Assembly (NCBI RefSeq): GCF_033100135.1
Contig: NZ_CP136920.1
Location: forward strand, 1,178,001 to 1,242,000
Origin: Rubellicoccus peritrichatus
GTDB taxonomy: Bacteria > Verrucomicrobiota > Verrucomicrobiia > Opitutales > Cerasicoccaceae
Direction of reading: 5' to 3'
DNA: 64,000 bases
The translations under genes were made by a program, and so were the position numbers. Position 1 is the first letter of the stretch; each line of letters starts with the position of its first letter. Below the pieces are notes generated by a model that did no database searches, was not told the DNA's origin, and saw only the letters and a list, made by a program, of their open reading frames with translations. Below, piece by piece: positions 1 to 64,000 of the stretch.

Positions 1-404
1 GTGCTTTGCCCTCCACTATTTTCAGCGCTGCGAATTTTTCCTTTAAAATTAAGACTTTGTTTGTTCATTTCAGTATATCCATCGACATGAATTGAGGCTG
101 TTTGTGATGATGCAGTAACATCGATCTTTCCCGTGATGTTTTGCACAATGGATACCTGAACTTTCATGACTCCCTTTTCTTCGGTAATGACTCCGAAGAT
201 TAATTTGTCTTTTGCAATATTCAGAGGTTTTGATACCTCATTGATAATGGCTGTCTTTAATGACTCGTCTAAATTAGCTATCTTTTTAGAGTAATCTTCT
301 ATTAATGCTTGCAAATCTGAATTGACTTCACCTTTTAGGTTCCCGGCTATCATCGCCAGGATTGTCAATTGTAGTGATAATAAATATTTTATGTGAAACT
401 TCAT
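1..404 (-). CDS. Secreted protein of unknown function, 3' end outside window (partial)
   Basis: Reading the minus strand from ATG at 404 gives about 134 codons with no stop before the window edge, so the gene is cut off at its C-terminus. The N-terminus (MKFHIKYLLSLQLTILAMIA) is a plausible Sec signal peptide. The following part is polar and Lys/Ser/Thr-rich (for example LIEDYSKKIANLDESLKT) with alternating beta-like segments. I do not recognise a family. Its ATG overlaps the TGA of the upstream Rhs gene as ATGA (404-401), the classical arrangement for translational coupling, so the two products are probably made together. Position directly behind an Rhs tip gene would fit an immunity or accessory protein, but the signal peptide makes a cytoplasmic immunity protein unlikely. 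Function is unassigned. Confidence 0.75.
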   Translation of the reverse strand, partial: MKFHIKYLLSLQLTILAMIAGNLKGEVNSDLQALIEDYSKKIANLDESLKTAIINEVSKPLNIAKDKLIFGVITEEKGVMKVQVSIVQNITGKIDVTASSQTASIHVDGYTEMNKQSLNFKGKIRSAENSGGQS

Positions 405-1654
405 TTTTCTACCTTGTAAGTGCCATTGGTGGCATCATTGAAGGCTTTTGTTGCAATCTGCAGTGATTTGACGCTTGAGGAGAATGTATAATCCCCTTCA
501 TTACGAGCTGCAGTTAAAAATCCTGTTCCATTTTTAGTTGTAGTGTTTCCGTTACTTGGAACCGTAACTGTACTCGTGGTTCTAAACTTATCGCTTCCTG
601 ATTGAATCACGAATTCAAACTGTGCAAAAAAGCTTCCAGTGTCTCCTTGATCACGAGTGACAGTTATTGTGTAACCGCCGATGTGCTGAACATTAATGCT
701 GGATGCGCCGTTCAGCTCCAGTGTTTTCTTGTCCGGGGCACCAACCGAAGTGGAGGCGGAAACTGTCCATTTACCAGTGGGATCAATTTCGATCGTCGGA
801 ATCGGTGCGTAATAATGCTGATTAGGTCCGTCAGGAAACCCTGATGGGTCGTATGTCATCCAGCGCGCGACATCGGTGCGGTAGTTGCGATAGGGAAAAA
901 CATAGGCACCGAGGTCTTTGTCGTAGGGCTTGCCAGTGAAGCGCGGTTGGTCGAGACCGGATCGGAGCTCAGCATCAAGACTTTCGCCAAAGGGGGTTAC
1001 ATTACCTGCAGTGTAGGTGGCATTGGCGCCATCACGTGCGTAGGTGGCCAGAGTATTGCCAAGGTAATCGTTTTCCATGTAATTGACTTCGCTGCCGGAA
1101 GTATCGAACGCAACTACAGGCACACCACCGGAGATATGGGGCTCATTGATGTAGCGCTCGTTACCACGTGCGGCGAGAGCCATCCCATCCCAAGCCCATT
1201 TTTCCATGCCGCCTTTGGTTTCCTTGGCTACTAACATACCTGATGGAGAATAGTGAAAGCGTGCTTCGTGTCCATTTCTGTTTACGGAGACGACTTTGTC
1301 GAGATAACCGTACTGGTATTCGACTATGGTGGTATTGCCGATACGTTCACGGATTAGGCGACCAGCGCCATCATAGTCAAATTCTGTGATCCCGGCGGCA
1401 TCTATTCGACTGACGAGCTGGTTGGCCTTGTCATAGGTCATGCGAGTAGATTGACTACCAATGGCTTTCTCGATCAAATTGCCGGAAGCGTCATAAGCGT
1501 AGGCCTGAGAGAGGTCAGGACGGCCTGCCACTTTTACTGCAGACAAACGCCCAAGCGCATCATATTCGTAGTTTTCCTCAATGGTGATGCCCTGGAGTGT
1601 CAAGGCGCCGCAAATTCCGCCGATAGCTATGCTAAGTGTTTTCCGTAGGTTCAT
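401..1654 (-). CDS. Secreted Rhs core protein, C-terminal half of a split Rhs
   Basis: A 417-residue protein with a Sec-type signal peptide (residues 1-22, MNLRKTLSIAIGGICGALTL). It continues with YD repeats (YEYDALGRL, YAYDASGNL, FDYDGAGRL) and the Rhs-associated core near residues 230-296, including FTGKPYDKDLGAYVFPYRNY, then RWMTYDPSGF and the terminal IDPTGKW. Full Rhs proteins are usually single chains over 1000 residues; this one carries only the last repeats and the core. The tail after the core (about 297-417) is Ser/Thr/Gly-rich and beta-like, and is where polymorphic Rhs toxins carry their variable domain; I recognise no toxin motif in it. The upstream gene at 1853-4312 supplies the missing N-terminal repeats. 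Downstream it overlaps the next ORF by ATGA. Confidence 0.85.
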   Translation of the reverse strand: MNLRKTLSIAIGGICGALTLQGITIEENYEYDALGRLSAVKVAGRPDLSQAYAYDASGNLIEKAIGSQSTRMTYDKANQLVSRIDAAGITEFDYDGAGRLIRERIGNTTIVEYQYGYLDKVVSVNRNGHEARFHYSPSGMLVAKETKGGMEKWAWDGMALAARGNERYINEPHISGGVPVVAFDTSGSEVNYMENDYLGNTLATYARDGANATYTAGNVTPFGESLDAELRSGLDQPRFTGKPYDKDLGAYVFPYRNYRTDVARWMTYDPSGFPDGPNQHYYAPIPTIEIDPTGKWTVSASTSVGAPDKKTLELNGASSINVQHIGGYTITVTRDQGDTGSFFAQFEFVIQSGSDKFRTTSTVTVPSNGNTTTKNGTGFLTAARNEGDYTFSSSVKSLQIATKAFNDATNGTYKVEK

Positions 1655-1852
1655 GATGGATTTTATAGTTTAGATTCAGTTATGATAGGGCAGTATCAAT
1701 ATATTAAGAATAGATAAGAATAATCTTGTCCAGGGAAAAATTCGGTATAATTGAGAATTAATCCAAAAGAAATGATGCAACCGTTTTATTTTAGGGCTGC
1801 TACCTTATGCCCCCTAAAATAATAGGGGATAGTAGTTATTAACCTAATACCT

Positions 1853-4312
1853 TCAATCAGGGATATGTATAGTTCGGCGATTGAGCCGACCGCTTTCATC
1901 CCATAAGTAATGAATAGCTTTGAGCTCTTCGCCCTTGGGCCCTCGACTGACAATGGAAGCAAGACGATCCATCTCATTATAGCCGTAATCGATCGTGACA
2001 CCGTTGGCCATGAGTTTGCTGGATAATTGGAATCCGGCTGGGGCATAGACGTAGCGAACCTGCCAGGCACCATTTATAGCCATCTCTGTCATGCGTCCTA
2101 GTGTGTCGTAGCGATAGGTAGTTGCCCGGTTCTCGATCACTTTTCCGTTAGCGCTTTCCAGTTTATATCGAGTGGTTTCCTTAAGCCCGGCTGGAGTGTA
2201 AGTATATATCAGACTTGACCGGCTGCCATCCGGATATGTTACACGTTCGCCGGTTTTACGGTCCATCTCATCGTAGGCATAGTCGGTGCTTACTGTGCCA
2301 GTGGTTGCTTTCTCAATCCGCCCGTAGGCATCGTAGGTGTATTGCATCACTTCATTGGGGCCATATTCGACCCGACGTACCCTGCCATGTTCATCGTAAT
2401 CCACAGCCGTGGCGGTGGGATCGGTCGCAATTTTTTCTAACTGACCAATCGAATCAAATGTCCATTCTCGTTTTTGTCCTTCAGAGTTTTCCTGGAGTGC
2501 AATCTGACCGAAGTCGTTGTAGTTGAAGGTAATTGCGGCGCCACGGGAATCCTCCCAGCCGGTTATCTGACCAGCGGGATCATAGTGGTAGTCAATGCGT
2601 TCAGCCAGTGGATTGATCTCTTGCAGAAGCTTGCCTTCAAGGTCATAGGTGCGAACTGTGGTTTGCCCTTCCGGGTCGATAATGCCAATGCGTTCATTTC
2701 CGTTTTGAGAAACACGCTCATAGCTTTTCCATGGTTTGCCATTACGCAATGTCTGACTCAATCGGCCTCGTGCGTCATATTCGTAAGTCCAGGTGACACT
2801 TCCGTCCTTAACGCTTTCCAGTTGATTGTAATCGTTGTACGTAAATTCCCTGGTATTACCACCGGGTGTTTGCTGACGAATCGTTCTACCGTGTTCATCA
2901 TACTCCCATGCTGTGATCAGGTCCATGGGATAAATCCTGCGATTCAACCTCCCATAGCGATCATACTCGAAACCGTGCAGGCCACCTGCTTTGTCCTTGA
3001 ACTGAACGAGCTCACCTCGGTCATTATATTGAAATTCAATCACTTCGCCGGAAGGATCAGTAACTGATTTGGGCTTGTCACTGGATTCGGCATAGGTGTA
3101 GCGGGTTGGTGGATACCCCTCTCGTGCTGTTTCCAATAGTCGGCCTTGATCATCCCATGTGAAGGAAATTGGGGCCTTGCCTCGCTCTTTGCGCAAGGAT
3201 GCGTTGTCGTTTTCATCATACTCCAGTTCAATGACAGGCTTACCATCCGGGGCTGTCACTTCGTCAAGGAGTCCCTGGGCGCTCGGGGCAGTGTTGGGAT
3301 TCCAGCGTACTTCCCTGGTTATGCCTCCGCGTTCAACGGTTTTTAGGCGATTGGTCAGAGGATTGTAAGCAATGCGCTCATCTTGTCCTAAGGCATTTCT
3401 ACTGATGAGGTTAATTCCATCGAGAGCGGCACCATAACGATAGAGAAAATGATTATCCATGACCAGTATCGCTCTTTGGGTTGCATGGTCTAGTTCCAGT
3501 TCCGATTCTTCAGCGTAGGTGAGAATATCTGTGATCCAATCGTAACGTTCGCGATATCCGCTAGGCATTTCAATTGCTGAAGTGAGCCCATTTCGGTATT
3601 CAAATTGATGTGAACGCGCTCTCTCATCAAATGGTATCCAGGAAGTTATTAACTCCGTATCGTCTTGATATTCAAAAATGTGCCAGTGAGGTCCAATTCT
3701 CAGTTCCTGTAGACGTTGCAGATCATCGTATTTTGCATCAAGAAGAGTGAATGGTTCTTCACCATCAAGGCGTTGTTCGATACTTGTAATCAGTGTTAAA
3801 TCGGTTCCGAAATAGAGTTTTCGACCGGTTGGGGCAGTCAGTGCCTGGATGGCTCCATCGCGGTAGGTATATTCCCAGCCATCGTGTGATAGAATTCTAA
3901 CATAAGCCTTGTCTTCATCGTTGCGGATTGCTGTCCAACCCTTGGGGAGCTCGGCAGGTACGGTTTTTAAGAGTAAATGTTCTGCGTTCTTTCCGCCAAA
4001 TACCATCTCTCTGCCGCCTGGCGCCACCCAGATTATTTGTCCTCTTCTGACTGGAACCACATAGGTTGTGAGTTGGGGTACGGTCCAAAGGCTGAATGTC
4101 TCGTATTCATCGAGGGGATAATCTGAAAGCGAATGTTCCAGCATTATCGGAAAGGAAAACTCTGGTGAGCCGCCCAGGCTCCCTAAAGTAAAACTCCTAG
4201 ACAAACTACCGTCGATTCCGAGACGGCCCAGGCTTAAACTCTGTTTTTTCCAGTTCTCAGCAGAAACGGATACTACCGCTAATAATAAAATAATGATATA
4301 CTGATGGCGCAT
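1853..4312 (-). CDS. Secreted YD-repeat (Rhs) protein, N-terminal half of a split Rhs
   Basis: About 819 residues from ATG 4312; an upstream TTG at 4330 is less likely because the ATG opens directly into a signal peptide (MRHQYIIILLLAVVSVSA). An N-terminal beta-rich region with SLGGSPEFSFPI and VWVAPGG-like segments precedes more than ten YD repeats (YNDRGEL, YDRYGRL, YDEHGRT, YDARGRL, YDPAGQI, YDAYGRI, YDTLGRM). It ends cleanly within a repeat at WDESGRLNRRTIHIPD, without the DPxG core. The core is encoded by the next gene (401-1654) after a 198-bp gap. Because the second gene has its own start and its own signal peptide, this is not a simple frameshift. Rhs/YD proteins form hollow beta-shells that encase toxins or act as surface adhesins; which applies here cannot be told. 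Confidence 0.87.
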   Translation of the reverse strand: MRHQYIIILLLAVVSVSAENWKKQSLSLGRLGIDGSLSRSFTLGSLGGSPEFSFPIMLEHSLSDYPLDEYETFSLWTVPQLTTYVVPVRRGQIIWVAPGGREMVFGGKNAEHLLLKTVPAELPKGWTAIRNDEDKAYVRILSHDGWEYTYRDGAIQALTAPTGRKLYFGTDLTLITSIEQRLDGEEPFTLLDAKYDDLQRLQELRIGPHWHIFEYQDDTELITSWIPFDERARSHQFEYRNGLTSAIEMPSGYRERYDWITDILTYAEESELELDHATQRAILVMDNHFLYRYGAALDGINLISRNALGQDERIAYNPLTNRLKTVERGGITREVRWNPNTAPSAQGLLDEVTAPDGKPVIELEYDENDNASLRKERGKAPISFTWDDQGRLLETAREGYPPTRYTYAESSDKPKSVTDPSGEVIEFQYNDRGELVQFKDKAGGLHGFEYDRYGRLNRRIYPMDLITAWEYDEHGRTIRQQTPGGNTREFTYNDYNQLESVKDGSVTWTYEYDARGRLSQTLRNGKPWKSYERVSQNGNERIGIIDPEGQTTVRTYDLEGKLLQEINPLAERIDYHYDPAGQITGWEDSRGAAITFNYNDFGQIALQENSEGQKREWTFDSIGQLEKIATDPTATAVDYDEHGRVRRVEYGPNEVMQYTYDAYGRIEKATTGTVSTDYAYDEMDRKTGERVTYPDGSRSSLIYTYTPAGLKETTRYKLESANGKVIENRATTYRYDTLGRMTEMAINGAWQVRYVYAPAGFQLSSKLMANGVTIDYGYNEMDRLASIVSRGPKGEELKAIHYLWDESGRLNRRTIHIPD

Positions 4313-4388
4313 GACTTCAAACTTTAACAATTCTTATTGACTATAATTAGGCAAACAGCGTTTAAGTGATCTCTTCATTTTTTCCGCC

Positions 4389-6182
4389 ATGACAACATTT
4401 TTCTACATCATCTCCTTTTTTGTCGTATCGGCACCACAGGACTATACGGGTTTTCGTGTGTGGACAAATAGCGATGGGCAATCCGTTACTGCTCGTTTGA
4501 TTAATTCTGATGAAGAAAGCGTTAAGATTGAGACTCGCGAATACCGCATCTATGATATCTTAATTGAAGACCTGTCTGAAGATGACCGTAACATTGTCGT
4601 TGTTACATTGGGAAAAGATAAGTTCGATGCGGCACTTCGTTATCTGGATGAAGAGTTGAATAAGAAAAAGAAAGGAAGAAAAGTAACCGACGTAGATCTC
4701 CCCTACATACATGATGCGGCGAATTACCTGCATGCTCGTTATGCTTTGCTGGAGTCAAAATTGCAGCCGTTAGGTCAGTTCGCAGATGACTCGACTCATT
4801 GGCAGCGCCTTGAATCTGGGATGGCTTATTTTATGACAGACTGGCTTGCCCGGGCTCGGACTGAAGACAGGATATTGTTCCCCGATGGACGACGAGTTCC
4901 GTTTTTGGAACACATTGTTTTGCGTCTCCGCGAATTTGACGAATACATTACGGCCAAAGAAGATGGGGAGCCTTACATGCAATCGCGCGTTGGAATGTTG
5001 ATCCCTGTTAAATTTGTACCTGAAGGTGGCGTGACTGAAAACCAGCCTTATCATTACTTCGCCTACCTTCCAGAAAATTACGGCTCTTCCGAAGACCCTT
5101 TACTCTTTGTCATGCAGGGGGCGGGAGAACATGGGTTGAATCTCGACAACATGAGGGTTCAGGAATTGGTCAAGAAACTTGCGAAGGAAAAGGACTATCC
5201 GATTCTATGCGCTGCAATCCAAACCAACGACGAGTATTACAAACCGGATTACCTGAATGTGGTTTTTGAAGATGTGAAGCAGCGCTTGACTTTCAATGAA
5301 GACCGTGTCGTTGCGAGTGGCTTTAGTGCTGGCGGTGCCGGTGTCTGGCGCTGGGGTGTGGCCAATCCTGAGCATTTTGCTGCTTTAGTTCCGATATGTG
5401 GAAACTTGCCGCTTTATGAGATTCGACGTTTGCAAAGCATGCCCGTTTGGCTCTTCAACAACGGCAGAGATAATGTTTATATCCAAGAGCGTGCGATTGC
5501 TACCTTGGAGGGCATGGGTGCGCCGATTAAGAATACAATTTATGAAGATGGGAAAGGGCACAATGCATGGACGGCAGCTTATAATGAAGACGAACTTGTG
5601 CAGTGGATTTTAGAGCAACGTCGCGACAACACACGGGATATCCCTCCACCTCCGTTTTCTAAATTCGCTTTTGATGATCATCTGACAGCGCCCGAAGTAC
5701 AATCCATACCGGCTGCGGAATATGTCACGCTCATGTATGGGGCCAGGGAGAAGGATGTGGCCAAAGACTCAATAATGCAAAGACATCAAAAGCGCTATGG
5801 ATTTTTTCATGACGCCGTTTTGAATGACTCATTCAAAGCACTTAACCAATATGTTCGTCACAACCTGCAACAACCAGCGATCAATCCGCTGACTCGCTTT
5901 ATTGATAGAGATGAGGAAACGGAGTATATATTTGGAATTGAAACATCAGGATTAAGCAGGAAGGAAGTTAGTCCGCCCTTTGAATTAGATTCTGCCAGAA
6001 CGTTCAATTGTTACACATCTTATTATCTCAGTGCGATCTCCGATCCATCGGCAGCTTTGAATCGCCTTAGAAGGATGGCTGAGGATGAGGGGTTTGAGCT
6101 GACTGGTGAAGATCGTGTCGTTTATCACCAGCCATTCTTTGATGATAAGCAGTTTTATGAGCTTCAGGTCGGCATACGCTGA
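4389..6182 (+). CDS. SHD1 - alpha/beta-hydrolase (esterase) - GyrI-like fusion protein
   Basis: A 597-residue protein with three recognisable parts. Residues 1-15 are hydrophobic (MTTFFYIISFFVVSA), a likely signal peptide. About 20-70 resembles an SHD1 domain (FRVWTNSDGQSVTARL, IEDLSEDDRN), a small domain common in planctomycetes and verrucomicrobia. About 215-415 is an alpha/beta-hydrolase of the PHB-depolymerase/feruloyl-esterase type: GFSAGG at 311-316 gives nucleophile Ser313, Asp361 sits in NNGRDNVY and His391 in GKGHNAW. The C-terminal 150 residues (ending FYELQVGIR) look like a GyrI-like/SOUL effector-binding domain; this last call is weaker. The stop is 3 nt before the next ATG, so it forms an operon with the O-antigen-ligase-like gene. 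A role in trimming acyl groups from an envelope or foreign polymer is inference. Confidence 0.8.
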   Translation: MTTFFYIISFFVVSAPQDYTGFRVWTNSDGQSVTARLINSDEESVKIETREYRIYDILIEDLSEDDRNIVVVTLGKDKFDAALRYLDEELNKKKKGRKVTDVDLPYIHDAANYLHARYALLESKLQPLGQFADDSTHWQRLESGMAYFMTDWLARARTEDRILFPDGRRVPFLEHIVLRLREFDEYITAKEDGEPYMQSRVGMLIPVKFVPEGGVTENQPYHYFAYLPENYGSSEDPLLFVMQGAGEHGLNLDNMRVQELVKKLAKEKDYPILCAAIQTNDEYYKPDYLNVVFEDVKQRLTFNEDRVVASGFSAGGAGVWRWGVANPEHFAALVPICGNLPLYEIRRLQSMPVWLFNNGRDNVYIQERAIATLEGMGAPIKNTIYEDGKGHNAWTAAYNEDELVQWILEQRRDNTRDIPPPPFSKFAFDDHLTAPEVQSIPAAEYVTLMYGAREKDVAKDSIMQRHQKRYGFFHDAVLNDSFKALNQYVRHNLQQPAINPLTRFIDRDEETEYIFGIETSGLSRKEVSPPFELDSARTFNCYTSYYLSAISDPSAALNRLRRMAEDEGFELTGEDRVVYHQPFFDDKQFYELQVGIR

Positions 6183-6185
6183 GCG

Positions 6186-7613
6186 ATGGAAGGGATTTAC
6201 TACTTTGGTGAGAATCTGCGCTGGAATCTGCTTTGGCAGAATCCGAATGTTGCCGGTGCCTTTGTTACAACATGTCTGATTGCTTTATCTGCTTTCAGCC
6301 TCACATTGATCCTGCGAAAAAGCTGGATGTGCTATTTGGGTATATCATTACTTTTGGTGCAAACTGCAGGGCTGTTTCTTCTTGCTAAAACTTATTCAAG
6401 AGGAGCACTCGTGGCCTGGATTGTTACAACGGTAATTTTACTTCTCCTCAGTTTGGTTCGCTTTGGTGGCAGACGCATTGTCTGGGCTCACTTCGTTGGT
6501 TTATTGTTCGTGATGGTGCTTATGCTTTGGGCAACAGATTTTATCTCCCGGGCTGATCCACGATTTGTTTCTCAAGATGCCTCGGCGACGAATCGGCTAG
6601 TACTCTGGCAGGGTGGAGCACAAATGATTGCCGCTGCGCCGTTAAGTGGTTGGGGTATTGATCAATCGGGTTCCGGTTTTATGAACTGGTATCAGGATGT
6701 CGAAGCAACGGCAGGCTATCGTGGTATGGTTAACAGTTACCTGCATGTTGGGGTTGAAAGAGGATTACCCATATTGGCGCTCTGGCTAATGCTGCTCTTT
6801 GGTGTTCTTTTCTTGTCCGCATATTACGGATTCAATAAGGGATGCCCCGAATGGATGGCTCCATTTGCAATGTCCACAATTGGTGCCTGGCTTGCTTTGG
6901 CTATATGCAACTTTTTTAGTACATTGTGGATATTTAAATCACTTTGGTTCGTGCCCGGCGCATTCGCATTAATATCTCTTCTGTTATTCCTAACTGCTTT
7001 GAGAAAAGCCTCATTTCGTATTGTTGTATTAGGTTCTTTGGCATCTATTACAATGGCTTTACTCGTGTGTCTGGGCCTTTTTGCATATGGCCATTCACAA
7101 AATACAACAGCTTATTCATTGGTCAAAAGCGATGGTTTCATCACTTTGACAAATGACAATCAGGGCAAGGGATTATCTTTCTTGATTTATCCGGATTCGG
7201 ATACTCTGGGTCAGGATGTTGGCAAGGCCATCCGACAGCTTTTAGGTGAAAAGAAATTGGGGATTCAACATATTGTAATCGCTTGGCCGGAAGTCAAAAA
7301 GCAAGAGTCAACCGATGATGATTTAACAATGATTGTTGTATGTGGAGCTTCGGTCAATGACTCCGCAATTGATTACAACGGGCAGGATGTGCTTTTATTG
7401 AATCCGGTTGGTTCAGTGCCTGTTGGCCTGGAAAGCGCAAATTCAGTCGAAATACTTTTCGGAAGTGTTGATATACACCGACAGCAGAAACGCTGGTTGC
7501 GCTCGGCGAAGAAGAACCAGTGGAAAATAACTCGTATTCCCGGACTTGGCCAGGACTTGACCCCCATGTGGCCCGAGTGTTTGTATATGGGTAAATTGAG
7601 TAGTGAAATGTAG
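6186..7613 (+). CDS. O-antigen ligase/polymerase-like membrane protein with extra C-terminal domain
   Basis: A 475-residue protein. The first 310 residues hold about eight membrane segments with hallmarks of the Wzy_C/WaaL family: NPNVAGAF near the N-terminus, the SRGALVAW motif, and the long periplasmic loop containing NRLVLWQGG and GWGIDQSG. Members of this family join or polymerise lipid-linked glycans at the outer face of the inner membrane. The protein starts at the NPN segment, so it lacks several N-terminal helices found in full-length WaaL. The last 150 residues are soluble and not typical of the family (IQHIVIAWPEVKK, DVLLLNPVGSVPVG); I do not recognise them. It is co-directional with, and 3 nt behind, the esterase fusion gene, and converges on the GntR-PurM gene. 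Confidence 0.72.
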   Translation: MEGIYYFGENLRWNLLWQNPNVAGAFVTTCLIALSAFSLTLILRKSWMCYLGISLLLVQTAGLFLLAKTYSRGALVAWIVTTVILLLLSLVRFGGRRIVWAHFVGLLFVMVLMLWATDFISRADPRFVSQDASATNRLVLWQGGAQMIAAAPLSGWGIDQSGSGFMNWYQDVEATAGYRGMVNSYLHVGVERGLPILALWLMLLFGVLFLSAYYGFNKGCPEWMAPFAMSTIGAWLALAICNFFSTLWIFKSLWFVPGAFALISLLLFLTALRKASFRIVVLGSLASITMALLVCLGLFAYGHSQNTTAYSLVKSDGFITLTNDNQGKGLSFLIYPDSDTLGQDVGKAIRQLLGEKKLGIQHIVIAWPEVKKQESTDDDLTMIVVCGASVNDSAIDYNGQDVLLLNPVGSVPVGLESANSVEILFGSVDIHRQQKRWLRSAKKNQWKITRIPGLGQDLTPMWPECLYMGKLSSEM

Positions 7614-7638
7614 CTGTTGAAATCTTAATTATTCTCGG

Positions 7639-9117
7639 TTACAATGTATACTTCAAAAGCTTCTTTCCGTGGGCGATAGTGAGGTGGTTACCGCCATCCT
7701 TACGTTCAGACTTCTTGGTTTGCCCGATGACGTCGGCTTCGAGACCGAATGAACGGATGAGTGTCAGCAGCTTTTTTGCATCGCTTTTCTTACAGAAGAC
7801 TTCAAGGCGGTGACCCATGTTGTAGACCTGGTACATTTCCTTCGTAGTGGTACCACTGGCCTTTTGGATGGCTTTGAAGATCGGAGGAATCGGCATGAAG
7901 TTATCTTTCACAAAATGTACGCCGCGGCCGAAGCGGAGGCACTTGGTTTGTCCGCCGCCTGAGCAGTGGACGAGTCCGCGAATAGAGTCCGAGTATTCGG
8001 CCAGCATTTTGGCAACAACCGGTGCGTAAGTCCGGGTTGGACTGAGCAAGGCCTGGCCTACGGTTAAGGAGCTGCCCGGCAGAGGATCGGCCATACGGTA
8101 TGGACCACAATAGACGAGTGACTTGTCGGTGTTCTTGTCGTAGGTTTCAGGGAATTTTTTGCGGTAGTAAGGCGAGAGTAGATCATGCCGGGCACTGGTC
8201 AGGCCATTGCTGCCGATGCCGCTATTTTCGCCTTCTTCGTAATCACAAGTTCCGGCTGATGAGATGCCAATGATGGCAAGGCCGGGTTTGATTTCCGCGC
8301 CGGTGATGACTTTATCTTTACGCATGACGGCAACGCAGCAGGAGTCAACCGTGACGGTTCCGGTGAGGTCGCCAACATCGGCGGTTTCACCACCACCGCT
8401 GTAAACATCGACGCCATAGCCCCGCATTTTTTGAAGAAATGCTTCGGTGCCTGAGATCAGTTCGGTCAGTGCTTCCGCCGGGAAATTGCGGGCATTGCGA
8501 TTGACTGTGCTGCTGAGCAGAATGCGATCAACAGCTCCTACACAGAGCAGATCGTCGATGTTCATCACGATGCTGTCCTGTGCGATACCACGAAATACGG
8601 CTGGGTCGCCAGTTTCGCGATACTGTAAATAGCCGAGGATCGATTTCGTGCCACTGCCGTCCGCATGGATGACGTTGCATTTGGACGGGTCGGCAGTGAG
8701 GTAGTCTTCGGTGATTTTGCAGAAAGCGCCCGGGAAAACACCTTGGTCAAGTTTATCAACTGCAGCGTGGACTTCAGTCTTGCTTGCGGAAACGCCGCGC
8801 GCTGCGTAACGGCCTTCGGGAGGCGATCCTTTTACCGCCGATGTCCCTTTCTTTGTCGTCGCCGCACTAGCCGGTTTTTTCTTACCCGCGACCCGATAGG
8901 CGCTGCGGGCCTTTGCGGAGACGAGACCTTTCGCCTCTAGTTGCTTGAATGCTTTGACGACTGTGTTTAGCGCAAGGTCGTGTCCATCAGCAATTTTGCG
9001 GAGGCTGGGGAGCTGCGTACCAGGTGCGAGCTTGCCGGTGTTGATGGCAAAGTGAATCTGGTCGGCGACCTGTTGGTAAACAGGAATCTTGTCTTTGGTT
9101 TGAATCTCAAGCTGCAT
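7639..9117 (-). CDS. purM: GntR-type DNA-binding domain fused to AIR synthase (PurM)
   Basis: 492 residues from ATG 9117 ([10 protein letters not shown]); the frame stays open upstream but this is where the GntR domain begins. Residues 8-77 are a winged helix of the GntR/YtrA type ([48 protein letters not shown]). Residues 78-105 are a basic, Ala/Ser-rich linker. From about 106 to the end is phosphoribosylformylglycinamidine cyclo-ligase of the type seen in Bacteroidetes: [64 protein letters not shown]. That enzyme closes formylglycinamidine ribotide to AIR with ATP, step 5 of purine synthesis. PurM is normally about 345-390 residues without a DNA-binding domain. A perfect inverted repeat lies 22 bp upstream of the start, in the space shared with a divergent gene, so autoregulation by the enzyme itself is a reasonable inference. 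Confidence 0.9.
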
Positions 9118-9139
9118 GGGAATAATGATGTTGTTATCT

Positions 9140-9157
9140 GTATCATATGTATGATAC
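9140..9157. promoter_or_regulatory. Perfect inverted repeat, candidate operator of the GntR-PurM fusion
   Basis: Seen directly: GTATCATA-TG-TATGATAC, two exact 8-bp arms around a 2-bp centre. It lies between the divergent starts of the GntR-PurM gene (9117) and the methyltransferase (9168). Length and symmetry fit a GntR-family dimer site. Each arm also contains TATGAT, a good -10 hexamer, read outward in opposite directions, so the site may overlap two promoters. Operator function is inferred from position and symmetry only. Confidence 0.65.
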
Positions 9158-9167
9158 AAGAGGTCAA

Positions 9168-9890
9168 ATGAATTCAGAAAAAACAGAGAAATCGACTGTT
9201 GAAGAGATTCGGGCTCGTTTTGATGCCGATGTCGAGCGTTTTTCTAATTTGAGTATTGGGCAGGAGGCAGCTATGGATTCTGCATTGTGCATGGAGCTGA
9301 TTGCAGATGCTGCTGCCGCAGTAACACCGAGGGCCAGTGCCGTTTTGGATATTGGCTGCGGTGCAGGCAACTATACCCTGATGTTGCTACAGCGTTTAAG
9401 GGGGCTGAATTGCACTTTGCTTGATTTGAGTCAGCCGATGCTGGAGCGTGCGAGTGAGCGAGTTGACGCATTTGGTGCTGGTTCGGTTTCCGTGATTCAA
9501 GCGGATGTGCGTGATGCCGATTTTGAAGCAGGCTCTTTTGATATCATCCTGGCTGCTGCTGTCTTGCATCACCTACGGAGTGATGAGGAATGGCGCGAGG
9601 TTTTTACCAAACTTTATCAATGGCTGAGGCCAGGGGGCGCTATTTGGATCTATGATATGACCCGTGCGGCTATTCATCAGCTTGATGCTTTGAAGCAGGA
9701 GCGTTACAGTGCCTACTTGATGGGCTTACAGGGAGAAGAATATCGGGACAAGGTCTTCGCTTATATTGAGAAGGAGGACACGCCGCATTCATTGCCTTTT
9801 CAATTGGATCTACTGAGAGAAGTTGGTTTCAGCGCTGTTGAAGTGCTTCACAAGAATGGTCCGTTCGCGGCCTTTGGGGCAATGAAGTAA
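9168..9890 (+). CDS. Class I SAM-dependent methyltransferase
   Basis: 240 residues from ATG 9168, chosen because AGAGGT at 9159-9164 is a good ribosome-binding site; the earlier ATG at 9147 lies inside the palindrome. The Rossmann-fold SAM motifs are clear: motif [14 protein letters not shown], acidic end of beta2 in LLDLSQPML, motif [11 protein letters not shown], then [13 protein letters not shown] and the post-motif [12 protein letters not shown]. The substrate cannot be told; overall form is like small-molecule or CmoA-like methyltransferases. It is divergent from the GntR-PurM gene and shares the candidate operator, so it may be co-regulated with purine synthesis (inference). Confidence 0.85.
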
Positions 9891-9901
9891 GGAGTCAGTA
9901 T

Positions 9902-10366
9902 TTACAAAAAGCTTTTATTTGAAGAGTGCAGCCTTGCTGTTCCACCCACGACTATTGCCGCACTGATTAAGACAAGGTTTTTGATGATGTATTGGCCTTC
10001 CATCGTTAGGCCAAATGGCGGCTGAGTGAAGCATACATGGGGTAACAGCAAAAGTGGTAATGCCGTTCCAGGCATTTGGAGGAGAAGCAGTAACAACGAA
10101 ACCCTGATCAAAGGCCGCCATAGTAGAAAGAAGCCTATCAGGGCTTCCCAGTATCCAAGGATTGGCAGAAATACATCGGGAGGAAGCCAGTAAACCGTAT
10201 TTTTAACCAGTTCTTCTGCCGGACTTACTCCAAAGACTTTGAGTAAGCCGAACCACATGAAAATCACGGCGAGAGAAAGCCGTAAAAGCAAAACGCCGTA
10301 CTTTTGAAGAACACCAATAATCGCCTCATCAATTTTGTTTAGGACGAAAGTTGTTTTATTATACAT
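9902..10366 (-). CDS. DoxX-like inner-membrane protein
   Basis: A 154-residue protein with four predicted membrane segments and the DoxX/DUF417 pattern: LLRLSLAVIFMWFGLLKVFG, then GYWEALIGFFLLW and the last segment IIKNLVLISAAIVVGG. AGAAGG just upstream of ATG 10366 is a clear ribosome-binding site. DoxX relatives are linked to redox balance and detoxification at the membrane, but biochemical roles vary. It converges with the methyltransferase gene and follows thrH on the same strand with a 49-bp gap. Confidence 0.78.
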   Translation of the reverse strand: MYNKTTFVLNKIDEAIIGVLQKYGVLLLRLSLAVIFMWFGLLKVFGVSPAEELVKNTVYWLPPDVFLPILGYWEALIGFFLLWRPLIRVSLLLLLLQMPGTALPLLLLPHVCFTQPPFGLTMEGQYIIKNLVLISAAIVVGGTARLHSSNKSFL

Positions 10367-10415
10367 AAGACCTTCTCAATTACGTGGACAAAGAGCAGGC
10401 TTTATTGGTTATTCA

Positions 10416-11018
10416 TCAAATCCCGAGTTTGACCAATTCAGCCTTTAGGGCGTCGTGGTTTCTCGCGACTGGAAAGTCCGGATATTCGGCGGCAAATTGG
10501 TCAGCCGGGCAGTAGAGTATCCCGTGATCTGCGCTTTGCAGCATGGAAAGGTCGTTGTAGGAGTCGCCTGCCGCAATGATTCCGAAGTTGAGTGAACGCA
10601 GGGCCTCAACGGCTTTGCGCTTCTGGTCATCCTGCCGGAGTTTGTAACCAGTGACTCTTCCTTCCGGATCGAGGATTAGTTCATGGCAGAACAGGGTGGG
10701 AAACCCGAGTTGCGCCATCAGTGGGCTGGCAAATTGTGCGAAGGTATCTGAAAGTATGATGACACGGGTTTGGGATGTCAGCCAACTTATGAATTCCTTG
10801 GCTCCATCAAGTGGGCTAAGTGTCCCAATGACCTCCTGGATTTTTGGCAAGCGGATGTCGTGCTTGGCCAGGATATCTAACCGGTAGTGCATGAGCTTGT
10901 CATAGTCCGGTTCGTCCCGCGTGGTGCGCATGAGGGCTTCGACACCGGTTTCGGCAGCGACGGCTTTCCAGATCTCAGGTATGAGGACGCCTTCCAGGTC
11001 GAGACAAACAATATTCAT
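10416..11018 (-). CDS. thrH: ThrH: phosphoserine phosphatase / phosphoserine:homoserine phosphotransferase
   Basis: A 200-residue HAD-superfamily protein matching the ThrH family over its length. Motif I is CLDLEGVLIPEIW (Asp nucleophile and second Asp replaced by Glu as in ThrH), motif II is ILSDTFAQF, and motif IV is AAGDSYNDLSML. Other family segments are TTRDEPDYDKLM, GFPTLFCHELILD and YKLRQDDQKR. ThrH removes phosphate from phosphoserine and can pass it to homoserine, linking serine and threonine synthesis. Length is standard. Neighbours give no pathway context. Confidence 0.93.
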   Translation of the reverse strand: MNIVCLDLEGVLIPEIWKAVAAETGVEALMRTTRDEPDYDKLMHYRLDILAKHDIRLPKIQEVIGTLSPLDGAKEFISWLTSQTRVIILSDTFAQFASPLMAQLGFPTLFCHELILDPEGRVTGYKLRQDDQKRKAVEALRSLNFGIIAAGDSYNDLSMLQSADHGILYCPADQFAAEYPDFPVARNHDALKAELVKLGI

Positions 11019-11051
11019 GTGGCAGATGCTTTAGCGGGTAACATCGTCCGG

Positions 11052-11882
11052 TCAAGCATGGACATTGAATAAGAATAGCCACGGAACTAATAAAATGGCG
11101 TCGGCGAGGACGCGAAACAGCTCTGGTTTGATGTTGTATTCCTGAATACCAATTATGGTCAGGCCAATGGCTGCGCCGGCGACAGGTCCATCTGTCTCAA
11201 TAAGGCTTTCAGGTAAAAAAAGCCCGACAAACAGCACGAAGAGGGCGATGATTTGGAATTGGAATATCTGGAGTCCTGATGAGTTTGCAATGGATTGTCG
11301 GCCCATAGTGGCATCGAACTCGATTTCCTTCGCGGCAATCATGCTGCAGTTGATAAAGCAAAGCAGTCCGAACAGTCCAAGTGGAACAAGTATTCCTGGC
11401 CAGAGAGCGGGTTCATTTGAAAGAAAAGTGCCCACTCCGGCCATGTATATCAATGAAATGCGCGCTTCTTTGGGGATACTCAGTCTGGTCTGTATTTGTG
11501 AGAGCACAGTATGGATTAGCGCCAGAAAGACGACAATGAGCCCGCTCAATATCTGGATTCGGTCAAGGCTGCGGATGGCAAGAAACAGATCTGTAATCAG
11601 TATGATTAACCATAGGACAAAGAACGGCATGGCCCATCGCTTTATGAACTGGTGCCGGACAGTGGGAAGTTGGGCAAGGGGCAGCTTCCGTACATCCAGC
11701 CAGCGGTCAGCGATATAGACAAGCCATATGGATAGTCCGAGCACGACTGCTGGGGCTATGCCGATTTGGACGCCGTTGGCTTGAGCCAGAGCTATTAGCC
11801 AGCCAACACCGACAAGGGATGCATCCAATGCGAGCACATTAGGCCATTGCCACCATTTGGGCCACTGTGAGTTAGCTGCCAT
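11052..11882 (-). CDS. UbiA-like polytopic membrane protein
   Basis: About 276 residues from ATG 11882; TTG 11921 would add 13 residues. Eight or so hydrophobic helices are visible. Two acidic motifs sit at the places expected for UbiA prenyltransferases: YIADRWLDVRK after the second helix (compare NDxxDxxxD) and KEIEFDATMGRQS later (compare DxxxD followed by GR.S/T). Both are degenerate, so prenyl transfer is uncertain. The start region overlaps or abuts the 5' region of the divergent ion-channel gene. UbiA enzymes attach prenyl chains to aromatic head groups of quinones and other lipids; the substrate here is unknown. Confidence 0.6.
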   Translation of the reverse strand: MAANSQWPKWWQWPNVLALDASLVGVGWLIALAQANGVQIGIAPAVVLGLSIWLVYIADRWLDVRKLPLAQLPTVRHQFIKRWAMPFFVLWLIILITDLFLAIRSLDRIQILSGLIVVFLALIHTVLSQIQTRLSIPKEARISLIYMAGVGTFLSNEPALWPGILVPLGLFGLLCFINCSMIAAKEIEFDATMGRQSIANSSGLQIFQFQIIALFVLFVGLFLPESLIETDGPVAGAAIGLTIIGIQEYNIKPELFRVLADAILLVPWLFLFNVHA

Positions 11883-11960
11883 GCCGATTTGGAGCACAAG
11901 GCCATGGGCGGCGTAATGCAAGTTGACAAAATACTTATGCTTACAATCCTGCGAATTGCT

Positions 11961-13040
11961 ATGTTTCAGATACTGCTGCGAAGAATTTCAAATCACCTGC
12001 CGCAATTTTTGCTGCTTTTTGCTTTTCCGGCGGTGCTATCTGCAATCGATGCAGGCATGCCAAATCCGCCTGGGCATCCTACGGTGGTTAGAGTCGATCT
12101 TTTTCTCGCTGATATCATCAACATGGATGAACTCAATGAGTCTTTCGAAATTGAACTGATACTGGCGGCTACCTGGGATGATCCACGGCTTGCTTTTGAT
12201 TCGGAAGCCGAAGGTGTGGGAAGAAAAATATATCAAGGTGAGTTCCAGTTCAATGAGGTCTTTACGGGGTGGTGGCCTCAGTTCCTGATTCTTAACGAAA
12301 TCGGCTCCGGTGATACGAATGCTATCAAAATTGAAGTTTATCCAGATGGGGCTGTGCGTTACCTGGAGCAACGCAACGTTACTCTCGAAACCCCGATGTC
12401 TTTGAAACGCTTTCCTTTTGATGAGCAGACTCTCAAGGCCTACATTATTGCTTTTGGCGATGGAAAGCGGGAAGTCATTTTGGAGGCCGATGAAAACCTG
12501 CTTAGCCCGACTGACCAGTATTCAAAAAATAATCGCAAGGTGAATATTGCGCAGTGGGATTTGAAGGGCATCCATGTTGAAGCAGGCGATGTCGAGTATC
12601 GTTATTATGGCGAGGATCAAAAAGTTTCCCAACTTATCCTCAGCGTGGATATGAAGCGTAAGTCGGCTAACATCATTTGGAAAGTTATTGTCCCGCTGAT
12701 TATCCTGGTTTCCATGATGTGGGCAGTTTTCTGGATGAATACCGATGACCTTCCCGATCGCTTGAATATTTCGTTTATTGGTATCCTTACGATTGTCGCC
12801 TACCAGTTCCTGATCGATGGAAATATGCCGCGTATTTCCTATTTCACCTTCACCGATGCAGTGCTGCTGTTCTCTTTTGTCATCATGGTTGGGACTATTT
12901 TCCAGAGTTTGATTGTTTACAACCTGTCCAAGAATGGGCGACAGGCGATTGCACATCGTATTGATGTGATTTCCCGATGTGGATTCCCGATCGTTTACTT
13001 TCTCGTTTTGCTTGGCTGCTACCTGAATTATATCCGCTGA
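11961..13040 (+). CDS. Prokaryotic pentameric ligand-gated ion channel (Cys-loop receptor family)
   Basis: 359 residues from ATG 11961, chosen because it opens a signal peptide (n-region with RR, then LLLFAFPAVLSA); earlier ATGs at 11904, 11916 and 11937 are possible. Residues 30-238 form a beta-rich extracellular domain with the family's Pro-loop RFPFDEQTL (FPFD at about 151-154, the prokaryotic equivalent of the Cys-loop) and WDDPRL. Four membrane helices follow: M1 about 239-259, pore helix M2 about 268-285, M3 about 296-320, M4 about 342-358, with the conserved M2-M3 loop GNMPRISYFTFTDAVLL. Length and order equal GLIC/ELIC-type channels. Ligand and ion selectivity cannot be read from sequence. 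Confidence 0.9.
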   Translation: MFQILLRRISNHLPQFLLLFAFPAVLSAIDAGMPNPPGHPTVVRVDLFLADIINMDELNESFEIELILAATWDDPRLAFDSEAEGVGRKIYQGEFQFNEVFTGWWPQFLILNEIGSGDTNAIKIEVYPDGAVRYLEQRNVTLETPMSLKRFPFDEQTLKAYIIAFGDGKREVILEADENLLSPTDQYSKNNRKVNIAQWDLKGIHVEAGDVEYRYYGEDQKVSQLILSVDMKRKSANIIWKVIVPLIILVSMMWAVFWMNTDDLPDRLNISFIGILTIVAYQFLIDGNMPRISYFTFTDAVLLFSFVIMVGTIFQSLIVYNLSKNGRQAIAHRIDVISRCGFPIVYFLVLLGCYLNYIR

Positions 13041-13050
13041 GCGAAGTGCT

Positions 13051-13246
13051 CTAGTGCTCTGTCATTCTTGATATGATGAGTAGTCTTAACGACTTTTATG
13101 AAGCACGCAAAAGGTAGCGTCCGGCGTCCCGCCGGACATGTCCCCTGAGAGGCAACACCGTGGCCAGCGGGACGCTGGCCGCTACCTATCATCAATACAT
13201 TCCTTAAGAAATCATACTCATCATTTAACGCGTGACAGAGCTCTAG
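13051..13246. mobile_element. CTAG-bounded inverted-repeat element A (MITE-like, no transposase)
   Basis: Seen directly: the left end reads CTAGTGCTCTGTCA (13051-13064) and the reverse complement of the right end reads CTAGAGCTCTGTCA (13246 back to 13233), 13 of 14 matching; both arms continue to a GATGAGTA block a few bases further in. The interior carries the GGTAGC double-hairpin repeat. No ORF inside. The right CTAG (13243-13246) contains the TAG stop of the adjacent minus-strand gene. CTAG at both ends may be a target-site duplication (inference). Confidence 0.65.
13112..13187. repeat. REP-like double-hairpin repeat, copy 1
   Basis: 76 bp bounded by AGGTAGC and GCTACCT. Inside are two perfect hairpins: GTCCGGCG-TCC-CGCCGGAC and GGCCAGCG-GGA-CGCTGGCC. 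A second copy lies at 36947-37021. The two copies differ by compensating changes in a stem. Function unknown; such palindromes can end transcription or protect mRNA 3' ends. Confidence 0.85.
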
Positions 13247-15189
13247 ATTCCGTAGCCAAGCTGATTCATCAATTTCTCGCCGGTGCGTTCAATGCCGAGT
13301 CGTGATGCTTTGGATGCAGGGTAAAGGTCTTGTGCGGTTAGGTAACGATTGAGGGCGATGGCGAATTCGTCATTGGCTTCAGCGCGTTCTGCTGCGTTGA
13401 GCATGGAAACAAACTCTGCGACTCGTGGTGCAAGTTTTGCCTGGCTGCGGGCAAGGTTGGGGTCTTCGGGTTCAATTTCTGCCGCGCTCATGAGGATTTC
13501 CCAGGCGGCGTAGGCATTGTCCTGGGCAGCAAGTTCGTTGGCCTGTGCGATGAGGATGTCCACTTTACCAATACGTTCGACTGCTTCTTTGAGCTGTTGT
13601 GAGCGAGTCGGGTCACGCATCAGTGCAGCCCCGAATTCCGTTCTGCGATCAAAGATGGAACGGTAGTCATTGCGGGAGTATGCTTCGTCAAAGAACAAGG
13701 TGGCCTGGCTGGATATATCGGCCTTGTTGGCCATGTCGTGGGTGTAGTTTTTAACTGCAGGGTTGAGCGGCCAGATTTGTGTGGCGCGCGCAAGTCCGGC
13801 TTCTGCTTTGGTAAAGTCTCCGAGGGCAACAGCTTGTTGGGCTGACATGAGAGACAGGTTGCTAAGCCGTTGTGCTGAACGGACGCCTGAAAGAATTCGT
13901 GATGCGGGGAAGTCGTAGGCCAGGCTCTGGACTTTTTCGACGACCTTCTCGACTTCGCCGTAATCTTTCAGATCGAGGAGGTTTTTAACTTCGGTGACTG
14001 AGCGATAGACTTCGAGGAGGCGCTTTTTCCGGTCAACCGGGAATTGAAGGACTGCTGTCTGGTACTCGCCTAGAAGGTAGGTTTCCTGCAGGCGCTCCAT
14101 CGCGGCGAAGAGCTCGTTATTGTCGTAAAGGCTGTCAACGGTGTTCATACCAATGCGAACATCGCCGATTGCTTCGCGTGCCAGTAGTTCGATGGTCTCA
14201 ACGGTTGGTTGGAAGTCGGATATGGGCATGAAATTGCTCAGCTCATTCATACCAACCTGAACCTGCTGGTGCGAGCCACGGAAGACATAGCGATAGAATG
14301 TGGCCGCTATGAGGCAATGTTCGTAGCGCCGTGAGAGTAGTAGGTTGACGATCTGTGATTGAAATTGAAGTTTTGCCTGTAGCCCATTGGTTACGGTTTG
14401 CGTTTCCATTGCAGCAATCCGCGTCTTGGTTTCGGCCAGTCTTTCGGCGGTAAACGTGGCGTCGGTTACCCCTTCCCAGACTTCACCAGTGTGTCGGCCT
14501 TGTGCTTTGTCGCGCTGTGTTTGTTCAAACTTCTTTTCGTCCAGCCATGAGTTGGAAGAGAGATCCCGTTCCAGGCGTTGGCGTTCCTCTGACATGAGGA
14601 TTTTAGCTTTTGAAATATTCTGGTTCTCATCACGAACTCGCCAGATGTTGTAAACCTGATTGGCGACGACCAGTGATGTGCCATTGTCCAGCTCGTAGCG
14701 TCCGGCAACAAAAAGCAGCTTCCAGGCCTGGAAGATTTCGTCATTGAGCTCTTCGGCGTCTTTCATATCGTCTTCGCCTGCGAGTGAGAGGAGCTCGGAG
14801 ATGCGCTTTAGAATACCGAGGTAAATTTCGTCATCGTCGCTGATACGAGGCGAAGCCAGATAGCGTTCGAAGCGAGCACGGGCTACACGTGAGCTACCGA
14901 TATTGAAAGTGCGCCCTTTCCAATTGAGTGTGCCTTCCTCAAAATCAACTGAGTCGTTGTCTGTATCAAATGCTCTATCTGCAAAGTTTTCCGCTGTTTG
15001 CCCCTCGATCAGTGTTGGCAGGGGTGTCACGTTCATCGTGTTGGTGTTGTCCGAAGTGGGTGTTGGTGCCGCCGGTGCTGTTGCCATACCACCACTGCTT
15101 TGACCGCCAAATGGATTAGGCGGTGGAGCCTGTGCCTCAACGAGAAGCGGGATCAGACAGGCAAGGAGGGAAAGGGTTGGCTTTTTCAT
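13243..15189 (-). CDS. Secreted helical-repeat (TPR-like) protein of unknown function
   Basis: 648 residues from ATG 15189; an open frame extends 15 codons further but the ATG opens a signal peptide (MKKPTLSLLACLIPLLVEAQ). A Pro/Ala/Thr-rich low-complexity stretch follows (residues about 20-60). Then come long amphipathic helices in which alanine-rich pairs recur (NELAAQDNAYAAWEILMSAA, AERAEANDEFAIALNRYL), typical of TPR-like scaffolds. No catalytic motif is visible. It is probably periplasmic and may act as a scaffold for an envelope complex (inference). The small membrane protein gene at 15260-15679 lies 70 bp upstream in the same direction. TATAAT at about 15210-15215 on the minus strand is a possible -10 box. 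The stop TAG lies within the end of repeat element A. Confidence 0.75.
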   Translation of the reverse strand: MKKPTLSLLACLIPLLVEAQAPPPNPFGGQSSGGMATAPAAPTPTSDNTNTMNVTPLPTLIEGQTAENFADRAFDTDNDSVDFEEGTLNWKGRTFNIGSSRVARARFERYLASPRISDDDEIYLGILKRISELLSLAGEDDMKDAEELNDEIFQAWKLLFVAGRYELDNGTSLVVANQVYNIWRVRDENQNISKAKILMSEERQRLERDLSSNSWLDEKKFEQTQRDKAQGRHTGEVWEGVTDATFTAERLAETKTRIAAMETQTVTNGLQAKLQFQSQIVNLLLSRRYEHCLIAATFYRYVFRGSHQQVQVGMNELSNFMPISDFQPTVETIELLAREAIGDVRIGMNTVDSLYDNNELFAAMERLQETYLLGEYQTAVLQFPVDRKKRLLEVYRSVTEVKNLLDLKDYGEVEKVVEKVQSLAYDFPASRILSGVRSAQRLSNLSLMSAQQAVALGDFTKAEAGLARATQIWPLNPAVKNYTHDMANKADISSQATLFFDEAYSRNDYRSIFDRRTEFGAALMRDPTRSQQLKEAVERIGKVDILIAQANELAAQDNAYAAWEILMSAAEIEPEDPNLARSQAKLAPRVAEFVSMLNAAERAEANDEFAIALNRYLTAQDLYPASKASRLGIERTGEKLMNQLGYGI

Positions 15190-15259
15190 GATTAAAATCT
15201 GTCTTAAATTATAACACCTTGGGTTTTCTAGCAACTGGTTGGATCACTTCTGCCTCGTA

Positions 15260-15679
15260 CTAGTACTTTTCCAGATCTTCCACGTAGAGCAGGCCACCTT
15301 TTTTGACTGCGACCTGCATGTGATAGCGTTGACCTGTATGAAGGCTTTGCTGGAGCTCATCGGGAACAAAAACGGCGAGTCTACCTGTGTCTCCCTCCGG
15401 AATGACAGCGAGCAGCCGCCCGGTGCCTTCTTCCCACAGTAGGAGGGAATGAACCTGGCCGGTCAGGCGATACTGGTTCCCAAGAAAGTTTTCCGGACTG
15501 CGCCGGTATTCGGCAGAGGGCAGTGGCTCAAGACCGCTATAGGAGCCTCCTTTGAGCAGTAAAACAGCTCCAATAACAATGACTGCACCGATAATGACAA
15601 CAAGTGCACTTGCTATGGGACTAATCTTGCCGGCTCTGGGGGAGGGAGAAAATGATCGTTTCACGTTATTCCAATGCAT
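15260..15679 (-). CDS. Small membrane-anchored protein with OB-like periplasmic domain
   Basis: A 139-residue protein: short basic cytoplasmic N-terminus, one membrane helix (about 22-43, IASALVVIIGAVIVIGAVLL), then about 90 residues with a beta-barrel-like pattern (NQYRLTGQVHSLLLW, RLAVFVPDEL, RYHMQVAVKKGGLLYVEDL). This layout resembles OB-fold proteins such as CcmE, but the heme-binding His motif is not present. It is 70 bp upstream of, and co-directional with, the secreted TPR-like gene, so the two may act together. Function unknown. Confidence 0.68.
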   Translation of the reverse strand: MHWNNVKRSFSPSPRAGKISPIASALVVIIGAVIVIGAVLLLKGGSYSGLEPLPSAEYRRSPENFLGNQYRLTGQVHSLLLWEEGTGRLLAVIPEGDTGRLAVFVPDELQQSLHTGQRYHMQVAVKKGGLLYVEDLEKY

Positions 15680-15855
15680 CTTAAGCAGGTAAAGGCTATC
15701 ACTTTACGCAAGAGGACTAGAGGGGTTATAGCGAGAAAAAACCAGAAACCGGAAATTGTTGCGAAAAAGAAGTGCGCATTCAGAAGAAAGAAGTGAGAAG
15801 GTATACCATCTAGCATATCACTTCTGCCTTCTTTTTCACTTCCTACGCTCTTTTC

Positions 15856-17529
15856 CTACGTGTGCCACTGTTTCCGGTTACAGCCCCACCAGATCATCAT
15901 GAGCCCCACGAGTCCCTGAAGGCTCAAAACGAACAATGCCAGTGCTGGTGACGCTACCCAGTCTGTATTCTGCTGCCGAAAGGCGTCAAACAAACGTGTG
16001 TCCCGCATGGTTGTAAGGTAGCCTGCCCAGCCCCAGTAGCTGGTGATAAAGGGTCGGCAAACCCAGACTAATGCGTCGGGCAGGGCCAGGACGACGCCAG
16101 ACAGGGGGAGTTGGAAGCCAACGAGGTAGATCGAGAGTAAGGATGCTTTTTCGGCAGACTGAAAGAGTGCTGAGAAGCCGAGGCTGACGAGTGTCATCGC
16201 GCCGCAAACAAAACAGAGCGCAGTGATTTGTCCTAGCCAGGGTCCGGGAAATTCACAGATGGTTTTGACGAAAAAAGTCATCCATGCTCCCTGAATGAAT
16301 GCAATCATTAGCACGAAAATGACCTTGGATAGTGCGTAGGCAGAGTAATTCAGACCGGAAAAACGCTCTTTTTCAAACAATGTGCGTTCTGCCGCGATTT
16401 CCCTGGCTCCATTATTTGCCCCCATCAGGGTTAGCAGGATAACCTGGAACATGATCAAACCGGTAACAAGCTGCGCGGTTGAAATTTGTTCGACCTGAAA
16501 TGCAAGTTCCTGCTGTAGCTCTTCGAAGATCCCCATATTACTTCGATCGAGTGCCAGGCTTTGAATCTGTGGAAGCCCATCCCAGGCAAAGATGACCACA
16601 AGGCAGGGAAATCCGAGTGTGATGGCCAGTGTCAGTGCAAGATAGCCACGATCTCTTAAGAAAAGCACCATACGCCGCTGAAAAAGTGTGGCAAACTGAG
16701 ATAACGCTGATGGGAAAGCCACCGCTTCGCCTGAATCCGGCTCGTTTGCTTGTCTGTCCTCGGTCACTTTATCCTCCTTCTGAACGCTCTCCCATTTGGC
16801 TTTCCAATGGGCATGACCAAGTTCGGTCAAGCGATCATAGAGGTGCAATGCATCCGGGATATTAAAGTGTTGGCAAAGGCTCTCTAAATTTCCCTGAAAG
16901 ACGACTTCCCCCGCATTCACTACCGTGATGCATTCAAAATAATGAAGCTTTGCGAGGTTGTGAATGATGCAGAGAAAGGTTTTTGCGTGATCCTGTCTCA
17001 GGGTATCCAACAGCGTCAGGATTTGATCCTCCGAATTTGGATCAAGGCCGCTGGTGACTTCATCACAGACAAGGCAGGTTGGATCGAGGGTCAGTTCCAG
17101 TCCCAGGCCAAGGCGACGGAGTTGACCGCCGGAGAGCGATTCAACACGTTTTTCCCGGTGTTCCGAAAGGCCGATGGTTTCGAGTATCGATTCCAAACGG
17201 CGGGTTTGTTCGTCTTTTCCCGTGACGAATAGAGCTAATGTGTAGCCGATCGCCTCAGCAACGGTGAGTTTGGGCTGGGCAATACTGAATTGTGGAGCAA
17301 AGCCTACCCGGCCGCTTAAATCTTCAGAGCTGGTCACCGGTTGGCCGCCATATGTCACATCTCCAGTCGCCGGAATGATGCCAAGCATGGCTTTGACCAG
17401 AGTCGTTTTCCCACAGCCCGATGGTCCGATGATGGCGTTTAATGCCTGTGGTTGAAAGGCGGCTTTGGCCTCCCGTAGAATTGGCGTCCCGTCTGGCGTT
17501 TTGACGGAGAGATTGTTACATGCAAACAT
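15856..17529 (-). CDS. ABCG-type ABC transporter half-molecule (ATPase fused to permease)
   Basis: A 557-residue protein. The ATPase domain (about 1-215) has Walker A GPSGCGKTT at 35-43, the signature LSGGQLRRLGLGLEL, and Walker B CLVCDEVTSGLD. TSGLD after Walker B is characteristic of the ABCG/White group. Residues about 285-550 form an ABC-2 type permease with six helices (GYLALTLAITLGFPCLVVIFAW, LVTGLIMFQVILLTLMG and others), in the ATPase-then-permease order of ABCG. It should dimerise to export a lipid or small hydrophobic molecule; substrate unknown. No partner gene adjoins it. The flanking intergenic stretches (about 175 and 150 bp) show no clear signals. Confidence 0.88.
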   Translation of the reverse strand: MFACNNLSVKTPDGTPILREAKAAFQPQALNAIIGPSGCGKTTLVKAMLGIIPATGDVTYGGQPVTSSEDLSGRVGFAPQFSIAQPKLTVAEAIGYTLALFVTGKDEQTRRLESILETIGLSEHREKRVESLSGGQLRRLGLGLELTLDPTCLVCDEVTSGLDPNSEDQILTLLDTLRQDHAKTFLCIIHNLAKLHYFECITVVNAGEVVFQGNLESLCQHFNIPDALHLYDRLTELGHAHWKAKWESVQKEDKVTEDRQANEPDSGEAVAFPSALSQFATLFQRRMVLFLRDRGYLALTLAITLGFPCLVVIFAWDGLPQIQSLALDRSNMGIFEELQQELAFQVEQISTAQLVTGLIMFQVILLTLMGANNGAREIAAERTLFEKERFSGLNYSAYALSKVIFVLMIAFIQGAWMTFFVKTICEFPGPWLGQITALCFVCGAMTLVSLGFSALFQSAEKASLLSIYLVGFQLPLSGVVLALPDALVWVCRPFITSYWGWAGYLTTMRDTRLFDAFRQQNTDWVASPALALFVLSLQGLVGLMMIWWGCNRKQWHT

Positions 17530-17683
17530 GAATCAGATGTCTTTTCGAAAGTCTTTGAAGATGGCGCTAGTTACGATTAATCGAGTATACTCCAACAAGT
17601 GCGGAACATAAAATGCCAGAAGACAAATGCAAAATGACAACGGTATGAATCTTTAAGGGTCCTTTGGGGTTGTTATACCGCAA

Positions 17684-18295
17684 ATGAAAACGCTAAGTTC
17701 ACTTATCATGAAACGCATGGCAATTATAAGCGCGCTTCTACTGTGCGCGGCTATTACCCCGCTTGATGCTCTACAGGTCCGCAATGGAACCTTAAACAAC
17801 AAACGGCTTTTTGGAATTGAGTTTGGTAACGGGACGTCTTTTTACGGTCGCCATGATCGAATTAACTCGGCGTCACTTCAGACTTACCAGAGCGGTCCCT
17901 ATATCGTGACGGAGATGGTCATTGATCTCGCTAGCAGTGATGTCGCTCTCAGGGTGTACCACACTGAGCTGATGAACGCATCTGATCTTCAATCGCGTTT
18001 GCCGGATGGCACTCCAAATGTGGCTCAAACCAATGTCCCAGCTTCGGTGCAGAAGTTGATTGATCGCGGCCGGTCGGGTGCCCAGAAAGCAAGAAGTGGT
18101 GGTTTGGTTGTGAAGGATTATCCAACATCCACTCACGCCAAAACGCTTGAGTATCGTGTTTCAGAGAAAGAAGAGCTACAGAAATTCTACAAACGCTTTA
18201 TCGATATCTACACTCAGAACGATGCTCCAGCCGACGAGAATGATGATAACGCTACGAGGGTAAAAATGGCAGGGACCGTGTTTGTTGTCGAATAG
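17684..18295 (+). CDS. Secreted protein of unknown function
   Basis: A 203-residue protein with a signal peptide; translation may start at ATG 17684 or at ATG 17708 (MKRMAIISALLLCAAITP), the latter giving the more compact signal. The mature part has a beta-rich segment (RLFGIEFGNGTSFYGRHDR, YIVTEMVIDLASSDVALRVY) and an acidic C-terminus (ENDDNATRV). I recognise no family. It is followed directly by the catalytically dead serine-hydrolase-like gene, so the two are probably one transcript and may function together in the periplasm. Confidence 0.65.
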   Translation: MKTLSSLIMKRMAIISALLLCAAITPLDALQVRNGTLNNKRLFGIEFGNGTSFYGRHDRINSASLQTYQSGPYIVTEMVIDLASSDVALRVYHTELMNASDLQSRLPDGTPNVAQTNVPASVQKLIDRGRSGAQKARSGGLVVKDYPTSTHAKTLEYRVSEKEELQKFYKRFIDIYTQNDAPADENDDNATRVKMAGTVFVVE

Positions 18296-18352
18296 TTGCG
18301 AATGGTGCGGTTCGCGCTTGTCGATTTTTCCAGAATAGCACAACAATATTGC

Positions 18353-19678
18353 ATGGTATCTTTGCGCTCTGCTCCGATCTGGCTGCTGGTATGGCTCAGT
18401 GCTTGTCTTTGCAGTAAGTGCTTGGCGGCACCGCTCTATACCGAAGGCGCGGCTCTCGTACAGCTTGGCGACAAGGATAAGGAAGAGGAAGGCAGATCGA
18501 CCTCACGGATTGAGGACCTGGCAACAGTTCGGGTTTTGCCCAGTTCGATAAATTATCAGGCATTGCCAGAGAGTGAATTGAACGCTTTCTCAGACTACTT
18601 GGTGCAGCTGGTTAGTGATTTGCAGATTCCAGGCGCTGCGATTGCAGTTGTGCAAGGGCAGGATACGGCCATCGAAAAAACACTGGGTCGCAGAAAGGTG
18701 ACTGAACCCGAGGAGATTGATGCCGAAACGCTATTTAATATTGGTCCTGCTACTGGTGCTTTCTCTTCGCTTTTGGCTGCCACACTTAATGATGAGGTTG
18801 GGTTCAGTTACGAGAAGCTTGCACGCCGCATCTGGCCTCGTTTTCGAATGAGCAGTGCGACCTCGGCTGATGATGTAACGGTTGGTGATTTGTTTACCAT
18901 GACTGCCGGAGTTCCAAGTTACATTGATGATATTCTTGATCCAGCCTGGGCGCGTCCGGAAGACGTTTTTGAAGCGATTGCCCAAGCTCCGGTTATTGCT
19001 CCACCGGGCAGGGTTTATGAGCGCAGTAAATTGAGCCTTGCGGCAGCAGGTTATCTCACGGGGCTGGCGGCTATGCGTGAGGAAGAAATTTACAATGCTT
19101 TCACGCAGTCTGTCCAGGAGCGCTTGATGGATCCTATTGGCATGAGTGGGGCAACTTTTTCACGTGAAGCCGCAGCAGCTTCTGGCAACTTGGCAGAGCC
19201 TCACAGTCGCAAAGGTCCTGGCTTTGATCCAGCAAAGCGATGGGAGCCAAGAATCAATGCGATGGCGCCAGCCCTCGGTCTTAAGGCAGGCTTGAATGAC
19301 ATGAAACGCTGGCTCATTACTGAGTTGCAGCTTGGGGCAACCCCGGACGGGCAGCGTATTGCTTCGGAACAGAGTGTGAAGTTGCGTTGGCAACCTGCCT
19401 TGGTTGGATCAAGTGAAAGCTTTGGTATGGGCTGGACGCGACGTTACTATCAGGGAATCGAGATCGTAGCGAGTATGGGAAGTTATGACCGTCAAAGCGC
19501 AGCGATCGGATTACTGCCTGCTTATCGCACCGGATTTATCGTACTTGTTAATACCGGAGGTGAGGAAGCCTCAAAGTTGATGCAGGAAGTCGCATTCGGA
19601 CTTGCCGAGATGTTTGCTGCCATGGAGAAGCAGGAACAAACACTACAAGTTCCAGACTCTGAAGAAACTGCTAATTAA
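18353..19678 (+). CDS. Serine beta-lactamase-like (class C/DD-peptidase fold) protein lacking catalytic residues
   Basis: 441 residues from ATG 18353, which opens a signal peptide ([20 protein letters not shown]); TTG 18296 or ATG 18302 would add an unlikely hydrophilic leader. The fold is recognisable by [60 protein letters not shown] and [16 protein letters not shown]. The catalytic SxxK expected after FNIG is PATG (Pro132, Gly135), the YxN motif is Y222-E-R, and the HxG/KTG motif is S374-M-G. All three catalytic elements are altered while the surrounding fold motifs remain. It is therefore probably a pseudoenzyme that binds rather than cleaves; antibiotic hydrolysis is not expected. Its stop overlaps that of the convergent pilB-like gene. 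Confidence 0.83.
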
Positions 19679-21918
19679 GTCGCCTCAGCCGTTTCTTTTT
19701 TGGCCGCTTTTGGTGTTTCAGCGCCTTCTGCAGTGATCATATCTGGTGGAACAGTTGAAACAGCTTCGATGATTGTGGTAGTTCCTTCTGTGACCTTGAG
19801 AATCGAATCCTGGTGAAGGGTTGTCATATCCGTCCGCATTGCAATGCGTTTGATATCCGCAGTTTCCTTACGTTCGTTGATGGCCCGGGTCAGGTCTTCG
19901 TTATTGGTCATCAATTCATGGATACCAATACGGCCTTTCATGCCGCCTCCATTGCACTTGGTGCAGCCACCTTCACTGGCTTTGTATATTGGGTGTGGTT
20001 CCCAACCGCCCAGCGCACGCTGAATGATCTCAAGTTCGTTGCCTTCCGGAATGTATTCTTCGCGACATGTTTTGCAGACTCGACGCATCAGACGTTGAGC
20101 ACAGACAACAAGCATCGAAGCCGAAATCATGAATGGCTCAATGCCCATATCGGTGAAACGTGCAACCGTTGAAGGGGCATCATTCGTGTGCAAGGTGGAT
20201 AGCAAAAGGTGACCTGTCAGCGCTGCCTCAACCGCGATTTCGGCAGTTTCCTGGTCTCGAATTTCCCCGACTAGAATGACATCAGGGTCCATACGGAGAT
20301 AAGCCCTCAGTGCTCGGGAGAAGTCCAGACCGATCGTTTTGTGCATCTGCATCTGATTGATGCCAGGGATGGTGTACTCAATTGGATCCTCAGCCGTCTG
20401 GATATTGATGTCCGGCTTGGCAATCTCACGCAGTGCGGAGAACAAGGTCATCGATTTACCAGAACCGGTTGGTCCACAGTGCAGAATCATACCGTATGGC
20501 TGGCGGATGCACTCACGGTAGCGACCAAGATTGTCTTCTGAAAAACCAAGGGAGGTAATTGGCAATGCGCTCTTTGACTTATCGAGAATACGCATGACAA
20601 CCTTTTCGCCGAAGTTCATCGGAGCGGTTGCAACACGAAGGTCGATATCAATGTTTCGTTTGGTGAACTGCTTAAAAACAATACGACCATCTTGCGGTAA
20701 GCGTTTTTCGGCAATATCGAGCTCACTCATCACCTTGTAGCGCGCGACAATCGCACCCGCTACTGCTTTGGGAAGCTTGAGTTTTTCCGCGCATACCCCG
20801 TCAACGCGGTAGCGGACCAACAGGTCATTTTCCTGCGGCTCGATATGAATATCCGATGCGCCCTGAATGTAGGCGTCTTCAACAATGCGGTTGGCCAGTG
20901 TGACAATAGGGGCACTCTCTTCATCCTCCAGGCCTTCTTCGTCACCTTCGGCGTTGATTTCATATTCGGCGCCGATGACATCCATCAGCCCGGCCATTTC
21001 ACTGTCGTCCTGCTGAAGGTTTTCTTCCTGGGCGTCTTTGTTAAAATATTCCTTCAGCAGACCATCGATCATTGATGCAGGCATCACCATCACATCATCG
21101 ACCGTCATCTCGGTGGCGTTGTGAAAAGCCTCACGATTCTGGTAGTCGTAGGGATTGACCATTACAGCGGAAATGCTGCTTGGAGTCAGTTGCTTGATGG
21201 GGAAAACACCAGTCCGTTGAATGACAGCATCGCCTACTACTTCAAGTAGCTTGTCATCAATATCCAAATCGTCTGTGGTTGTGACGAGTGGTGCACCGGT
21301 GAAACGAGAGATGTACTTCGCGGTCACCTCGTCGCCCATCTCATACTTCGGATCAGTCAGACGCTGAATCAGAGGCGAGGTGTATTCTGAAACTTCTTCA
21401 AGAACCTTGAGGTCATCACGCCGGAATTCCCTTGTTGGTGCGTCGGGTTCCTTGTTCAATACCTGGATCGCTCCGATACATTTACTTCCGATAAGAGGGA
21501 CAGTCAGCATTGAGGTCACTTCAAAACCAGTGTCCTTGAACATGTCGAACATCGGCCGGCTGGACTCCTTGTTATGCGAGAAAAAGACAGGTTGCTCCTT
21601 TTCGATGACACGGCCAACGATTCCAGTGCCAAGAGGGAGTTGAAGCTGCATCAGCTTCTCCTTCTTTTCCATAAACTCTTGTTCCTTCTCAGGATTGTTT
21701 CCAAAAAGGGTCGGAGAGTAATAGATGTGCTTGAAAACAATATTGTTTCCCTGCACGAGATAGAACGTCATCGACTGAGCCTGGAGCAAATCGACAATCT
21801 TACTCGATGTAAGCTCGACAACCGTATCAACGTCTTCAGGTTTCGGCTCTTTATTCGAGATGATTTTAAGAAGAAGTGTGCGACGAAGTGGAGCTGAGAG
21901 TGAGGAGTCAGGATGCAT
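19675..21918 (-). CDS. PilB/GspE-type secretion ATPase with N-terminal GAF domain
   Basis: 747 residues from ATG 21918; the frame is open further upstream but runs into the divergent psd gene. About 1-190 is a GAF domain ([52 protein letters not shown]). Next is a MshEN/T2SSE N-terminal region ([20 protein letters not shown]), then the T2SSE ATPase: SDIHIEPQ, Walker A GPTGSGKS at 482-489, Asp box DPIEYTIPG, Walker [13 protein letters not shown], His box [10 protein letters not shown], and a zinc-type tetracysteine (C615, C618, C652, C655). It powers assembly of a type IV pilus or type II secretion pseudopilus at the inner membrane. The GAF domain suggests ligand control of the motor. No other pilus gene is nearby. 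Confidence 0.93.
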
Positions 21919-21983
21919 ATTAGGCTCAAGGTTGAGTTTGCCGGATACTGAAAATGGTGTAACAGAATACCTGAAAAGGGCAA

Positions 21984-22898
21984 ATGGGAAATAACGACGA
22001 GGATAATGCGATTCATTTCCGCAATCGCTACACGGGAAAAACCGAAACGGAACAGGTTTACGGAGGTCATTGGCTGGGATGGGCTTACAATAATCCATTA
22101 GGGCGTTTAACTGTGTCTCTGGCGGTGGCACGGCCCTGGTTCTCCAAGTGGTATGGCTGGCGGATGCGCCAGCCAGCCAGTCAAAAGAAAATCTTTCCTT
22201 TCATTGAGGAGTATGGCTTGGATGCGGCTGAGTTTCTGCGCCCGCCGGATCATTTTGAGAGTTTTGACCAGTTCTTTTACCGTCAGTTGAAACCTGCCGC
22301 TCGCCCTATTGATTCGTCTCCGGATTCCGTAGTTTTTCCGGCTGATGGGCGGCATCTTGGTTTTCAGGACACGTCTCGTATTACGCAGGTGTTTGTAAAA
22401 GGACAAACGTTTGATTTGCCAAAGTTGCTTGGCGATACGAATTTGGCTGAGCGCTTTATTGGTGGTTCCCTGGTGCTGTCGCGACTTTGCCCGGTTGATT
22501 ACCACCGTTTTCATTTTCCAGCTGAAGGTATTCCAGGTGCGCCCAATTTGGTTTCGGGCCCTCTCTATTCCGTGAATCCAGTCGCTCTCCGTCGCCGTCT
22601 CGCTATTTTCTGGGAAAACAAGCGGGAAGTGACTCTCTTGAAAACAGAGCGCTTTGGGGACATTGCCATCATCGAGGTAGGTGCAACTTGTGTTGGGTCG
22701 ATTGTCCAAACACATGTTCCTGGGCAGCATACTGAGAAGGGTGGCGAGAAAGGCTATTTTCGTTTTGGTGGTTCGTCTGTCATCACCCTTTTTCAAAAAG
22801 GTAAGATTTGTTTGGATGATGATTTGATCAAGAGCACGTCCGAAGGCCTGGAACTCTATGCCAGAATGGGCGACCAGATGGGTGTTTTCGCGGATTGA
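21984..22898 (+). CDS. psd: Phosphatidylserine decarboxylase proenzyme
   Basis: A 304-residue protein with AAGGG just before ATG 21984. Family features are the [14 protein letters not shown] block, the substrate/active segment [30 protein letters not shown], and the C-terminal [16 protein letters not shown] at about 262-265 is the self-cleavage site where the pyruvoyl cofactor forms from Ser, splitting the chain into beta and alpha subunits. The enzyme makes phosphatidylethanolamine from phosphatidylserine at the membrane. The N-terminal extension ([15 protein letters not shown]-like region) is typical of the longer, GGSS-type group. It is divergent from the pilB-like gene. Confidence 0.93.
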
Positions 22899-22930
22899 CT
22901 CGTTGTTTTACTAGGTCAATCCTAGGACGC

Positions 22931-23179
22931 ATGAAGGCTATCCTTTTAAGCTCGTTAGTAATTCTCTGCGGCCTGTTCACTGCATGCTCAAGCACTGGTC
23001 AGGACGTGACTAAAACCCCAGTTGGATCCGTGCTTACCGGTGAGACTAAAGACCCGGATAGTTACCTCGAAAGGGTGCGTCAGCAGAACTCGGCAAATAC
23101 CCGCGAAGCTGGTGTCAATCAGACTGACTTTGAGAGCCATCAACATACGAACTTCGGCACCTCCGAAGGGCGTTACTAG
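22931..23179 (+). CDS. Small lipoprotein
   Basis: 82 residues from ATG 22931 with AGGA a few bases upstream. The N-terminus MKAILLSSLVILCGLFTAC ends in a lipobox (LFTAC, Cys19), so it should be acylated and anchored to a membrane. The remaining 60 residues are polar and without recognisable motif (DPDSYLERVRQQNSANTREA, FESHQHTNF). It follows psd by 32 bp and may be co-transcribed. Function unknown. Confidence 0.7.
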   Translation: MKAILLSSLVILCGLFTACSSTGQDVTKTPVGSVLTGETKDPDSYLERVRQQNSANTREAGVNQTDFESHQHTNFGTSEGRY

Positions 23180-23534
23180 TGCCTCACGAGTTTCGAGGTT
23201 AACATCTGCTTAACCGCTCTTGAACTTCTAATGATGTTCTACCTGCGAAAGTCGTGGAATAAACTCATCATCATGCACTCTTGTTAAAAGCCTTACTAAG
23301 GGCCGGAAGTGTCAGTTGTGTAGGGTGATTCAGCGTTTGGCTTTTCGTAAATATCAGTCTATCTTGTCATTGCTAAAATATTTGAGCTCTTTTCGCATCC
23401 AAATGGTTATTTGATCCGTAAGTAATCCGTGTAAATCTCTCGCGAAAATGCCTACTTTTAATCCACGCCCAAAATTATTATCTCAACAATGCATCTGGTC
23501 TGACTGGTCAGGCTGTTAAGGTGCCCTTAAAAAA
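23180..23534. other. 355-bp intergenic region, nothing recognised
   Basis: Separates the small lipoprotein gene from the beta-propeller gene. No ORF with a plausible start, no strong hairpin-plus-T-run and no tRNA-like fold is visible. AAGGTG at about 23518 may serve as ribosome-binding site for the next gene, and AT-rich stretches around 23350-23400 could hold its promoter. Confidence 0.5.
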
Positions 23535-25628
23535 ATGCGTCTCATTTCTTGCCTTCTTTTATTCGCAGCCGGATTGGCTCCGGCTTTCGCTGCCTACCAA
23601 AATATTCAATGGAGAAATCCAACCGGAACAGGAGCGGACCTCTACGATGTTGCAGTTAATCCCAGCTCCAACCTCTATGCCATCGTTGGAGAAGAGGGGA
23701 CCATCGCAACCAGCAACGACGCCAATCAGTGGCAGTTTCAGAGTACGGTAACGCTTGAGACACTGCGCGGTGTTGCACTCAGTGAGGCTATCGCTTTGGC
23801 AGTGGGCGATAATGGGACCGTTGTCAAGAGCACTAACGGAGGAGTTTGGTCTACCATTTCAGGGCAGACTGCGAACTTTAGAGACATTGCATATGGTGCC
23901 GGGATGTTTGTTGCTGTGGGGGAATTGAGTGGTTCATCCTTTTTGGCAACCAGCTCGGACGGCGAAGTTTGGACGGTAAGGGATTCGGGGGCGACTGCTC
24001 CGTTGAATTCAGTGGCATTCCTTGGTTCCACTTTTGTGGCTGTTGGCGAGTTTGGTGCGGTTACCCGTTCAACTGGCGGAGTGAATTGGACGGCGACCGT
24101 TATTACTGAAGGCGTCAATCTTGTGTCTGTTGCTCCTGGTTTGGGACAGTTTATTGCTGTAAGTAACGTCAGCTCAGGGACTCGCATCTTTACCTCTTCA
24201 TCTGGTGCATCCTGGTCGGGTTCATCGGCACCATCATCTGTTGATGGGGTTGTATTCAGTTCCATATCTTACGCCAACAGCAACTATGTCATCGCAGCTG
24301 ATCAGGGGTATATTCTGACAAGTGGGGATGCATCGGTATGGACGCCTCGCTTTGTCCAGGACAATCTCGATACAACATTCACCAGCGTCCTTGGAAGTAC
24401 TCTGGGGTGGAACATTGTTGGCAAGGGTGGTGACATCTATTTCAGCTTTTCAGGTCTCATTGGCTGGGGGCGCTTTGGCCAGGGCGTTCAGGGCAACTAC
24501 AATGATATAGGGGAATCAAACGGGGTTTATGTCGTCGTAGGCAATGATGGCAGTGTTGGCGGCTCGGTTAATGGAACGACTTGGGTCAACCGATCAAGTA
24601 ACACGACAGAGGACATGAATGGCGTGACTTTTGCGGGAGCCTTATCGGTTATGGTTGGAGACGCTGGCTCTATTCTCGTCAGCCTTCTCGATGGTGATAA
24701 TTGGACGAGTCGGTCATCACCTGTTTCAACAGAACTCCTAGCCGTTGCAAATGGTAGTAGTCGTTTTTACGCAGTAGGGAAAGACGGTGCCATTGTCGTT
24801 AGTACCGATGCCAATGCTGTGACCTGGACAAGCGTAACATCTCCTACGACAGATGACATTGTGTCCATCGAGTTTTTGAATACACGTTTTCTGGCTGGTA
24901 CATCGTCTGGAGGCATCCTGCTCAATACTGGCGGAAGCTGGTCTACCGTATTCTCCGGTGCTTCCGGTTCGGTCAATGGTTTCACCTATTTCTTGGATAA
25001 GTATTGGGCTGTTGCGACAAGCGGCAGCACTTCCACGATCTATTCAAGTGAAGATGCCGAAACCTGGGTCAGTGTTCAGGCCTTTGACAATGCATCGATT
25101 TCATCGCTGGCTTCAGCCAATGGCTGGATTACTGGTATCTCTCCTGAAGGCAACGTTCTCAGCTCTGACGATGGCGAGAAATGGACTTTGGATATCGGAG
25201 TTCTCAGTTCCGGATTGTCTGCTTTAAGGCCAATTAATAATCAATTCCTTGCAACAGGGAGCTTTGGTAAGATTGCTGTTCTGGAAATTGGTGTAGCAGT
25301 CAATGTCTACTTTGGTCCCTTGACCGATTTTGGTAATGGCTGGGTTGGTAGCAGCTGGCTTGGTAATTTCAATATTATCAGTTATCCAACCATTTATCAT
25401 GAAGAGCAGGGTTGGTGGTTTTGTACCGGCCAGGGAATGGAGGACGGTGACAACTCCTACTGGATATATGATACCCAGCTCGGCTGGCTATGGACAGCTG
25501 AAGGCACTTATCCATGGGTGTATGTTAATGCTCAAAGCACTTGGGCATTCTTCGGTGGAACCAACAATGGCTTCCGTAGTTTTTTCTTTAACAATACTCA
25601 GACTTGGCAGTTCTTCCCGCTGAGTTAA
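23535..25628 (+). CDS. Large secreted Ycf48/BNR-like beta-propeller protein with Trp-rich C-terminal module
   Basis: 697 residues; signal peptide MRLISCLLLFAAGLAPAFA. Residues about 35-580 contain at least ten repeats of a pattern in which a small residue-rich strand, GxFVAVGExG, and T/SxDGxxW alternate (TSSDGEVWTVRDSG, VGDNGTVVKSTNGGVW, ILTSGDASVWTPRF, YSSEDAETWVSVQAF). This is typical of Ycf48/photosynthesis-type or sialidase-like Asp-box propellers. The last 100 residues form a separate Trp/Tyr/Phe-rich module (GNGWVGSSWLGNF, YHEEQGWWFCTG, QLGWLWTAEGTYPWVY, NTQTWQFFP). I take this module to be a surface-related C-terminal domain; I recall similar tails on secreted proteins of Opitutae but cannot verify it here. 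It is probably surface or extracellular and binds a ligand or matrix. Confidence 0.82.
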   Translation: MRLISCLLLFAAGLAPAFAAYQNIQWRNPTGTGADLYDVAVNPSSNLYAIVGEEGTIATSNDANQWQFQSTVTLETLRGVALSEAIALAVGDNGTVVKSTNGGVWSTISGQTANFRDIAYGAGMFVAVGELSGSSFLATSSDGEVWTVRDSGATAPLNSVAFLGSTFVAVGEFGAVTRSTGGVNWTATVITEGVNLVSVAPGLGQFIAVSNVSSGTRIFTSSSGASWSGSSAPSSVDGVVFSSISYANSNYVIAADQGYILTSGDASVWTPRFVQDNLDTTFTSVLGSTLGWNIVGKGGDIYFSFSGLIGWGRFGQGVQGNYNDIGESNGVYVVVGNDGSVGGSVNGTTWVNRSSNTTEDMNGVTFAGALSVMVGDAGSILVSLLDGDNWTSRSSPVSTELLAVANGSSRFYAVGKDGAIVVSTDANAVTWTSVTSPTTDDIVSIEFLNTRFLAGTSSGGILLNTGGSWSTVFSGASGSVNGFTYFLDKYWAVATSGSTSTIYSSEDAETWVSVQAFDNASISSLASANGWITGISPEGNVLSSDDGEKWTLDIGVLSSGLSALRPINNQFLATGSFGKIAVLEIGVAVNVYFGPLTDFGNGWVGSSWLGNFNIISYPTIYHEEQGWWFCTGQGMEDGDNSYWIYDTQLGWLWTAEGTYPWVYVNAQSTWAFFGGTNNGFRSFFFNNTQTWQFFPLS

Positions 25629-25641
25629 AAAAGCTCCAACA

Positions 25642-25668
25642 TCCACCGCCCAAATGAAAGGCGGTGGA
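25642..25668. terminator. 9-bp hairpin between convergent genes
   Basis: TCCACCGCC (25642-25650), 9-nt loop, GGCGGTGGA (25660-25668), a perfect stem. It lies between the propeller gene and the PDH E2 gene, which converge. There is no immediate T-run on the plus strand; on the minus strand T6 follows about ten bases after the stem. Probably a weak or Rho-aided terminator, mainly for the PDH operon. Confidence 0.45.
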
Positions 25669-25700
25669 GAAAATGATGAGCTGCGAGTTTGGCCAGACTC

Positions 25701-27014
25701 TTAAACGAGCATCAAGGCTGGGGTTTCCAGCAATGTCTGTAGTGCCTGAAGGAACATGGCCCCAGTTGCTCCATCAATGACACGATGATCGCCACTGAGT
25801 CCAATCGCCATCCGGTGGCCAATGGTGATTTCGCCGTTGGCATTGACTACCGGTTTGGCAATGGTTGCCCCAACGGAAAGAATCGCTGCATTTGGTGGAC
25901 TGATGATGCCGTAAAAGCCGGTGACACCGAACATACCAAGGTTCGTTACAGTGAAAGTGGAACCGGACATTTCGTCGGGCTTCAGTTTCTTGTCACGTGC
26001 CTTGCCAATCAGTCCCTTTGCTTCGGCGCTGACTTGGCGCAGTGTTTTAGCCTGTGCGTCACGAACGACGGGCGTAACCAATCCATCAGGTACCGCAACG
26101 CCAAACGCCAGGTGCACACTGCTGTGCTGCTGGATATGATCGCCCATCCAGGAGGCATTGACGCCTGGGACGCGGCGTAATGCTTCAGCCGAAGCTTTGA
26201 GAATGAAATCGTTGACCGTGAGCTTGATGCCACCTTTTTCCGGAGGAAGCTCAGTCAGGTCTTTGTTCAGTTGAGCGCGGGTTTTTATCAGGGCCGCTGC
26301 ATCCACTTCTGTTTCAAGGTAGAAATGAGGAATTTGCGTCTTGGACTCGACCAGGTGCTTGGCAATCGCTTTGCGCATGTTCGAGATTTTGACCGGTCCT
26401 TCTTCTGCAATGCCGGCGCCGCTTGGGATCACGATTGGTGCGCTGCTTGCAGCAGCAGGTGCCGTGACACCTTTTTCAGCGGCCGCGAGAACGTCTTTCT
26501 TGACGATACGTCCACTTGGTCCACTTGGTTGAATTGCTTCGAGTGGAATTCCTTTTTCTTCAGCCAGCTTGCGGGCCAAAGGTGAAACTTTGATGCGCTT
26601 GCCAGAATCGGAAGACGCAGGTGCGGGTGCTGTCGGTGCCGGCTTTGACTCTTGTTTACGGCCTTCGGGTTCCGGCTTGGTTGCTTCCTCTACGACTGGT
26701 GCTGCCTCAGCAGGAGCCGCTTCTGGTTCGGCTGGTGCGCTTTGTGGCGCCGCGACATCAGGAGCGGCTTCACCTTTTTCACCAATCGCGCAAATGGGCG
26801 CACCGACTGGAGCTTCGCCACTCTCGTTGATGTAGATTTTCAGGATGACACCATCAGCGACGAGGTTTTCGAGTTCCATCGTCGCTTTGTCGGTTTCAAT
26901 TTCGCAAAGCATGTCGCCGACGGAAACGGCTTCGCCTTCCTTCTTGAGCCAGTTCACGATGGTTCCGACTGTCATTGTGTCGGAAAGCTTGGGCATGTCT
27001 ATGATTTCAGCCAT
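25701..27014 (-). CDS. pdhC: Pyruvate dehydrogenase E2, dihydrolipoyllysine acetyltransferase
   Basis: A 437-residue protein. Residues 1-78 are one lipoyl domain with lipoylated Lys43 in ETDKATMELEN. An Ala/Pro/Glu-rich linker (about 85-140) leads to the E1/E3-binding domain (VSPLARKLAEEKGIPLEAIQ, GPSGRIVKKDVLAA). The catalytic domain (about 205-437) carries TFTVTNLGMFG and the active motif DHRVIDG with His410 and Asp414. It passes the acetyl group from E1 to CoA in the 24- or 60-subunit core. It is last of the three-gene operon E1alpha-E1beta-E2 with gaps of 47 and 51 bp. E3 (lipoamide dehydrogenase) is not in the cluster. Confidence 0.97.
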   Translation of the reverse strand: MAEIIDMPKLSDTMTVGTIVNWLKKEGEAVSVGDMLCEIETDKATMELENLVADGVILKIYINESGEAPVGAPICAIGEKGEAAPDVAAPQSAPAEPEAAPAEAAPVVEEATKPEPEGRKQESKPAPTAPAPASSDSGKRIKVSPLARKLAEEKGIPLEAIQPSGPSGRIVKKDVLAAAEKGVTAPAAASSAPIVIPSGAGIAEEGPVKISNMRKAIAKHLVESKTQIPHFYLETEVDAAALIKTRAQLNKDLTELPPEKGGIKLTVNDFILKASAEALRRVPGVNASWMGDHIQQHSSVHLAFGVAVPDGLVTPVVRDAQAKTLRQVSAEAKGLIGKARDKKLKPDEMSGSTFTVTNLGMFGVTGFYGIISPPNAAILSVGATIAKPVVNANGEITIGHRMAIGLSGDHRVIDGATGAMFLQALQTLLETPALMLV

Positions 27015-27065
27015 GAGTAGAAGTCTTGATTTTTAAAAGGATTCCTAAAATTCTTTGCGAGCGCC

Positions 27066-28040
27066 TTAGCAGATTTCCAGTGCTTTTTTCACGACACGTG
27101 CAGCGTCTGGGATCTGGATCTTCTCAAGAGGCATTGAATAAATCGCGGGAGCATCAATTGCGGATACGCGTTTGATCGGTGCATCCAGATAATCAAAAGC
27201 CTCTTCCTGAATGATGTGACTGATCTGGGCATCCACACCGCAGAATGGTTTGTTTTCTTCAACCAGAACGACGCGATTGGTTTTTTGAACGGTCTTCAGA
27301 ATAGCTTCGACATCCAACGGGCGAATCGAACGCAGGTCCAGGACCTCAGCGTCGATATCGTATTGGTCTTTCAAAATCTGTGCGGCCTCGAGCGAAGTGA
27401 TCGCGGCGCGACCGTGAGCAATCAGACTGATGTCGCGGCCTTCTTTCAGGATGTTGGCCTTGCCGAGAGGAATGGTGTAGGTCTCTTCCGGCACTTCCCA
27501 TGTTTCACCGTAAAGGAGTGTGTTCTCCATCACGAAAACCGGGTCATTGTCGCGAATTGCAGTCTTGAGCAGTCCCTTGGCGTCGTAGGCAGTGGATGGG
27601 CAAACGACTTTGATCCCTGGATGATTCGCAGCCAGGTTCTCAGGAGTGTGACTGTGGGTTGCACCGACATTGGTTCCGCCATTGGCTGGCCCGCGAACCG
27701 TGATCGGGACGTTCATCAGGCCGCCACTCATGTAGCGGCAAAAGCTGCCGTTGTTCATCAACTGGTCAAAAGCCACGTAGCAGAAGCTCCAGAACATAAA
27801 CTCCATCACCGGGCGCAGACCGAGCATACTGGAGCCAATTCCCAAGCCAATAAAGCCGGCTTCACTGATCGGAGCATCGACGAGGCGTTTGTCCCCGAAT
27901 TTGTCCCAAAGGCCTTCGGTTACTTTGTAAGCACCGTTGTATTGGGCTACTTCCTCACCCATGACGTAGACGTTTTCATCCCGCTCGATTTCTTCGGCCA
28001 GCGCCTCTTTTAAAGCATCTCTATAAGTTATTTCGCGCAT
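27066..28040 (-). CDS. pdhB: Pyruvate dehydrogenase E1 component, beta subunit
   Basis: A 324-residue protein of standard length. The N-terminal transketolase pyrimidine-binding domain starts with ITYRDALKEALAEEIERDENVYVMGEEVAQYNGAYKV (key residue Glu of MGEEV activates ThDP) and includes DAPISEAGFIGLGIGSSMLG and GPANGGTNVGATHSH. The C-terminal transketolase_C domain has RDISLIAHGRAA and DLRSIRPLDVEAI. With the alpha subunit it decarboxylates pyruvate and loads the E2 lipoyl arm. Middle gene of the operon. Confidence 0.97.
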   Translation of the reverse strand: MREITYRDALKEALAEEIERDENVYVMGEEVAQYNGAYKVTEGLWDKFGDKRLVDAPISEAGFIGLGIGSSMLGLRPVMEFMFWSFCYVAFDQLMNNGSFCRYMSGGLMNVPITVRGPANGGTNVGATHSHTPENLAANHPGIKVVCPSTAYDAKGLLKTAIRDNDPVFVMENTLLYGETWEVPEETYTIPLGKANILKEGRDISLIAHGRAAITSLEAAQILKDQYDIDAEVLDLRSIRPLDVEAILKTVQKTNRVVLVEENKPFCGVDAQISHIIQEEAFDYLDAPIKRVSAIDAPAIYSMPLEKIQIPDAARVVKKALEIC

Positions 28041-28087
28041 ATTGCGTTTGGTCTAAAGGTTTTTAATCGTAAGTTGGGTATTAAGGA

Positions 28088-29236
28088 TCAGTCCTTGTCG
28101 AAAATACCCCCGTCTTCGAAGATGACGCGCCCCTGGTTGAGTTCGTCGATCTCTTCGTTGGACCCCTTGTTATCGAGGCTCCAGTAAGTGTCTTCAAGAA
28201 TCGCCTCCGGGTTGGGGAAGGGGCTCTTGTCTGCGAACTCGAAAGCCTTCTCGGCTTCGGCACGGGCAGCTTTTTCAATATTCTTTGCCTTCGCGTCGGT
28301 GATATGGCCTTCGTTCTTCAGGATTTCGCGGAAGAGCGTGATCGGGTCGCGTTGCGTTTTGTAGTCCTGAATCTCAGACTTATCGCGGTATTTTTCTGCG
28401 TTGGCGTCAGCCACACTGTGTCCGCGGTAACGATAAGTGAACATTTCAAGGATCGTTGGCTTACTTTCCTCATGAGCCTTCTTCATGGCTTGAGCGGTCT
28501 TCTCACGAACATCGTAGAGGTTGTTCCCGTTCACGATGCCCCATTCCATGCCATAGCCTTCGCCGCGTTTGGCAAGGAACTGTTCATAAGCACTGGAACG
28601 CGCCTGGCTTGTGCCCATCGAATACTTGTTGTTTTCAATGACGAAAACCACGGGCAAGTCCCACAAGCCGGCAAGATTGAAAGCTTCGTGCACGGCACCC
28701 TGATTGACTGCACCATCGCCCATGAATGTCAGGCAGCAGCCTTTTTTGCCTTTATATTTGAGGGCAAAAGCGAGTCCGGTGCCGAGAGGAACCTGCCCAC
28801 CGACGATACCGTGGCCGCCCCAGTAATTCTTGTCGGGTGCGAAAAAGTGCATCGAGCCGCCTTTGCCCTTGGAGCAACCGGTGGCCTTACCAAACATCTC
28901 GGCCATACACTCATTCATGCTCATGCCAACAGCAAGAGCGTGACCATGGTCGCGATAGGCTGTGATGACATGGTCGTCTTTACCCATCAGGCCGACGGTT
29001 CCGACGGCAACGGCTTCCTGGCCTTCGTAAAGGTGAAGAAAGCCTCCCATTTTACCCTGTTGATAAGCACGAAGACTGCGGGCTTCGAAGGCACGAATCC
29101 GCACCATATCCGTAAACATGCTCAGCTTGTCCTTGGGCGTCAGGCGTGCGTTGACTTCGGTCTTGGCGAGCTCTTCGATTGAGAGTTCGTCCTCCTGACC
29201 TGGATAAAGTTCTGTTTCTGTTTCTGCTTCGCTCAC
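28088..29236 (-). CDS. pdhA: Pyruvate dehydrogenase E1 component, alpha subunit
   Basis: A 382-residue protein. The only suitable start is GTG 29236 (reads SEAETETEL after the initiator). The ThDP/Mg motif GDGAVNQGAVHEAFN to FVIENN is complete, and other family blocks are present: HLYEGQEAVAVG, AYRDHGHALAVG, GKGGSMHFFAPD, YRYRGHSVADAN (the phosphorylatable loop in eukaryotes). It forms an alpha2beta2 E1 with the next gene. First gene of the operon; its promoter must lie in the 260-bp gap to the Nudix gene. Confidence 0.97.
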   Translation of the reverse strand: MSEAETETELYPGQEDELSIEELAKTEVNARLTPKDKLSMFTDMVRIRAFEARSLRAYQQGKMGGFLHLYEGQEAVAVGTVGLMGKDDHVITAYRDHGHALAVGMSMNECMAEMFGKATGCSKGKGGSMHFFAPDKNYWGGHGIVGGQVPLGTGLAFALKYKGKKGCCLTFMGDGAVNQGAVHEAFNLAGLWDLPVVFVIENNKYSMGTSQARSSAYEQFLAKRGEGYGMEWGIVNGNNLYDVREKTAQAMKKAHEESKPTILEMFTYRYRGHSVADANAEKYRDKSEIQDYKTQRDPITLFREILKNEGHITDAKAKNIEKAARAEAEKAFEFADKSPFPNPEAILEDTYWSLDNKGSNEEIDELNQGRVIFEDGGIFDKD

Positions 29237-29422
29237 GTCTTGAATGGTTTGGCTGTTAAATGAGGCTTCTTCCTTTATCTACGTTTTTTGCCCCGGCAGG
29301 AAGCTTTTTATTCAAAATAGGGTTTATAGGCATTGATGATGACATTTAGCCATGCATTTTATGTCAATTTGGTGACATAAAAAGAACAATAGTCATTGGA
29401 GGCTTTGAAAAGTTAAGGGAAC

Positions 29423-29440
29423 GGGGGCATTCCTGCCCCC
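29423..29440 (-). terminator. GC-rich hairpin downstream of the Nudix gene
   Basis: GGGGGCA-TTCC-TGCCCCC, a perfect 7-bp stem with a 4-nt loop, lying between the Nudix gene (ends 29498) and pdhA (starts 29236). It probably ends Nudix transcription; the following minus-strand bases are pyrimidine-rich but not a strict T-run, so it may need Rho. No sign of an alternative antiterminator stem. Confidence 0.45.
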
Positions 29441-29497
29441 TTGTGTTGTGTTTACTTTGGCTCGGACGGGGACATGAATGTCATGGTTTCCCTTGGT

Positions 29498-29995
29498 TTA
29501 AATCCCGATGGATTCTTCCACCACGATTTTCAAATCCTTCTCCGGGTGACAATCCGCTCGGAGAGCAATAAAGCCATCGCGGTGGGAGTCATAATACGGC
29601 CAAATCAAATCCCGATCCGTCGGTGGCACCTTGATTTCGTCAATTTCTTCTCGGGTGTAGAATGCGAAATTGCCTTCGTCGATCGTTTTGGGCAGCTCCT
29701 TCAGTGGCTTTTTGCAGTCAAACATGAACATCAGCCAGTGCTTTTCGCCTTCAAAGTGCTTTTCCGAAACATAGCCCCAGAGGTGCAGGTCTTCCTTTGT
29801 AATCGACAGTTCGGCTTCTTCGCCAACCTCCCGAATCGCACACTCGAATGGACTTTCCCCGCGATCCATTTCCAGCTTGCCACCAATCGGACTCCAGCAG
29901 CCCATATTCGGTGCCTTGCGACGTTCGATCATCAGCAGTTTGCCATCCTCTGAATGAAGAAAGACCAGGACCGATATTTTGAAAGGAAGATTCAT
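29498..29995 (-). CDS. Nudix hydrolase
   Basis: A 165-residue protein with the Nudix box GGKLEMDRGESPFECAIRE-VGEEAEL. Relative to the consensus GX5EX7REUXEEXGU there are two extra residues before the first Glu (MDR) and Ala in place of the usual Gly/Thr near the end, but the REVGEE metal-binding core is intact. ISVLVFLHSEDGKLLMIERR is the usual first strand. Family members hydrolyse nucleoside diphosphates linked to another moiety, such as oxidised dNTPs; the substrate here is unknown. It lies alone between pdhA and pyc on the same strand. Confidence 0.88.
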   Translation of the reverse strand: MNLPFKISVLVFLHSEDGKLLMIERRKAPNMGCWSPIGGKLEMDRGESPFECAIREVGEEAELSITKEDLHLWGYVSEKHFEGEKHWLMFMFDCKKPLKELPKTIDEGNFAFYTREEIDEIKVPPTDRDLIWPYYDSHRDGFIALRADCHPEKDLKIVVEESIGI

Positions 29996-30111
29996 ACGCC
30001 GCTCTTAACTGACGTATATTCAGGAAAAAGCAAATATTGGTTCAACCTTCAGTCGCCCCGACCAGTATACTGATCGAGGCGGATGAGTATTATATTGTGA
30101 GAGGTGCCGAT

Positions 30112-33100
30112 CTAACGCAGTCTTACGAGCAGGTCCTTTGAGTCAACCTGGTCGCCAGTCTGCACTTCGATGGCGTCAACTACGCCATCTGCCAGGGCAT
30201 AAACGGTGGTTTGCATTTTCATTGCTTCGAGCACGCAAAGTTTATCCTTCTTGCTGACTTTCTGGCCGACAGTAACGGATACGCTGCTGACCATGGCCGG
30301 GATCGGTGAGCCGACTTGCATCTTGTCGGCAGGATCTGCCTTGGTGCGTTTCTTTGACTCGGACTTGACCGATTTGTCGAGGATAACGCATTCGCGGGCG
30401 CGACCATTCATCTCAAAGGTAAGGGTCCGTTCGCCATCTGCATTGGGCTCGGAAACGTAAATGAGCTTTACGATGAGCGACTTACCTTCCTCGATCTCTA
30501 CCGTGATCTCCTCGCCCGGTTTGAGGCCGTAGAAAAAGGCCGGTGTTGGCAGGACGCGGGCATGGCCGTATTCGTCTATATATTTTATCAGGTCGGCGAA
30601 GACCTGCGGATACATCAGGTAAGCATAAAGGTCGTCGTCATTGGCTTCAACCTTGTGCTTCTTTGCCAGTTCCTTGCGTGTGGCTTCGATATCGATCTTT
30701 TCCGCACGGGCACCCGGGCGGCCTTTGAACGCCTTGCGATCGCCGAGTACTACCTTTTGCACCTTTTTCGGCCATCCGCCCTTGGGCTGACCAAGGCCAC
30801 CAGAGAGCATATCGACGACGGATTCCGGGAATGCTGTTCCGGGTTCCAGGTTGACCATGTCGGCGGGTTCGACACCCTTGGTCAGCAGGAACATGGAGAG
30901 GTCGCCCACAACTTTGGACGATGGGGTGACCTTTACGATGTCACCCAAAAGCTGGTTGACTTCATGATAATAGCGAACGACTTCGGGCCAGCGGGTACCA
31001 AGGCCGAGAGCACGGGCCTGCTCACGCAGATTGGTATACTGGCCACCGGGCATCTCGTGGGTATATACTTCGGCCGAGCCAAACTTCGGACTGGTATCGA
31101 AGGGGCCGTAGTATTGGCGAACAGCCTCATAGTAGATGGAAAGCTCGTTCAGGAAGTCGAGGTCCAGCCCGGTGTCGCGCTTATCGCCACGGAGCGCGTT
31201 CACGATGGAGTTCAGGTTGGGCTGTGAGGTAAGCCCGGAAAGTGAGGAGATGGCCAGATCGACGACATCGACACCCGCTTCGGCGGCCTTGATGACCGAT
31301 GCTCCGGCAATACCGGAAGAGTCATGGGTATGGAAGTGAACCGGGATGCCTACTTCACTGCGCAAGGCTTTGACCAGCTTGTAGACGGCATGTGGCGTGC
31401 AGAGGCCGGACATGTCCTTGAGTGCAAGTATGTGTGCGCCCATCTTCTCCAGTTCTTTTGCCATATCGACATAGTATTTCAGGGAATACTTGTCGCGCTT
31501 GGGGTCGAGGATATCTCCGGTGTAGCAGATGGTGCCTTCGCAAACGGAGTTCGTGTCCTTGCGGATGGACTCCATCGCCACCTTGAGGTTGGGCAGGTAG
31601 TTGAGCGAGTCGAAGACACGGAAAATATCCATTCCTGATTCTGCGGAGTGCTTGATAAAGCCGCGGATCACGTTGTCCGGGTAATTGGAATAGCCGACGC
31701 CGTTGGCACCACGCAGGAGCATCTGAAAACAGACGTTGGGAATTCGCTCGCGCAGTCGACGCAAACGCTTGAAGGGATTCTCATGCAGGAAGCGCATGGA
31801 GGTATCGAAGGTCGCACCACCCCAGCATTCCAAAGAGTAAAGGTCGCCAGCGCGCTGGGCTACGGCATCGGCCACCAGTAGCTGATCATAACTGCGCATG
31901 CGGGCAGCGAGCAGCGACTGGTGTGCGTCGCGCATGGTCGTATCGGTCACCAGCAGCTTCTTTTGTTTGCGCGTCCACTCCGCAAACTTCTCCGGGCCGT
32001 ACTTGGTCAGATAGTCCTTGGTTCCCTTGGGCAGCTTGTTCGTGTGGTCGTGCTCCGGAATGATTACGGGCAGGTCCATGGTCGGCACCGGGCGCCCTTT
32101 GACCTGATCATTGCCGTTGACAATGGTTTGTCCGAGCAGCTTCAGCAGCTTGGTCGCACGGTCACGGCGACGTTTGAATTTGAAAAGGTCTTTCGATGTA
32201 TCGATTAAGGTCGTGGTCGCCTTACCCGATGAAAAGATCGGATGATTAATGACGTTCTCGATGAAGGGTATGTTGGTTTTTACCCCGCGGATGCGCATTT
32301 CGCTGAGGGCGCGATCCATGCGCTGGATGGCCAGCTCAAAGCTGCTTGCCGAAGCTGTCAGTTTAACGAGCAGTGAATCATAGTATGGCGTGATGACGGA
32401 ACCCGTGTCCCCCATGGCGCCGTCGAGGCGAATGCCAAAGCCTGCGGCTGAGCGGTAGTTGACGATCTTACCGTAGTCGGGGGCAAAATTCTTCTCCGGG
32501 TCTTCCGTGGTAATACGTGCCTGAATGGCGACACCATTGCGCGGGATGTCCCCCTGTTGCGGGATGCCGACCTCATCACTGAAGAGGCTGTGCCCTTGTG
32601 CAATGAGCACCTGGCTGCGCACGATATCAATGCCGGTGATGACTTCGGTTACGGTGTGTTCAACCTGGATGCGGGGGTTCATCTCGATAAAGAACCATTC
32701 GTCTGTATCGAGATCGTAAAGGAACTCCACTGTGCCCGCACTGTAGTAGCCGATCGACTTTGCAATCTGCACGGCAGCATCGCAAAGCGCGCTCCGCACG
32801 TCATCGGGCAGGCCGATTGATGGGGCGATTTCCACAACCTTCTGGTGGCGGCGCTGCACAGAGCAGTCGCGCTCGTGTAGGTGGACCACGTTGCCCTGTT
32901 TATCACCAAGAATTTGGACTTCGATGTGCTTGGCGCGCTCGATGTAACGCTCAAGGAAAACTGCGGAGTTGCCAAAGGCACGTTGCGCTTCGCCCTGCGC
33001 TTCTTCCAGTGATGCTTTTAAATCCTTCGGGTCCTTAACCACGCGCATACCACGACCGCCGCCGCCGAAGGCAGCCTTGATGATGAGCGGGAAGCCGATC

Positions 33101-33549
33101 TTTTTGGCCGTCTTGAGCGCTTCATCCGGGTCGGCAATCGGATCTTCGGTGCCGGGCAGTGTCGGCACTTTTGCCTGATCCGCAATTTTACGTGCTTCGA
33201 TTTTGTCACCCATTCGGGCCAGCAGCTCCGGGCTGGGGCCGACAAATGTGATACCATTCTTCTCACAAGCTTCTGCGAAGTGCGCGTTTTCCGAGAGGAA
33301 GCCATAGCCGGGGTGAACGAGGTCAACGCCCTTTGCCTTGGCCAGGTCCACGATGCTTTCAATATCGAGATAGGCCGCCACAGGACCCTTGCCCTGGCCA
33401 ACGAGGTAGGATTCGTCCGCCTTAAAACGGTGGACCCCAAAACGGTCTTCATTGGCATAGATGGCAACTGTCCTGCAGCCCAGCTCCGTGGCGGAACGGA
33501 AAATACGGACGGCGATTTCACTTCGATTTGCAGCGAGTAATTTCTTCAT
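30112..33549 (-). CDS. pyc: Pyruvate carboxylase
   Basis: 1145 residues, the normal length for the single-chain (alpha4) enzyme. Biotin carboxylase: about 1-450, with GYGFLSENAHFAEACE, ATP loop AFGGGGRGMRVV, and WFFIEMNPRIQVEHTVTE. Carboxyltransferase: about 530-800, with TDTTMRDAHQSLLAARMRS and ALKDMSGLCTPHAVYKLVKA containing the carbamylated Lys context. A PYC_OADA domain (MPGGQYTNLREQA) follows. The C-terminal biotinyl domain has the acceptor Lys1111 in EAMKMQT. The enzyme carboxylates pyruvate to oxaloacetate to replenish the TCA cycle. It is a single-gene unit upstream of the Nudix and PDH genes, so the two main fates of pyruvate are encoded close together. Confidence 0.98.
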   Translation of the reverse strand: MKKLLAANRSEIAVRIFRSATELGCRTVAIYANEDRFGVHRFKADESYLVGQGKGPVAAYLDIESIVDLAKAKGVDLVHPGYGFLSENAHFAEACEKNGITFVGPSPELLARMGDKIEARKIADQAKVPTLPGTEDPIADPDEALKTAKKIGFPLIIKAAFGGGGRGMRVVKDPKDLKASLEEAQGEAQRAFGNSAVFLERYIERAKHIEVQILGDKQGNVVHLHERDCSVQRRHQKVVEIAPSIGLPDDVRSALCDAAVQIAKSIGYYSAGTVEFLYDLDTDEWFFIEMNPRIQVEHTVTEVITGIDIVRSQVLIAQGHSLFSDEVGIPQQGDIPRNGVAIQARITTEDPEKNFAPDYGKIVNYRSAAGFGIRLDGAMGDTGSVITPYYDSLLVKLTASASSFELAIQRMDRALSEMRIRGVKTNIPFIENVINHPIFSSGKATTTLIDTSKDLFKFKRRRDRATKLLKLLGQTIVNGNDQVKGRPVPTMDLPVIIPEHDHTNKLPKGTKDYLTKYGPEKFAEWTRKQKKLLVTDTTMRDAHQSLLAARMRSYDQLLVADAVAQRAGDLYSLECWGGATFDTSMRFLHENPFKRLRRLRERIPNVCFQMLLRGANGVGYSNYPDNVIRGFIKHSAESGMDIFRVFDSLNYLPNLKVAMESIRKDTNSVCEGTICYTGDILDPKRDKYSLKYYVDMAKELEKMGAHILALKDMSGLCTPHAVYKLVKALRSEVGIPVHFHTHDSSGIAGASVIKAAEAGVDVVDLAISSLSGLTSQPNLNSIVNALRGDKRDTGLDLDFLNELSIYYEAVRQYYGPFDTSPKFGSAEVYTHEMPGGQYTNLREQARALGLGTRWPEVVRYYHEVNQLLGDIVKVTPSSKVVGDLSMFLLTKGVEPADMVNLEPGTAFPESVVDMLSGGLGQPKGGWPKKVQKVVLGDRKAFKGRPGARAEKIDIEATRKELAKKHKVEANDDDLYAYLMYPQVFADLIKYIDEYGHARVLPTPAFFYGLKPGEEITVEIEEGKSLIVKLIYVSEPNADGERTLTFEMNGRARECVILDKSVKSESKKRTKADPADKMQVGSPIPAMVSSVSVTVGQKVSKKDKLCVLEAMKMQTTVYALADGVVDAIEVQTGDQVDSKDLLVRLR

Positions 33550-33694
33550 AGGGATTTGTTGGGAGTAAAGTTGAGTAAATTTTTAGAGAAGTCGCCCACA
33601 AAGTTCCGTCACACTTTTTTTATTTCGACTGTCTTGCGGTTACGGGATTCTCCGCTCCAGCAGTGCCGTTTACCTCTTGGGGCATGCAGCTTAT

Positions 33695-34333
33695 CTACGG
33701 CGCCAGTCTCGACACCGACCATTGATCATCGTTCGTCTGCTCGAATTGAATCCGATCATGGAGTCGGCTTTCGCGGCCTTGCCAGAATTCAATGAGGCGG
33801 GGGACGACGCGGTAGCCGCCCCAGAAGTCGGGGAGGGGGATTTCGCCGTCGGCGAATTTGCGCTTTATTTCTTCAAGCTTCATTTCGAGGACCTTGCGCC
33901 CGCTGATGACTTTGCTCTGGTTGGAAACCCAGGCCCCGAGGCGACTGCCATGCGGGCGGCTGAGGAAATATTTCATCGACTCCGCGGTGGAGACTTTTTC
34001 GGCTCGGCCAAGAATTTTCACCTGACGCTCCAGAGGCAGCCAGGGAAAGAGGAGGGCGACATTGGTGTTTTGTGAGATTTCTTCAGCCTTGTTTCCAGTG
34101 TAATTGGTGTAAAAAACAAAACCGCGATCATCGTAGGCTTTGAGGAGAACAGTTCGGATGTTGGGGCGACCTTCCGAATCGACGGTCGAAAGACTCATCG
34201 CGTTGGGCTCGACCAGGTCTGCCGAGCAGGCTTGCTCAAACCAGAGCCGGAACTGTGCCACAGGATTGGCATCCACTGAGTCTTCATCCAAGGCTGCCGC
34301 CTTGTATTCGCGTCTGAGATCGGAAGGATTCAT
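33695..34333 (-). CDS. pdxH: Pyridoxamine 5'-phosphate oxidase
   Basis: A 212-residue protein matching PdxH over its length: LRREYKAAALDE, NAMSLSTVDSEGRPNIRTVL (FMN site), FYTNYTGNKAEEISQN, LFPWLPLERQVKILG, YFLSRPHGSRLGAWVSNQS, PDFWGGYRVVPRLIEFWQG and the C-terminal RLHDRIQFE. FMN-dependent oxidation of PNP or PMP to pyridoxal phosphate. Many PLP enzymes occur in the window (the DAP-decarboxylase-like and cystathionine gamma-synthase-like proteins), but it is not in an operon with them. Confidence 0.97.
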   Translation of the reverse strand: MNPSDLRREYKAAALDEDSVDANPVAQFRLWFEQACSADLVEPNAMSLSTVDSEGRPNIRTVLLKAYDDRGFVFYTNYTGNKAEEISQNTNVALLFPWLPLERQVKILGRAEKVSTAESMKYFLSRPHGSRLGAWVSNQSKVISGRKVLEMKLEEIKRKFADGEIPLPDFWGGYRVVPRLIEFWQGRESRLHDRIQFEQTNDDQWSVSRLAP

Positions 34334-34435
34334 TTTCAGAACTCAGGATGCCATGCGTGGGCATCGGTGCGACCAAAAACATCAGGCTTTGGATTACGCC
34401 ATGAATCTATCCGCAGATTTCACAGATGGCGCAGA

Positions 34436-35011
34436 TTACTGCTTATTGGGTCTGTTTCGCCTAAAGCGGACTGCAACGAATAGTAACGATGTTGCCGCCA
34501 GCACGAATGTGACAGCCGACGGCTCAGGGACGAGGACGAACGCTACGTTTAGAGAATCGAACCCAGTGCCTTCAAACAGTGGTATTGTTGTATATGGCTC
34601 AGTAGCTAAATACGATTTGGCATCTGAGGAGAGGCTTGCATAGGACTGAAAGATACCGGATCCCGTCAGTGTCGTTTCGACATTCGGCGTATCGGTGGTT
34701 AGAGCCACGGCGAAAAACCGCACAGGGGCTACGGTGTTGCTGAATAGTATGATCAGTTCATCCGGGTTACCCACACTTGTCGAGAATGCCATACCGCCAT
34801 CGTAGGTTACAGAGGTGGTACTGAACGAGATGTTTGAGTCGTCCAGTTCAAAATCAGCGATCCCGTCGCCGCCAAAATTTGCAAGTGTTCCTGTATCCGT
34901 TCCGGTAATCGCTAAAGTTTCGTCAGCCGTATTAAAGGTCAATGTCAACGCGCCCATAAGGCCTTGGCTTGATAAAACGAAGAAAGCAAAAAGAAGTATG
35001 CGGGGTTTCAT
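34436..35011 (-). CDS. PEP-CTERM sorted exoprotein
   Basis: A 191-residue protein with signal peptide MKPRILLFAFFVLSSQGLMG, a Thr/Ser/Gly-rich beta-like body, and a C-terminal tripartite PEP-CTERM signal: VPEPSA (VPEP at about 161-164), hydrophobic helix VTFVLAATSLLFVAV, then a basic tail RFRRNRPNKQ. Such tails are recognised by an exosortase, which removes the helix and allows surface or extracellular release. The exosortase gene lies about 24 kb away at 58982-60637. The body has no recognised enzymatic domain. Confidence 0.87.
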   Translation of the reverse strand: MKPRILLFAFFVLSSQGLMGALTLTFNTADETLAITGTDTGTLANFGGDGIADFELDDSNISFSTTSVTYDGGMAFSTSVGNPDELIILFSNTVAPVRFFAVALTTDTPNVETTLTGSGIFQSYASLSSDAKSYLATEPYTTIPLFEGTGFDSLNVAFVLVPEPSAVTFVLAATSLLFVAVRFRRNRPNKQ

Positions 35012-35213
35012 AGTATATGTGCAAGTTGTGGTCGGTTACGTGACCGGTGAAAGAAGTTTTCTGCAACTGGGCCATCATAACACATTGCACCTTAATAATA
35101 CATGAATTTGGGGCATTTTAAATGAATCCTGAGAGAAATAGGATATTTATGATACAAGCAGCTGGCGAGAGGGTGCGATTTAGCGCATTCTTTTATTAGC
35201 TTGGACTTTAAGC

Positions 35214-35720
35214 TTATCGCGTTAGCGATGTGATTTCGTTTTGCCACTCGGGATATTGCGTGACCAGTGTGTGCCGGTCGGCGAGTTCGAAGTCATCCCA
35301 GTCAAAGCCTGGTGTGACCACAATGCTGAGTAGCGCGTAGCCATGCTTGCCGTTTGGTATTAAGCGTGTGCCTTGCCAGGTGCGACTTGGTACTTCGGCA
35401 AAAGGAGACTCACCTTTGGCCAAATCGTTACCGATGCGGATGGTTTCGCCCGATCCATCGGCGTGGAGTTGGAGCATTTCAACAGCATCTCCGAAGTGAA
35501 AATGAAAAGTTTCCGTGGCATCAAGTCGATGCAAGGCGGAGTACATGTTGTTCGTGATCAGGTAGTAGATGGCCGAGGCCAGGTCGCGTGAAGCCGTGAA
35601 CTCCGGCGGCAGGCTGTCCGTGGTCAGCCTGTGCGAATGCGTGTATATCCGGCGAAAGTAGCCACCTTCGCCCGGGAGTGGTTCAAGATGCAAGTGGTCG
35701 ATAATCTCTTCGACATTCAT
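35214..35720 (-). CDS. Cupin superfamily protein (DUF985/cupin_5)
   Basis: A 168-residue protein with the cupin_5 pattern: HLEPLPGEGGYFRRIY, AIYYLITNNMYSALHRLDATETFHFHFGD (His cluster for metal), GSPFAEVP-like strand, TWQGTRLIPNGKHGYALLSIVVTPGFDWDDFE. Length is typical. Family members are small single-domain cupins with epimerase-like fold; the reaction is not established. It stands alone, divergent from the lactonase gene. Confidence 0.88.
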   Translation of the reverse strand: MNVEEIIDHLHLEPLPGEGGYFRRIYTHSHRLTTDSLPPEFTASRDLASAIYYLITNNMYSALHRLDATETFHFHFGDAVEMLQLHADGSGETIRIGNDLAKGESPFAEVPSRTWQGTRLIPNGKHGYALLSIVVTPGFDWDDFELADRHTLVTQYPEWQNEITSLTR

Positions 35721-35826
35721 GGTTGGTAGTAGATAGGATTACTTTTTGCACAGCCTTAGTTTAGATGCAACCTTAGCTAGTTCTTATTTTACTGCTTTGA
35801 AACTATAACTTAACGATACCTTTCCA

Positions 35827-36948
35827 ATGTTTACCTCGAAGTTACTCATTTGTTTCATTTTGCTTCAGAGCCTCATGAATATTCTCTCCGCCGAAGCGCT
35901 TCCTTTTTATATCGGGACCTACTCTACGAATTCAGCGAGTGATGGCATTTATCTCGCTTATCTGGAAACGAAATCCGGTGAAATTTCCAAACCTTTGCTG
36001 GTGGCTGAAGTGGACGATCCGGAGTATCTGGCACTTTCGCCCGATGGCTCGATGCTTTATGCCGCGACGAATGGGCGTGATGGCGGCTTTGTTACTGCTT
36101 ATCGTGTTGAAGACGATCTTAGCTTGAAAAAGCTGAATCGAGTTTCGCTTGATGGTAATCGTTCTTGCCACATTTCGTTGGACGGAGAAGGCAGGCACCT
36201 CTTTTCGGCGAGTTATGGAAAGGGAACGGCATCTGTGATCGGTATTAAAGAGGATGGATCCGTGAGTGAGGTATTGGATCTGGTTCAGTTTGAAGGTTCA
36301 GGCCCGAATGAACGCCGGCAGAAGCAACCGCATGCCCATGCGATTTATGCCAGTCCGCAACATCGCTATGTTTATGTTTGTGATCTTGGAACAGACAAAG
36401 TGTGGAGTTTTGCCCTGGATGCCGAAAGCGGAAAGCTCACGGCGCTTGATCCCGCTGCTGGAGAAGTGCCACCCGGAGGAGGGCCGCGGCATTTAGCTTT
36501 TCATCCCAATGGCAAATTCGCCTATGTGAATAACGAAATGGGACTTGGGGTTACCGTCTTTTCCATGGATCATGGATCCGGTCAGCTGAGCCCTGTTCAA
36601 ACCATCTCGACACTGGCAGAAGGTACGGGTCCAGAGGGTTTGACAACCGCTGCGATACGAGTCCATCCCAATGGCAAGTGGCTCTATGTTTCGAGTCGAG
36701 GTGACGATACGGTTGCTGCATTCGAAATTGCTGATGATGGTACGCTTACCGCAATTGGAAATGTCCCGGCCGGTGTTGAGCAACCACGCGAAATGCAACT
36801 TGACCCGACGGGACAATGGGTGATCACCGCTGGCCAAAAAGATGATCAATTGGCCGCTTTGAGAATTAATAGTCAAACTGGCGAGCTGAAGTCCGCCAGA
36901 CCGACACAGAAAGTCGGATCACCAGTTAGTATCGTGTTTGCGAAATAG
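35827..36948 (+). CDS. Secreted lactonase-family seven-bladed beta-propeller (6-phosphogluconolactonase-like)
   Basis: A 373-residue protein with signal peptide MFTSKLLICFILLQSLMNILSA and the Pgl/YbhE lactonase pattern throughout: FYIGTYSTNSASDGIYL, EYLALSPDGSMLYAA, CHISLDGEGRHLFSASYGKG, QPHAHAIYASP, GGGPRHLAFHPNGKFAYVNNE, TTAAIRVHPNGKWLYVSSRG, QPREMQLDPTGQWVITAGQ. The cytosolic enzyme hydrolyses 6-phosphogluconolactone; export of this copy argues for a different lactone or sugar substrate. The stop TAG overlaps the start of a REP-like repeat. Confidence 0.88.
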   Translation: MFTSKLLICFILLQSLMNILSAEALPFYIGTYSTNSASDGIYLAYLETKSGEISKPLLVAEVDDPEYLALSPDGSMLYAATNGRDGGFVTAYRVEDDLSLKKLNRVSLDGNRSCHISLDGEGRHLFSASYGKGTASVIGIKEDGSVSEVLDLVQFEGSGPNERRQKQPHAHAIYASPQHRYVYVCDLGTDKVWSFALDAESGKLTALDPAAGEVPPGGGPRHLAFHPNGKFAYVNNEMGLGVTVFSMDHGSGQLSPVQTISTLAEGTGPEGLTTAAIRVHPNGKWLYVSSRGDDTVAAFEIADDGTLTAIGNVPAGVEQPREMQLDPTGQWVITAGQKDDQLAALRINSQTGELKSARPTQKVGSPVSIVFAK

Positions 36949-37021
36949 GTAGCGTCCGGCGTCCCCGCCGGACATTTTGCCTCAAAGAACGATTGTCCAG
37001 CGGGAACGCTGGACGCTACCT
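36947..37021. repeat. REP-like double-hairpin repeat, copy 2
   Basis: 75 bp bounded by AGGTAGC and GCTACCT, with hairpins GTCCGGCG-TCCC-CGCCGGAC and GTCCAGCG-GGAA-CGCTGGAC. Compared with copy 1 (13112-13187), the second stem changes one pair on both sides and each loop gains one base. It overlaps the stop codon of the lactonase gene and may end its transcript. Confidence 0.85.
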
Positions 37022-37090
37022 TTGCCTGCTCGCTTCTGCCTTCTTACTTGAGTTTTTCCCGCGCATGCGCTTTCTCAGGAGGCTTCAATC

Positions 37091-38356
37091 ATGGAAACAC
37101 TTCGTTTTTTGACGCCTGAGCTGGCCCGATCGTTGCGCGACGACTTCGGGACTCCGCTCTATGTATATGACTTGGGCTCTCTGCGGCAACAGGCTGAGAC
37201 TGCCCTGGCATTCCCCAATGCCTACGGATTAACGGTTCGCTTTGCCATGAAAGCGGCACCCAATGCGGCCATTTTGCAGGTGTTCAATCGGATGGGTCTC
37301 CATATCGATGCTTCTTCCGGCTTTGAAGTACGCCGCGCCCTCGCTGCTGGTGTTCCGGCAGATCATATTTCGCTTAGCTCTCAGGAGATGCCTGATGACT
37401 TTGCTGAACTCTTTGAAACCGGTATCCGTTTTAATGCCTGCTCGCTCAATCAGCTGACTCGCTTTGGCCGACTCTTTCCTGGTGGGCGTTGCGGTATTCG
37501 CTTTAATCCCGGCCTTGGTTCGGGTGGCACGGGCAAGACCAATGTCGGCGGTCCGCATTCCAGCTTTGGTATCTGGCATGAATGGGCGCCTCAGGTTGAA
37601 GAGATTGCCGTCGAACACGAGCTCGTCATCGAACGCATCCATACGCATATTGGATCGGGGAGCGATCCCGCAGTCTGGGAAAAAGTATCCGGGATGAGCC
37701 TTGATTTGGTGCGCCGCTTTACCAGTGTGACCACGCTCAATCTCGGTGGTGGTTTCAAGGTTGGCCGGATGGCAAGTGAGGTTTCCACAGATCTTCAGAC
37801 GGTTGGCCTGCCGGTTAAGGCTGCATTTGAAAAGCTGGCGGAAGAAACCGGACGCGAAATCCGATTGGAAATCGAACCGGGAACATTTTTGGTCGCGAAT
37901 GCTTGTTCGTTGTTGTCCACCGCCCAGGACATTGTTGCCACTGGTGGAGAGCAGGCGATGAACTTTATCAAGCTCGATGCCGGGATGACCGAAATTCTGC
38001 GACCTTCGCTTTACGCTGCGCAACAGCCCATCATTGTTATTCCTGAAGAGGATTCAAATGAGGAAAAGGATTATCTGGTGGTTGGTCATTGTTGTGAGAG
38101 TGGGGATATTCTCACACCTGCTCCGGATGATCCGGAAAAGTTACTGCCACGACCTTTGGCTGGAGCCAAGCCAGGCGATCTTGTTGTGATCGAAGGTGCC
38201 GGAGCCTATTGCAGTAGTATGAGTGCAAAGAACTATAATTCGTTCCCGGAAGCAGCTGAAGTTCTGGTGGATGAAAAACAGGTGGGGCACCTTATCCGTC
38301 AACGCCAGGCACTTGAGCAGATTTTCCAGAATGAAGTGCCATACAAGGAAAGTTAA
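37091..38356 (+). CDS. PLP-dependent decarboxylase of the diaminopimelate/ornithine (fold III) family
   Basis: A 421-residue protein preceded by a strong AGGAGG site. TIM-barrel hallmarks: PLP Lys54 in [50 protein letters not shown], and the second-site CCESGDIL that helps bind substrate. The general match is to LysA (diaminopimelate decarboxylase, last step of lysine synthesis). One difference: the usual EPGR motif reads EPGT, so substrate preference may differ and I do not assign lysA firmly. It heads a tight unit with the beta-helix gene (4 nt gap) and the cystathionine gamma-synthase-like gene (1 nt gap). Confidence 0.85.
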
Positions 38357-38360
38357 ATCG

Positions 38361-39836
38361 ATGAATCGGTACTTTTTATTGCTATGGTGTCTTGTGTCGC
38401 CTCTTTGGGCGGCAGGCCTCAATTGGGATGTGACTTTGTTTGTTGATCAGGCCAGCCCTGATGCCATCGACACGGGCGTGGATGCGGGCACTGGCGAAAC
38501 GCCTTTCAAAACGGTTAGCGCCGCCGCTCAACGCGCGATGGCGGTTGCGGCGGAAGGGAAGAGCGTCGGCGTGTTTGTTCGCCCGGGCACTTATCGTGAG
38601 AGCATCGAAATGGTTGGCCAAAGTGAAACCGATTATGCTCCGATAACCATTCAAGGTGTTTCGGACGAGGTCACGATCACTGGAGCCGAGCCATGGAATG
38701 GTTGGAAGATCGAGCGCAATGGTGCCTTTGAGCATGCGTGGCCTTATGGTGAGTCCGTTGCGCCAATGATTTTTGTGCAAGGGGTTCGTGTCATCCATAT
38801 GCCGAACAAGAAAAACCTGGGACCGGGGGAATCCACCTTGATCAATAATGGCAAGACCGTTCTGATGCTTCCGCCTAAAAATGGTGTCGTGCGCGAAGGT
38901 AATGTCGAGGTGGCTGAGCGGACGGAACTCCTGCGCGTTCAGAATCTCGATTCAGTGACTGTTTCCGGTTTGAAGTTACACGGCACAACGAATGGTGCTG
39001 AGCCGGCGTCTCTGGGGGCTGTCAGTTTTCAACAGACTGCGTCAGTCCAACTTGAAGAGCTTTCCGTTCAGTACAACGAAATTGGTCTCTCTGTTTTTCA
39101 TTCGAAAGCACTCACTCTGAATGGAGTGACGGCATCCCGTAACAGTGTTTCCGGAGCCAAGCTTTATTGGAACAACACCGTAGAGATAAACGGAGGCGAG
39201 TACTCGCTCAATGGTGTGCATAGTGATGGAAGTGAGAGTTATGGACTGGGCTTGCGCAAGACCGCCAGTGTGGCAATCCGCCGTGCGCAAATTACGGAGA
39301 ACAGACTGGGGCTTCTCCTCAGCTATATTTCAGATGGAGCTGAAGTGGATGCAGCGCATGTTTTTGTGAACCGCGAGGTGGGGGTTGAAGCCGTTTCCAC
39401 GAAGGGATTATATATGTCAGGCTGTATTATTGCAAGTACTGGCGACACTGCGATGGAGTTTCGTGGATCAGCCGGCGAGGTAAAGAACACGATTTTTTAT
39501 TCAGCAGAAGGCAAGGACCCTTTACTCATATTTGAGAGCATGAATCAAGTTTCGTTGACGGATAACATCGCAGCAAACTTTGGTTCGGGAATGTTGGTTG
39601 TCGCCAGTGGAGTTACTGAAACAGACGAGTGGGGGAGTAATTTGTTTTTTGCAAAGAAGGAGAAGTGCTTTTCTTACAGTGATAAAAGTCACGACTTTTC
39701 CGGATGGCAGGATGTCACTGGAAATGATTTAAACTCCTTTTTTGGTGATCCGCTATTTGTTGATCCGGGCAGATATGAATTTGCTCTCAGAAATGCCAGT
39801 CCCTGGTTCAAAAAGAACTCCTGGCCTGTTCGATAA
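38361..39836 (+). CDS. Secreted right-handed parallel beta-helix protein
   Basis: About 491 residues from ATG 38361; the frame is open upstream but only this start opens a signal peptide (MNRYFLLLWCLVSPLWAAG). TGETPFKTVSAAAQRAM and VFVRPGTYRESIEM are the typical N-terminal coil of pectate-lyase-like or DUF1565 beta-helices. The middle has repeated short strands (VQLEELSVQYNEIGLSVF, ALTLNGVTASRNSV, SVAIRRAQITENRLGLLL). No lyase active-site motif is identifiable. It is an odd partner: it sits between two amino-acid biosynthesis-type genes with gaps of 4 and 1 nt. Confidence 0.82.
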   Translation: MNRYFLLLWCLVSPLWAAGLNWDVTLFVDQASPDAIDTGVDAGTGETPFKTVSAAAQRAMAVAAEGKSVGVFVRPGTYRESIEMVGQSETDYAPITIQGVSDEVTITGAEPWNGWKIERNGAFEHAWPYGESVAPMIFVQGVRVIHMPNKKNLGPGESTLINNGKTVLMLPPKNGVVREGNVEVAERTELLRVQNLDSVTVSGLKLHGTTNGAEPASLGAVSFQQTASVQLEELSVQYNEIGLSVFHSKALTLNGVTASRNSVSGAKLYWNNTVEINGGEYSLNGVHSDGSESYGLGLRKTASVAIRRAQITENRLGLLLSYISDGAEVDAAHVFVNREVGVEAVSTKGLYMSGCIIASTGDTAMEFRGSAGEVKNTIFYSAEGKDPLLIFESMNQVSLTDNIAANFGSGMLVVASGVTETDEWGSNLFFAKKEKCFSYSDKSHDFSGWQDVTGNDLNSFFGDPLFVDPGRYEFALRNASPWFKKNSWPVR

Positions 39837-39837
39837 C

Positions 39838-41331
39838 ATGAGTTTGCTTAGAGAACATCCACTGGGGGAACCAGTCCCGGACACTGTCCATGCTGTCTGC
39901 GTCAGCCTGCCTAAAATGGCGGATGTTATCGGCTATGAAGAGAGGCATCCGGAAACCATGGCTGCAGTCAAGTTCGGATACCCACGGTTTGTTTTTCACG
40001 ACTATGTGGTCAAGGCTGCCAATCTCGCCGCAAAGCGTCATGATGTCGTAGGGCGGGCCGTTTACGCAGTGACTTCTGCTGCCGCCGCCTGGGCCTTGGC
40101 CGAATATGTCAGTGCCGATTCGCATGCGATTCTGCCCGAGGCGGATTTTGTCATGGTTCATTTTCCAGACACACCCGAAGTGCGTAAGCAGGCGAAAGCA
40201 TTTCTCCAGCACACTGGTGGTAGTATTTCATCGCGTCAGGCTGAAGACTACCTTCACGCCGCTGATCACAATTTTCCCATTCAGGAAGAGGACTCGTTTG
40301 CAGGTGACGAAGAGGCGCATGTACTGGGTGCGCTCCGTCAGTACATCGACAGCAAGCACCTCTACATTGCGAATTGTGGAATGAATGCCTTTTACGCCAC
40401 GATTCGGGCTGTCAGTGAAATGCAGCGTCCACGTGGTAAGACACTTTATCTTCAGCTTGGTTGGCTTTATCTCGATACACAAAAGGTTCTCAGTGAGCTC
40501 CTTCAATCCGGTGATGAGGTCATTGTTCAGCTCGACGTATTTGACCTCGAAGCAATCGATCAAATTTTTGAGGAGCATGGCGACAAGCTTGCTGCGGTGG
40601 TTACCGAGTTACCGACCAATCCCCTGGTGCAAACTCCGGACTTTGAACACCTCAGTGCTCTGTGTCAGAAGTATGATACAGTGCGAATCTTTGATCCCAG
40701 CGTTGCCGGGATTGCCAATGTCGATGCACTTCCATTCTGCGATGTACTGGTAACAAGCCTGACGAAGTACGCCGCTTCACAGGCCGATGTTATGATAGGA
40801 GCTGTTGCAGTGAACGAAGGCTCTGTCTTTGCTGATGAATTGGCTCCGGCAATTCGGCGCTTGGTGGAGCCGCCTTATCCCCGTGACCTTGCGCGCTTGG
40901 CGGCGCAGATTGATGAGATGCCGCAGGTTGTTGCTCAACAAAATGAAAACGCCGCGAAGGTCGTTGAATATCTCGAAGCCCATCCTGCGGTTGGTAAGGT
41001 TTTTCATCCGAAGAAGAGTGACTCAGCAAAGCACTTTTCAGAGCTGGCTCGAACCGATGCTTCGCTTGGATGCATTGTGACTTTTGAATTGGAGAAGCCG
41101 CTGGTTGATTTTTATGATAAATCTACTGTGGTTAAGGGACCGAGTTTTGGGACGGATTACACGATGATGTGCCCTTTTCTTTACCTGGCACATTATGATT
41201 TGGTTTCGAACGATTTCGGACGTGCTTATTTAAAGGAACGTGGGCTGAATCCCGAGTTGATTCGCTTGTCTATTGGGACAGAACCTTTCGAAGAAATCCA
41301 GGCTGCACTTGAGGCAGGGCTGAGTGATTAG
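39838..41331 (+). CDS. Cystathionine gamma-synthase-like enzyme of the fungal (Str2/Met-7) type
   Basis: 497 residues from ATG 39838, one base after the preceding stop. The first 110 residues match the N-terminal region of fungal cystathionine gamma-synthases: LGEPVPDTVHAVCVSLP, VIGYEERHPE, KFGYPRFVFHD. The remainder is a fold I Cys/Met-metabolism enzyme, with substrate/PLP segments NCGMNAFYATIRAV, ELPTNPLVQTPD, DPSVAGIANV and PLP Lys310 in SLTKYAAS. The enzyme joins cysteine with an activated homoserine to make cystathionine for methionine synthesis. Ordinary bacterial MetB is about 380 residues and lacks the N-terminal part. Last gene of the 37091-41331 unit. Confidence 0.85.
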   Translation: MSLLREHPLGEPVPDTVHAVCVSLPKMADVIGYEERHPETMAAVKFGYPRFVFHDYVVKAANLAAKRHDVVGRAVYAVTSAAAAWALAEYVSADSHAILPEADFVMVHFPDTPEVRKQAKAFLQHTGGSISSRQAEDYLHAADHNFPIQEEDSFAGDEEAHVLGALRQYIDSKHLYIANCGMNAFYATIRAVSEMQRPRGKTLYLQLGWLYLDTQKVLSELLQSGDEVIVQLDVFDLEAIDQIFEEHGDKLAAVVTELPTNPLVQTPDFEHLSALCQKYDTVRIFDPSVAGIANVDALPFCDVLVTSLTKYAASQADVMIGAVAVNEGSVFADELAPAIRRLVEPPYPRDLARLAAQIDEMPQVVAQQNENAAKVVEYLEAHPAVGKVFHPKKSDSAKHFSELARTDASLGCIVTFELEKPLVDFYDKSTVVKGPSFGTDYTMMCPFLYLAHYDLVSNDFGRAYLKERGLNPELIRLSIGTEPFEEIQAALEAGLSD

Positions 41332-41337
41332 AGTATT

Positions 41338-41691
41338 TTAACTCTCTGCCTCGTGGTTGATCTTGTCGAGCGCTTCAACTGCTGTTTCCACAATCGTAAA
41401 AATGGTATCCAGCTTTGCAATCCTGAGTGCGTCTTCAACCAGGCCTTTAGGACCGACAAGGATGAACTGCTGATCCGCAGACTTGAGGCCCTTGGCAGCT
41501 TCAATTAGCATACGCATCCCGACCGAGACCATAAAAGAAACATCTTCCAGCTCGATGATGGATGATTTCCCACGCCCGGCGGTCAGGGCAAGGAAACCAT
41601 TTTCAATGCGCTGGACATTGGGGCTGTCCATGCGCCCCTGGAGCGCAAGGTGGGTCAAACTCTGATCGGCCTGAAAGACACGGATTTGCAT
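41338..41691 (-). CDS. STAS-domain protein (anti-sigma factor antagonist type)
   Basis: 117 residues from ATG 41691; ATG 41721 would add ten residues. The STAS fold is shown by LALQGRMDSPNVQRIENGF, KSSIIELEDVSFMVSVGMRMLIEAAKGL and QQFILVGPKGLVEDALRIAKLDTIFTI. The segment VSVGMR occupies the loop of the phosphorylatable Ser (SpoIIAA-like), with Ser present in the VGIR-type variant. Such proteins switch a sigma regulator or kinase partner. No kinase or phosphatase partner adjoins it; it is convergent with the cystathionine gamma-synthase-like gene and divergent from the GNAT gene. Confidence 0.86.
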   Translation of the reverse strand: MQIRVFQADQSLTHLALQGRMDSPNVQRIENGFLALTAGRGKSSIIELEDVSFMVSVGMRMLIEAAKGLKSADQQFILVGPKGLVEDALRIAKLDTIFTIVETAVEALDKINHEAES

Positions 41692-41809
41692 TGGAGCTTG
41701 AGCATGACCACTTGGCGGCATCTGACAAGTCAGGATTCCACTGAAAGAGGCCTTAATTCAAATAGTTTGCAGGCAGGTTCAAAGGCGATCAATTTGTGGT
41801 CAGTTGATT

Positions 41810-42661
41810 ATGGAAGAAGTGAGTTACAGAAATGCTACCCGCGATGAACTTGATATAGCCGTTTCCTGGGCAGCTGCCGAAGGTTGGAATCCCGGTTTGG
41901 ATGATGCGGATGTTTTCTGGGAAACCGATCCGGAGGGTTATGTCGTTGCCGAGCGTGATGGTGAGGTCATTGCAACCGGCTCTATCGTCAGCTATGGCGA
42001 CTTCGGTTTCATGGGTTTCTTCATCGTTAAGCAGGAGTTACGCAGTCAGCACATTGGTACTGGTTTTTGGCAGTGGCGTAAAGAAATGCTGCATAAGCGT
42101 CTCACCCCGGGTGCTGCCATTGGCATGGATGGTGTTTTCGATATGCAGCCTTTCTATGCAAGAGGTGGATTCAAATTCACGCATCGCAATTTGAGAATGG
42201 AGGGCGTTGGTCGTCCATCCCAGCCAGCAGGCAATCTTTCCGAGCTTTCGATGGTTCCCTTTGATAAGGTTGCCGATTTGGATAAACGGTGCTTTGGCTT
42301 TGACCGCGAACGCTTTTTAAGGAAATGGATCGCGCCTAAGCATGGTCTTGCCCTTGGGGCTTTTGATGGAGATCACTTGCAGGGGTATGGTGTGGTGCGC
42401 CAGTGTGGGCGTGGCTACAAGATTGGACCACTCTTTGCTGAAACATCGGAAACCGCTGAAAGCATTTTCCTGGCTTTGAGTGATCGTGCTGCTGGCGAAC
42501 CGATCTTTCTTGATACTCCAGAAAACAATCCAGCGGCCATGGCGCTTGCTCGAAAGTATGAAATGAGTGAAGTCTTTGGTTGCGCCAGAATGTATGCTGG
42601 TCCGGCTCCTTCGCTTCCCTGGGAGAATATTTACGGTGTCACCACCTTTGAATTAGGCTAG
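41810..42661 (+). CDS. GNAT-family N-acetyltransferase with tandem domain
   Basis: 283 residues from ATG 41810. The N-terminal GNAT domain reads [31 protein letters not shown] then the acetyl-CoA loop [12 protein letters not shown] (R/QxxGxG/A). The C-terminal half (about 150-283) is an Acetyltransf_18/DUF1248-like domain ([52 protein letters not shown]). Substrate unknown. Starts divergently from the STAS gene and converges with ada. Confidence 0.85.
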
Positions 42662-42676
42662 GCTTAATTCGAGGAA

Positions 42677-43717
42677 TTACATTCCTTGCTCGTTTTCCAG
42701 TAGCCACTGTTTGCGGGCCAGACCTCCGGCATAGCCGGTTAGTTTTCCATCAGAACCAATCACTCGATGGCAGGGGACGATGATTGCGAGTTGATTGGCA
42801 CCGTTTGCTCTGGCAACTGCTCTTACTGCGGATGGATTACCGATAGCCTTTGCTTGCTCAGCATAGGAGCGCGTCTTGCCGTAGGGGATTTTTCTGAGTT
42901 GCTCCCATACGGATTTCTGAAAGTCGGAACCGGTGTATGCAATCGGGGTTGTAAAAGCTTTCAAGGCCCCGGCGAAGTACTCTGTGAGTTCCTTTTCGAT
43001 GCTATCCGTGATTTTGGTTCTTCCGGGAATGATGGCGACTTTCAGTCTTTTCCGCAGGCATTCTACTTCGCGCTCAAGACCTCTCCGGTCTGCAAACTCG
43101 AGTAAATAAAGCGCGTCTTCATCAACCATTGCAATCATGGGTCCAAGGCGAGTGTCTAACCATTCCGCTTTGAGGACTTTGTGGCTTTTGTTGTTTGGTG
43201 CTGCGCCCATGATCCGCGAGAAAGCATCGCGAAAACCACTTCCTGATTCATAGCCCGTGTTGATTTGTGCGTTGATGACGGTTTCACCATTACGAATTTG
43301 TTTCATGGCCAATCCCATTCTTCGTGCGCGTGCATAGGCAACAAAAGTCATGCCGAAACGCTTCTTGAACTGCCGCCGTACCGTTGAGGAATCAACGCCA
43401 AGCGCTCGAAAGTCGGCATCGCTCCATCGCTTTTCGGGCTCTGCTTCCACTGCCTCGATCAGAGTCTTTATTAAATGTGGTGCTTCTTCCGGGTGGGATA
43501 GCGGATTGCAGCGCTTGCAGGAGCGATACCCGGCCAGCAGTGCTTCCTGGGCTGTTTTGAAAAAATCGCAGTTTTCCTTTTTGGGTTTCCTTGCGGTGCA
43601 AGTGGGTCGGCAAAAAATTCCAGTGCTTTTAATCCCGGCAAAGAACACGCCTTCGTATTCAGAGTTTCGCTGAACCAAAGCCTGATAGTATTCGTTTCTT
43701 TCCAGGGCGGTTATCAT
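42677..43717 (-). CDS. ada: Ada: methylphosphotriester/O6-methylguanine-DNA methyltransferase and activator
   Basis: 346 residues from ATG 43717; GTG 43735 is an alternative. The N-terminal zinc Ada domain has four cysteines in GIFCRPTC, ENCDFF and SCKRCNP; the first accepts methyl from phosphotriesters. The AraC-type helix-turn-helix follows (VDSSTVRRQFKKRFGMTF, INTGYESGSGFRDAFSRIMG). The C-terminal methyltransferase has the active Cys in IIVPCHRVIG, after SVWEQLRKIPYGKTRSYAEQA. It repairs alkylated DNA and, once methylated, activates alkylation genes. It follows the SDR gene closely on the same strand, so the SDR may belong to the same transcript. Confidence 0.95.
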   Translation of the reverse strand: MITALERNEYYQALVQRNSEYEGVFFAGIKSTGIFCRPTCTARKPKKENCDFFKTAQEALLAGYRSCKRCNPLSHPEEAPHLIKTLIEAVEAEPEKRWSDADFRALGVDSSTVRRQFKKRFGMTFVAYARARRMGLAMKQIRNGETVINAQINTGYESGSGFRDAFSRIMGAAPNNKSHKVLKAEWLDTRLGPMIAMVDEDALYLLEFADRRGLEREVECLRKRLKVAIIPGRTKITDSIEKELTEYFAGALKAFTTPIAYTGSDFQKSVWEQLRKIPYGKTRSYAEQAKAIGNPSAVRAVARANGANQLAIIVPCHRVIGSDGKLTGYAGGLARKQWLLENEQGM

Positions 43718-43738
43718 CGTATGTGGATCTTTCACTTG

Positions 43739-44467
43739 TTAAGCTGATTTTAGCATGCTGGCGACCATATGTTCAAGATCGCGATAATGCTTAAGCCAGG
43801 TGTCGAACATTGCCCTGCCAATTTGATCCGGGAAGATATCTGCTTCATCGGCCTCAAGACCATCAAGGATGTTACGCGCGGTTTCTTCAGGGCTTGTTTT
43901 GTCCACATCAGATCCCTTGGCCATATCTGTGTCAATAGGACCAGGGTTGATGCTATGCACATTGATGCACTTGTGTTTCAGTTCAATACGTGCTCCCTGG
44001 GTAATGGAATAAAGAGCTGCTTTGGATGCACAGTATCCTCCCAGGTTTGGGAAATTAACAAATGCGACAATCGATACGACGTTCGCGATTGCCGATACAG
44101 ACTTCTTCTCAAGCACTGGCACAAATGCGCGCATCATATTTAGTGTCCCGTAATAATTCGTATTCATGTCGCGCTCGATCATTTTTGGCGGACCATCCAT
44201 CGCACTAATGTACTCGGCGGCTCCGGCATTGTTTATTAAGAGGTCGGTGTCGGATGCCTCCTTCGCCACTGCTTTGACTTGTTCCTCATTGGTAATGTCG
44301 AGTTTCAAGGGAACCACTCGAGCATCACCATAGCTTTCGATGTGGTCAATATTGCGGGCAGTTGCATACACTTTCCGGACATTGCGTTTTAATAGTTCGG
44401 TCACTAGTGCTTTACCAATACCTCGATTGGTTCCCGTCACGACGATGGTTTTATTTTCTAAATGCAT
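43739..44467 (-). CDS. Short-chain dehydrogenase/reductase
   Basis: A 242-residue classical SDR: TGTNRGIGKALV (NAD(P)-binding TGxxxGxG), LDITNEEQV, NNAG at about 98-101, NVVSIVAF with the catalytic Ser, YCASKAAL with Tyr and Lys, and INPGPIDTDMA. ARN after the second strand suggests NADP(H). Substrate unknown. It lies 3-21 bp upstream of ada. Confidence 0.92.
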   Translation of the reverse strand: MHLENKTIVVTGTNRGIGKALVTELLKRNVRKVYATARNIDHIESYGDARVVPLKLDITNEEQVKAVAKEASDTDLLINNAGAAEYISAMDGPPKMIERDMNTNYYGTLNMMRAFVPVLEKKSVSAIANVVSIVAFVNFPNLGGYCASKAALYSITQGARIELKHKCINVHSINPGPIDTDMAKGSDVDKTSPEETARNILDGLEADEADIFPDQIGRAMFDTWLKHYRDLEHMVASMLKSA

Positions 44468-44588
44468 ACCTGGCCTTCTTTAACTTTTGTATGGCATCCA
44501 GTATAACCCTGTTTCCAAATCCTGCCGCCGAAAAACAGGCATGGAATTCCGTTTCATGAAAGGGTCGAGAAAAGTCCAAGGTTCAATA

Positions 44589-44672
44589 TTCTCACGCCAA
44601 GGCGCAAAGAACCTTTATCCATTGGTTTACTTGGCGTCTTTGGGGCTTGAGCGAAGCGGGCGTGATTATTTC
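44589..44672. repeat. Degenerate palindromic repeat remnant
   Basis: CTCACGCCAAGGCGCAAAGA near 44591-44610 and, inverted and imperfect, TTGGCGTCTTTGGGGCTTGAGCG near 44631-44653 face each other across about 20 bases. The style resembles the debris at 48284-48403 and 52761-52960. No ORF. It lies between the SDR and MFS genes. Confidence 0.4.
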
Positions 44673-44684
44673 TTATTTTACGGC

Positions 44685-45950
44685 TCAAACAGCACTCTTG
44701 CGTGGTTCGGGAACTCGAAGGAGTAGGATCAGCGATATGCCCATGCCGAACAGGCCGACCATTGCCAGCAGTTGGATCGATCCAAAGGCCGACCACAGCA
44801 CTGAGCCCAGCAGAGTAAAAAGCAACATACTGGGAGCGGCAACAAACATGGCGAGTGCGGTATAACTCGGGCGGGTTTCCTCCGGAGCCATTTCCATCAT
44901 AAGGGTGACCGCACCAATCTGACTGAGAGAGTTCCCGATGCCGAAAAAGAAGAAAAAGGCGATACCGGTTGCGGCTGCCGGATGTATCATCATGGCGACG
45001 GCCAGGAACAGCAGAATGCGTGACATCAGAATGACGATCTTTCCGCCGTGACGATCTCCAAAGTATGCACCCACCAGATTACCAATGATACTGCCGGCGA
45101 CCTGGGTTCCGACCAGGACTCCAAGAAAAGAGTCGTTCAATTTTCCAGCATCAAGCACGGAGATGGCAACGAAGGGCAATGACATGAAGAATGACTGCCC
45201 GAAAACACGCATGACACAAAAGAGCCGGAACAGCTTGTCCTCTACTGCCAGTGTGACGAGATCCTTGACGTAGCGTTTCAGATCGAATGGGCCGGGTTCC
45301 TTGCTTGAAACGGTTGGCACTTCCTTGATCGTGGAGAAAAAGAGCCACGAAATCGCCATTACGGAAAAGCAAGCTAGGTAGAGAATGCCAAAGCCGGTTG
45401 CTCCCGGGTAGTTTTCCAAAACATGTTTAACCACGATTGCCGCGAGGATTCCAATCAGGGCACCCAGGGTATTCCGCATTCCGGTTAGTGAGGAGCGGCG
45501 TTGAGCCCGGACGGTTTTAGCCATCAGCTGAATCCACGCAGGCATGGTCAGGCCACCAAACATACCCGAAATGAGTGGTGTTGCCGCCACCGCAATCAGC
45601 GCAAGCATGGGATCTTCCTCGCCCTTCCAGATCAGGATCAGCCCTGCAATCAAGAAGGGTAGTCTTTGCGGAATACCGGAGATTAAACACAGCGGCTTCA
45701 TCCTGCTGCAGCGTTCGATTAGTCCGGCGGTAAAGATTGGTGGCCAGATGAATCCAATGAACCCAAGGATAGGCATAAGTGAGATCAACCAGTTGGGCCC
45801 ACCCAGCTGGCTGACGGCGGCGGGAAGCACCGAGTCAGCCGCAATAAAAGCCATGCCGCCCATAAACAGGCCACCGTCTATAAAATGTGCCAGGTAATTT
45901 CGACGGGCGTAATCTGGCGTTTTGTGTTCCACAGGTTTGTAAGGATTCAT
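44685..45950 (-). CDS. Major facilitator superfamily transporter
   Basis: A 421-residue protein with twelve likely membrane helices; early segments are DGGLFMGGMAFIAADSVLPA and LISLMPILGFIGFIWPPIF. The loop between helices 2 and 3 (RCSRMKPLCLISGIPQRLP) replaces the usual GxxxDRxGRR with a related basic pattern, and the second half has GAYFGDRHGGKIVIL. A 40-residue cytoplasmic loop with KEVPTVSSKEPGPFDLKRYV separates the halves. Substrate unknown. It is divergent from ruvB. Confidence 0.85.
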   Translation of the reverse strand: MNPYKPVEHKTPDYARRNYLAHFIDGGLFMGGMAFIAADSVLPAAVSQLGGPNWLISLMPILGFIGFIWPPIFTAGLIERCSRMKPLCLISGIPQRLPFLIAGLILIWKGEEDPMLALIAVAATPLISGMFGGLTMPAWIQLMAKTVRAQRRSSLTGMRNTLGALIGILAAIVVKHVLENYPGATGFGILYLACFSVMAISWLFFSTIKEVPTVSSKEPGPFDLKRYVKDLVTLAVEDKLFRLFCVMRVFGQSFFMSLPFVAISVLDAGKLNDSFLGVLVGTQVAGSIIGNLVGAYFGDRHGGKIVILMSRILLFLAVAMMIHPAAATGIAFFFFFGIGNSLSQIGAVTLMMEMAPEETRPSYTALAMFVAAPSMLLFTLLGSVLWSAFGSIQLLAMVGLFGMGISLILLLRVPEPRKSAV

Positions 45951-46087
45951 CCTGCTTTGAGCAATTACCAGCTTTGATCATCAAAAAAGACCCCAGTGAT
46001 ATGATTAGCAGTTTTCGATTAAGGATACCCATTCGACGTCGCTTTTTGCGTGCCTTCTTCAGCAAACCGTTTTTTATCGAAGCGGAT

Positions 46088-47104
46088 ATGTCCGACGATC
46101 TTACAGGCAACGATTACTTGCAGAGTGTCCTTGATGCGCCAGAAACACAGCAGGAGAAGGCCTTGCGCCCGCTTTCGTTCTCCGACTTCAGCGGTCAGGG
46201 CAAGACAGTCGAGCGATTGCAAGTCATGGTTGGCGCGGCGCGGGCGCGCGGTGAAGCTTTGAGTCATATCCTTTTGCATGGACCTCCGGGTCTCGGGAAA
46301 ACCACCTTGGCTCACATCCTCGGTAACGAAATGGGCAGTAATGTGCGCATCACTTCAGGGCCAGTGGTTGAGAAAGCAGGTGATCTCGCTGGTTTGCTGA
46401 CAGGGCTCCAGGCGGGTGATATTCTTTTTATTGATGAGATTCACCGGATTCCCAAAAGCGTGGAGGAATACCTTTACTCCGCCATGGAGGACTTCCGGCT
46501 CGACATAATGATCGATCAAGGGCCAAACGCTCGCAGCGTGCGGCTGACGATTCCACGCTTCACCCTGGTTGGTGCAACCACAAGGACCGGACTTTTGACC
46601 GCGCCGCTGCGCAGTCGCTTTACCTTGCAAACCCGGCTGGACTATTACGACCACAAGACATTGCAGAGCATTGTGGAGCGGAGTTGTGGTCTGCTGGAGG
46701 TTCCCGTGGACAGTGCAGGTTCCAGCGAAATCGCCGGCCGTGCTCGGGGCACCCCTCGTGTTGCCAACAATCTGATTAATTTTGCCCGCGACTATGCTGA
46801 GCAGCGGGCCGATGGCAAAATCAGTGGCAAAGTCGCTGCCGCTGCCCTGGAGTTGCTGGAAATCGATGCCAATGGCCTCGACGAGATGGATAAGCGCATC
46901 CTGCGTCTCATGGCGGAAAACTACAATGGTGGCCCGGTTGGCCTTGGCACCGTTGCCGTCGCAGTAGGGGAAGAGCAGCACACACTGGAAGAAGTCCACG
47001 AACCCTATTTGATTCAGGAGGGTTACATTGCCCGGACCCAGCAGGGCCGTGTTCTTACTCCAAAAGGCTGGCAGGTTATTGGTCTGCAGCCGAGTGAAGG
47101 TTAA
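46088..47104 (+). CDS. ruvB: Holliday junction branch-migration ATPase RuvB
   Basis: 338 residues from ATG 46088 (MSDDLTGNDYL); the frame is open upstream but overlaps the MFS start and gives no family residues. AAA+ motifs: RPLSFSDFSGQGKTVERL, Walker A HGPPGLGKTTLAHILG, Walker B LFIDEIHRIPKSVEEYLY, sensor GATTRTGLLTAPLRSRF, and the C-terminal winged helix (GLGTVAVAVGEEQHTLEE, YIARTQQGRVLTPKGW). RuvB hexamers drive branch migration with RuvA in recombination repair. ruvA and ruvC are not adjacent. Confidence 0.97.
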   Translation: MSDDLTGNDYLQSVLDAPETQQEKALRPLSFSDFSGQGKTVERLQVMVGAARARGEALSHILLHGPPGLGKTTLAHILGNEMGSNVRITSGPVVEKAGDLAGLLTGLQAGDILFIDEIHRIPKSVEEYLYSAMEDFRLDIMIDQGPNARSVRLTIPRFTLVGATTRTGLLTAPLRSRFTLQTRLDYYDHKTLQSIVERSCGLLEVPVDSAGSSEIAGRARGTPRVANNLINFARDYAEQRADGKISGKVAAAALELLEIDANGLDEMDKRILRLMAENYNGGPVGLGTVAVAVGEEQHTLEEVHEPYLIQEGYIARTQQGRVLTPKGWQVIGLQPSEG

Positions 47105-47111
47105 TGTCGCA

Positions 47112-48173
47112 CTAACGACCGGCCTTTTCCTGCTGCTCATCCTGCATCGGAACCCCATCTGATAGCAGGAAGGCAATGGAGCGGGTCCTTGGATTGGATT
47201 CCAGGGCGACCTTGATCGTCATAGTCAAAGGGACTGATAGCAACATACCGACTGGCCCGAGAATCCATCCCCAGAGGAACAAACTGACTATGATGATCAT
47301 GGGCGAAATACCCAGGCCTTTCCCCATGTATTTCGGTTCGAGGAAGTTACTGACGCCCACGTTGATGATTATATAGCCGATCGCGCAGATTGTGGCATCA
47401 CCTAACCCCTGGAGGATCAGTGCCAGCAAAATCCCCGGGATCGCAGCAATGATCGATCCGATGCTGGGGACGAAATTCAATAGGAAGGCCAGAACAGCGA
47501 GCAGGATTGGGTAATCGACATCCAACAGCCACAACATGCTTCCAACCAGAACCGCGGTCAGCAGGCTCATTACTGTTTTCATTGCCATGTATTGCCGGAC
47601 ATTTCCAACAATACCCAGAAAGTCATCCCAACGCCTGTCGGTCATGCCGGGGAGGTTGCGAATTTTCCCCGGTAATCGAGCTGCCTCCAGCAAAATGAAA
47701 ATCGCGACCAGGGTGATGACGAAACCATTGCTGAGCAGGATCGTGACCGAACCTGCAATGGTACGCGCGTAAGCAAAGAGTTTTTGGGTATCGAGTGCCT
47801 GATTGAAAGCGTCTTCCGGGACTTCCACTCCACGTGCTTCAAGCCAGCCTGTTGCCTCGCTGACCTGTTGGGTTAGAATCGTTTGATACTGGGGCAAGTT
47901 TCGAACAAAACTGTTCACAGTGGCAGTGAAGAAGCTTGCCCCGAATATCCCCAGGGCCAACAGGGCAGCAACAATAACCAGCAATGAAAGAGCCGAAGGA
48001 ACACCTTTGCGCTGCATCCAGAAATACCATGGCGCCACCAGGATGACGACGAACACGGCGAGCAGAAATGGCACCACGATAGCCGCTGCTGCCTTTAACC
48101 CCGCGATTATGATAATAAGTGCGGCGATGACGACCAGTATGCGAATACCCGATGCGGTGCGTGGTGCAGACAT
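47112..48173 (-). CDS. AI-2E family (PerM/TqsA-like) permease
   Basis: A 353-residue protein with seven to eight membrane helices in the family layout: two N-terminal helices, a hydrophilic stretch (about 95-135, LPQYQTILTQQVSEATGWLE), then FILLEAARLPGK, LLNFVPSIGSIIAAIPGILLAL and NFLEPKYMGKGLGISPMIII, the best-conserved block, ending GWILGPVGMLLSVPLTM. Relatives export signalling molecules or ions; the substrate here is not known. It converges with ruvB. Confidence 0.88.
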   Translation of the reverse strand: MSAPRTASGIRILVVIAALIIIIAGLKAAAAIVVPFLLAVFVVILVAPWYFWMQRKGVPSALSLLVIVAALLALGIFGASFFTATVNSFVRNLPQYQTILTQQVSEATGWLEARGVEVPEDAFNQALDTQKLFAYARTIAGSVTILLSNGFVITLVAIFILLEAARLPGKIRNLPGMTDRRWDDFLGIVGNVRQYMAMKTVMSLLTAVLVGSMLWLLDVDYPILLAVLAFLLNFVPSIGSIIAAIPGILLALILQGLGDATICAIGYIIINVGVSNFLEPKYMGKGLGISPMIIIVSLFLWGWILGPVGMLLSVPLTMTIKVALESNPRTRSIAFLLSDGVPMQDEQQEKAGR

Positions 48174-48234
48174 GCCTAATTAGCATGAGGAACTTGTTCC
48201 CTTTGAAAAGCCGGAAGTGCGTTTGTATTTAGTG

Positions 48235-48448
48235 CTAGTGTCTCGTCAGCTTAATTCTTTATAAAACTATTTATAGCCATAGAGGCACAGAGAGCACAGA
48301 GCTCGTTTTTTATTAGCCGCAGATGGAACGCGGATATTCGCTGATAAAATAAGGGGATCGTTTGAATTTAATCCGCGTTTAATCTGCGTTAATCCGTGGC
48401 TAAACATTTAATCTATTTATGAAAAAGAATTAGCTAACACCACACTAG
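48235..48448. mobile_element. CTAG-bounded inverted-repeat element B (MITE-like, no transposase)
   Basis: Left end CTAGTGTCTCGTCAGC then TTAATTCTTT; the reverse complement of the right end (from 48448) reads CTAGTGTGGTGTTAGC then TAATTCTTTTT. The arms match over most of about 25 bases. The interior contains GCACAGAG-type debris and the GCAGAT/GCGGAT palindrome at 48313-48403. No ORF. It occupies much of the 400-bp gap between the AI-2E permease and zinc-ribbon genes. Confidence 0.6.
48313..48403. repeat. Internal palindrome of GCAGAT/GCGGAT type
   Basis: Starts TTAGCCGCAGATGGAACGC and ends in the inverted form (…AATCTGCG…GTGGCTAA). The arms CGCAGATGGAACGCGGATA and, inverted, CGCAGATTAAACGCGGATT match at 16 of 19 positions. 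Related wording (CGCGGATAAACGCGGCAGAT on the minus strand) occurs beside the GxxExxY remnant near 52930. Confidence 0.6.
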
Positions 48449-48573
48449 AGGCGAGTCTCTGCATATCTCCGGTCCTGTTTGATTTAAAGTGTGGAATTAT
48501 TTAGTGTTAACTTTTCGTGATGGAGTGGAATCTGATTGAGGTATCCAATTGCATTTGAGAGACAGGAGTTTCA

Positions 48574-48840
48574 GTGCACGATTATTTTATATGTCCAGTT
48601 TGCGGTGAAGACGTCAAAGTCGGCGCACTTTCATGTCCAGCTTGCGGTGCTTGTGAAAAGACAGGCCTGAAGGGCGATGACTCCGGTTATGGATTGGATT
48701 TACCTGATGATGAATTCGACTATGACAGTTTCGTGAAGAAGGAATTCGAAGGTAAAGCGGTTCGGTCAAAAAAGGAGCGCATCGCTGCAATTGTTGCGGT
48801 TTTACTGATTGTAGCATTATTGCTCTATTTTGTTTTGTAA
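48574..48840 (+). CDS. Zinc-ribbon protein with C-terminal membrane anchor
   Basis: 88 residues starting at GTG 48574, supported by AGGAG at 48564-48568. The N-terminus has two CxxC knuckles, FICPVCGEDV and LSCPACGAC, a zinc ribbon. A Gly/Asp-rich linker (DDSGYGLDLPDDEFDYD) and one C-terminal helix (IAAIVAVLLIVALLLYFVL) follow, so it is a tail-anchored membrane protein with a cytoplasmic zinc domain. Function unknown. Upstream of the peroxiredoxin-like gene by 30 bp. Confidence 0.8.
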   Translation: MHDYFICPVCGEDVKVGALSCPACGACEKTGLKGDDSGYGLDLPDDEFDYDSFVKKEFEGKAVRSKKERIAAIVAVLLIVALLLYFVL

Positions 48841-48870
48841 GGCTTCTGAAAAAGCTTCGTCTTAGGAGTT

Positions 48871-49623
48871 ATGAAAAATCTTGTAAAATGCACTCCGTGT
48901 ATGGTCTCGAAAGTAATATTGGGCGCTCTTTTGCTCGGCTTGGTTGTCAACGAAGCCGTTGGTGGCGAGGACAAGGGAATGCTGCAATCGCAGTTGGATG
49001 CCCGTCAGATTGAGAGTCATGCAAAGTTTCCTGAAGCCATGGTGAAGATGATGGATGAGGGTAACAAAAAAGTGGCAGCATCCGGCGTTGTTGAGAACGC
49101 GAAGCAGGTTGGTGATCGCGCACCTGATTTCACATTGCGGAATGCGGTAGGAAAGAATGTCGCACTTTCCAGTTTATTGAAAAAAGGACCGGTTATTTTA
49201 CTGTGGTATCGTGGTGGATGGTGCCCTTATTGCAACCTGACGCTTCATTACTATCAGGATCACCTTGCGAAGATTGAGGCTTCCGGTGCAACCCTGGTTG
49301 CTTTGAGCCCTGAAGTTCCTGACAAGTCACTCGATACGGCGCAAAAGAATGAGCTCGAGTTTGAGGTCCTAAGCGACGTGGGCAACACAGTTGCTGAAGA
49401 ATACGGTGTCGTATTCAAGCTTCCGCCTGAAATTCATAAGCTATATGAGGAGAAGTTAAACCTCAGCAGTTATAACGGTGATGAGTCAGGCATGTTGCCT
49501 CTGTCGGCAACCTATGTCATCGCCCCCGATGGAACCATCACTTATGCATTCCTTGATGCAGACTACACCAATCGTGCCGATCCAACTGTTGTCCTGGAAG
49601 CAGTCAAAGCGATTGGGAAGTAA
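48871..49623 (+). CDS. Secreted peroxiredoxin-like (AhpC/TSA family) thiol protein
   Basis: A 250-residue protein with an N-terminal hydrophobic segment (VSKVILGALLLGLVVNEAVGG) as signal or anchor. The thioredoxin-fold core starts QVGDRAPDFTLRNAVGKNVAL; the active site is LWYRGGWCPYCNLTL, with CxxC where classical peroxiredoxins have PxxxTxxC. PLSATYVIAPDGTITYAFLDADY is the usual C-terminal strand pair. It likely works in thiol-disulfide or peroxide reduction in the periplasm. A strong terminator follows. Confidence 0.85.
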   Translation: MKNLVKCTPCMVSKVILGALLLGLVVNEAVGGEDKGMLQSQLDARQIESHAKFPEAMVKMMDEGNKKVAASGVVENAKQVGDRAPDFTLRNAVGKNVALSSLLKKGPVILLWYRGGWCPYCNLTLHYYQDHLAKIEASGATLVALSPEVPDKSLDTAQKNELEFEVLSDVGNTVAEEYGVVFKLPPEIHKLYEEKLNLSSYNGDESGMLPLSATYVIAPDGTITYAFLDADYTNRADPTVVLEAVKAIGK

Positions 49624-49660
49624 TACATTCCATATTTAAATAATCTTAAAAAAAATCACA

Positions 49661-49692
49661 AAAAAGCCCGGCAGTTTCTTGCCGGGCTTTTT
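49661..49692. terminator. Bidirectional intrinsic terminator
   Basis: AAAAAGCCCGGCA, loop GTTTCT, TGCCGGGCTTTTT: a perfect 13-bp arm pair with an A-run on one side and a T-run on the other, so it can end transcription from the peroxiredoxin-like gene (plus) and the AIM24 gene (minus), which converge here. Confidence 0.95.
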
Positions 49693-49710
49693 GATATTAT
49701 AAAGGCTAGA

Positions 49711-50448
49711 TCAATCACTGCCACGCGATGGCGGCATGCTGGCAATGATGCGTTCGACCATCTTGGAGAATGGCAGACTTTGCATATAGACCGAACCGGT
49801 GCCACTAACGGTGGCAAGGAAAAGCCCTTCGCCGCCGAAGACCATTGATTTCAAATTACCTGCTCGCTCGATGCTGTAATCGATACCATCGGTGAAGCCG
49901 ACGAGACAACCGGTGTCGATCCGCATGGTTTCATTATTGAGATCGCGGCGGACCAAATGCCCACCGGCATGGATGAAGGCCATGCCGTCGCCTTCCAGCT
50001 TTTGCAAAATAAAGCCTTCACCGCCAAAGAGGCCGGCTCCGAAACGCTTAGTAAATGCAATGCTTAACTTTGTCCCCGAGGCGGCACAGAGAAATGCATC
50101 CTTCTGGCACATGAAACGACCACCGAAATCAGCCAGGTTGATTGGCTCGATTTTTCCTGGATAAGGTGCGGAGAAAGCAACCCGCTTTTTGCCGGAACCC
50201 TGGTTGGTAAAGTGGGTAAGGAAAAGGCCTTCACCAGAGACTGCGCGTTTGGCCGCTCCCAGGAATTTGCCCATGAAGCCTTCGTTTGGATCGGAACCGT
50301 CGCCCATTTTGGCTTCAAAAGTAATACCGTCATCCATGTAGGCCATGGCTCCGGCTTCGGCGATGACAACTTCGCCTGGATCGAGTTCAACTTCAACAAG
50401 CTGCAGGTCATCCCCGCGTATTTCATAGTCAACTTCGTGGCTTCTCAT
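49711..50448 (-). CDS. AIM24/TIGR00266 family protein
   Basis: 245 residues from ATG 50448 ([20 protein letters not shown]); upstream codons are not family-like. The beta-sandwich family pattern is clear: [112 protein letters not shown] and [17 protein letters not shown]. The family is widespread and its bacterial role is not established. Confidence 0.92.
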
Positions 50449-50586
50449 AAGTAGTAATAATTGATGATGAGTTAGATAATCGAGACGACAGCAACTAAGC
50501 AAAAAGGGTTCCCTCTTACGAGGGGAAATTCGCTGCTATGAGGATTTTAGCCGCCAGGAGGGGGCGTAGGCGAAGAGAGTTAGAGT

Positions 50587-51855
50587 TTACTTATAGAGCC
50601 AAAGCGATTTGCTTTGGTCTTGAAAGCGCTTGGCCATGATTGTCCATTCGTCGATAAAATTTTCGACACTGGCCCGTTCGCCCTTGCTGCTTATTTCGGT
50701 CCACCATGGTTCCGAGCCAACGTGGATTTTATACAATCTCTTTTGCTGGCTGGTTGCGTTTCTGAAGGGATTACCGTCTTCTGACCATTCGGCTGCGAGC
50801 CGCATCATGTGAAACGACAACTCAGTTGGGCGTAGTGAATCCCAGTCATCCAGAATGACATAGACGCCGGAATAGTTCTTTCCGTCAACACCGACTCCGC
50901 GCACTGGCTTGAACTTGAGTCCGGCTATGTTGTGACCATCCAGAACCATCGATAATTCCTGTGGTGTCTTTGCGGGATGATTTAGGAGGCGGAAAGGAAA
51001 AGGAGAGCCGTAACCATGGCTGAAGTCGCCGAGTTGGGCTCCCAATCCACTCATACTGTAGCCCAAAGCTGCGGAAAGATCCGGTATTGCAGGCGAAGTT
51101 GGAACCCATCCCAGGCCGGTATCCGGCCATTTCATATCACGAGTCCAGCCTTTCATTGGGATGACATACAACTTGCCGCGTTTGCGAACCTCTTCGGATA
51201 CTTCGAGAACGCCGGGAACCTGCTTCGACATTTTTGCCAGCTCACCGATTGTCAGGCCGTGAACATACGGGACGCGATAGGCGCCAACGTAGGATTTTAA
51301 ATGTGCTTCCAGCGGCGGACCATCCACTTTCAGGCCACCGAGTGGATTGGGTCGATCCAGAATGACAACCGGAATGCCCGCTTCAAAGCAGGCTTCAATG
51401 GTTTTGCGCATGGCGCTGACGTAAGTGTAGCTCCTTACGCCGAGATCCTGCAGATCAATCACCATGACGTTGATGTCTTTCAACATCTCGGGCTTCGGCT
51501 TACGGTTCTCATTGTAGAGTGAATAAACCGGCAGGCCCGTCCGTGGATCGGTGTAGCTTGAGACGTATTCATTGGCCTTGGCCTTCCCGTCAATTCCATG
51601 TTCCGGACCATAAAGAGCAACGAGATCTACTCCAGGAGCTTCATTGAGAATATCAATCGTGCTCTTGCCGTAGCGATTAACTCCGGCCGGGTGGGTGAGG
51701 AGACCAACCTTGCGTCCCTTCAGCGGCTTGAAGTCCATTTCCTCAAGAACATCGATACCCAACATAACTTTGGGACCCTGTGCTTGTTGGGCGAAGCAAG
51801 TTGCGGCTACAAGGCTGACGATGATGAAGAGAATGCTGGTACGTATGGCTTGCAT
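50587..51855 (-). CDS. namZ: NamZ-type exo-beta-N-acetylmuramidase (DUF1343)
   Basis: 422 residues from ATG 51855, which opens a signal peptide (MQAIRTSILFIIVSLVAATCFA); ATG 51888 is an alternative. The family blocks are VGLLTHPAGVNRYGKSTIDIL, VALYGPEHGIDGKAKAN, INVMVIDLQDLGVRSYTYVSAM, VVILDRPNPLGGLKVDGP, PYVHGLTIGELAKM, and the C-terminal GHNIAGLKFKPV. The Glu in GPEHG and Asp/His residues near it are the likely catalytic group. NamZ removes terminal N-acetylmuramic acid from peptidoglycan fragments. Export indicates wall turnover or use of foreign wall material. It follows the DUF2062 gene by about 60 bp on the same strand. Confidence 0.9.
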   Translation of the reverse strand: MQAIRTSILFIIVSLVAATCFAQQAQGPKVMLGIDVLEEMDFKPLKGRKVGLLTHPAGVNRYGKSTIDILNEAPGVDLVALYGPEHGIDGKAKANEYVSSYTDPRTGLPVYSLYNENRKPKPEMLKDINVMVIDLQDLGVRSYTYVSAMRKTIEACFEAGIPVVILDRPNPLGGLKVDGPPLEAHLKSYVGAYRVPYVHGLTIGELAKMSKQVPGVLEVSEEVRKRGKLYVIPMKGWTRDMKWPDTGLGWVPTSPAIPDLSAALGYSMSGLGAQLGDFSHGYGSPFPFRLLNHPAKTPQELSMVLDGHNIAGLKFKPVRGVGVDGKNYSGVYVILDDWDSLRPTELSFHMMRLAAEWSEDGNPFRNATSQQKRLYKIHVGSEPWWTEISSKGERASVENFIDEWTIMAKRFQDQSKSLWLYK

Positions 51856-51916
51856 AAAAAATAAACCGTGAAAAGTGCGTTTGATCATGCGAATTGCGAA
51901 GAATTTGTCCAAGCAA

Positions 51917-52651
51917 TCATACTGAATCTTTCCGGGGAAAGGGGACAGAACGACCGGCATCCCCGCGCTCGATTGGGTCAACAGGTGGGGTAAAGGACTG
52001 TTTGGGATGGGTGTATTCGTAACGTTTAGCGGCAAGTTGATAGGCCAAGCTAAAAATGAATCCTGTGAAATAGCCCAGGATGGCGCCACCGACAAATGTT
52101 GCGCGAAAACCAAGCCAGATCATTTGATGAAGAGACATGCCGGACTCCAATGCCATCTCCTCCATCGCGATTTTTGCCTTATCGGATCCTACCATGCTGA
52201 GCATCGCCTGTTTTAAATTTTGGGCGATCAATGATGCAAAATCCCACACAGACTCATGAGGAATCGACGCGCCAAAGACCCAGAAGATTTTCAATCCAAT
52301 ATAGCATGCTGCGAAATAAATGGGACCGGCAGTAATTGGATTGGTAATCATTTGGGCGGCTACCATCACCATGAGGTTGCAGCGAAGCAATATGGCAAAG
52401 ACAAATGCCGCTCCAATTTGAATGCCATAAATCGGCAATATCGAGATGATACAGCCTGCATAAATCGCAACGATAACATCATTGCGTTTAAACGACCAAA
52501 GGTAATTTCGCTTGCGGGCCGTTTCGGCAAACCATTTGAGGACGGGGTAATTATGAACGGTTGCACGTCGCGGCAACGGACGCAGAATGCGTTTTACCCG
52601 CCTGACTCGCTCAAAATACTTTTCACGATGGTGCTCCCCCGGTTTGAACAT
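51917..52651 (-). CDS. DUF2062 membrane protein
   Basis: A 244-residue protein with a basic N-terminus (RVRRVKRILRPLPRR) and three to four membrane segments in the DUF2062 pattern: VIVAIYAGCIISILPIYGIQ, LRCNLMVMVAAQMITNPITAGPIYFAACYIG, and a C-terminal IWLGFRATFVGGAILGYFTG. The TNPIT motif is typical. Its role is unknown; family members are sometimes fused to glycosyltransferases. It may share a transcript with namZ. Confidence 0.85.
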   Translation of the reverse strand: MFKPGEHHREKYFERVRRVKRILRPLPRRATVHNYPVLKWFAETARKRNYLWSFKRNDVIVAIYAGCIISILPIYGIQIGAAFVFAILLRCNLMVMVAAQMITNPITAGPIYFAACYIGLKIFWVFGASIPHESVWDFASLIAQNLKQAMLSMVGSDKAKIAMEEMALESGMSLHQMIWLGFRATFVGGAILGYFTGFIFSLAYQLAAKRYEYTHPKQSFTPPVDPIERGDAGRSVPFPRKDSV

Positions 52652-52760
52652 AAACTAGAAACTGCCTCTCACTTTTATACCTTATTTTACCTCCCGCAAA
52701 AACCCGGCAATATGGCACATAGTCGCGATTCCTGCCAGCTCTTTTGCAAATTGCTTGTAT

Positions 52761-52916
52761 CTACTGTTGGTGTTTTTCCTCGCGCAGAGGCGCTGGGGCG
52801 CAGAGATTTTCATCCAGTCCATTTACAGCCCTCACAATTCCATCTTTCAGTAAAGTCTCACCAAAATTCAGCAGATAGCCCAACTTGCACTCTGTTAATC
52901 TTAGATGGGTTTGGAT
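52761..52916 (-). pseudogene. 3' remnant of a GxxExxY family gene
   Basis: Minus-strand translation of 52916-52761 gives a 51-codon fragment, HLRLTECKLGYLLNFGETLL then KDGIVRAVNGL, the C-terminal end of GxxExxY proteins (a small PD-(D/E)XK-like family). It reads on through DENLCAPAPLREEKHQQ to TAG. The N-terminal domain, including GxxExxY itself, is missing; upstream is a stop and CGCGGATAAACGCGGCAGAT-type repeat sequence. No start codon remains. It is the only recognisable content in the 430-bp gap between DUF2062 and the sigma factor. Confidence 0.75.
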
Positions 52917-53078
52917 TTGCTTGCGATCTGCCGCGTTTATCCGCGCGAGTTATCTTTTACTAGCAGCGTATCTCCGATAAACTTTGTTTTCAAAAAACTT
53001 TTGAAAATCTTCTAAGAAATCCCTGCGTCGTGCGTTTTCCTCATGAAGCCAACCAACAAGCGCCTAACTGAACGCTTC

Positions 53079-53597
53079 ATGAGTGATGAAAACATACAAC
53101 CCAGCCTTGATGGCCACCTGCTACAGCAGGCGGCTGAAGCATACTCGACGACTCTTTTTCGTTACGCCCTGTCTCTTGCTCATCGTGAAGACCTGGCCCG
53201 CGATGCCGTTCAGGAAACTTTTCTCCGTCTTGCAAAGGCGGATCAAGCGAAAGTCTCCCACCATCTCGCCCCGTGGCTCTTTCGTGTCTGCCGGACCCGT
53301 GCACTGGATTTACTCCGAAAGGAGGCACGCATGAGTCCGGCAGACGACGCCACTCTGGCACGCGCAGCCGATGTTGCACCTTCGCCAGCTAGCCGTGCCG
53401 AGGTTTCCGACAGCGCCGCACAGGCCCTTCGTATGGTTGAAACACTGCCAGAGAACCAGCGAGAAATTGTCCGCCTCAAGTTCCAAGGTGGTTTGAGCTA
53501 CAAGGAAATCGCTGAAGTGACAGAGCTTTCTGTCACCAACGTTGGATTTCTCCTCCACACCGCCATCAAAAGCCTCCGAGCCGCCATGGTTGAATAG
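53079..53597 (+). CDS. ECF-type RNA polymerase sigma factor
   Basis: 172 residues from ATG 53079, or 184 from ATG 53043; neither has a strong ribosome-binding site. Region 2: LFRYALSLAHREDLARDAVQETFLRLA, ending LAPWLFRVCRTRALDLLRKE. Region 4: LPENQREIVRLKFQGGLSYKEIAEVTELSVTNVGFLLHTAIKSLR. The linker is rich in Ala/Asp/Ser. It directs RNA polymerase to envelope or stress genes. The following gene, 25 bp on, has an anti-sigma-like N-terminus and is the probable regulator. Confidence 0.92.
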   Translation: MSDENIQPSLDGHLLQQAAEAYSTTLFRYALSLAHREDLARDAVQETFLRLAKADQAKVSHHLAPWLFRVCRTRALDLLRKEARMSPADDATLARAADVAPSPASRAEVSDSAAQALRMVETLPENQREIVRLKFQGGLSYKEIAEVTELSVTNVGFLLHTAIKSLRAAMVE

Positions 53598-53622
53598 TAC
53601 ACCAGCAAAAAGAGGACAGCAC

Positions 53623-56127
53623 ATGAACGATTTTAATGATATACAACCCGACGATCCAATCCTGACGGCTTTTGCCCTTGGGGAGATCGATGATGAAAAC
53701 GAGCGACTGGCCCTTCAGAAACTCATCGAAGCCAATCCTGAGTTGGCCGAGGCAGTTGAGGAAATTCGCAGCACTGCCTCGTTGCTTGGACAGGCCTTTG
53801 CTGAGGAAAGCACTTCAACAGAAGGCCCCAAGCCCATACTGTCGAGTGAAAGCTCAGAAACAGTAACCTCTCACGATCAGAAGAAATTTGTGCGTTTTCC
53901 AGCGTGGATCGGACTCGTCGCGGCTGCGGCCGTGGCTTTGATGATTGGGATCGTGAGTTTCACTCCGGAAGAAAACCACTTGGTGCAAACAGCAGATATG
54001 CAATTTCAACCACCGGAGGTTGCAATCGAATCAGAGCCTACTGCGGAGGAAAGTTTAAAGCCCTTTTCTGAGGTTCGGAAATCGAATGTGAACACAGAGA
54101 TTGCTCTGCAATCCCAACAACTGTCAGTTGATGGAGACTTTGCTCTATTTGAGGAACATGAAGCTCCTGCTTCAAATGGTGCGAGTATAATCCCAAAAGA
54201 GGAAATCTTAGTGAATCAGGGAAATCTTAAGAGGGGATTGGGTGCATCGTATTTCGCTGGGACGGATTCTTTCGCATTGGGGGATTCAGGCATGATCTCA
54301 TCTGATGCTTCATCTACCTCTGTGACCACTCCAGCCACAGAGCCTGTCGCGATTGCAGGGACGCTAATTGCTACTAAAGACAATCAAGTTTCTCAAGAGC
54401 GCTTATACAGCTACTATGGTGATTCCAGTGGCGCAGTAACTGCCGGCGAATCTTTGGCTCAATTGCCACCAGCCCAACCTAAGTCAACGGTTGCCGTTGA
54501 AAGCCGGCTTGGAGAAGTGCGTAAAGAGCATGGTCGCGGATTTGGCCAGGCTGGTCGTCTTGGATTTCAGATGGAGAGTTCGTCTGTTGACTACTTTGGA
54601 GTTAAAGCGAGCCCCGAGCCGGTGCTGCCTCCTCCCGCTCCAAGCTATCGCCAGCAAGATGGACAATCCAATACCGAGGGTTACGAGGAAATCACCGACA
54701 ACGCATTCGTCTCTCCGGTGGTCGAGCCGTTGAGTACTTTCAGTATCGATGTCGATACTGCCAGTTATGCCAATGTGCGCCGATTCATTAATCAGGGTAA
54801 TTTGCCGCCACCTGATGCCGTTCGGATTGAGGAATTGATCAACTACTTTCCTTACGACTATGCAGCTCCCGGGCCGGAAGATGAACATCCGATTGCCATT
54901 CATTTGGATGCGGCTCCCGCTCCTTGGGCACCGAAACACCAGCTCGTTCGCATAGGTTTGAAAGCGCGCGAAGTGGATTGGAAGGATCGTCCAGCCTCAA
55001 ACCTTGTTTTCCTGCTGGATGTTTCAGGATCAATGAACCGCCCGAACAAGCTGCCACTGGTTAAAGAAGCCCTTGGTAAGCTGATAAGGCGTTTGGATGA
55101 GCGGGATCGTGTGGCGATTGTGGTTTATGCCGGGGCCAGTGGTTTGGTTCTGCCGGCTACGACTGCCAACAACACTGAGACAATTCTGCATGCCCTTGAT
55201 AATCTCAAAGCGGGTGGTTCCACAAATGGAGGGCAGGGGATTGAGCTCGCTTACAAGACGGCGAAAGAGAATTTCCTCTCAGTTGGTAATAATCGCATCA
55301 TTCTCTGCACTGATGGTGATTTTAATGTAGGCACCACAGATAAAGGGCAATTAACCGATCTGGTTGCCGCTGAAGCCAAAGATGGCGTCTATTTGACGGT
55401 GTTGGGCTTTGGAATGGGCAATTTAAAGGATGACATGCTCGAAACATTATCGAACAAAGGCAATGGCAACTACGGCTACATTGATTCTGCCAAAGAGGCC
55501 CGCAAAGTTTTTGTCGAACAGGCCACAGGTACGCTTCTGACTGTGGCAAAGGACTTAAAGATTCAGGTCGAATTCAATCCGAACCACGTTGGCGCCTATC
55601 GTTTAATTGGTTACGAAAACCGGAAACTTGCCGCTCAGGATTTCAACGATGACAAAAAGGACGCCGGTGAGGTTGGTGCCGGTCATACCGTGACTGCACT
55701 CTACGAGGTTATTCCTGCTGGCCAAAAGACGGGTGTTCCGAGTGTCGATCCATTGAAGTATCAGCTAGCGGCTATGGCTGATAGTGTGGATGGCCAGATT
55801 GAAAGTGACTCAGAAATTTCAAGTGAACTTCTGACGGCCAAGCTTCGTTACAAGTTACCTGATAATGACACCTCAACGAAGTTGGAGCAACCACTCAGCG
55901 CAAATGCGGTTCAATCCAGTTTCAAAGATGCCTCGGCAGACTTTCGTTTCGCGGCAGCAGTCGCTGAGTTCGGAATGGTGTTACGGAATTCGCCTTACAA
56001 GGAGCTTTCCAATCTGACTCAGGCTAAAGATATTGCGGAAGATGCTCTTGGAAAAGATGCTGGCGGCCATCGCGGAGATTTTGTTGATCTGGTGGAGAAA
56101 GCTATTTCGCTTACTCCAGTTGAGTGA
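53623..56127 (+). CDS. Membrane-anchored anti-sigma/VWA-domain protein (YfbK-like)
   Basis: 834 residues from ATG 53623 with AGAGGA before it. Residues 1-50 (DDPILTAFALGEIDDENERL, LAEAVEEIRSTASLL) resemble the cytoplasmic anti-sigma part of such proteins. One membrane helix follows at about 92-113 (FPAWIGLVAAAAVALMIGIV). The long extracytoplasmic region has a low-complexity spacer, a vWF_A N-terminal segment (FSIDVDTASYANVRRFINQG, VRIEELINYFPYDY), and a VWA domain with intact MIDAS: DxSxS at 466-470 (DVSGS), Thr in GGSTNGGQG, and Asp in CTDGDFNVG. The C-terminal 200 residues match DUF3520. Metal-dependent binding outside the membrane could control release of the sigma factor. Confidence 0.9.
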   Translation: MNDFNDIQPDDPILTAFALGEIDDENERLALQKLIEANPELAEAVEEIRSTASLLGQAFAEESTSTEGPKPILSSESSETVTSHDQKKFVRFPAWIGLVAAAAVALMIGIVSFTPEENHLVQTADMQFQPPEVAIESEPTAEESLKPFSEVRKSNVNTEIALQSQQLSVDGDFALFEEHEAPASNGASIIPKEEILVNQGNLKRGLGASYFAGTDSFALGDSGMISSDASSTSVTTPATEPVAIAGTLIATKDNQVSQERLYSYYGDSSGAVTAGESLAQLPPAQPKSTVAVESRLGEVRKEHGRGFGQAGRLGFQMESSSVDYFGVKASPEPVLPPPAPSYRQQDGQSNTEGYEEITDNAFVSPVVEPLSTFSIDVDTASYANVRRFINQGNLPPPDAVRIEELINYFPYDYAAPGPEDEHPIAIHLDAAPAPWAPKHQLVRIGLKAREVDWKDRPASNLVFLLDVSGSMNRPNKLPLVKEALGKLIRRLDERDRVAIVVYAGASGLVLPATTANNTETILHALDNLKAGGSTNGGQGIELAYKTAKENFLSVGNNRIILCTDGDFNVGTTDKGQLTDLVAAEAKDGVYLTVLGFGMGNLKDDMLETLSNKGNGNYGYIDSAKEARKVFVEQATGTLLTVAKDLKIQVEFNPNHVGAYRLIGYENRKLAAQDFNDDKKDAGEVGAGHTVTALYEVIPAGQKTGVPSVDPLKYQLAAMADSVDGQIESDSEISSELLTAKLRYKLPDNDTSTKLEQPLSANAVQSSFKDASADFRFAAAVAEFGMVLRNSPYKELSNLTQAKDIAEDALGKDAGGHRGDFVDLVEKAISLTPVE

Positions 56128-56340
56128 TTCCAGTCCTCCGCAGCTTGGCTTTACCTACGAATCGCACGCATTTCGGTATATTCTGTCTTTCTATTTGCGT
56201 AAATCTGGGTGACTTGTAGTTTCTAAATCTTAAAAAAGAATCTCCGTTCAGCTTATTTAGTCGAAAAATCAAATTTTAAATAGCTGAATTTCAGCTGTTT
56301 AAGGATTTTTTAAATTTTCTTCAAAAAACTCATCAAAATT

Positions 56341-56482
56341 TTGAACGAATCGCAAGTAGCTGCGTCTATATTAATAACAACACATTCTAGTTTCTTTAAA
56401 TTAGTAGCGTTAGTTAGTTTCAGTTTAGTTTGTAGTTAGCATTTAGGTTAGAAAGACGTCGCCCTTTTGGGCGGCGTTTTTT
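56341..56482 (+). ncRNA. Candidate small RNA or leader ending in a terminator
   Basis: In the 390-bp gap between the VWA gene and rsmE. TTGAAC at 56341 and TCTATA at 56365 (18-bp spacing) resemble -35/-10 boxes. About 80 nt follow that are poor in C and rich in TTAGTT words, then the hairpin-plus-T6 at 56457-56482. No ORF with ribosome-binding site. It could be an independent small RNA, or a leader that attenuates rsmE. Evidence is positional only. The rest of the gap (56128-56340) is AT-rich and shows nothing else. Confidence 0.35.
56457..56482 (+). terminator. Intrinsic terminator upstream of rsmE
   Basis: CGTCGCCC-TTTT-GGGCGGCG followed by T6; seven to eight pairs with one G-U wobble. It lies 37 bp before rsmE, so it ends an upstream transcript or regulates entry into rsmE. 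Confidence 0.8.
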
Positions 56483-56518
56483 GTTTCCGGTTTCGGGAAT
56501 TCACTCCACATTGCTGTC

Positions 56519-57259
56519 ATGGCTGGACTGAGAGCATTCTATGATGGCGAAATCCCGAATTCTGGCGCTTCGCTGCGACTTAATCCGGATGAAAGCCGCC
56601 ACTTGGTTAGGGCACTGAGGGTCCGTCCTGGTGAAAAAGTAGAGCTGCTCAACGGGATGGGAGCTCGCATTTCCACGGTTTTCGAATGTGAAGTTCAGAA
56701 AATGGCTGAGCTGAAAGTCGAAAAGGTCACTAGCGAGGCGAAGAGTTCTGTAGAGATTACCTTGATTCAGGGCCTTCCGAAGGGAAAAACCTTTGATTCA
56801 ATCATTCGTCAGGCAACGGAGATTGGTGTCCACCGCATTATCCCGCTGATGAGTGACTATTCAGAAGTGAGGTTGGATTCGGCACGTGCTGAAAACAAAC
56901 GCGCTCATTGGCAGACGACTGCGCGAGAAGCCTGTAAGCAATGCGGAAACCCATGGTTACCGGAGATCAGTATGCCAATGAAACTGAAGTCCGTTCTCGG
57001 TGGGCTTTTTGATGACTCGACTCGTATTGTTGCCAGCCTTCAACCTGGCAGCGTTCAAATCATTGAACGGTCTGATTTGCTGAGAAAAGCATCGTCGGTT
57101 GTCATCGCAATTGGCCCGGAGGGCGATTTCTCTGAAGCCGAATACTCATTGTTGTCTGAGCACAGCTTTCATCCCGTAAAACTAGCGCGTCAGATTCTTC
57201 GTTCGGATACCGCTGCAACTTATCTCCTCAGTATTGTCGAGGCGCTAACGGCACATTAG
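56519..57259 (+). CDS. rsmE: 16S rRNA (uracil1498-N3)-methyltransferase RsmE
   Basis: A 246-residue protein of standard length. An N-terminal PUA-like domain (about 1-70, ESRHLVRALRVRPGEKVELLNGMG) and a SPOUT catalytic domain (about 72-246) with QGLPKGKTFDSIIRQATEIGV, REACKQCGNPWLPEI, and the knot motifs IAIGPEGDFSEAEY and LARQILRSDTAATYLLSIVEAL are all present. It methylates U1498 in the decoding centre of 16S rRNA. It converges on rny. Confidence 0.96.
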   Translation: MAGLRAFYDGEIPNSGASLRLNPDESRHLVRALRVRPGEKVELLNGMGARISTVFECEVQKMAELKVEKVTSEAKSSVEITLIQGLPKGKTFDSIIRQATEIGVHRIIPLMSDYSEVRLDSARAENKRAHWQTTAREACKQCGNPWLPEISMPMKLKSVLGGLFDDSTRIVASLQPGSVQIIERSDLLRKASSVVIAIGPEGDFSEAEYSLLSEHSFHPVKLARQILRSDTAATYLLSIVEALTAH

Positions 57260-57279
57260 AGGCTTGTTCGTTTTCTATG

Positions 57280-58812
57280 CTATTTAGCCACTTCGGTGAA
57301 GCGCTGTTCGCGAATGACCGTGACTTTGATTGTGCCAGGGTATTGTAACTCGTCTTCGATTTTCTGACGCAGTTTGCGCCCGATTGAGCGGGCGTCAGCG
57401 TCGTCCATTTTCTCGGGAGAGACAATCACACGGATCTCTTTGCCTGCTTGAACGGCATAGGCATCAACCACACCTTCGAAATCCAATGCCCTTTCTTCAA
57501 GGCTGCGAATACGCTGGATGTATCCGTCCATTGAGTCTGCGCGTGCACCTGGGCGAGCAGCGGAAAGGGCATCGGCGACGCGCAGCAGGCCGGCATAAAT
57601 GCTGGAAGGCGCAACTTCATCATGGGATGATTCAACTGCGTTGACCACTTTTTCGTCCTCACCATAGCGTTTCAACATCTGAGCCGCGGCGTGGGCATGG
57701 CTGCCTTCATGCTCGTGGTCGATTGCTTTACCCATGTCGTGAAAAAGGCCACAACGTTTGGCCAGATCGGGGTCGAGCCCAAGCTCAGCAGCGAGCAGAG
57801 AGCAAAGAAAAGCCACCTCAATAGAGTGCTCCAAGGTATTTTGATTATTGGAAAGCCGATAATGCATCTTTCCGATAACCGTGACCAATTCAGGGTGAAC
57901 ACTGGTCAGACGGAGCCTAAGTAATGCATTTTCGCCAAGTGCGATGACGTTGTCGCGCATTTCCAGTTCCACCGCCTCAACGGTTTCCTCAATGCTGACT
58001 GGATGAATCCGGCCGTCGCGTACCAGGCGTTCGAGGGCGATTCGGGCGACTTCGCGTCGGACAGGGTCAAACGATGATACGAGAATGGACCCTGGAGTTT
58101 CGTCAATCATCAGGGTTACGCCAGTGGTGGATTCGAAGGAGCGAATATTGCGTCCTTCCCGCCCAATGATGCGGCCTTTCATCTCTTCATTGGGGAGCTC
58201 GACCACGGAAGCGGAAATTTCGTTACTGGGATTCATCGCCATCCGCTCCATCGTATCGATCAAGATACGTTGGGCTTCGTTGCGGGCTTCCTCTTCGGTC
58301 TCGTAAAGAATCTCACGCCGAATTTCTCCCAGTTCGCCATTGGCCGCCCTTAGAACATCATCCCTGAGCTCCCTTCGGGCTTCATCCCGAGTCAATTCGC
58401 CCATACGCTGGAGGCGATCACGATAATTGTTTTTCAGGCTTTCGTAATCAACTTTCTGGTCCTGCACCTCTCGGATTTCCGTATCGAGACGGACTTTCTT
58501 TGATTCTATTTGCTTGGCCTCTCGCTCCATTTTGTCGCGGCGATTTTGGAGCTCTTCTTCCTCGCGCTGTATATTGACCGAGCGCTCATCCAGGATTTTC
58601 TCCCGCTCGGAGCGCTCTCGCTCGAAACTGATCTGCGCATTGGTTTTGATTTCTCTTGCTGAGATCTCGGCATCCTTTTGCGCCAATTCCAGGATGTTTT
58701 TAGCTTCTGCACGCACTCCTGCAATCCATCGTCGCGCAAGCACTCTCACCGCTGCCAAAGCGGCAAGTGCGCCGAGTGAGAACACGACGAATGTCTGCCA
58801 GGAAAATGTCAT
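57280..58812 (-). CDS. rny: Ribonuclease Y
   Basis: 510 residues from ATG 58812. One N-terminal membrane helix (FVVFSLGALAALAAVRVLA), a long charged coiled coil to about residue 200 (ERSEREKILDERSVNIQREE), a KH domain with EMKGRIIGREGRNIRSFE, an HD domain with GLFHDMGKAIDHEHEGSHA, and the conserved C-terminus IEDELQYPGTIKVTVIRE. Rny is the membrane-bound endonuclease that starts mRNA decay. All active-site residues are present. Confidence 0.97.
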   Translation of the reverse strand: MTFSWQTFVVFSLGALAALAAVRVLARRWIAGVRAEAKNILELAQKDAEISAREIKTNAQISFERERSEREKILDERSVNIQREEEELQNRRDKMEREAKQIESKKVRLDTEIREVQDQKVDYESLKNNYRDRLQRMGELTRDEARRELRDDVLRAANGELGEIRREILYETEEEARNEAQRILIDTMERMAMNPSNEISASVVELPNEEMKGRIIGREGRNIRSFESTTGVTLMIDETPGSILVSSFDPVRREVARIALERLVRDGRIHPVSIEETVEAVELEMRDNVIALGENALLRLRLTSVHPELVTVIGKMHYRLSNNQNTLEHSIEVAFLCSLLAAELGLDPDLAKRCGLFHDMGKAIDHEHEGSHAHAAAQMLKRYGEDEKVVNAVESSHDEVAPSSIYAGLLRVADALSAARPGARADSMDGYIQRIRSLEERALDFEGVVDAYAVQAGKEIRVIVSPEKMDDADARSIGRKLRQKIEDELQYPGTIKVTVIREQRFTEVAK

Positions 58813-58981
58813 TCGGAGGTCTTGAATGACCCACGAGGAGAAGGGGTTACACAATACCGTAGATGAAAATCTCTAATAATCAAGCCTCTTCAGACTATCC
58901 AAATGATTACCATTCTGATCCCATAATCAAATAATCAAAATCCTATTAACCTAATGGGCTTGCTGGACAAATGGTAGTATT

Positions 58982-60637
58982 TTAGTCGCCACGCATTCTA
59001 TCGATTTCGATCACCTCTGGAGCTGTCTGGGTGATTATGGTTTCCAGCCGGGCGAGGCCCGATTCTTCAGAGTCCAGACAATCTGTCTGGGCAAATACAT
59101 AGGCCCAGCGGTGGTTCTGAAGTTTGAACAAACGCTCGCTCGCCGCTGCAGCCATACGTTGCCAATGCGTGGGGACGATACGATCGCCTCCAACAAAAAA
59201 GTAGGCGAATAGCCCAGGAACGGTCTCTTCACTGCCATCAGACAGTCGTCGAATGCGTTCGGTTTGCAACACTGTCGCTGGGATGCCTTCCGGAAAGCCA
59301 TTGGCCTCAAAAACGTGAGGGAAACGTCCTTTGATTGTCCAACCCTGGCCGGTGAGGCAGATTTCAGGCCGATGAATTGAGCCGCGACTCGCACCGCTGA
59401 GGACAACACTGGTCAGTACGCTGTCCTTTGGGTTTTCCAGTGATCGATAATACGTTCTGGAATAGCCGGTGTCGTCTGGTAGCACCTCACGTTCAACCGC
59501 GGATACTTCTGCTGGCAGCCCTGACCAATCCAGGCCGAGCATGACGGGAAAGGCGATGGGACTGCCTTGCTTGTCCAGTCGAACTGCTGTGAAGGTTCCG
59601 GCATCCGCTGCTTCCAGTTTCGCCACGGCAGTTGCGGTTAGAACGCCAGCCACAATGATGACACAGCAGGCCATCGCAGCAGGTACTCTCGAAGCTCGGA
59701 CTGGCTTGGGAGCGGGAGCCACCGTTGGGCGTGGCTTTTCGGGAAGGAACTTCTGTAGCAGCGAAACCGTTATCAGCGCCAAGCCCAGAACGACCACGAA
59801 AATGAGGAAGCCGAACCATTCGTGGACTATGGTTCCAGCGTCCTGGCCAAACCAGTTTGCTGCCAGTATGATACTCAGAATGCGAATAACATTTCCCAGA
59901 TAGGCAAATGGGAAAGCAAGGAAGAGAAACAGCCCACGCCTCCATGTGGAACGGAAATTCAGATAGCCGAGCAACGTGGAGAGCGCCACGAGGGCAACGA
60001 GCGAGCGTATTCCGGAGCAGGCGGGAGCGACGTCGTAGTTGAAACTTCCATCCGGGGAAAAGAGTGCGGTTCCACTACGGATCACATCAATGCCGAATAA
60101 ATGTGCGATCGCGGTAGCCATTTGGATCACGGCGAGCCTTAGGTAGAAACCAAATTCATCAAAGAGGAATTCTAACGGGAAGGAAAACACCATGAAGGCG
60201 AGAGGAAAAGCGCTTGCCCGGCCGTAGTGTTTCCCTCCTAGAAGATAAGCGCTACCCATGCAAAAAAACAGGAAAGCCACGATGGAAATACGCGTTTGCT
60301 GTATCGCGATACCCAGCAAATGCAGGGCCAATGCCCCGATTACGATCGATAGACCGAGACCGCGTCTTGCGGGATTGGGTTCGTCTTTGGATTGTTGTAG
60401 ATTTCGCCAGAACAGCCATATACTGACAGCGAGAATGATGGGGCCATGCTCTGTTTCGCTTCTTGCGTTAAACCACTGGCTAAACCACCAGACAAAGAGT
60501 GAGCCAGTATCTATATAACTACGGACCGAATTTCCGAAAAACTGAAAGACCACAAGTGCGACCAAAAACAGACTGATCGCCAAGCCCCATCGGCTGGGTA
60601 TGCCCTTATGCGGGAACTCTTTCGGCTTCTCGCTCAT
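58982..60637 (-). CDS. Exosortase with fused EpsI domain
   Basis: A 551-residue protein. The first 300 residues carry eight or so helices with the exosortase catalytic triad: Cys207 in PACSGIRSL, Arg252 in NVIRILSI, His272 in VHEWFGF. After a last helix (about 318-340) comes an EpsI-like domain with the typical SIHRPEICLTGQGW and FAYFFVGGDRIVPTHWQRM. It should cleave PEP-CTERM type C-terminal signals and transfer the protein to a surface acceptor. The single PEP-CTERM protein seen here (34436-35011) is a likely client. It overlaps the upstream GT9 gene by 4 bp, fitting the usual linkage with polysaccharide genes. Confidence 0.94.
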   Translation of the reverse strand: MSEKPKEFPHKGIPSRWGLAISLFLVALVVFQFFGNSVRSYIDTGSLFVWWFSQWFNARSETEHGPIILAVSIWLFWRNLQQSKDEPNPARRGLGLSIVIGALALHLLGIAIQQTRISIVAFLFFCMGSAYLLGGKHYGRASAFPLAFMVFSFPLEFLFDEFGFYLRLAVIQMATAIAHLFGIDVIRSGTALFSPDGSFNYDVAPACSGIRSLVALVALSTLLGYLNFRSTWRRGLFLFLAFPFAYLGNVIRILSIILAANWFGQDAGTIVHEWFGFLIFVVVLGLALITVSLLQKFLPEKPRPTVAPAPKPVRASRVPAAMACCVIIVAGVLTATAVAKLEAADAGTFTAVRLDKQGSPIAFPVMLGLDWSGLPAEVSAVEREVLPDDTGYSRTYYRSLENPKDSVLTSVVLSGASRGSIHRPEICLTGQGWTIKGRFPHVFEANGFPEGIPATVLQTERIRRLSDGSEETVPGLFAYFFVGGDRIVPTHWQRMAAAASERLFKLQNHRWAYVFAQTDCLDSEESGLARLETIITQTAPEVIEIDRMRGD

Positions 60638-61662
60638 GGATTCGTCATTTCCTGATCGGTTGATTGCAGAATATTTTCAAGCCAGGGCTTTGCTTCGCGA
60701 AAAACTGCATCGGGCTTTAATTCAGTCAAACAAATGGGCTCTTTGAAGTGACAGCGGTCTTTGCAGGGATGATGAGGGCAGTTGTTGAGCCGTGTGTGTT
60801 TGCTTTCCTGTCGCCAGGGACCGAAGCGCGCATCACTTCCTGCCCCAAAAATACTAAAAACCTGAGTCCCTAATGCTTCGGCAATGTGCATTGGGCCGCT
60901 GTCATGGCAGAAGAGCGCATCGGCTTTAGCCAGAACTGCAACGAGCTCATCCAGGTCCAGATTTTCCAGCACAGTGTCTGCTTTCAGGCTCAGCTTGCTT
61001 TCTTTATCACCGGGTTGTGGTATTAGGATAAGCGAAAAATTGAATTCGTCTTTCAATGAATCAAGCAGCTCCATCCAATATGCATCCTGCCAGCGGCGAA
61101 TGGGATGACCGGCTCCGGTATGGAGAACAACAAATGGTCGGCTCAAAGCGCTTAGTTTTGGTGAAAAGGCTTTTTTGAGCGAAGAATCCAACCATGGCTG
61201 ATGTACTTGCTTGAAGCCTGCTTTGGTCATGATCCCATTCCATGCCTCTGAGCGGCGCATTGGTGGATTGTGCTCTTCAAGCGACTCACTGAGAAAAGGT
61301 TTCCCCAGAAAATGAGAGAGGCTGATACGTTGCTTGCTTCCAACTAAGAACATCAGAAAATGCTCACGAGGATCAGGCCGTGCAGAGAGGACCATTTCAA
61401 AGCGTTCCCGCCGTAACTTTACTATCAACTGGATAAGTGCTCTCCATGGCCAGATCCATAGGTGATATTTTCGCTTATGCGGTGTCCACGGCATTACAAA
61501 CTCGATCCAAGTCACTTGAGGAAAAGAGCTGGACAAAAGCTTACAAGTTGTCGGTTGGCAAAGAACGGTCACATCATGGTCAGCTTCCAAAGCAGTTTTT
61601 AGGGCACCAGTCATCAAGACTCCATCGCCTAAACCCCAGAGCTCGATCAGCAAGATTTTCAT
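60634..61662 (-). CDS. Glycosyltransferase family 9 (heptosyltransferase-like)
   Basis: A 342-residue GT-B enzyme: MKILLIELWGLGDGVLMTGAL at the N-terminus, VLSARPDPREHFLM, PFVVLHTGAGHPIRRW, and the donor-site block FCHDSGPMHIAEALGTQVFSIFG. The C-terminal Cys cluster (NNCPHHPCKDRCHFKEPICL) is frequent in this family. GT9 enzymes add heptose or related sugars to lipopolysaccharide core. It overlaps the exosortase start (ATGA) and follows the K+ channel-like gene by 26 bp. Confidence 0.92.
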   Translation of the reverse strand: MKILLIELWGLGDGVLMTGALKTALEADHDVTVLCQPTTCKLLSSSFPQVTWIEFVMPWTPHKRKYHLWIWPWRALIQLIVKLRRERFEMVLSARPDPREHFLMFLVGSKQRISLSHFLGKPFLSESLEEHNPPMRRSEAWNGIMTKAGFKQVHQPWLDSSLKKAFSPKLSALSRPFVVLHTGAGHPIRRWQDAYWMELLDSLKDEFNFSLILIPQPGDKESKLSLKADTVLENLDLDELVAVLAKADALFCHDSGPMHIAEALGTQVFSIFGAGSDARFGPWRQESKHTRLNNCPHHPCKDRCHFKEPICLTELKPDAVFREAKPWLENILQSTDQEMTNP

Positions 61663-61688
61663 ATGCCTGAAATCATAAACTACGCTGC

Positions 61689-62219
61689 TCAGTGATGTTC
61701 TTTCATCTCCTTGTGGCTCTGCTTACTGTGGATTCCGGCATTGTCCTCTTTCCAGGTCCGTTGGACCACACCAAAAAGAAAAGCCGTGGTCCAGCCAATC
61801 AGCACCACGCCGTTGATGGCCTCAACTCCACCGAGGACACGCCAGTTAGTCCCGAGCGTGATATCGCCATAGCCCACGGTGGTAAAAGTAATCAGCGAAA
61901 AGTAAAAAGCTTCTTCAAATGTCTGCACTTCGGTGACATCAGGAAGCCAGAGGAAAACCATTGCCCAGAGCATCACCTCGACCAGATGAAGCACGAGGAG
62001 AAAGTTTGTCGTCAGAATCAGAATCGATGCACGGTGAAAGGGCTTCCAGACCCGATGGGGGTCAAAAAACTTTACCAGGACAATACGGGTCCAGATTTCT
62101 GAGCCAAATCCATGAATGGACACTGTGACAGCGACCATGAGCAGACTGATAAGAAATATAATCATGCGCAATGATATCGGCGTGGTAACACCCTGTTCAT
62201 AAAGGTGTTCTGCCAGCAT
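61689..62219 (-). CDS. Two-pore-helix-type potassium channel-like protein
   Basis: 176 residues from ATG 62219 (MLAEHLYEQG). Three membrane helices and a pore loop are visible: about 20-40 (MIIFLISLLMVAVTVSI), about 70-95 (FLLVLHLVEVMLWAMVFLW), then the selectivity filter in FTTVGYGDITLG, and the last helix GVVLIGWTTAFLFGVV. No RCK/TrkA-N domain. The intact TVGYGD filter indicates K+ selectivity. First gene of the unit kch-like - GT9 - exosortase; transcription probably starts near repeat element C. Confidence 0.88.
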   Translation of the reverse strand: MLAEHLYEQGVTTPISLRMIIFLISLLMVAVTVSIHGFGSEIWTRIVLVKFFDPHRVWKPFHRASILILTTNFLLVLHLVEVMLWAMVFLWLPDVTEVQTFEEAFYFSLITFTTVGYGDITLGTNWRVLGGVEAINGVVLIGWTTAFLFGVVQRTWKEDNAGIHSKQSHKEMKEHH

Positions 62220-62294
62220 TGCCTGAAGGAGGCAAATACTTCTTGTCCGACACAAACGCCGAAATGCGCTGAGTCAGAATTCTGTCGAAGCGCT

Positions 62295-62601
62295 CTAGGG
62301 CGAACGGACATTCAAAAGCGTTTGTTTTAATGGCCTGAAGGGCCATTGCAAAATAGCCCAGGGTGGAATGAGGCACGAATGGAGCCCTGGGTAACAGTCA
62401 TCATAAAAAGAAGGAGCCCTGAAGGGGTGAGGCAATGGAAGGAATGCCCTCGTTCGTGCGTCAGTCTTTCAGGCCTTTAACTATCTTTGATTCATGGGTC
62501 CTAGGGCTACACTACGTTTCACCCTGGGCTTATTTGCCTCAGCCCTTCGGGCCTCAAAACTGGGAAAGAAATCAACCATCTTGAATGTCCGTTAGCCCTA
62601 G
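62295..62601. mobile_element. CTAG-bounded inverted-repeat element C (MITE-like, no transposase)
   Basis: About 307 bp. The left end CTAGGGCGAACGGACATTC (62295-62313) and the inverted right end CTAGGGCTAACGGACATTC (62601 back to 62583) match at 18 of 19; the next two bases match as well. The interior has several short hairpins (TGGCC-TGAAG-GGCCA; AGCCCAGGGT facing AGCCCTGGGT) and another CTAGGGCTA at 62501. No ORF. The right CTAG holds the TAG stop of the GH86 gene. It fills the gap between the channel and GH86 genes. Confidence 0.75.
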
Positions 62602-64000
62602 TTGACGAACGCGGCGTATTCAGGAATCAGCGCTACAGAAGTGATGTAGCCTCCGTCTTGGTTGATGCGAACGCTAATCGTATTGTCGGTTTTGATAATA
62701 CTGGCGGGAACATCAAATTCTGCCCAACCCCAGTAACGCCCATCTTTACGCTCGGGAGTGAGTTCGATTTTGGCGGGCAGTTTTTTCTCATTAACCATGA
62801 CAGTCATTGGTTCATCGAAACCGTTTTGACGGGATGCGCAGACTCGTAGCTTTGCCCTCACGATGTTGCCAGGCTCAATTTTGACTTTGAAGCGCGCCGA
62901 CTTTCCAGTGGGTTGCAGGATTTTGTTGCCGTAAAAAGTGCGCTCGTTGAGCATCTTCGAAGTATTTGTCGGGCGGTCGAGAGTGATCTCAACAATAGTG
63001 GTTTCCTCAACGGCAACTGGTATTTCCTTCAAGTCTTCGAGAGGTATCGTTTCTTTAACGATACTCGCATTCTCCAGATACATACGATGCTGTTGGATGC
63101 GTTTTGCCTGGTTGCTGCCAAGGATCAGGTCAAGGTCCACTGCGATGCGGTGGGCATTCATGTTATTGATTGCGATATAAACCGTATCACCTGTTGTGAC
63201 TGCATGCGTATGGACTGCAGTATGCTCGGGACTTGTGCGTTTTATTGGCAGGAGCTTGCCTTGGTAGTCTTTCCAGAAATCCAGGTAGTACCCCAGTTTA
63301 TTATTTAAAACGATTTCTCCATTATCATTGACAATAAACAGCCCCTGATCGGTGCCTTTGTTCCAGTGTATGTAGGTGAGTAGGAAGGCACTGGTCAGGT
63401 GTAATTTATCCTGCTGGTTCATGAATCGGATGAGGTAGCCGTTATAGTTTTTAATCTCAATCCACTGCATGCGGTCACTGCCTCCGCCACCGAGTGTGCC
63501 ATACTCCGTGATGAGCCATGGTTTGATATTATCTGTCATGTAGCCATGATTCCACAAGAGGTCGATGACGCCTTCGAGACGTCCGGTCAGGTATCCGCCT
63601 GAGTGCTTTTCGCCACCGTTGAGAATCAGATCCGTGTTCTCGTAAAAGTGGTGCGAGTAAAAATCCATTTTGCCTTTGGTGTCGTCCATGAAATCCATCT
63701 GTTGCTTGCCAACATTGAAGTTTGCATGATCGAGAGCCATCCACGCACTGGTGGGGCCACCAACTTTGACATCAGGATGGTCTTTGCCGATGCGCTCAGC
63801 CATCGCGATGTGGAATTTGGCTAGTTCCTCCCAGCCATCATATCCGGGTTCCCCGTGAAAGGCCCACTCACTGGAGATCGTACTTTCGTTTTTCACTTCC
63901 CACCAGGTCGCAGTTTTACCTAAGAGGTCTTTCTCGGCCTGAATATACTTGGACGCGAGTTCGGCGGCAGCCTCGAAGTCTCTTGGCGTGCCGCGTTCGT
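62598..64000 (-). CDS. GH86-type beta-agarase/porphyranase, N-terminus outside window (partial)
   Basis: 467 residues are inside the window and the frame stays open to the edge, so the N-terminus is missing. Recognisable GH-A clan features: the acid/base Glu in WWEVKNESTISSEWAF, VKVGGPTSAWMALDH, MDFYSHHFYENTD, the nucleophile Glu in PWLITEYGTLG, and LLTYIHWNKG. A C-terminal beta-domain (about the last 170 residues) with KARFKVKIEPG-like strands and VSVRINQDGGYITSVALIPEY looks carbohydrate-binding-like. GH86 enzymes hydrolyse agarose or porphyran from red algae. The signal peptide would lie outside the window. Assignment to GH86 over other agarase families is from recall, not alignment. Confidence 0.8.
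   Translation of the reverse strand, partial: ERGTPRDFEAAAELASKYIQAEKDLLGKTATWWEVKNESTISSEWAFHGEPGYDGWEELAKFHIAMAERIGKDHPDVKVGGPTSAWMALDHANFNVGKQQMDFMDDTKGKMDFYSHHFYENTDLILNGGEKHSGGYLTGRLEGVIDLLWNHGYMTDNIKPWLITEYGTLGGGGSDRMQWIEIKNYNGYLIRFMNQQDKLHLTSAFLLTYIHWNKGTDQGLFIVNDNGEIVLNNKLGYYLDFWKDYQGKLLPIKRTSPEHTAVHTHAVTTGDTVYIAINNMNAHRIAVDLDLILGSNQAKRIQQHRMYLENASIVKETIPLEDLKEIPVAVEETTIVEITLDRPTNTSKMLNERTFYGNKILQPTGKSARFKVKIEPGNIVRAKLRVCASRQNGFDEPMTVMVNEKKLPAKIELTPERKDGRYWGWAEFDVPASIIKTDNTISVRINQDGGYITSVALIPEYAAFVN

Follow-up and report, generated by a model that had tools for sequence, protein, structure and literature searches.

Within the window, a 64,000-nucleotide stretch that corresponds to positions 1,178,001–1,242,000 of the single-contig 5.8 Mb genome of Rubellicoccus peritrichatus (G000), a single uninterrupted reading frame encodes a YtrA-like GntR winged helix-turn-helix, a basic linker and a complete long-type PurM (AIR synthase), in agreement with the preliminary description of this DNA (Table 1). 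Pfam searches placed GntR at residues 14–76 (E = 3.6e-12), AIRS at residues 143–264 (E = 1e-8) and AIRS_C at residues 277–472 (E = 5.2e-10) of the fusion, all above the gathering scores, and the structures 3mdo_A and 3kiz_A aligned with the PurM part over 373 and 382 query residues (E = 1.9e-124 and 3.1e-122, respectively). The fusion missed the equivalog cut-off of the NCBIfam purM model TIGR00878 (104.9 versus 236.35 bits), and its best NCBIfam match besides purM was PdxR (62.7 bits, residues 12–127). The aminotransferase-like C-terminal domain of the MocR type was absent from the fusion in the Pfam search; also absent, from this and the two further fusions described below, was the short C-terminal helical dimerisation domain of the YtrA type, the winged helix being followed by a linker of 5–23 residues and then by PurM. 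An AlphaFold model built from a three-row alignment had a mean pLDDT of 41 and was useful for the winged helix only, where block pLDDT values were 63–85. The HAD-family hydrolase gene near the fusion looks like part of the ancestral purM neighbourhood, because several relatives have a similar HAD gene (identified by eye) immediately in front of an unfused purM.

Table 1 Features of the GntR–PurM locus and related elements in the window
Feature	Position	Strand	Remarks
GntR–PurM fusion gene	7639..9117	-	492 aa plus stop at 7639-7641; ATG at 9117
YtrA-like GntR winged helix-turn-helix	8884..9117	-	Residues 1-78; predicted helices and wing
Basic Ala/Lys/Thr linker	8815..8883	-	Residues 79-101, 23 aa
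Long-type PurM (AIR synthase)	7642..8814	-	Residues 102-492
Candidate operator	9138..9159	.	One mismatch from CTGTATCA-N6-TGATACAG; ends 20 bp before ATG
-10-like hexamer TATGAT	9142..9147	-	Inside the operator, right half; by eye, from comparison with the G002 fusion
-35-like TTGACC	9162..9167	-	14 nt from TATGAT (15 in G002); by eye
Divergent class I SAM methyltransferase	9168..9890	+	Likely start 9168, by eye
HAD-family hydrolase	10416..11018	-	
Second dispersed-palindrome copy in the window	40660..40681	.	CTGTGTCA-GAAGTA-TGATACAG, inside coding sequence

An assembly error, which the preliminary description had named as the alternative should close relatives lack a GntR–PurM fusion, was ruled out as the source of the joined gene by two further fusions. 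One of these is encoded on contig JAUIHT010000014.1 of a Verrucomicrobiia MAG (Co_bin.226; G002) and is 77% identical to the window fusion, with a linker 4 residues shorter; the other, a 474-aa protein encoded on contig JAJSAM010000036.1 of a Planctomycetota MAG, is 72% identical and has a linker 18 residues shorter. R40 and N51 of the GntR domain are invariant across the three. Genome surveys revealed that the fusion is rare. Among the ten genomes of the window's family, two (G000 and G002) have the fusion and eight have an unfused long PurM. Across 372 genomes of the order, a threshold of E = 1e-20 gave matches in 181, and among those listed only the matches of G000 and G002 aligned from residue 1. 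The fusion was confined to G000 in a phylum sample of 387 genomes (which included G000 and not G002), and to the planctomycete genome itself in the 99 genomes around and including it, in both cases among the matches listed. A scan of a named genome collection for the GntR domain with two peptide patterns, which would miss fusions that carry neither pattern, returned 40 loci, including the window fusion and the planctomycete one. We found no GntR–PurM fusion in the titles and abstract beginnings of the open-licence papers listed by literature searches, and as far as these searches reach the architecture is new.

In a PurM tree of 63 rows, all three fusions fell into one small group together with the window's family, and because they belong to one small purM clade they are not fully independent of each other. 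The best trees left the three unjoined; they formed one clade in 26% of the bootstrap trees with 63 rows and in 7% of those with 21 rows, and a single origin was not rejected (p-AU 0.145, 21-row tree). The Planctomycetota MAG carries a PurM fusion of verrucomicrobial kin, and no other PurM was found there; this copy could have arisen by transfer or could reflect a mis-binned contig. We rejected a viral origin, as a scan of viral contigs gave 25 pattern matches with no relative among them.

The product of PurM, a dimeric enzyme, is AIR, from which both purines and thiamine are made. Searches with the AIRS_C profile recovered only PurL (in two stretches) and the fusion from G000 and G002, and PurL, the fusion and SelD-, HypE- and ThiL-like proteins (named by eye) from the planctomycete genome. 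No AIR synthase other than the fusion was thus found in any of the three genomes, each of which also contains PurL, and this gene content argues strongly that the fusion still works as such an enzyme.

The preliminary description had also located a perfect 8+2+8 inverted repeat 22 bp upstream of the fusion start. This repeat, GTATCATA-TG-TATGATAC, is indeed exact at 9140-9157 and ends 22 bp before the ATG; its perfect arms, however, are 9 bp long (9+2+9 at 9139-9158), and what the other fusions have in common with it is a different unit: with G002 the agreement extends to CTGTATCA-N6-TGATACAG (9138-9159 in the window, one mismatch), whereas with the planctomycete it is limited to the outer CTGTA-N12-TACAG. 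Comparison of the three upstream regions revealed TTGTATCA-TACATA-TGATACAG in the window (ending 20 bp before the ATG), CTGTATCA-CGGGTA-TGATACAG in G002 (ending 15 bp before the ATG) and CTGTACCC-TCCACA-GGGTACAG in the planctomycete (ending 16 bp before the ATG), the common unit being the 22-bp palindrome CTGTA-N12-TACAG, with one mismatch in the window. The expectation that the palindrome would recur upstream of orthologous fusions was therefore borne out in its geometry, which is the same in all three, but not in its letters: those of GTATCATA do not recur in the planctomycete, which lacks the GTATCA..TGATAC core and has other inner bases. In a comparison of the regions upstream of purM, 65 distinct sequences in all (3 from fused and 62 from unfused genes, loci with less than 300 bp of upstream sequence and duplicates having been dropped), CTGTA-N12-TACAG at no more than one mismatch was found upstream of all three fusions versus one of the unfused genes, the last being an imperfect palindrome. 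The exact motif occurs once in the 4.5 Mb planctomycete genome, at the fusion. A perfect palindrome with 8-bp arms is present in each of the three fusion promoters, and such palindromes, with spacers of 0–10, are expected at 0.014 per 60 bp from 400 kb sampled in the window's genome.

Conservation between the window and G002 covers the arms of the operator, TTGACC and the sequence that follows the right arm, although the two genomes differ at most synonymous sites (43% and 40% of codons identical where the amino acid is, in two genes). TTGACC was seen in these two and not in the planctomycete. A promoter scan that required a spacer of 16–18 nt called neither TATGAT nor TTGACC, the spacer between them being short, at 14–15 nt. 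When the letters of the palindrome were searched in the literature, none of the matches listed looked related. In the window genome the palindrome also lies close to the start of the divergent methyltransferase, which had initially been proposed as a co-regulated neighbour; this gene, however, adjoins one of the three fusions and was not found beside the other two. Because it stands beside one fusion only, a shared regulon is unsupported, and we dropped the methyltransferase as a partner of the fusion.

Copies of the palindrome are dispersed through the two verrucomicrobial fusion genomes. GTATCA-N6-TGATAC at no more than one mismatch occurred 23 times in G000 and 34 times in G002, versus 3 and 3 times for the backward pattern, a control that preserves composition and not codon frame. 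At the same threshold, CTGTATCA-N6-TGATACAG was found 26 times in G002, 6 times in G000 and 0–2 times in each of the other 370 of the 372 order genomes, the same set that the fusion search covered; at up to two mismatches, the eight other genomes of the family had 0, 0, 0, 1, 4, 2, 5 and 3 copies. A palindrome common to genomes in general was rejected on these counts, dispersal being true only of the two verrucomicrobial genomes with a fusion. Since G000 and G002 belong to one family, their copy-rich state may be one evolutionary event. A search of the literature for dispersed repeats returned nothing bacterial by title among the matches listed. Elsewhere in the window, at 54741-54760, lies another perfect palindrome, CAGTATCGATGTCGATACTG, which has the GTATC/GATAC half-sites of the operator at another spacing.

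Several ordinary explanations of the dispersed copies fared poorly. A simple gene caller placed 18 of the 27 copies found in G002 at up to two mismatches wholly within genes, 6 across a gene start or end and 3 in intergenic DNA, one of which adjoins 2 kb of sequence in which no gene was called; the coding density was 0.91 in the stretches examined, and the promoter site of the window was counted as a promoter, although a TTG extension by the gene caller made it coding. The large share wholly inside genes disfavours ordinary operators. Coding coincidence was ruled out by codon expectation, as in-frame copies encoding LYxxxDT (at no more than one mismatch) numbered 15 in G002 and 5 in G000, versus 0.37 and 0.19 expected from sampled codon use and peptides. 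Insertions are likewise disfavoured, as the host peptides that were compared with relatives (MurC, methylmalonyl-CoA mutase and xanthine dehydrogenase) look unbroken. Two copies are common to orthologues of G000 and G002: that in AckA has all 7 codons kept, as in 1.3% of the windows of that gene, and that in a protein of approximately 2,100 residues has 4 of 7 kept, which is unremarkable.

A parS-like pair of TGTTCCACGTGGAACA, 48 bp apart, was observed at 1,039,572-1,039,635 of G000 and at C42:519,297-519,360 of G002. The G000 pair (1.04 Mb) is near a turn of the GC skew, and the window lies approximately 0.14 Mb away from it. None of the six G000 copies, counting that at the promoter, is more than 1.15 Mb away from the pair (KS p 0.006, in a post hoc test), and the parS contig of G002 carries 7 copies in 0.59 Mb; the six G000 copies with two mismatches showed no bias toward the pair. 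The dispersed copies are perhaps origin-biased.

We consider it likely that the fusion is a bifunctional enzyme–regulator, in which GntR domains held together by the PurM dimer would bind the palindrome in its own promoter and feed back on its own transcription. The PurM half would make AIR, and its dimer would hold two GntR winged helices; because the short helical domain of YtrA-type regulators is missing here, the PurM dimer probably replaces it for dimerisation. The paired winged helices would then bind the 22-bp CTGTA-N12-TACAG unit just upstream of their own start. This unit fits the operator form of YtrA-type regulators, which, in a study of this subfamily, typically bind 24 bp palindromes with distant half-sites, for example GGTG-N16-CACC, and Arg42 and Asn51, proposed there as DNA contact residues of the Sulfolobus protein, seem by eye to match R40 and N51 of the fusions (PMC6746942). 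Because the palindrome appears to cover the likely -10 element in the window and in G002, binding should repress, occlusion being the simplest reading. In the resulting feedback loop, the amount of the enzyme, and probably its ligand state, would set its own transcription; sensing of a ligand is plausible, and the choice among FGAM, ATP and AIR would be a guess. Of the regulation first proposed for this locus, the part that concerns the fusion itself stands, in that the enzyme is probably a regulator of its own gene, as the distribution of the palindrome geometry among fused and unfused purM promoters suggests, and the part that concerns the neighbouring methyltransferase does not.

Other readings would assign the two halves of the protein different roles. 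That the PurM half acts as a ligand sensor only, its catalysis lost as in MocR regulators, has a precedent in MocR proteins themselves, which combine GntR with an enzyme fold (PMC5320631 and PMC4944035), and would be in line with the missed purM cut-off; nevertheless, a sole AIR synthase in three PurL-holding genomes that remains close in sequence to unfused PurMs and to the solved long-type PurMs makes this reading very improbable. The winged helix could instead be an appendage that is passive or degenerate, with the palindrome belonging to another regulator, as might be expected from the rarity of the fusions (2 of the 372 order genomes, among the matches listed), from the spread of linker lengths and from a palindrome that two of the three genomes also have away from the fusion. 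We hold this to be improbable, given that the three fusions agree in GntR residues, R40 and N51 among them, that among purM genes the palindrome accompanies the fusion, and that the planctomycete, with its more distant GntR domain, also has different inner bases in its palindrome.

The dispersed copies bear on a further reading, in which GntR serves as a chromosome tether, the enzyme binding these palindromes as well as the promoter, with location or chromosome organisation as its main role on DNA and autoregulation secondary. The sites of RacA, Noc and SlmA would be the models for such a role. The high number of copies in G000 and G002 compared with the other 370 order genomes, their placement inside genes, their in-frame excess, the confinement of the G000 copies to the region around the parS-like pair and the density on the parS contig of G002 would all agree with a tether. 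Yet the palindrome is unique in the planctomycete fusion genome, the two dense genomes come from one family and perhaps from one event, and exact single copies of CTGTATCA-N6-TGATACAG also occur in the fusion-free genomes G004 and G006; the sites could, moreover, belong to another DNA-binding protein of the lineage, and the origin bias involves few sites and a test made after the pattern had been noticed. We therefore regard the tether as unlikely. About as unlikely is a form of it in which the fusion binds, in this lineage, approximately 6–26 palindromes through genes, denser near the origin and with its own promoter among the best sites, and so couples purine supply, physically or through regulation, to the chromosome.

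The autoregulatory reading, which we prefer, can be set beside known systems. The long-type PurMs 3mdo and 3kiz share the whole enzyme domain with the fusion; unlike it, their chains (389 and 394 residues) correspond to the PurM part alone, the alignments starting at the first residue of each chain. PutA, NadR and BirA are trigger enzymes with DNA-binding domains, and like the fusion they join a metabolic enzyme to such a domain. Purine synthesis is usually under separate regulators or riboswitches. Among its regulators, PurR is of the LacI type in E. coli and of the PRT-fold type in B. subtilis; these proteins control purine genes, the B. subtilis type by an enzyme-like fold, but unlike the fusion they are not the biosynthetic enzyme itself. 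MocR, GabR and PdxR also join GntR to an enzyme fold, that of an aminotransferase, whereas the fusion contains a different enzyme, of which no other copy was found and which appears to be functional. The YtrA subfamily has a winged helix, as does the fusion, and a long palindrome with distant half-sites (PMC6746942), a form that the candidate operator of the fusion resembles, but has a short helical dimerisation domain where the fusion has an enzyme. BzdR likewise pairs an enzyme fold with a DNA-binding domain (PMC3602430). No trigger enzyme of the purine pathway with a DNA-binding domain was seen in the titles and abstract beginnings of the open-licence papers listed.

The excess of the same palindrome dispersed inside genes is a separate puzzle. 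The fusion itself exists in three natural versions, each with its matching palindrome, so that specificity, evolution and control by ligand can be tested directly, in a case in which the enzyme at the branch point of purine and thiamine synthesis seems to include a domain for binding its own operator.
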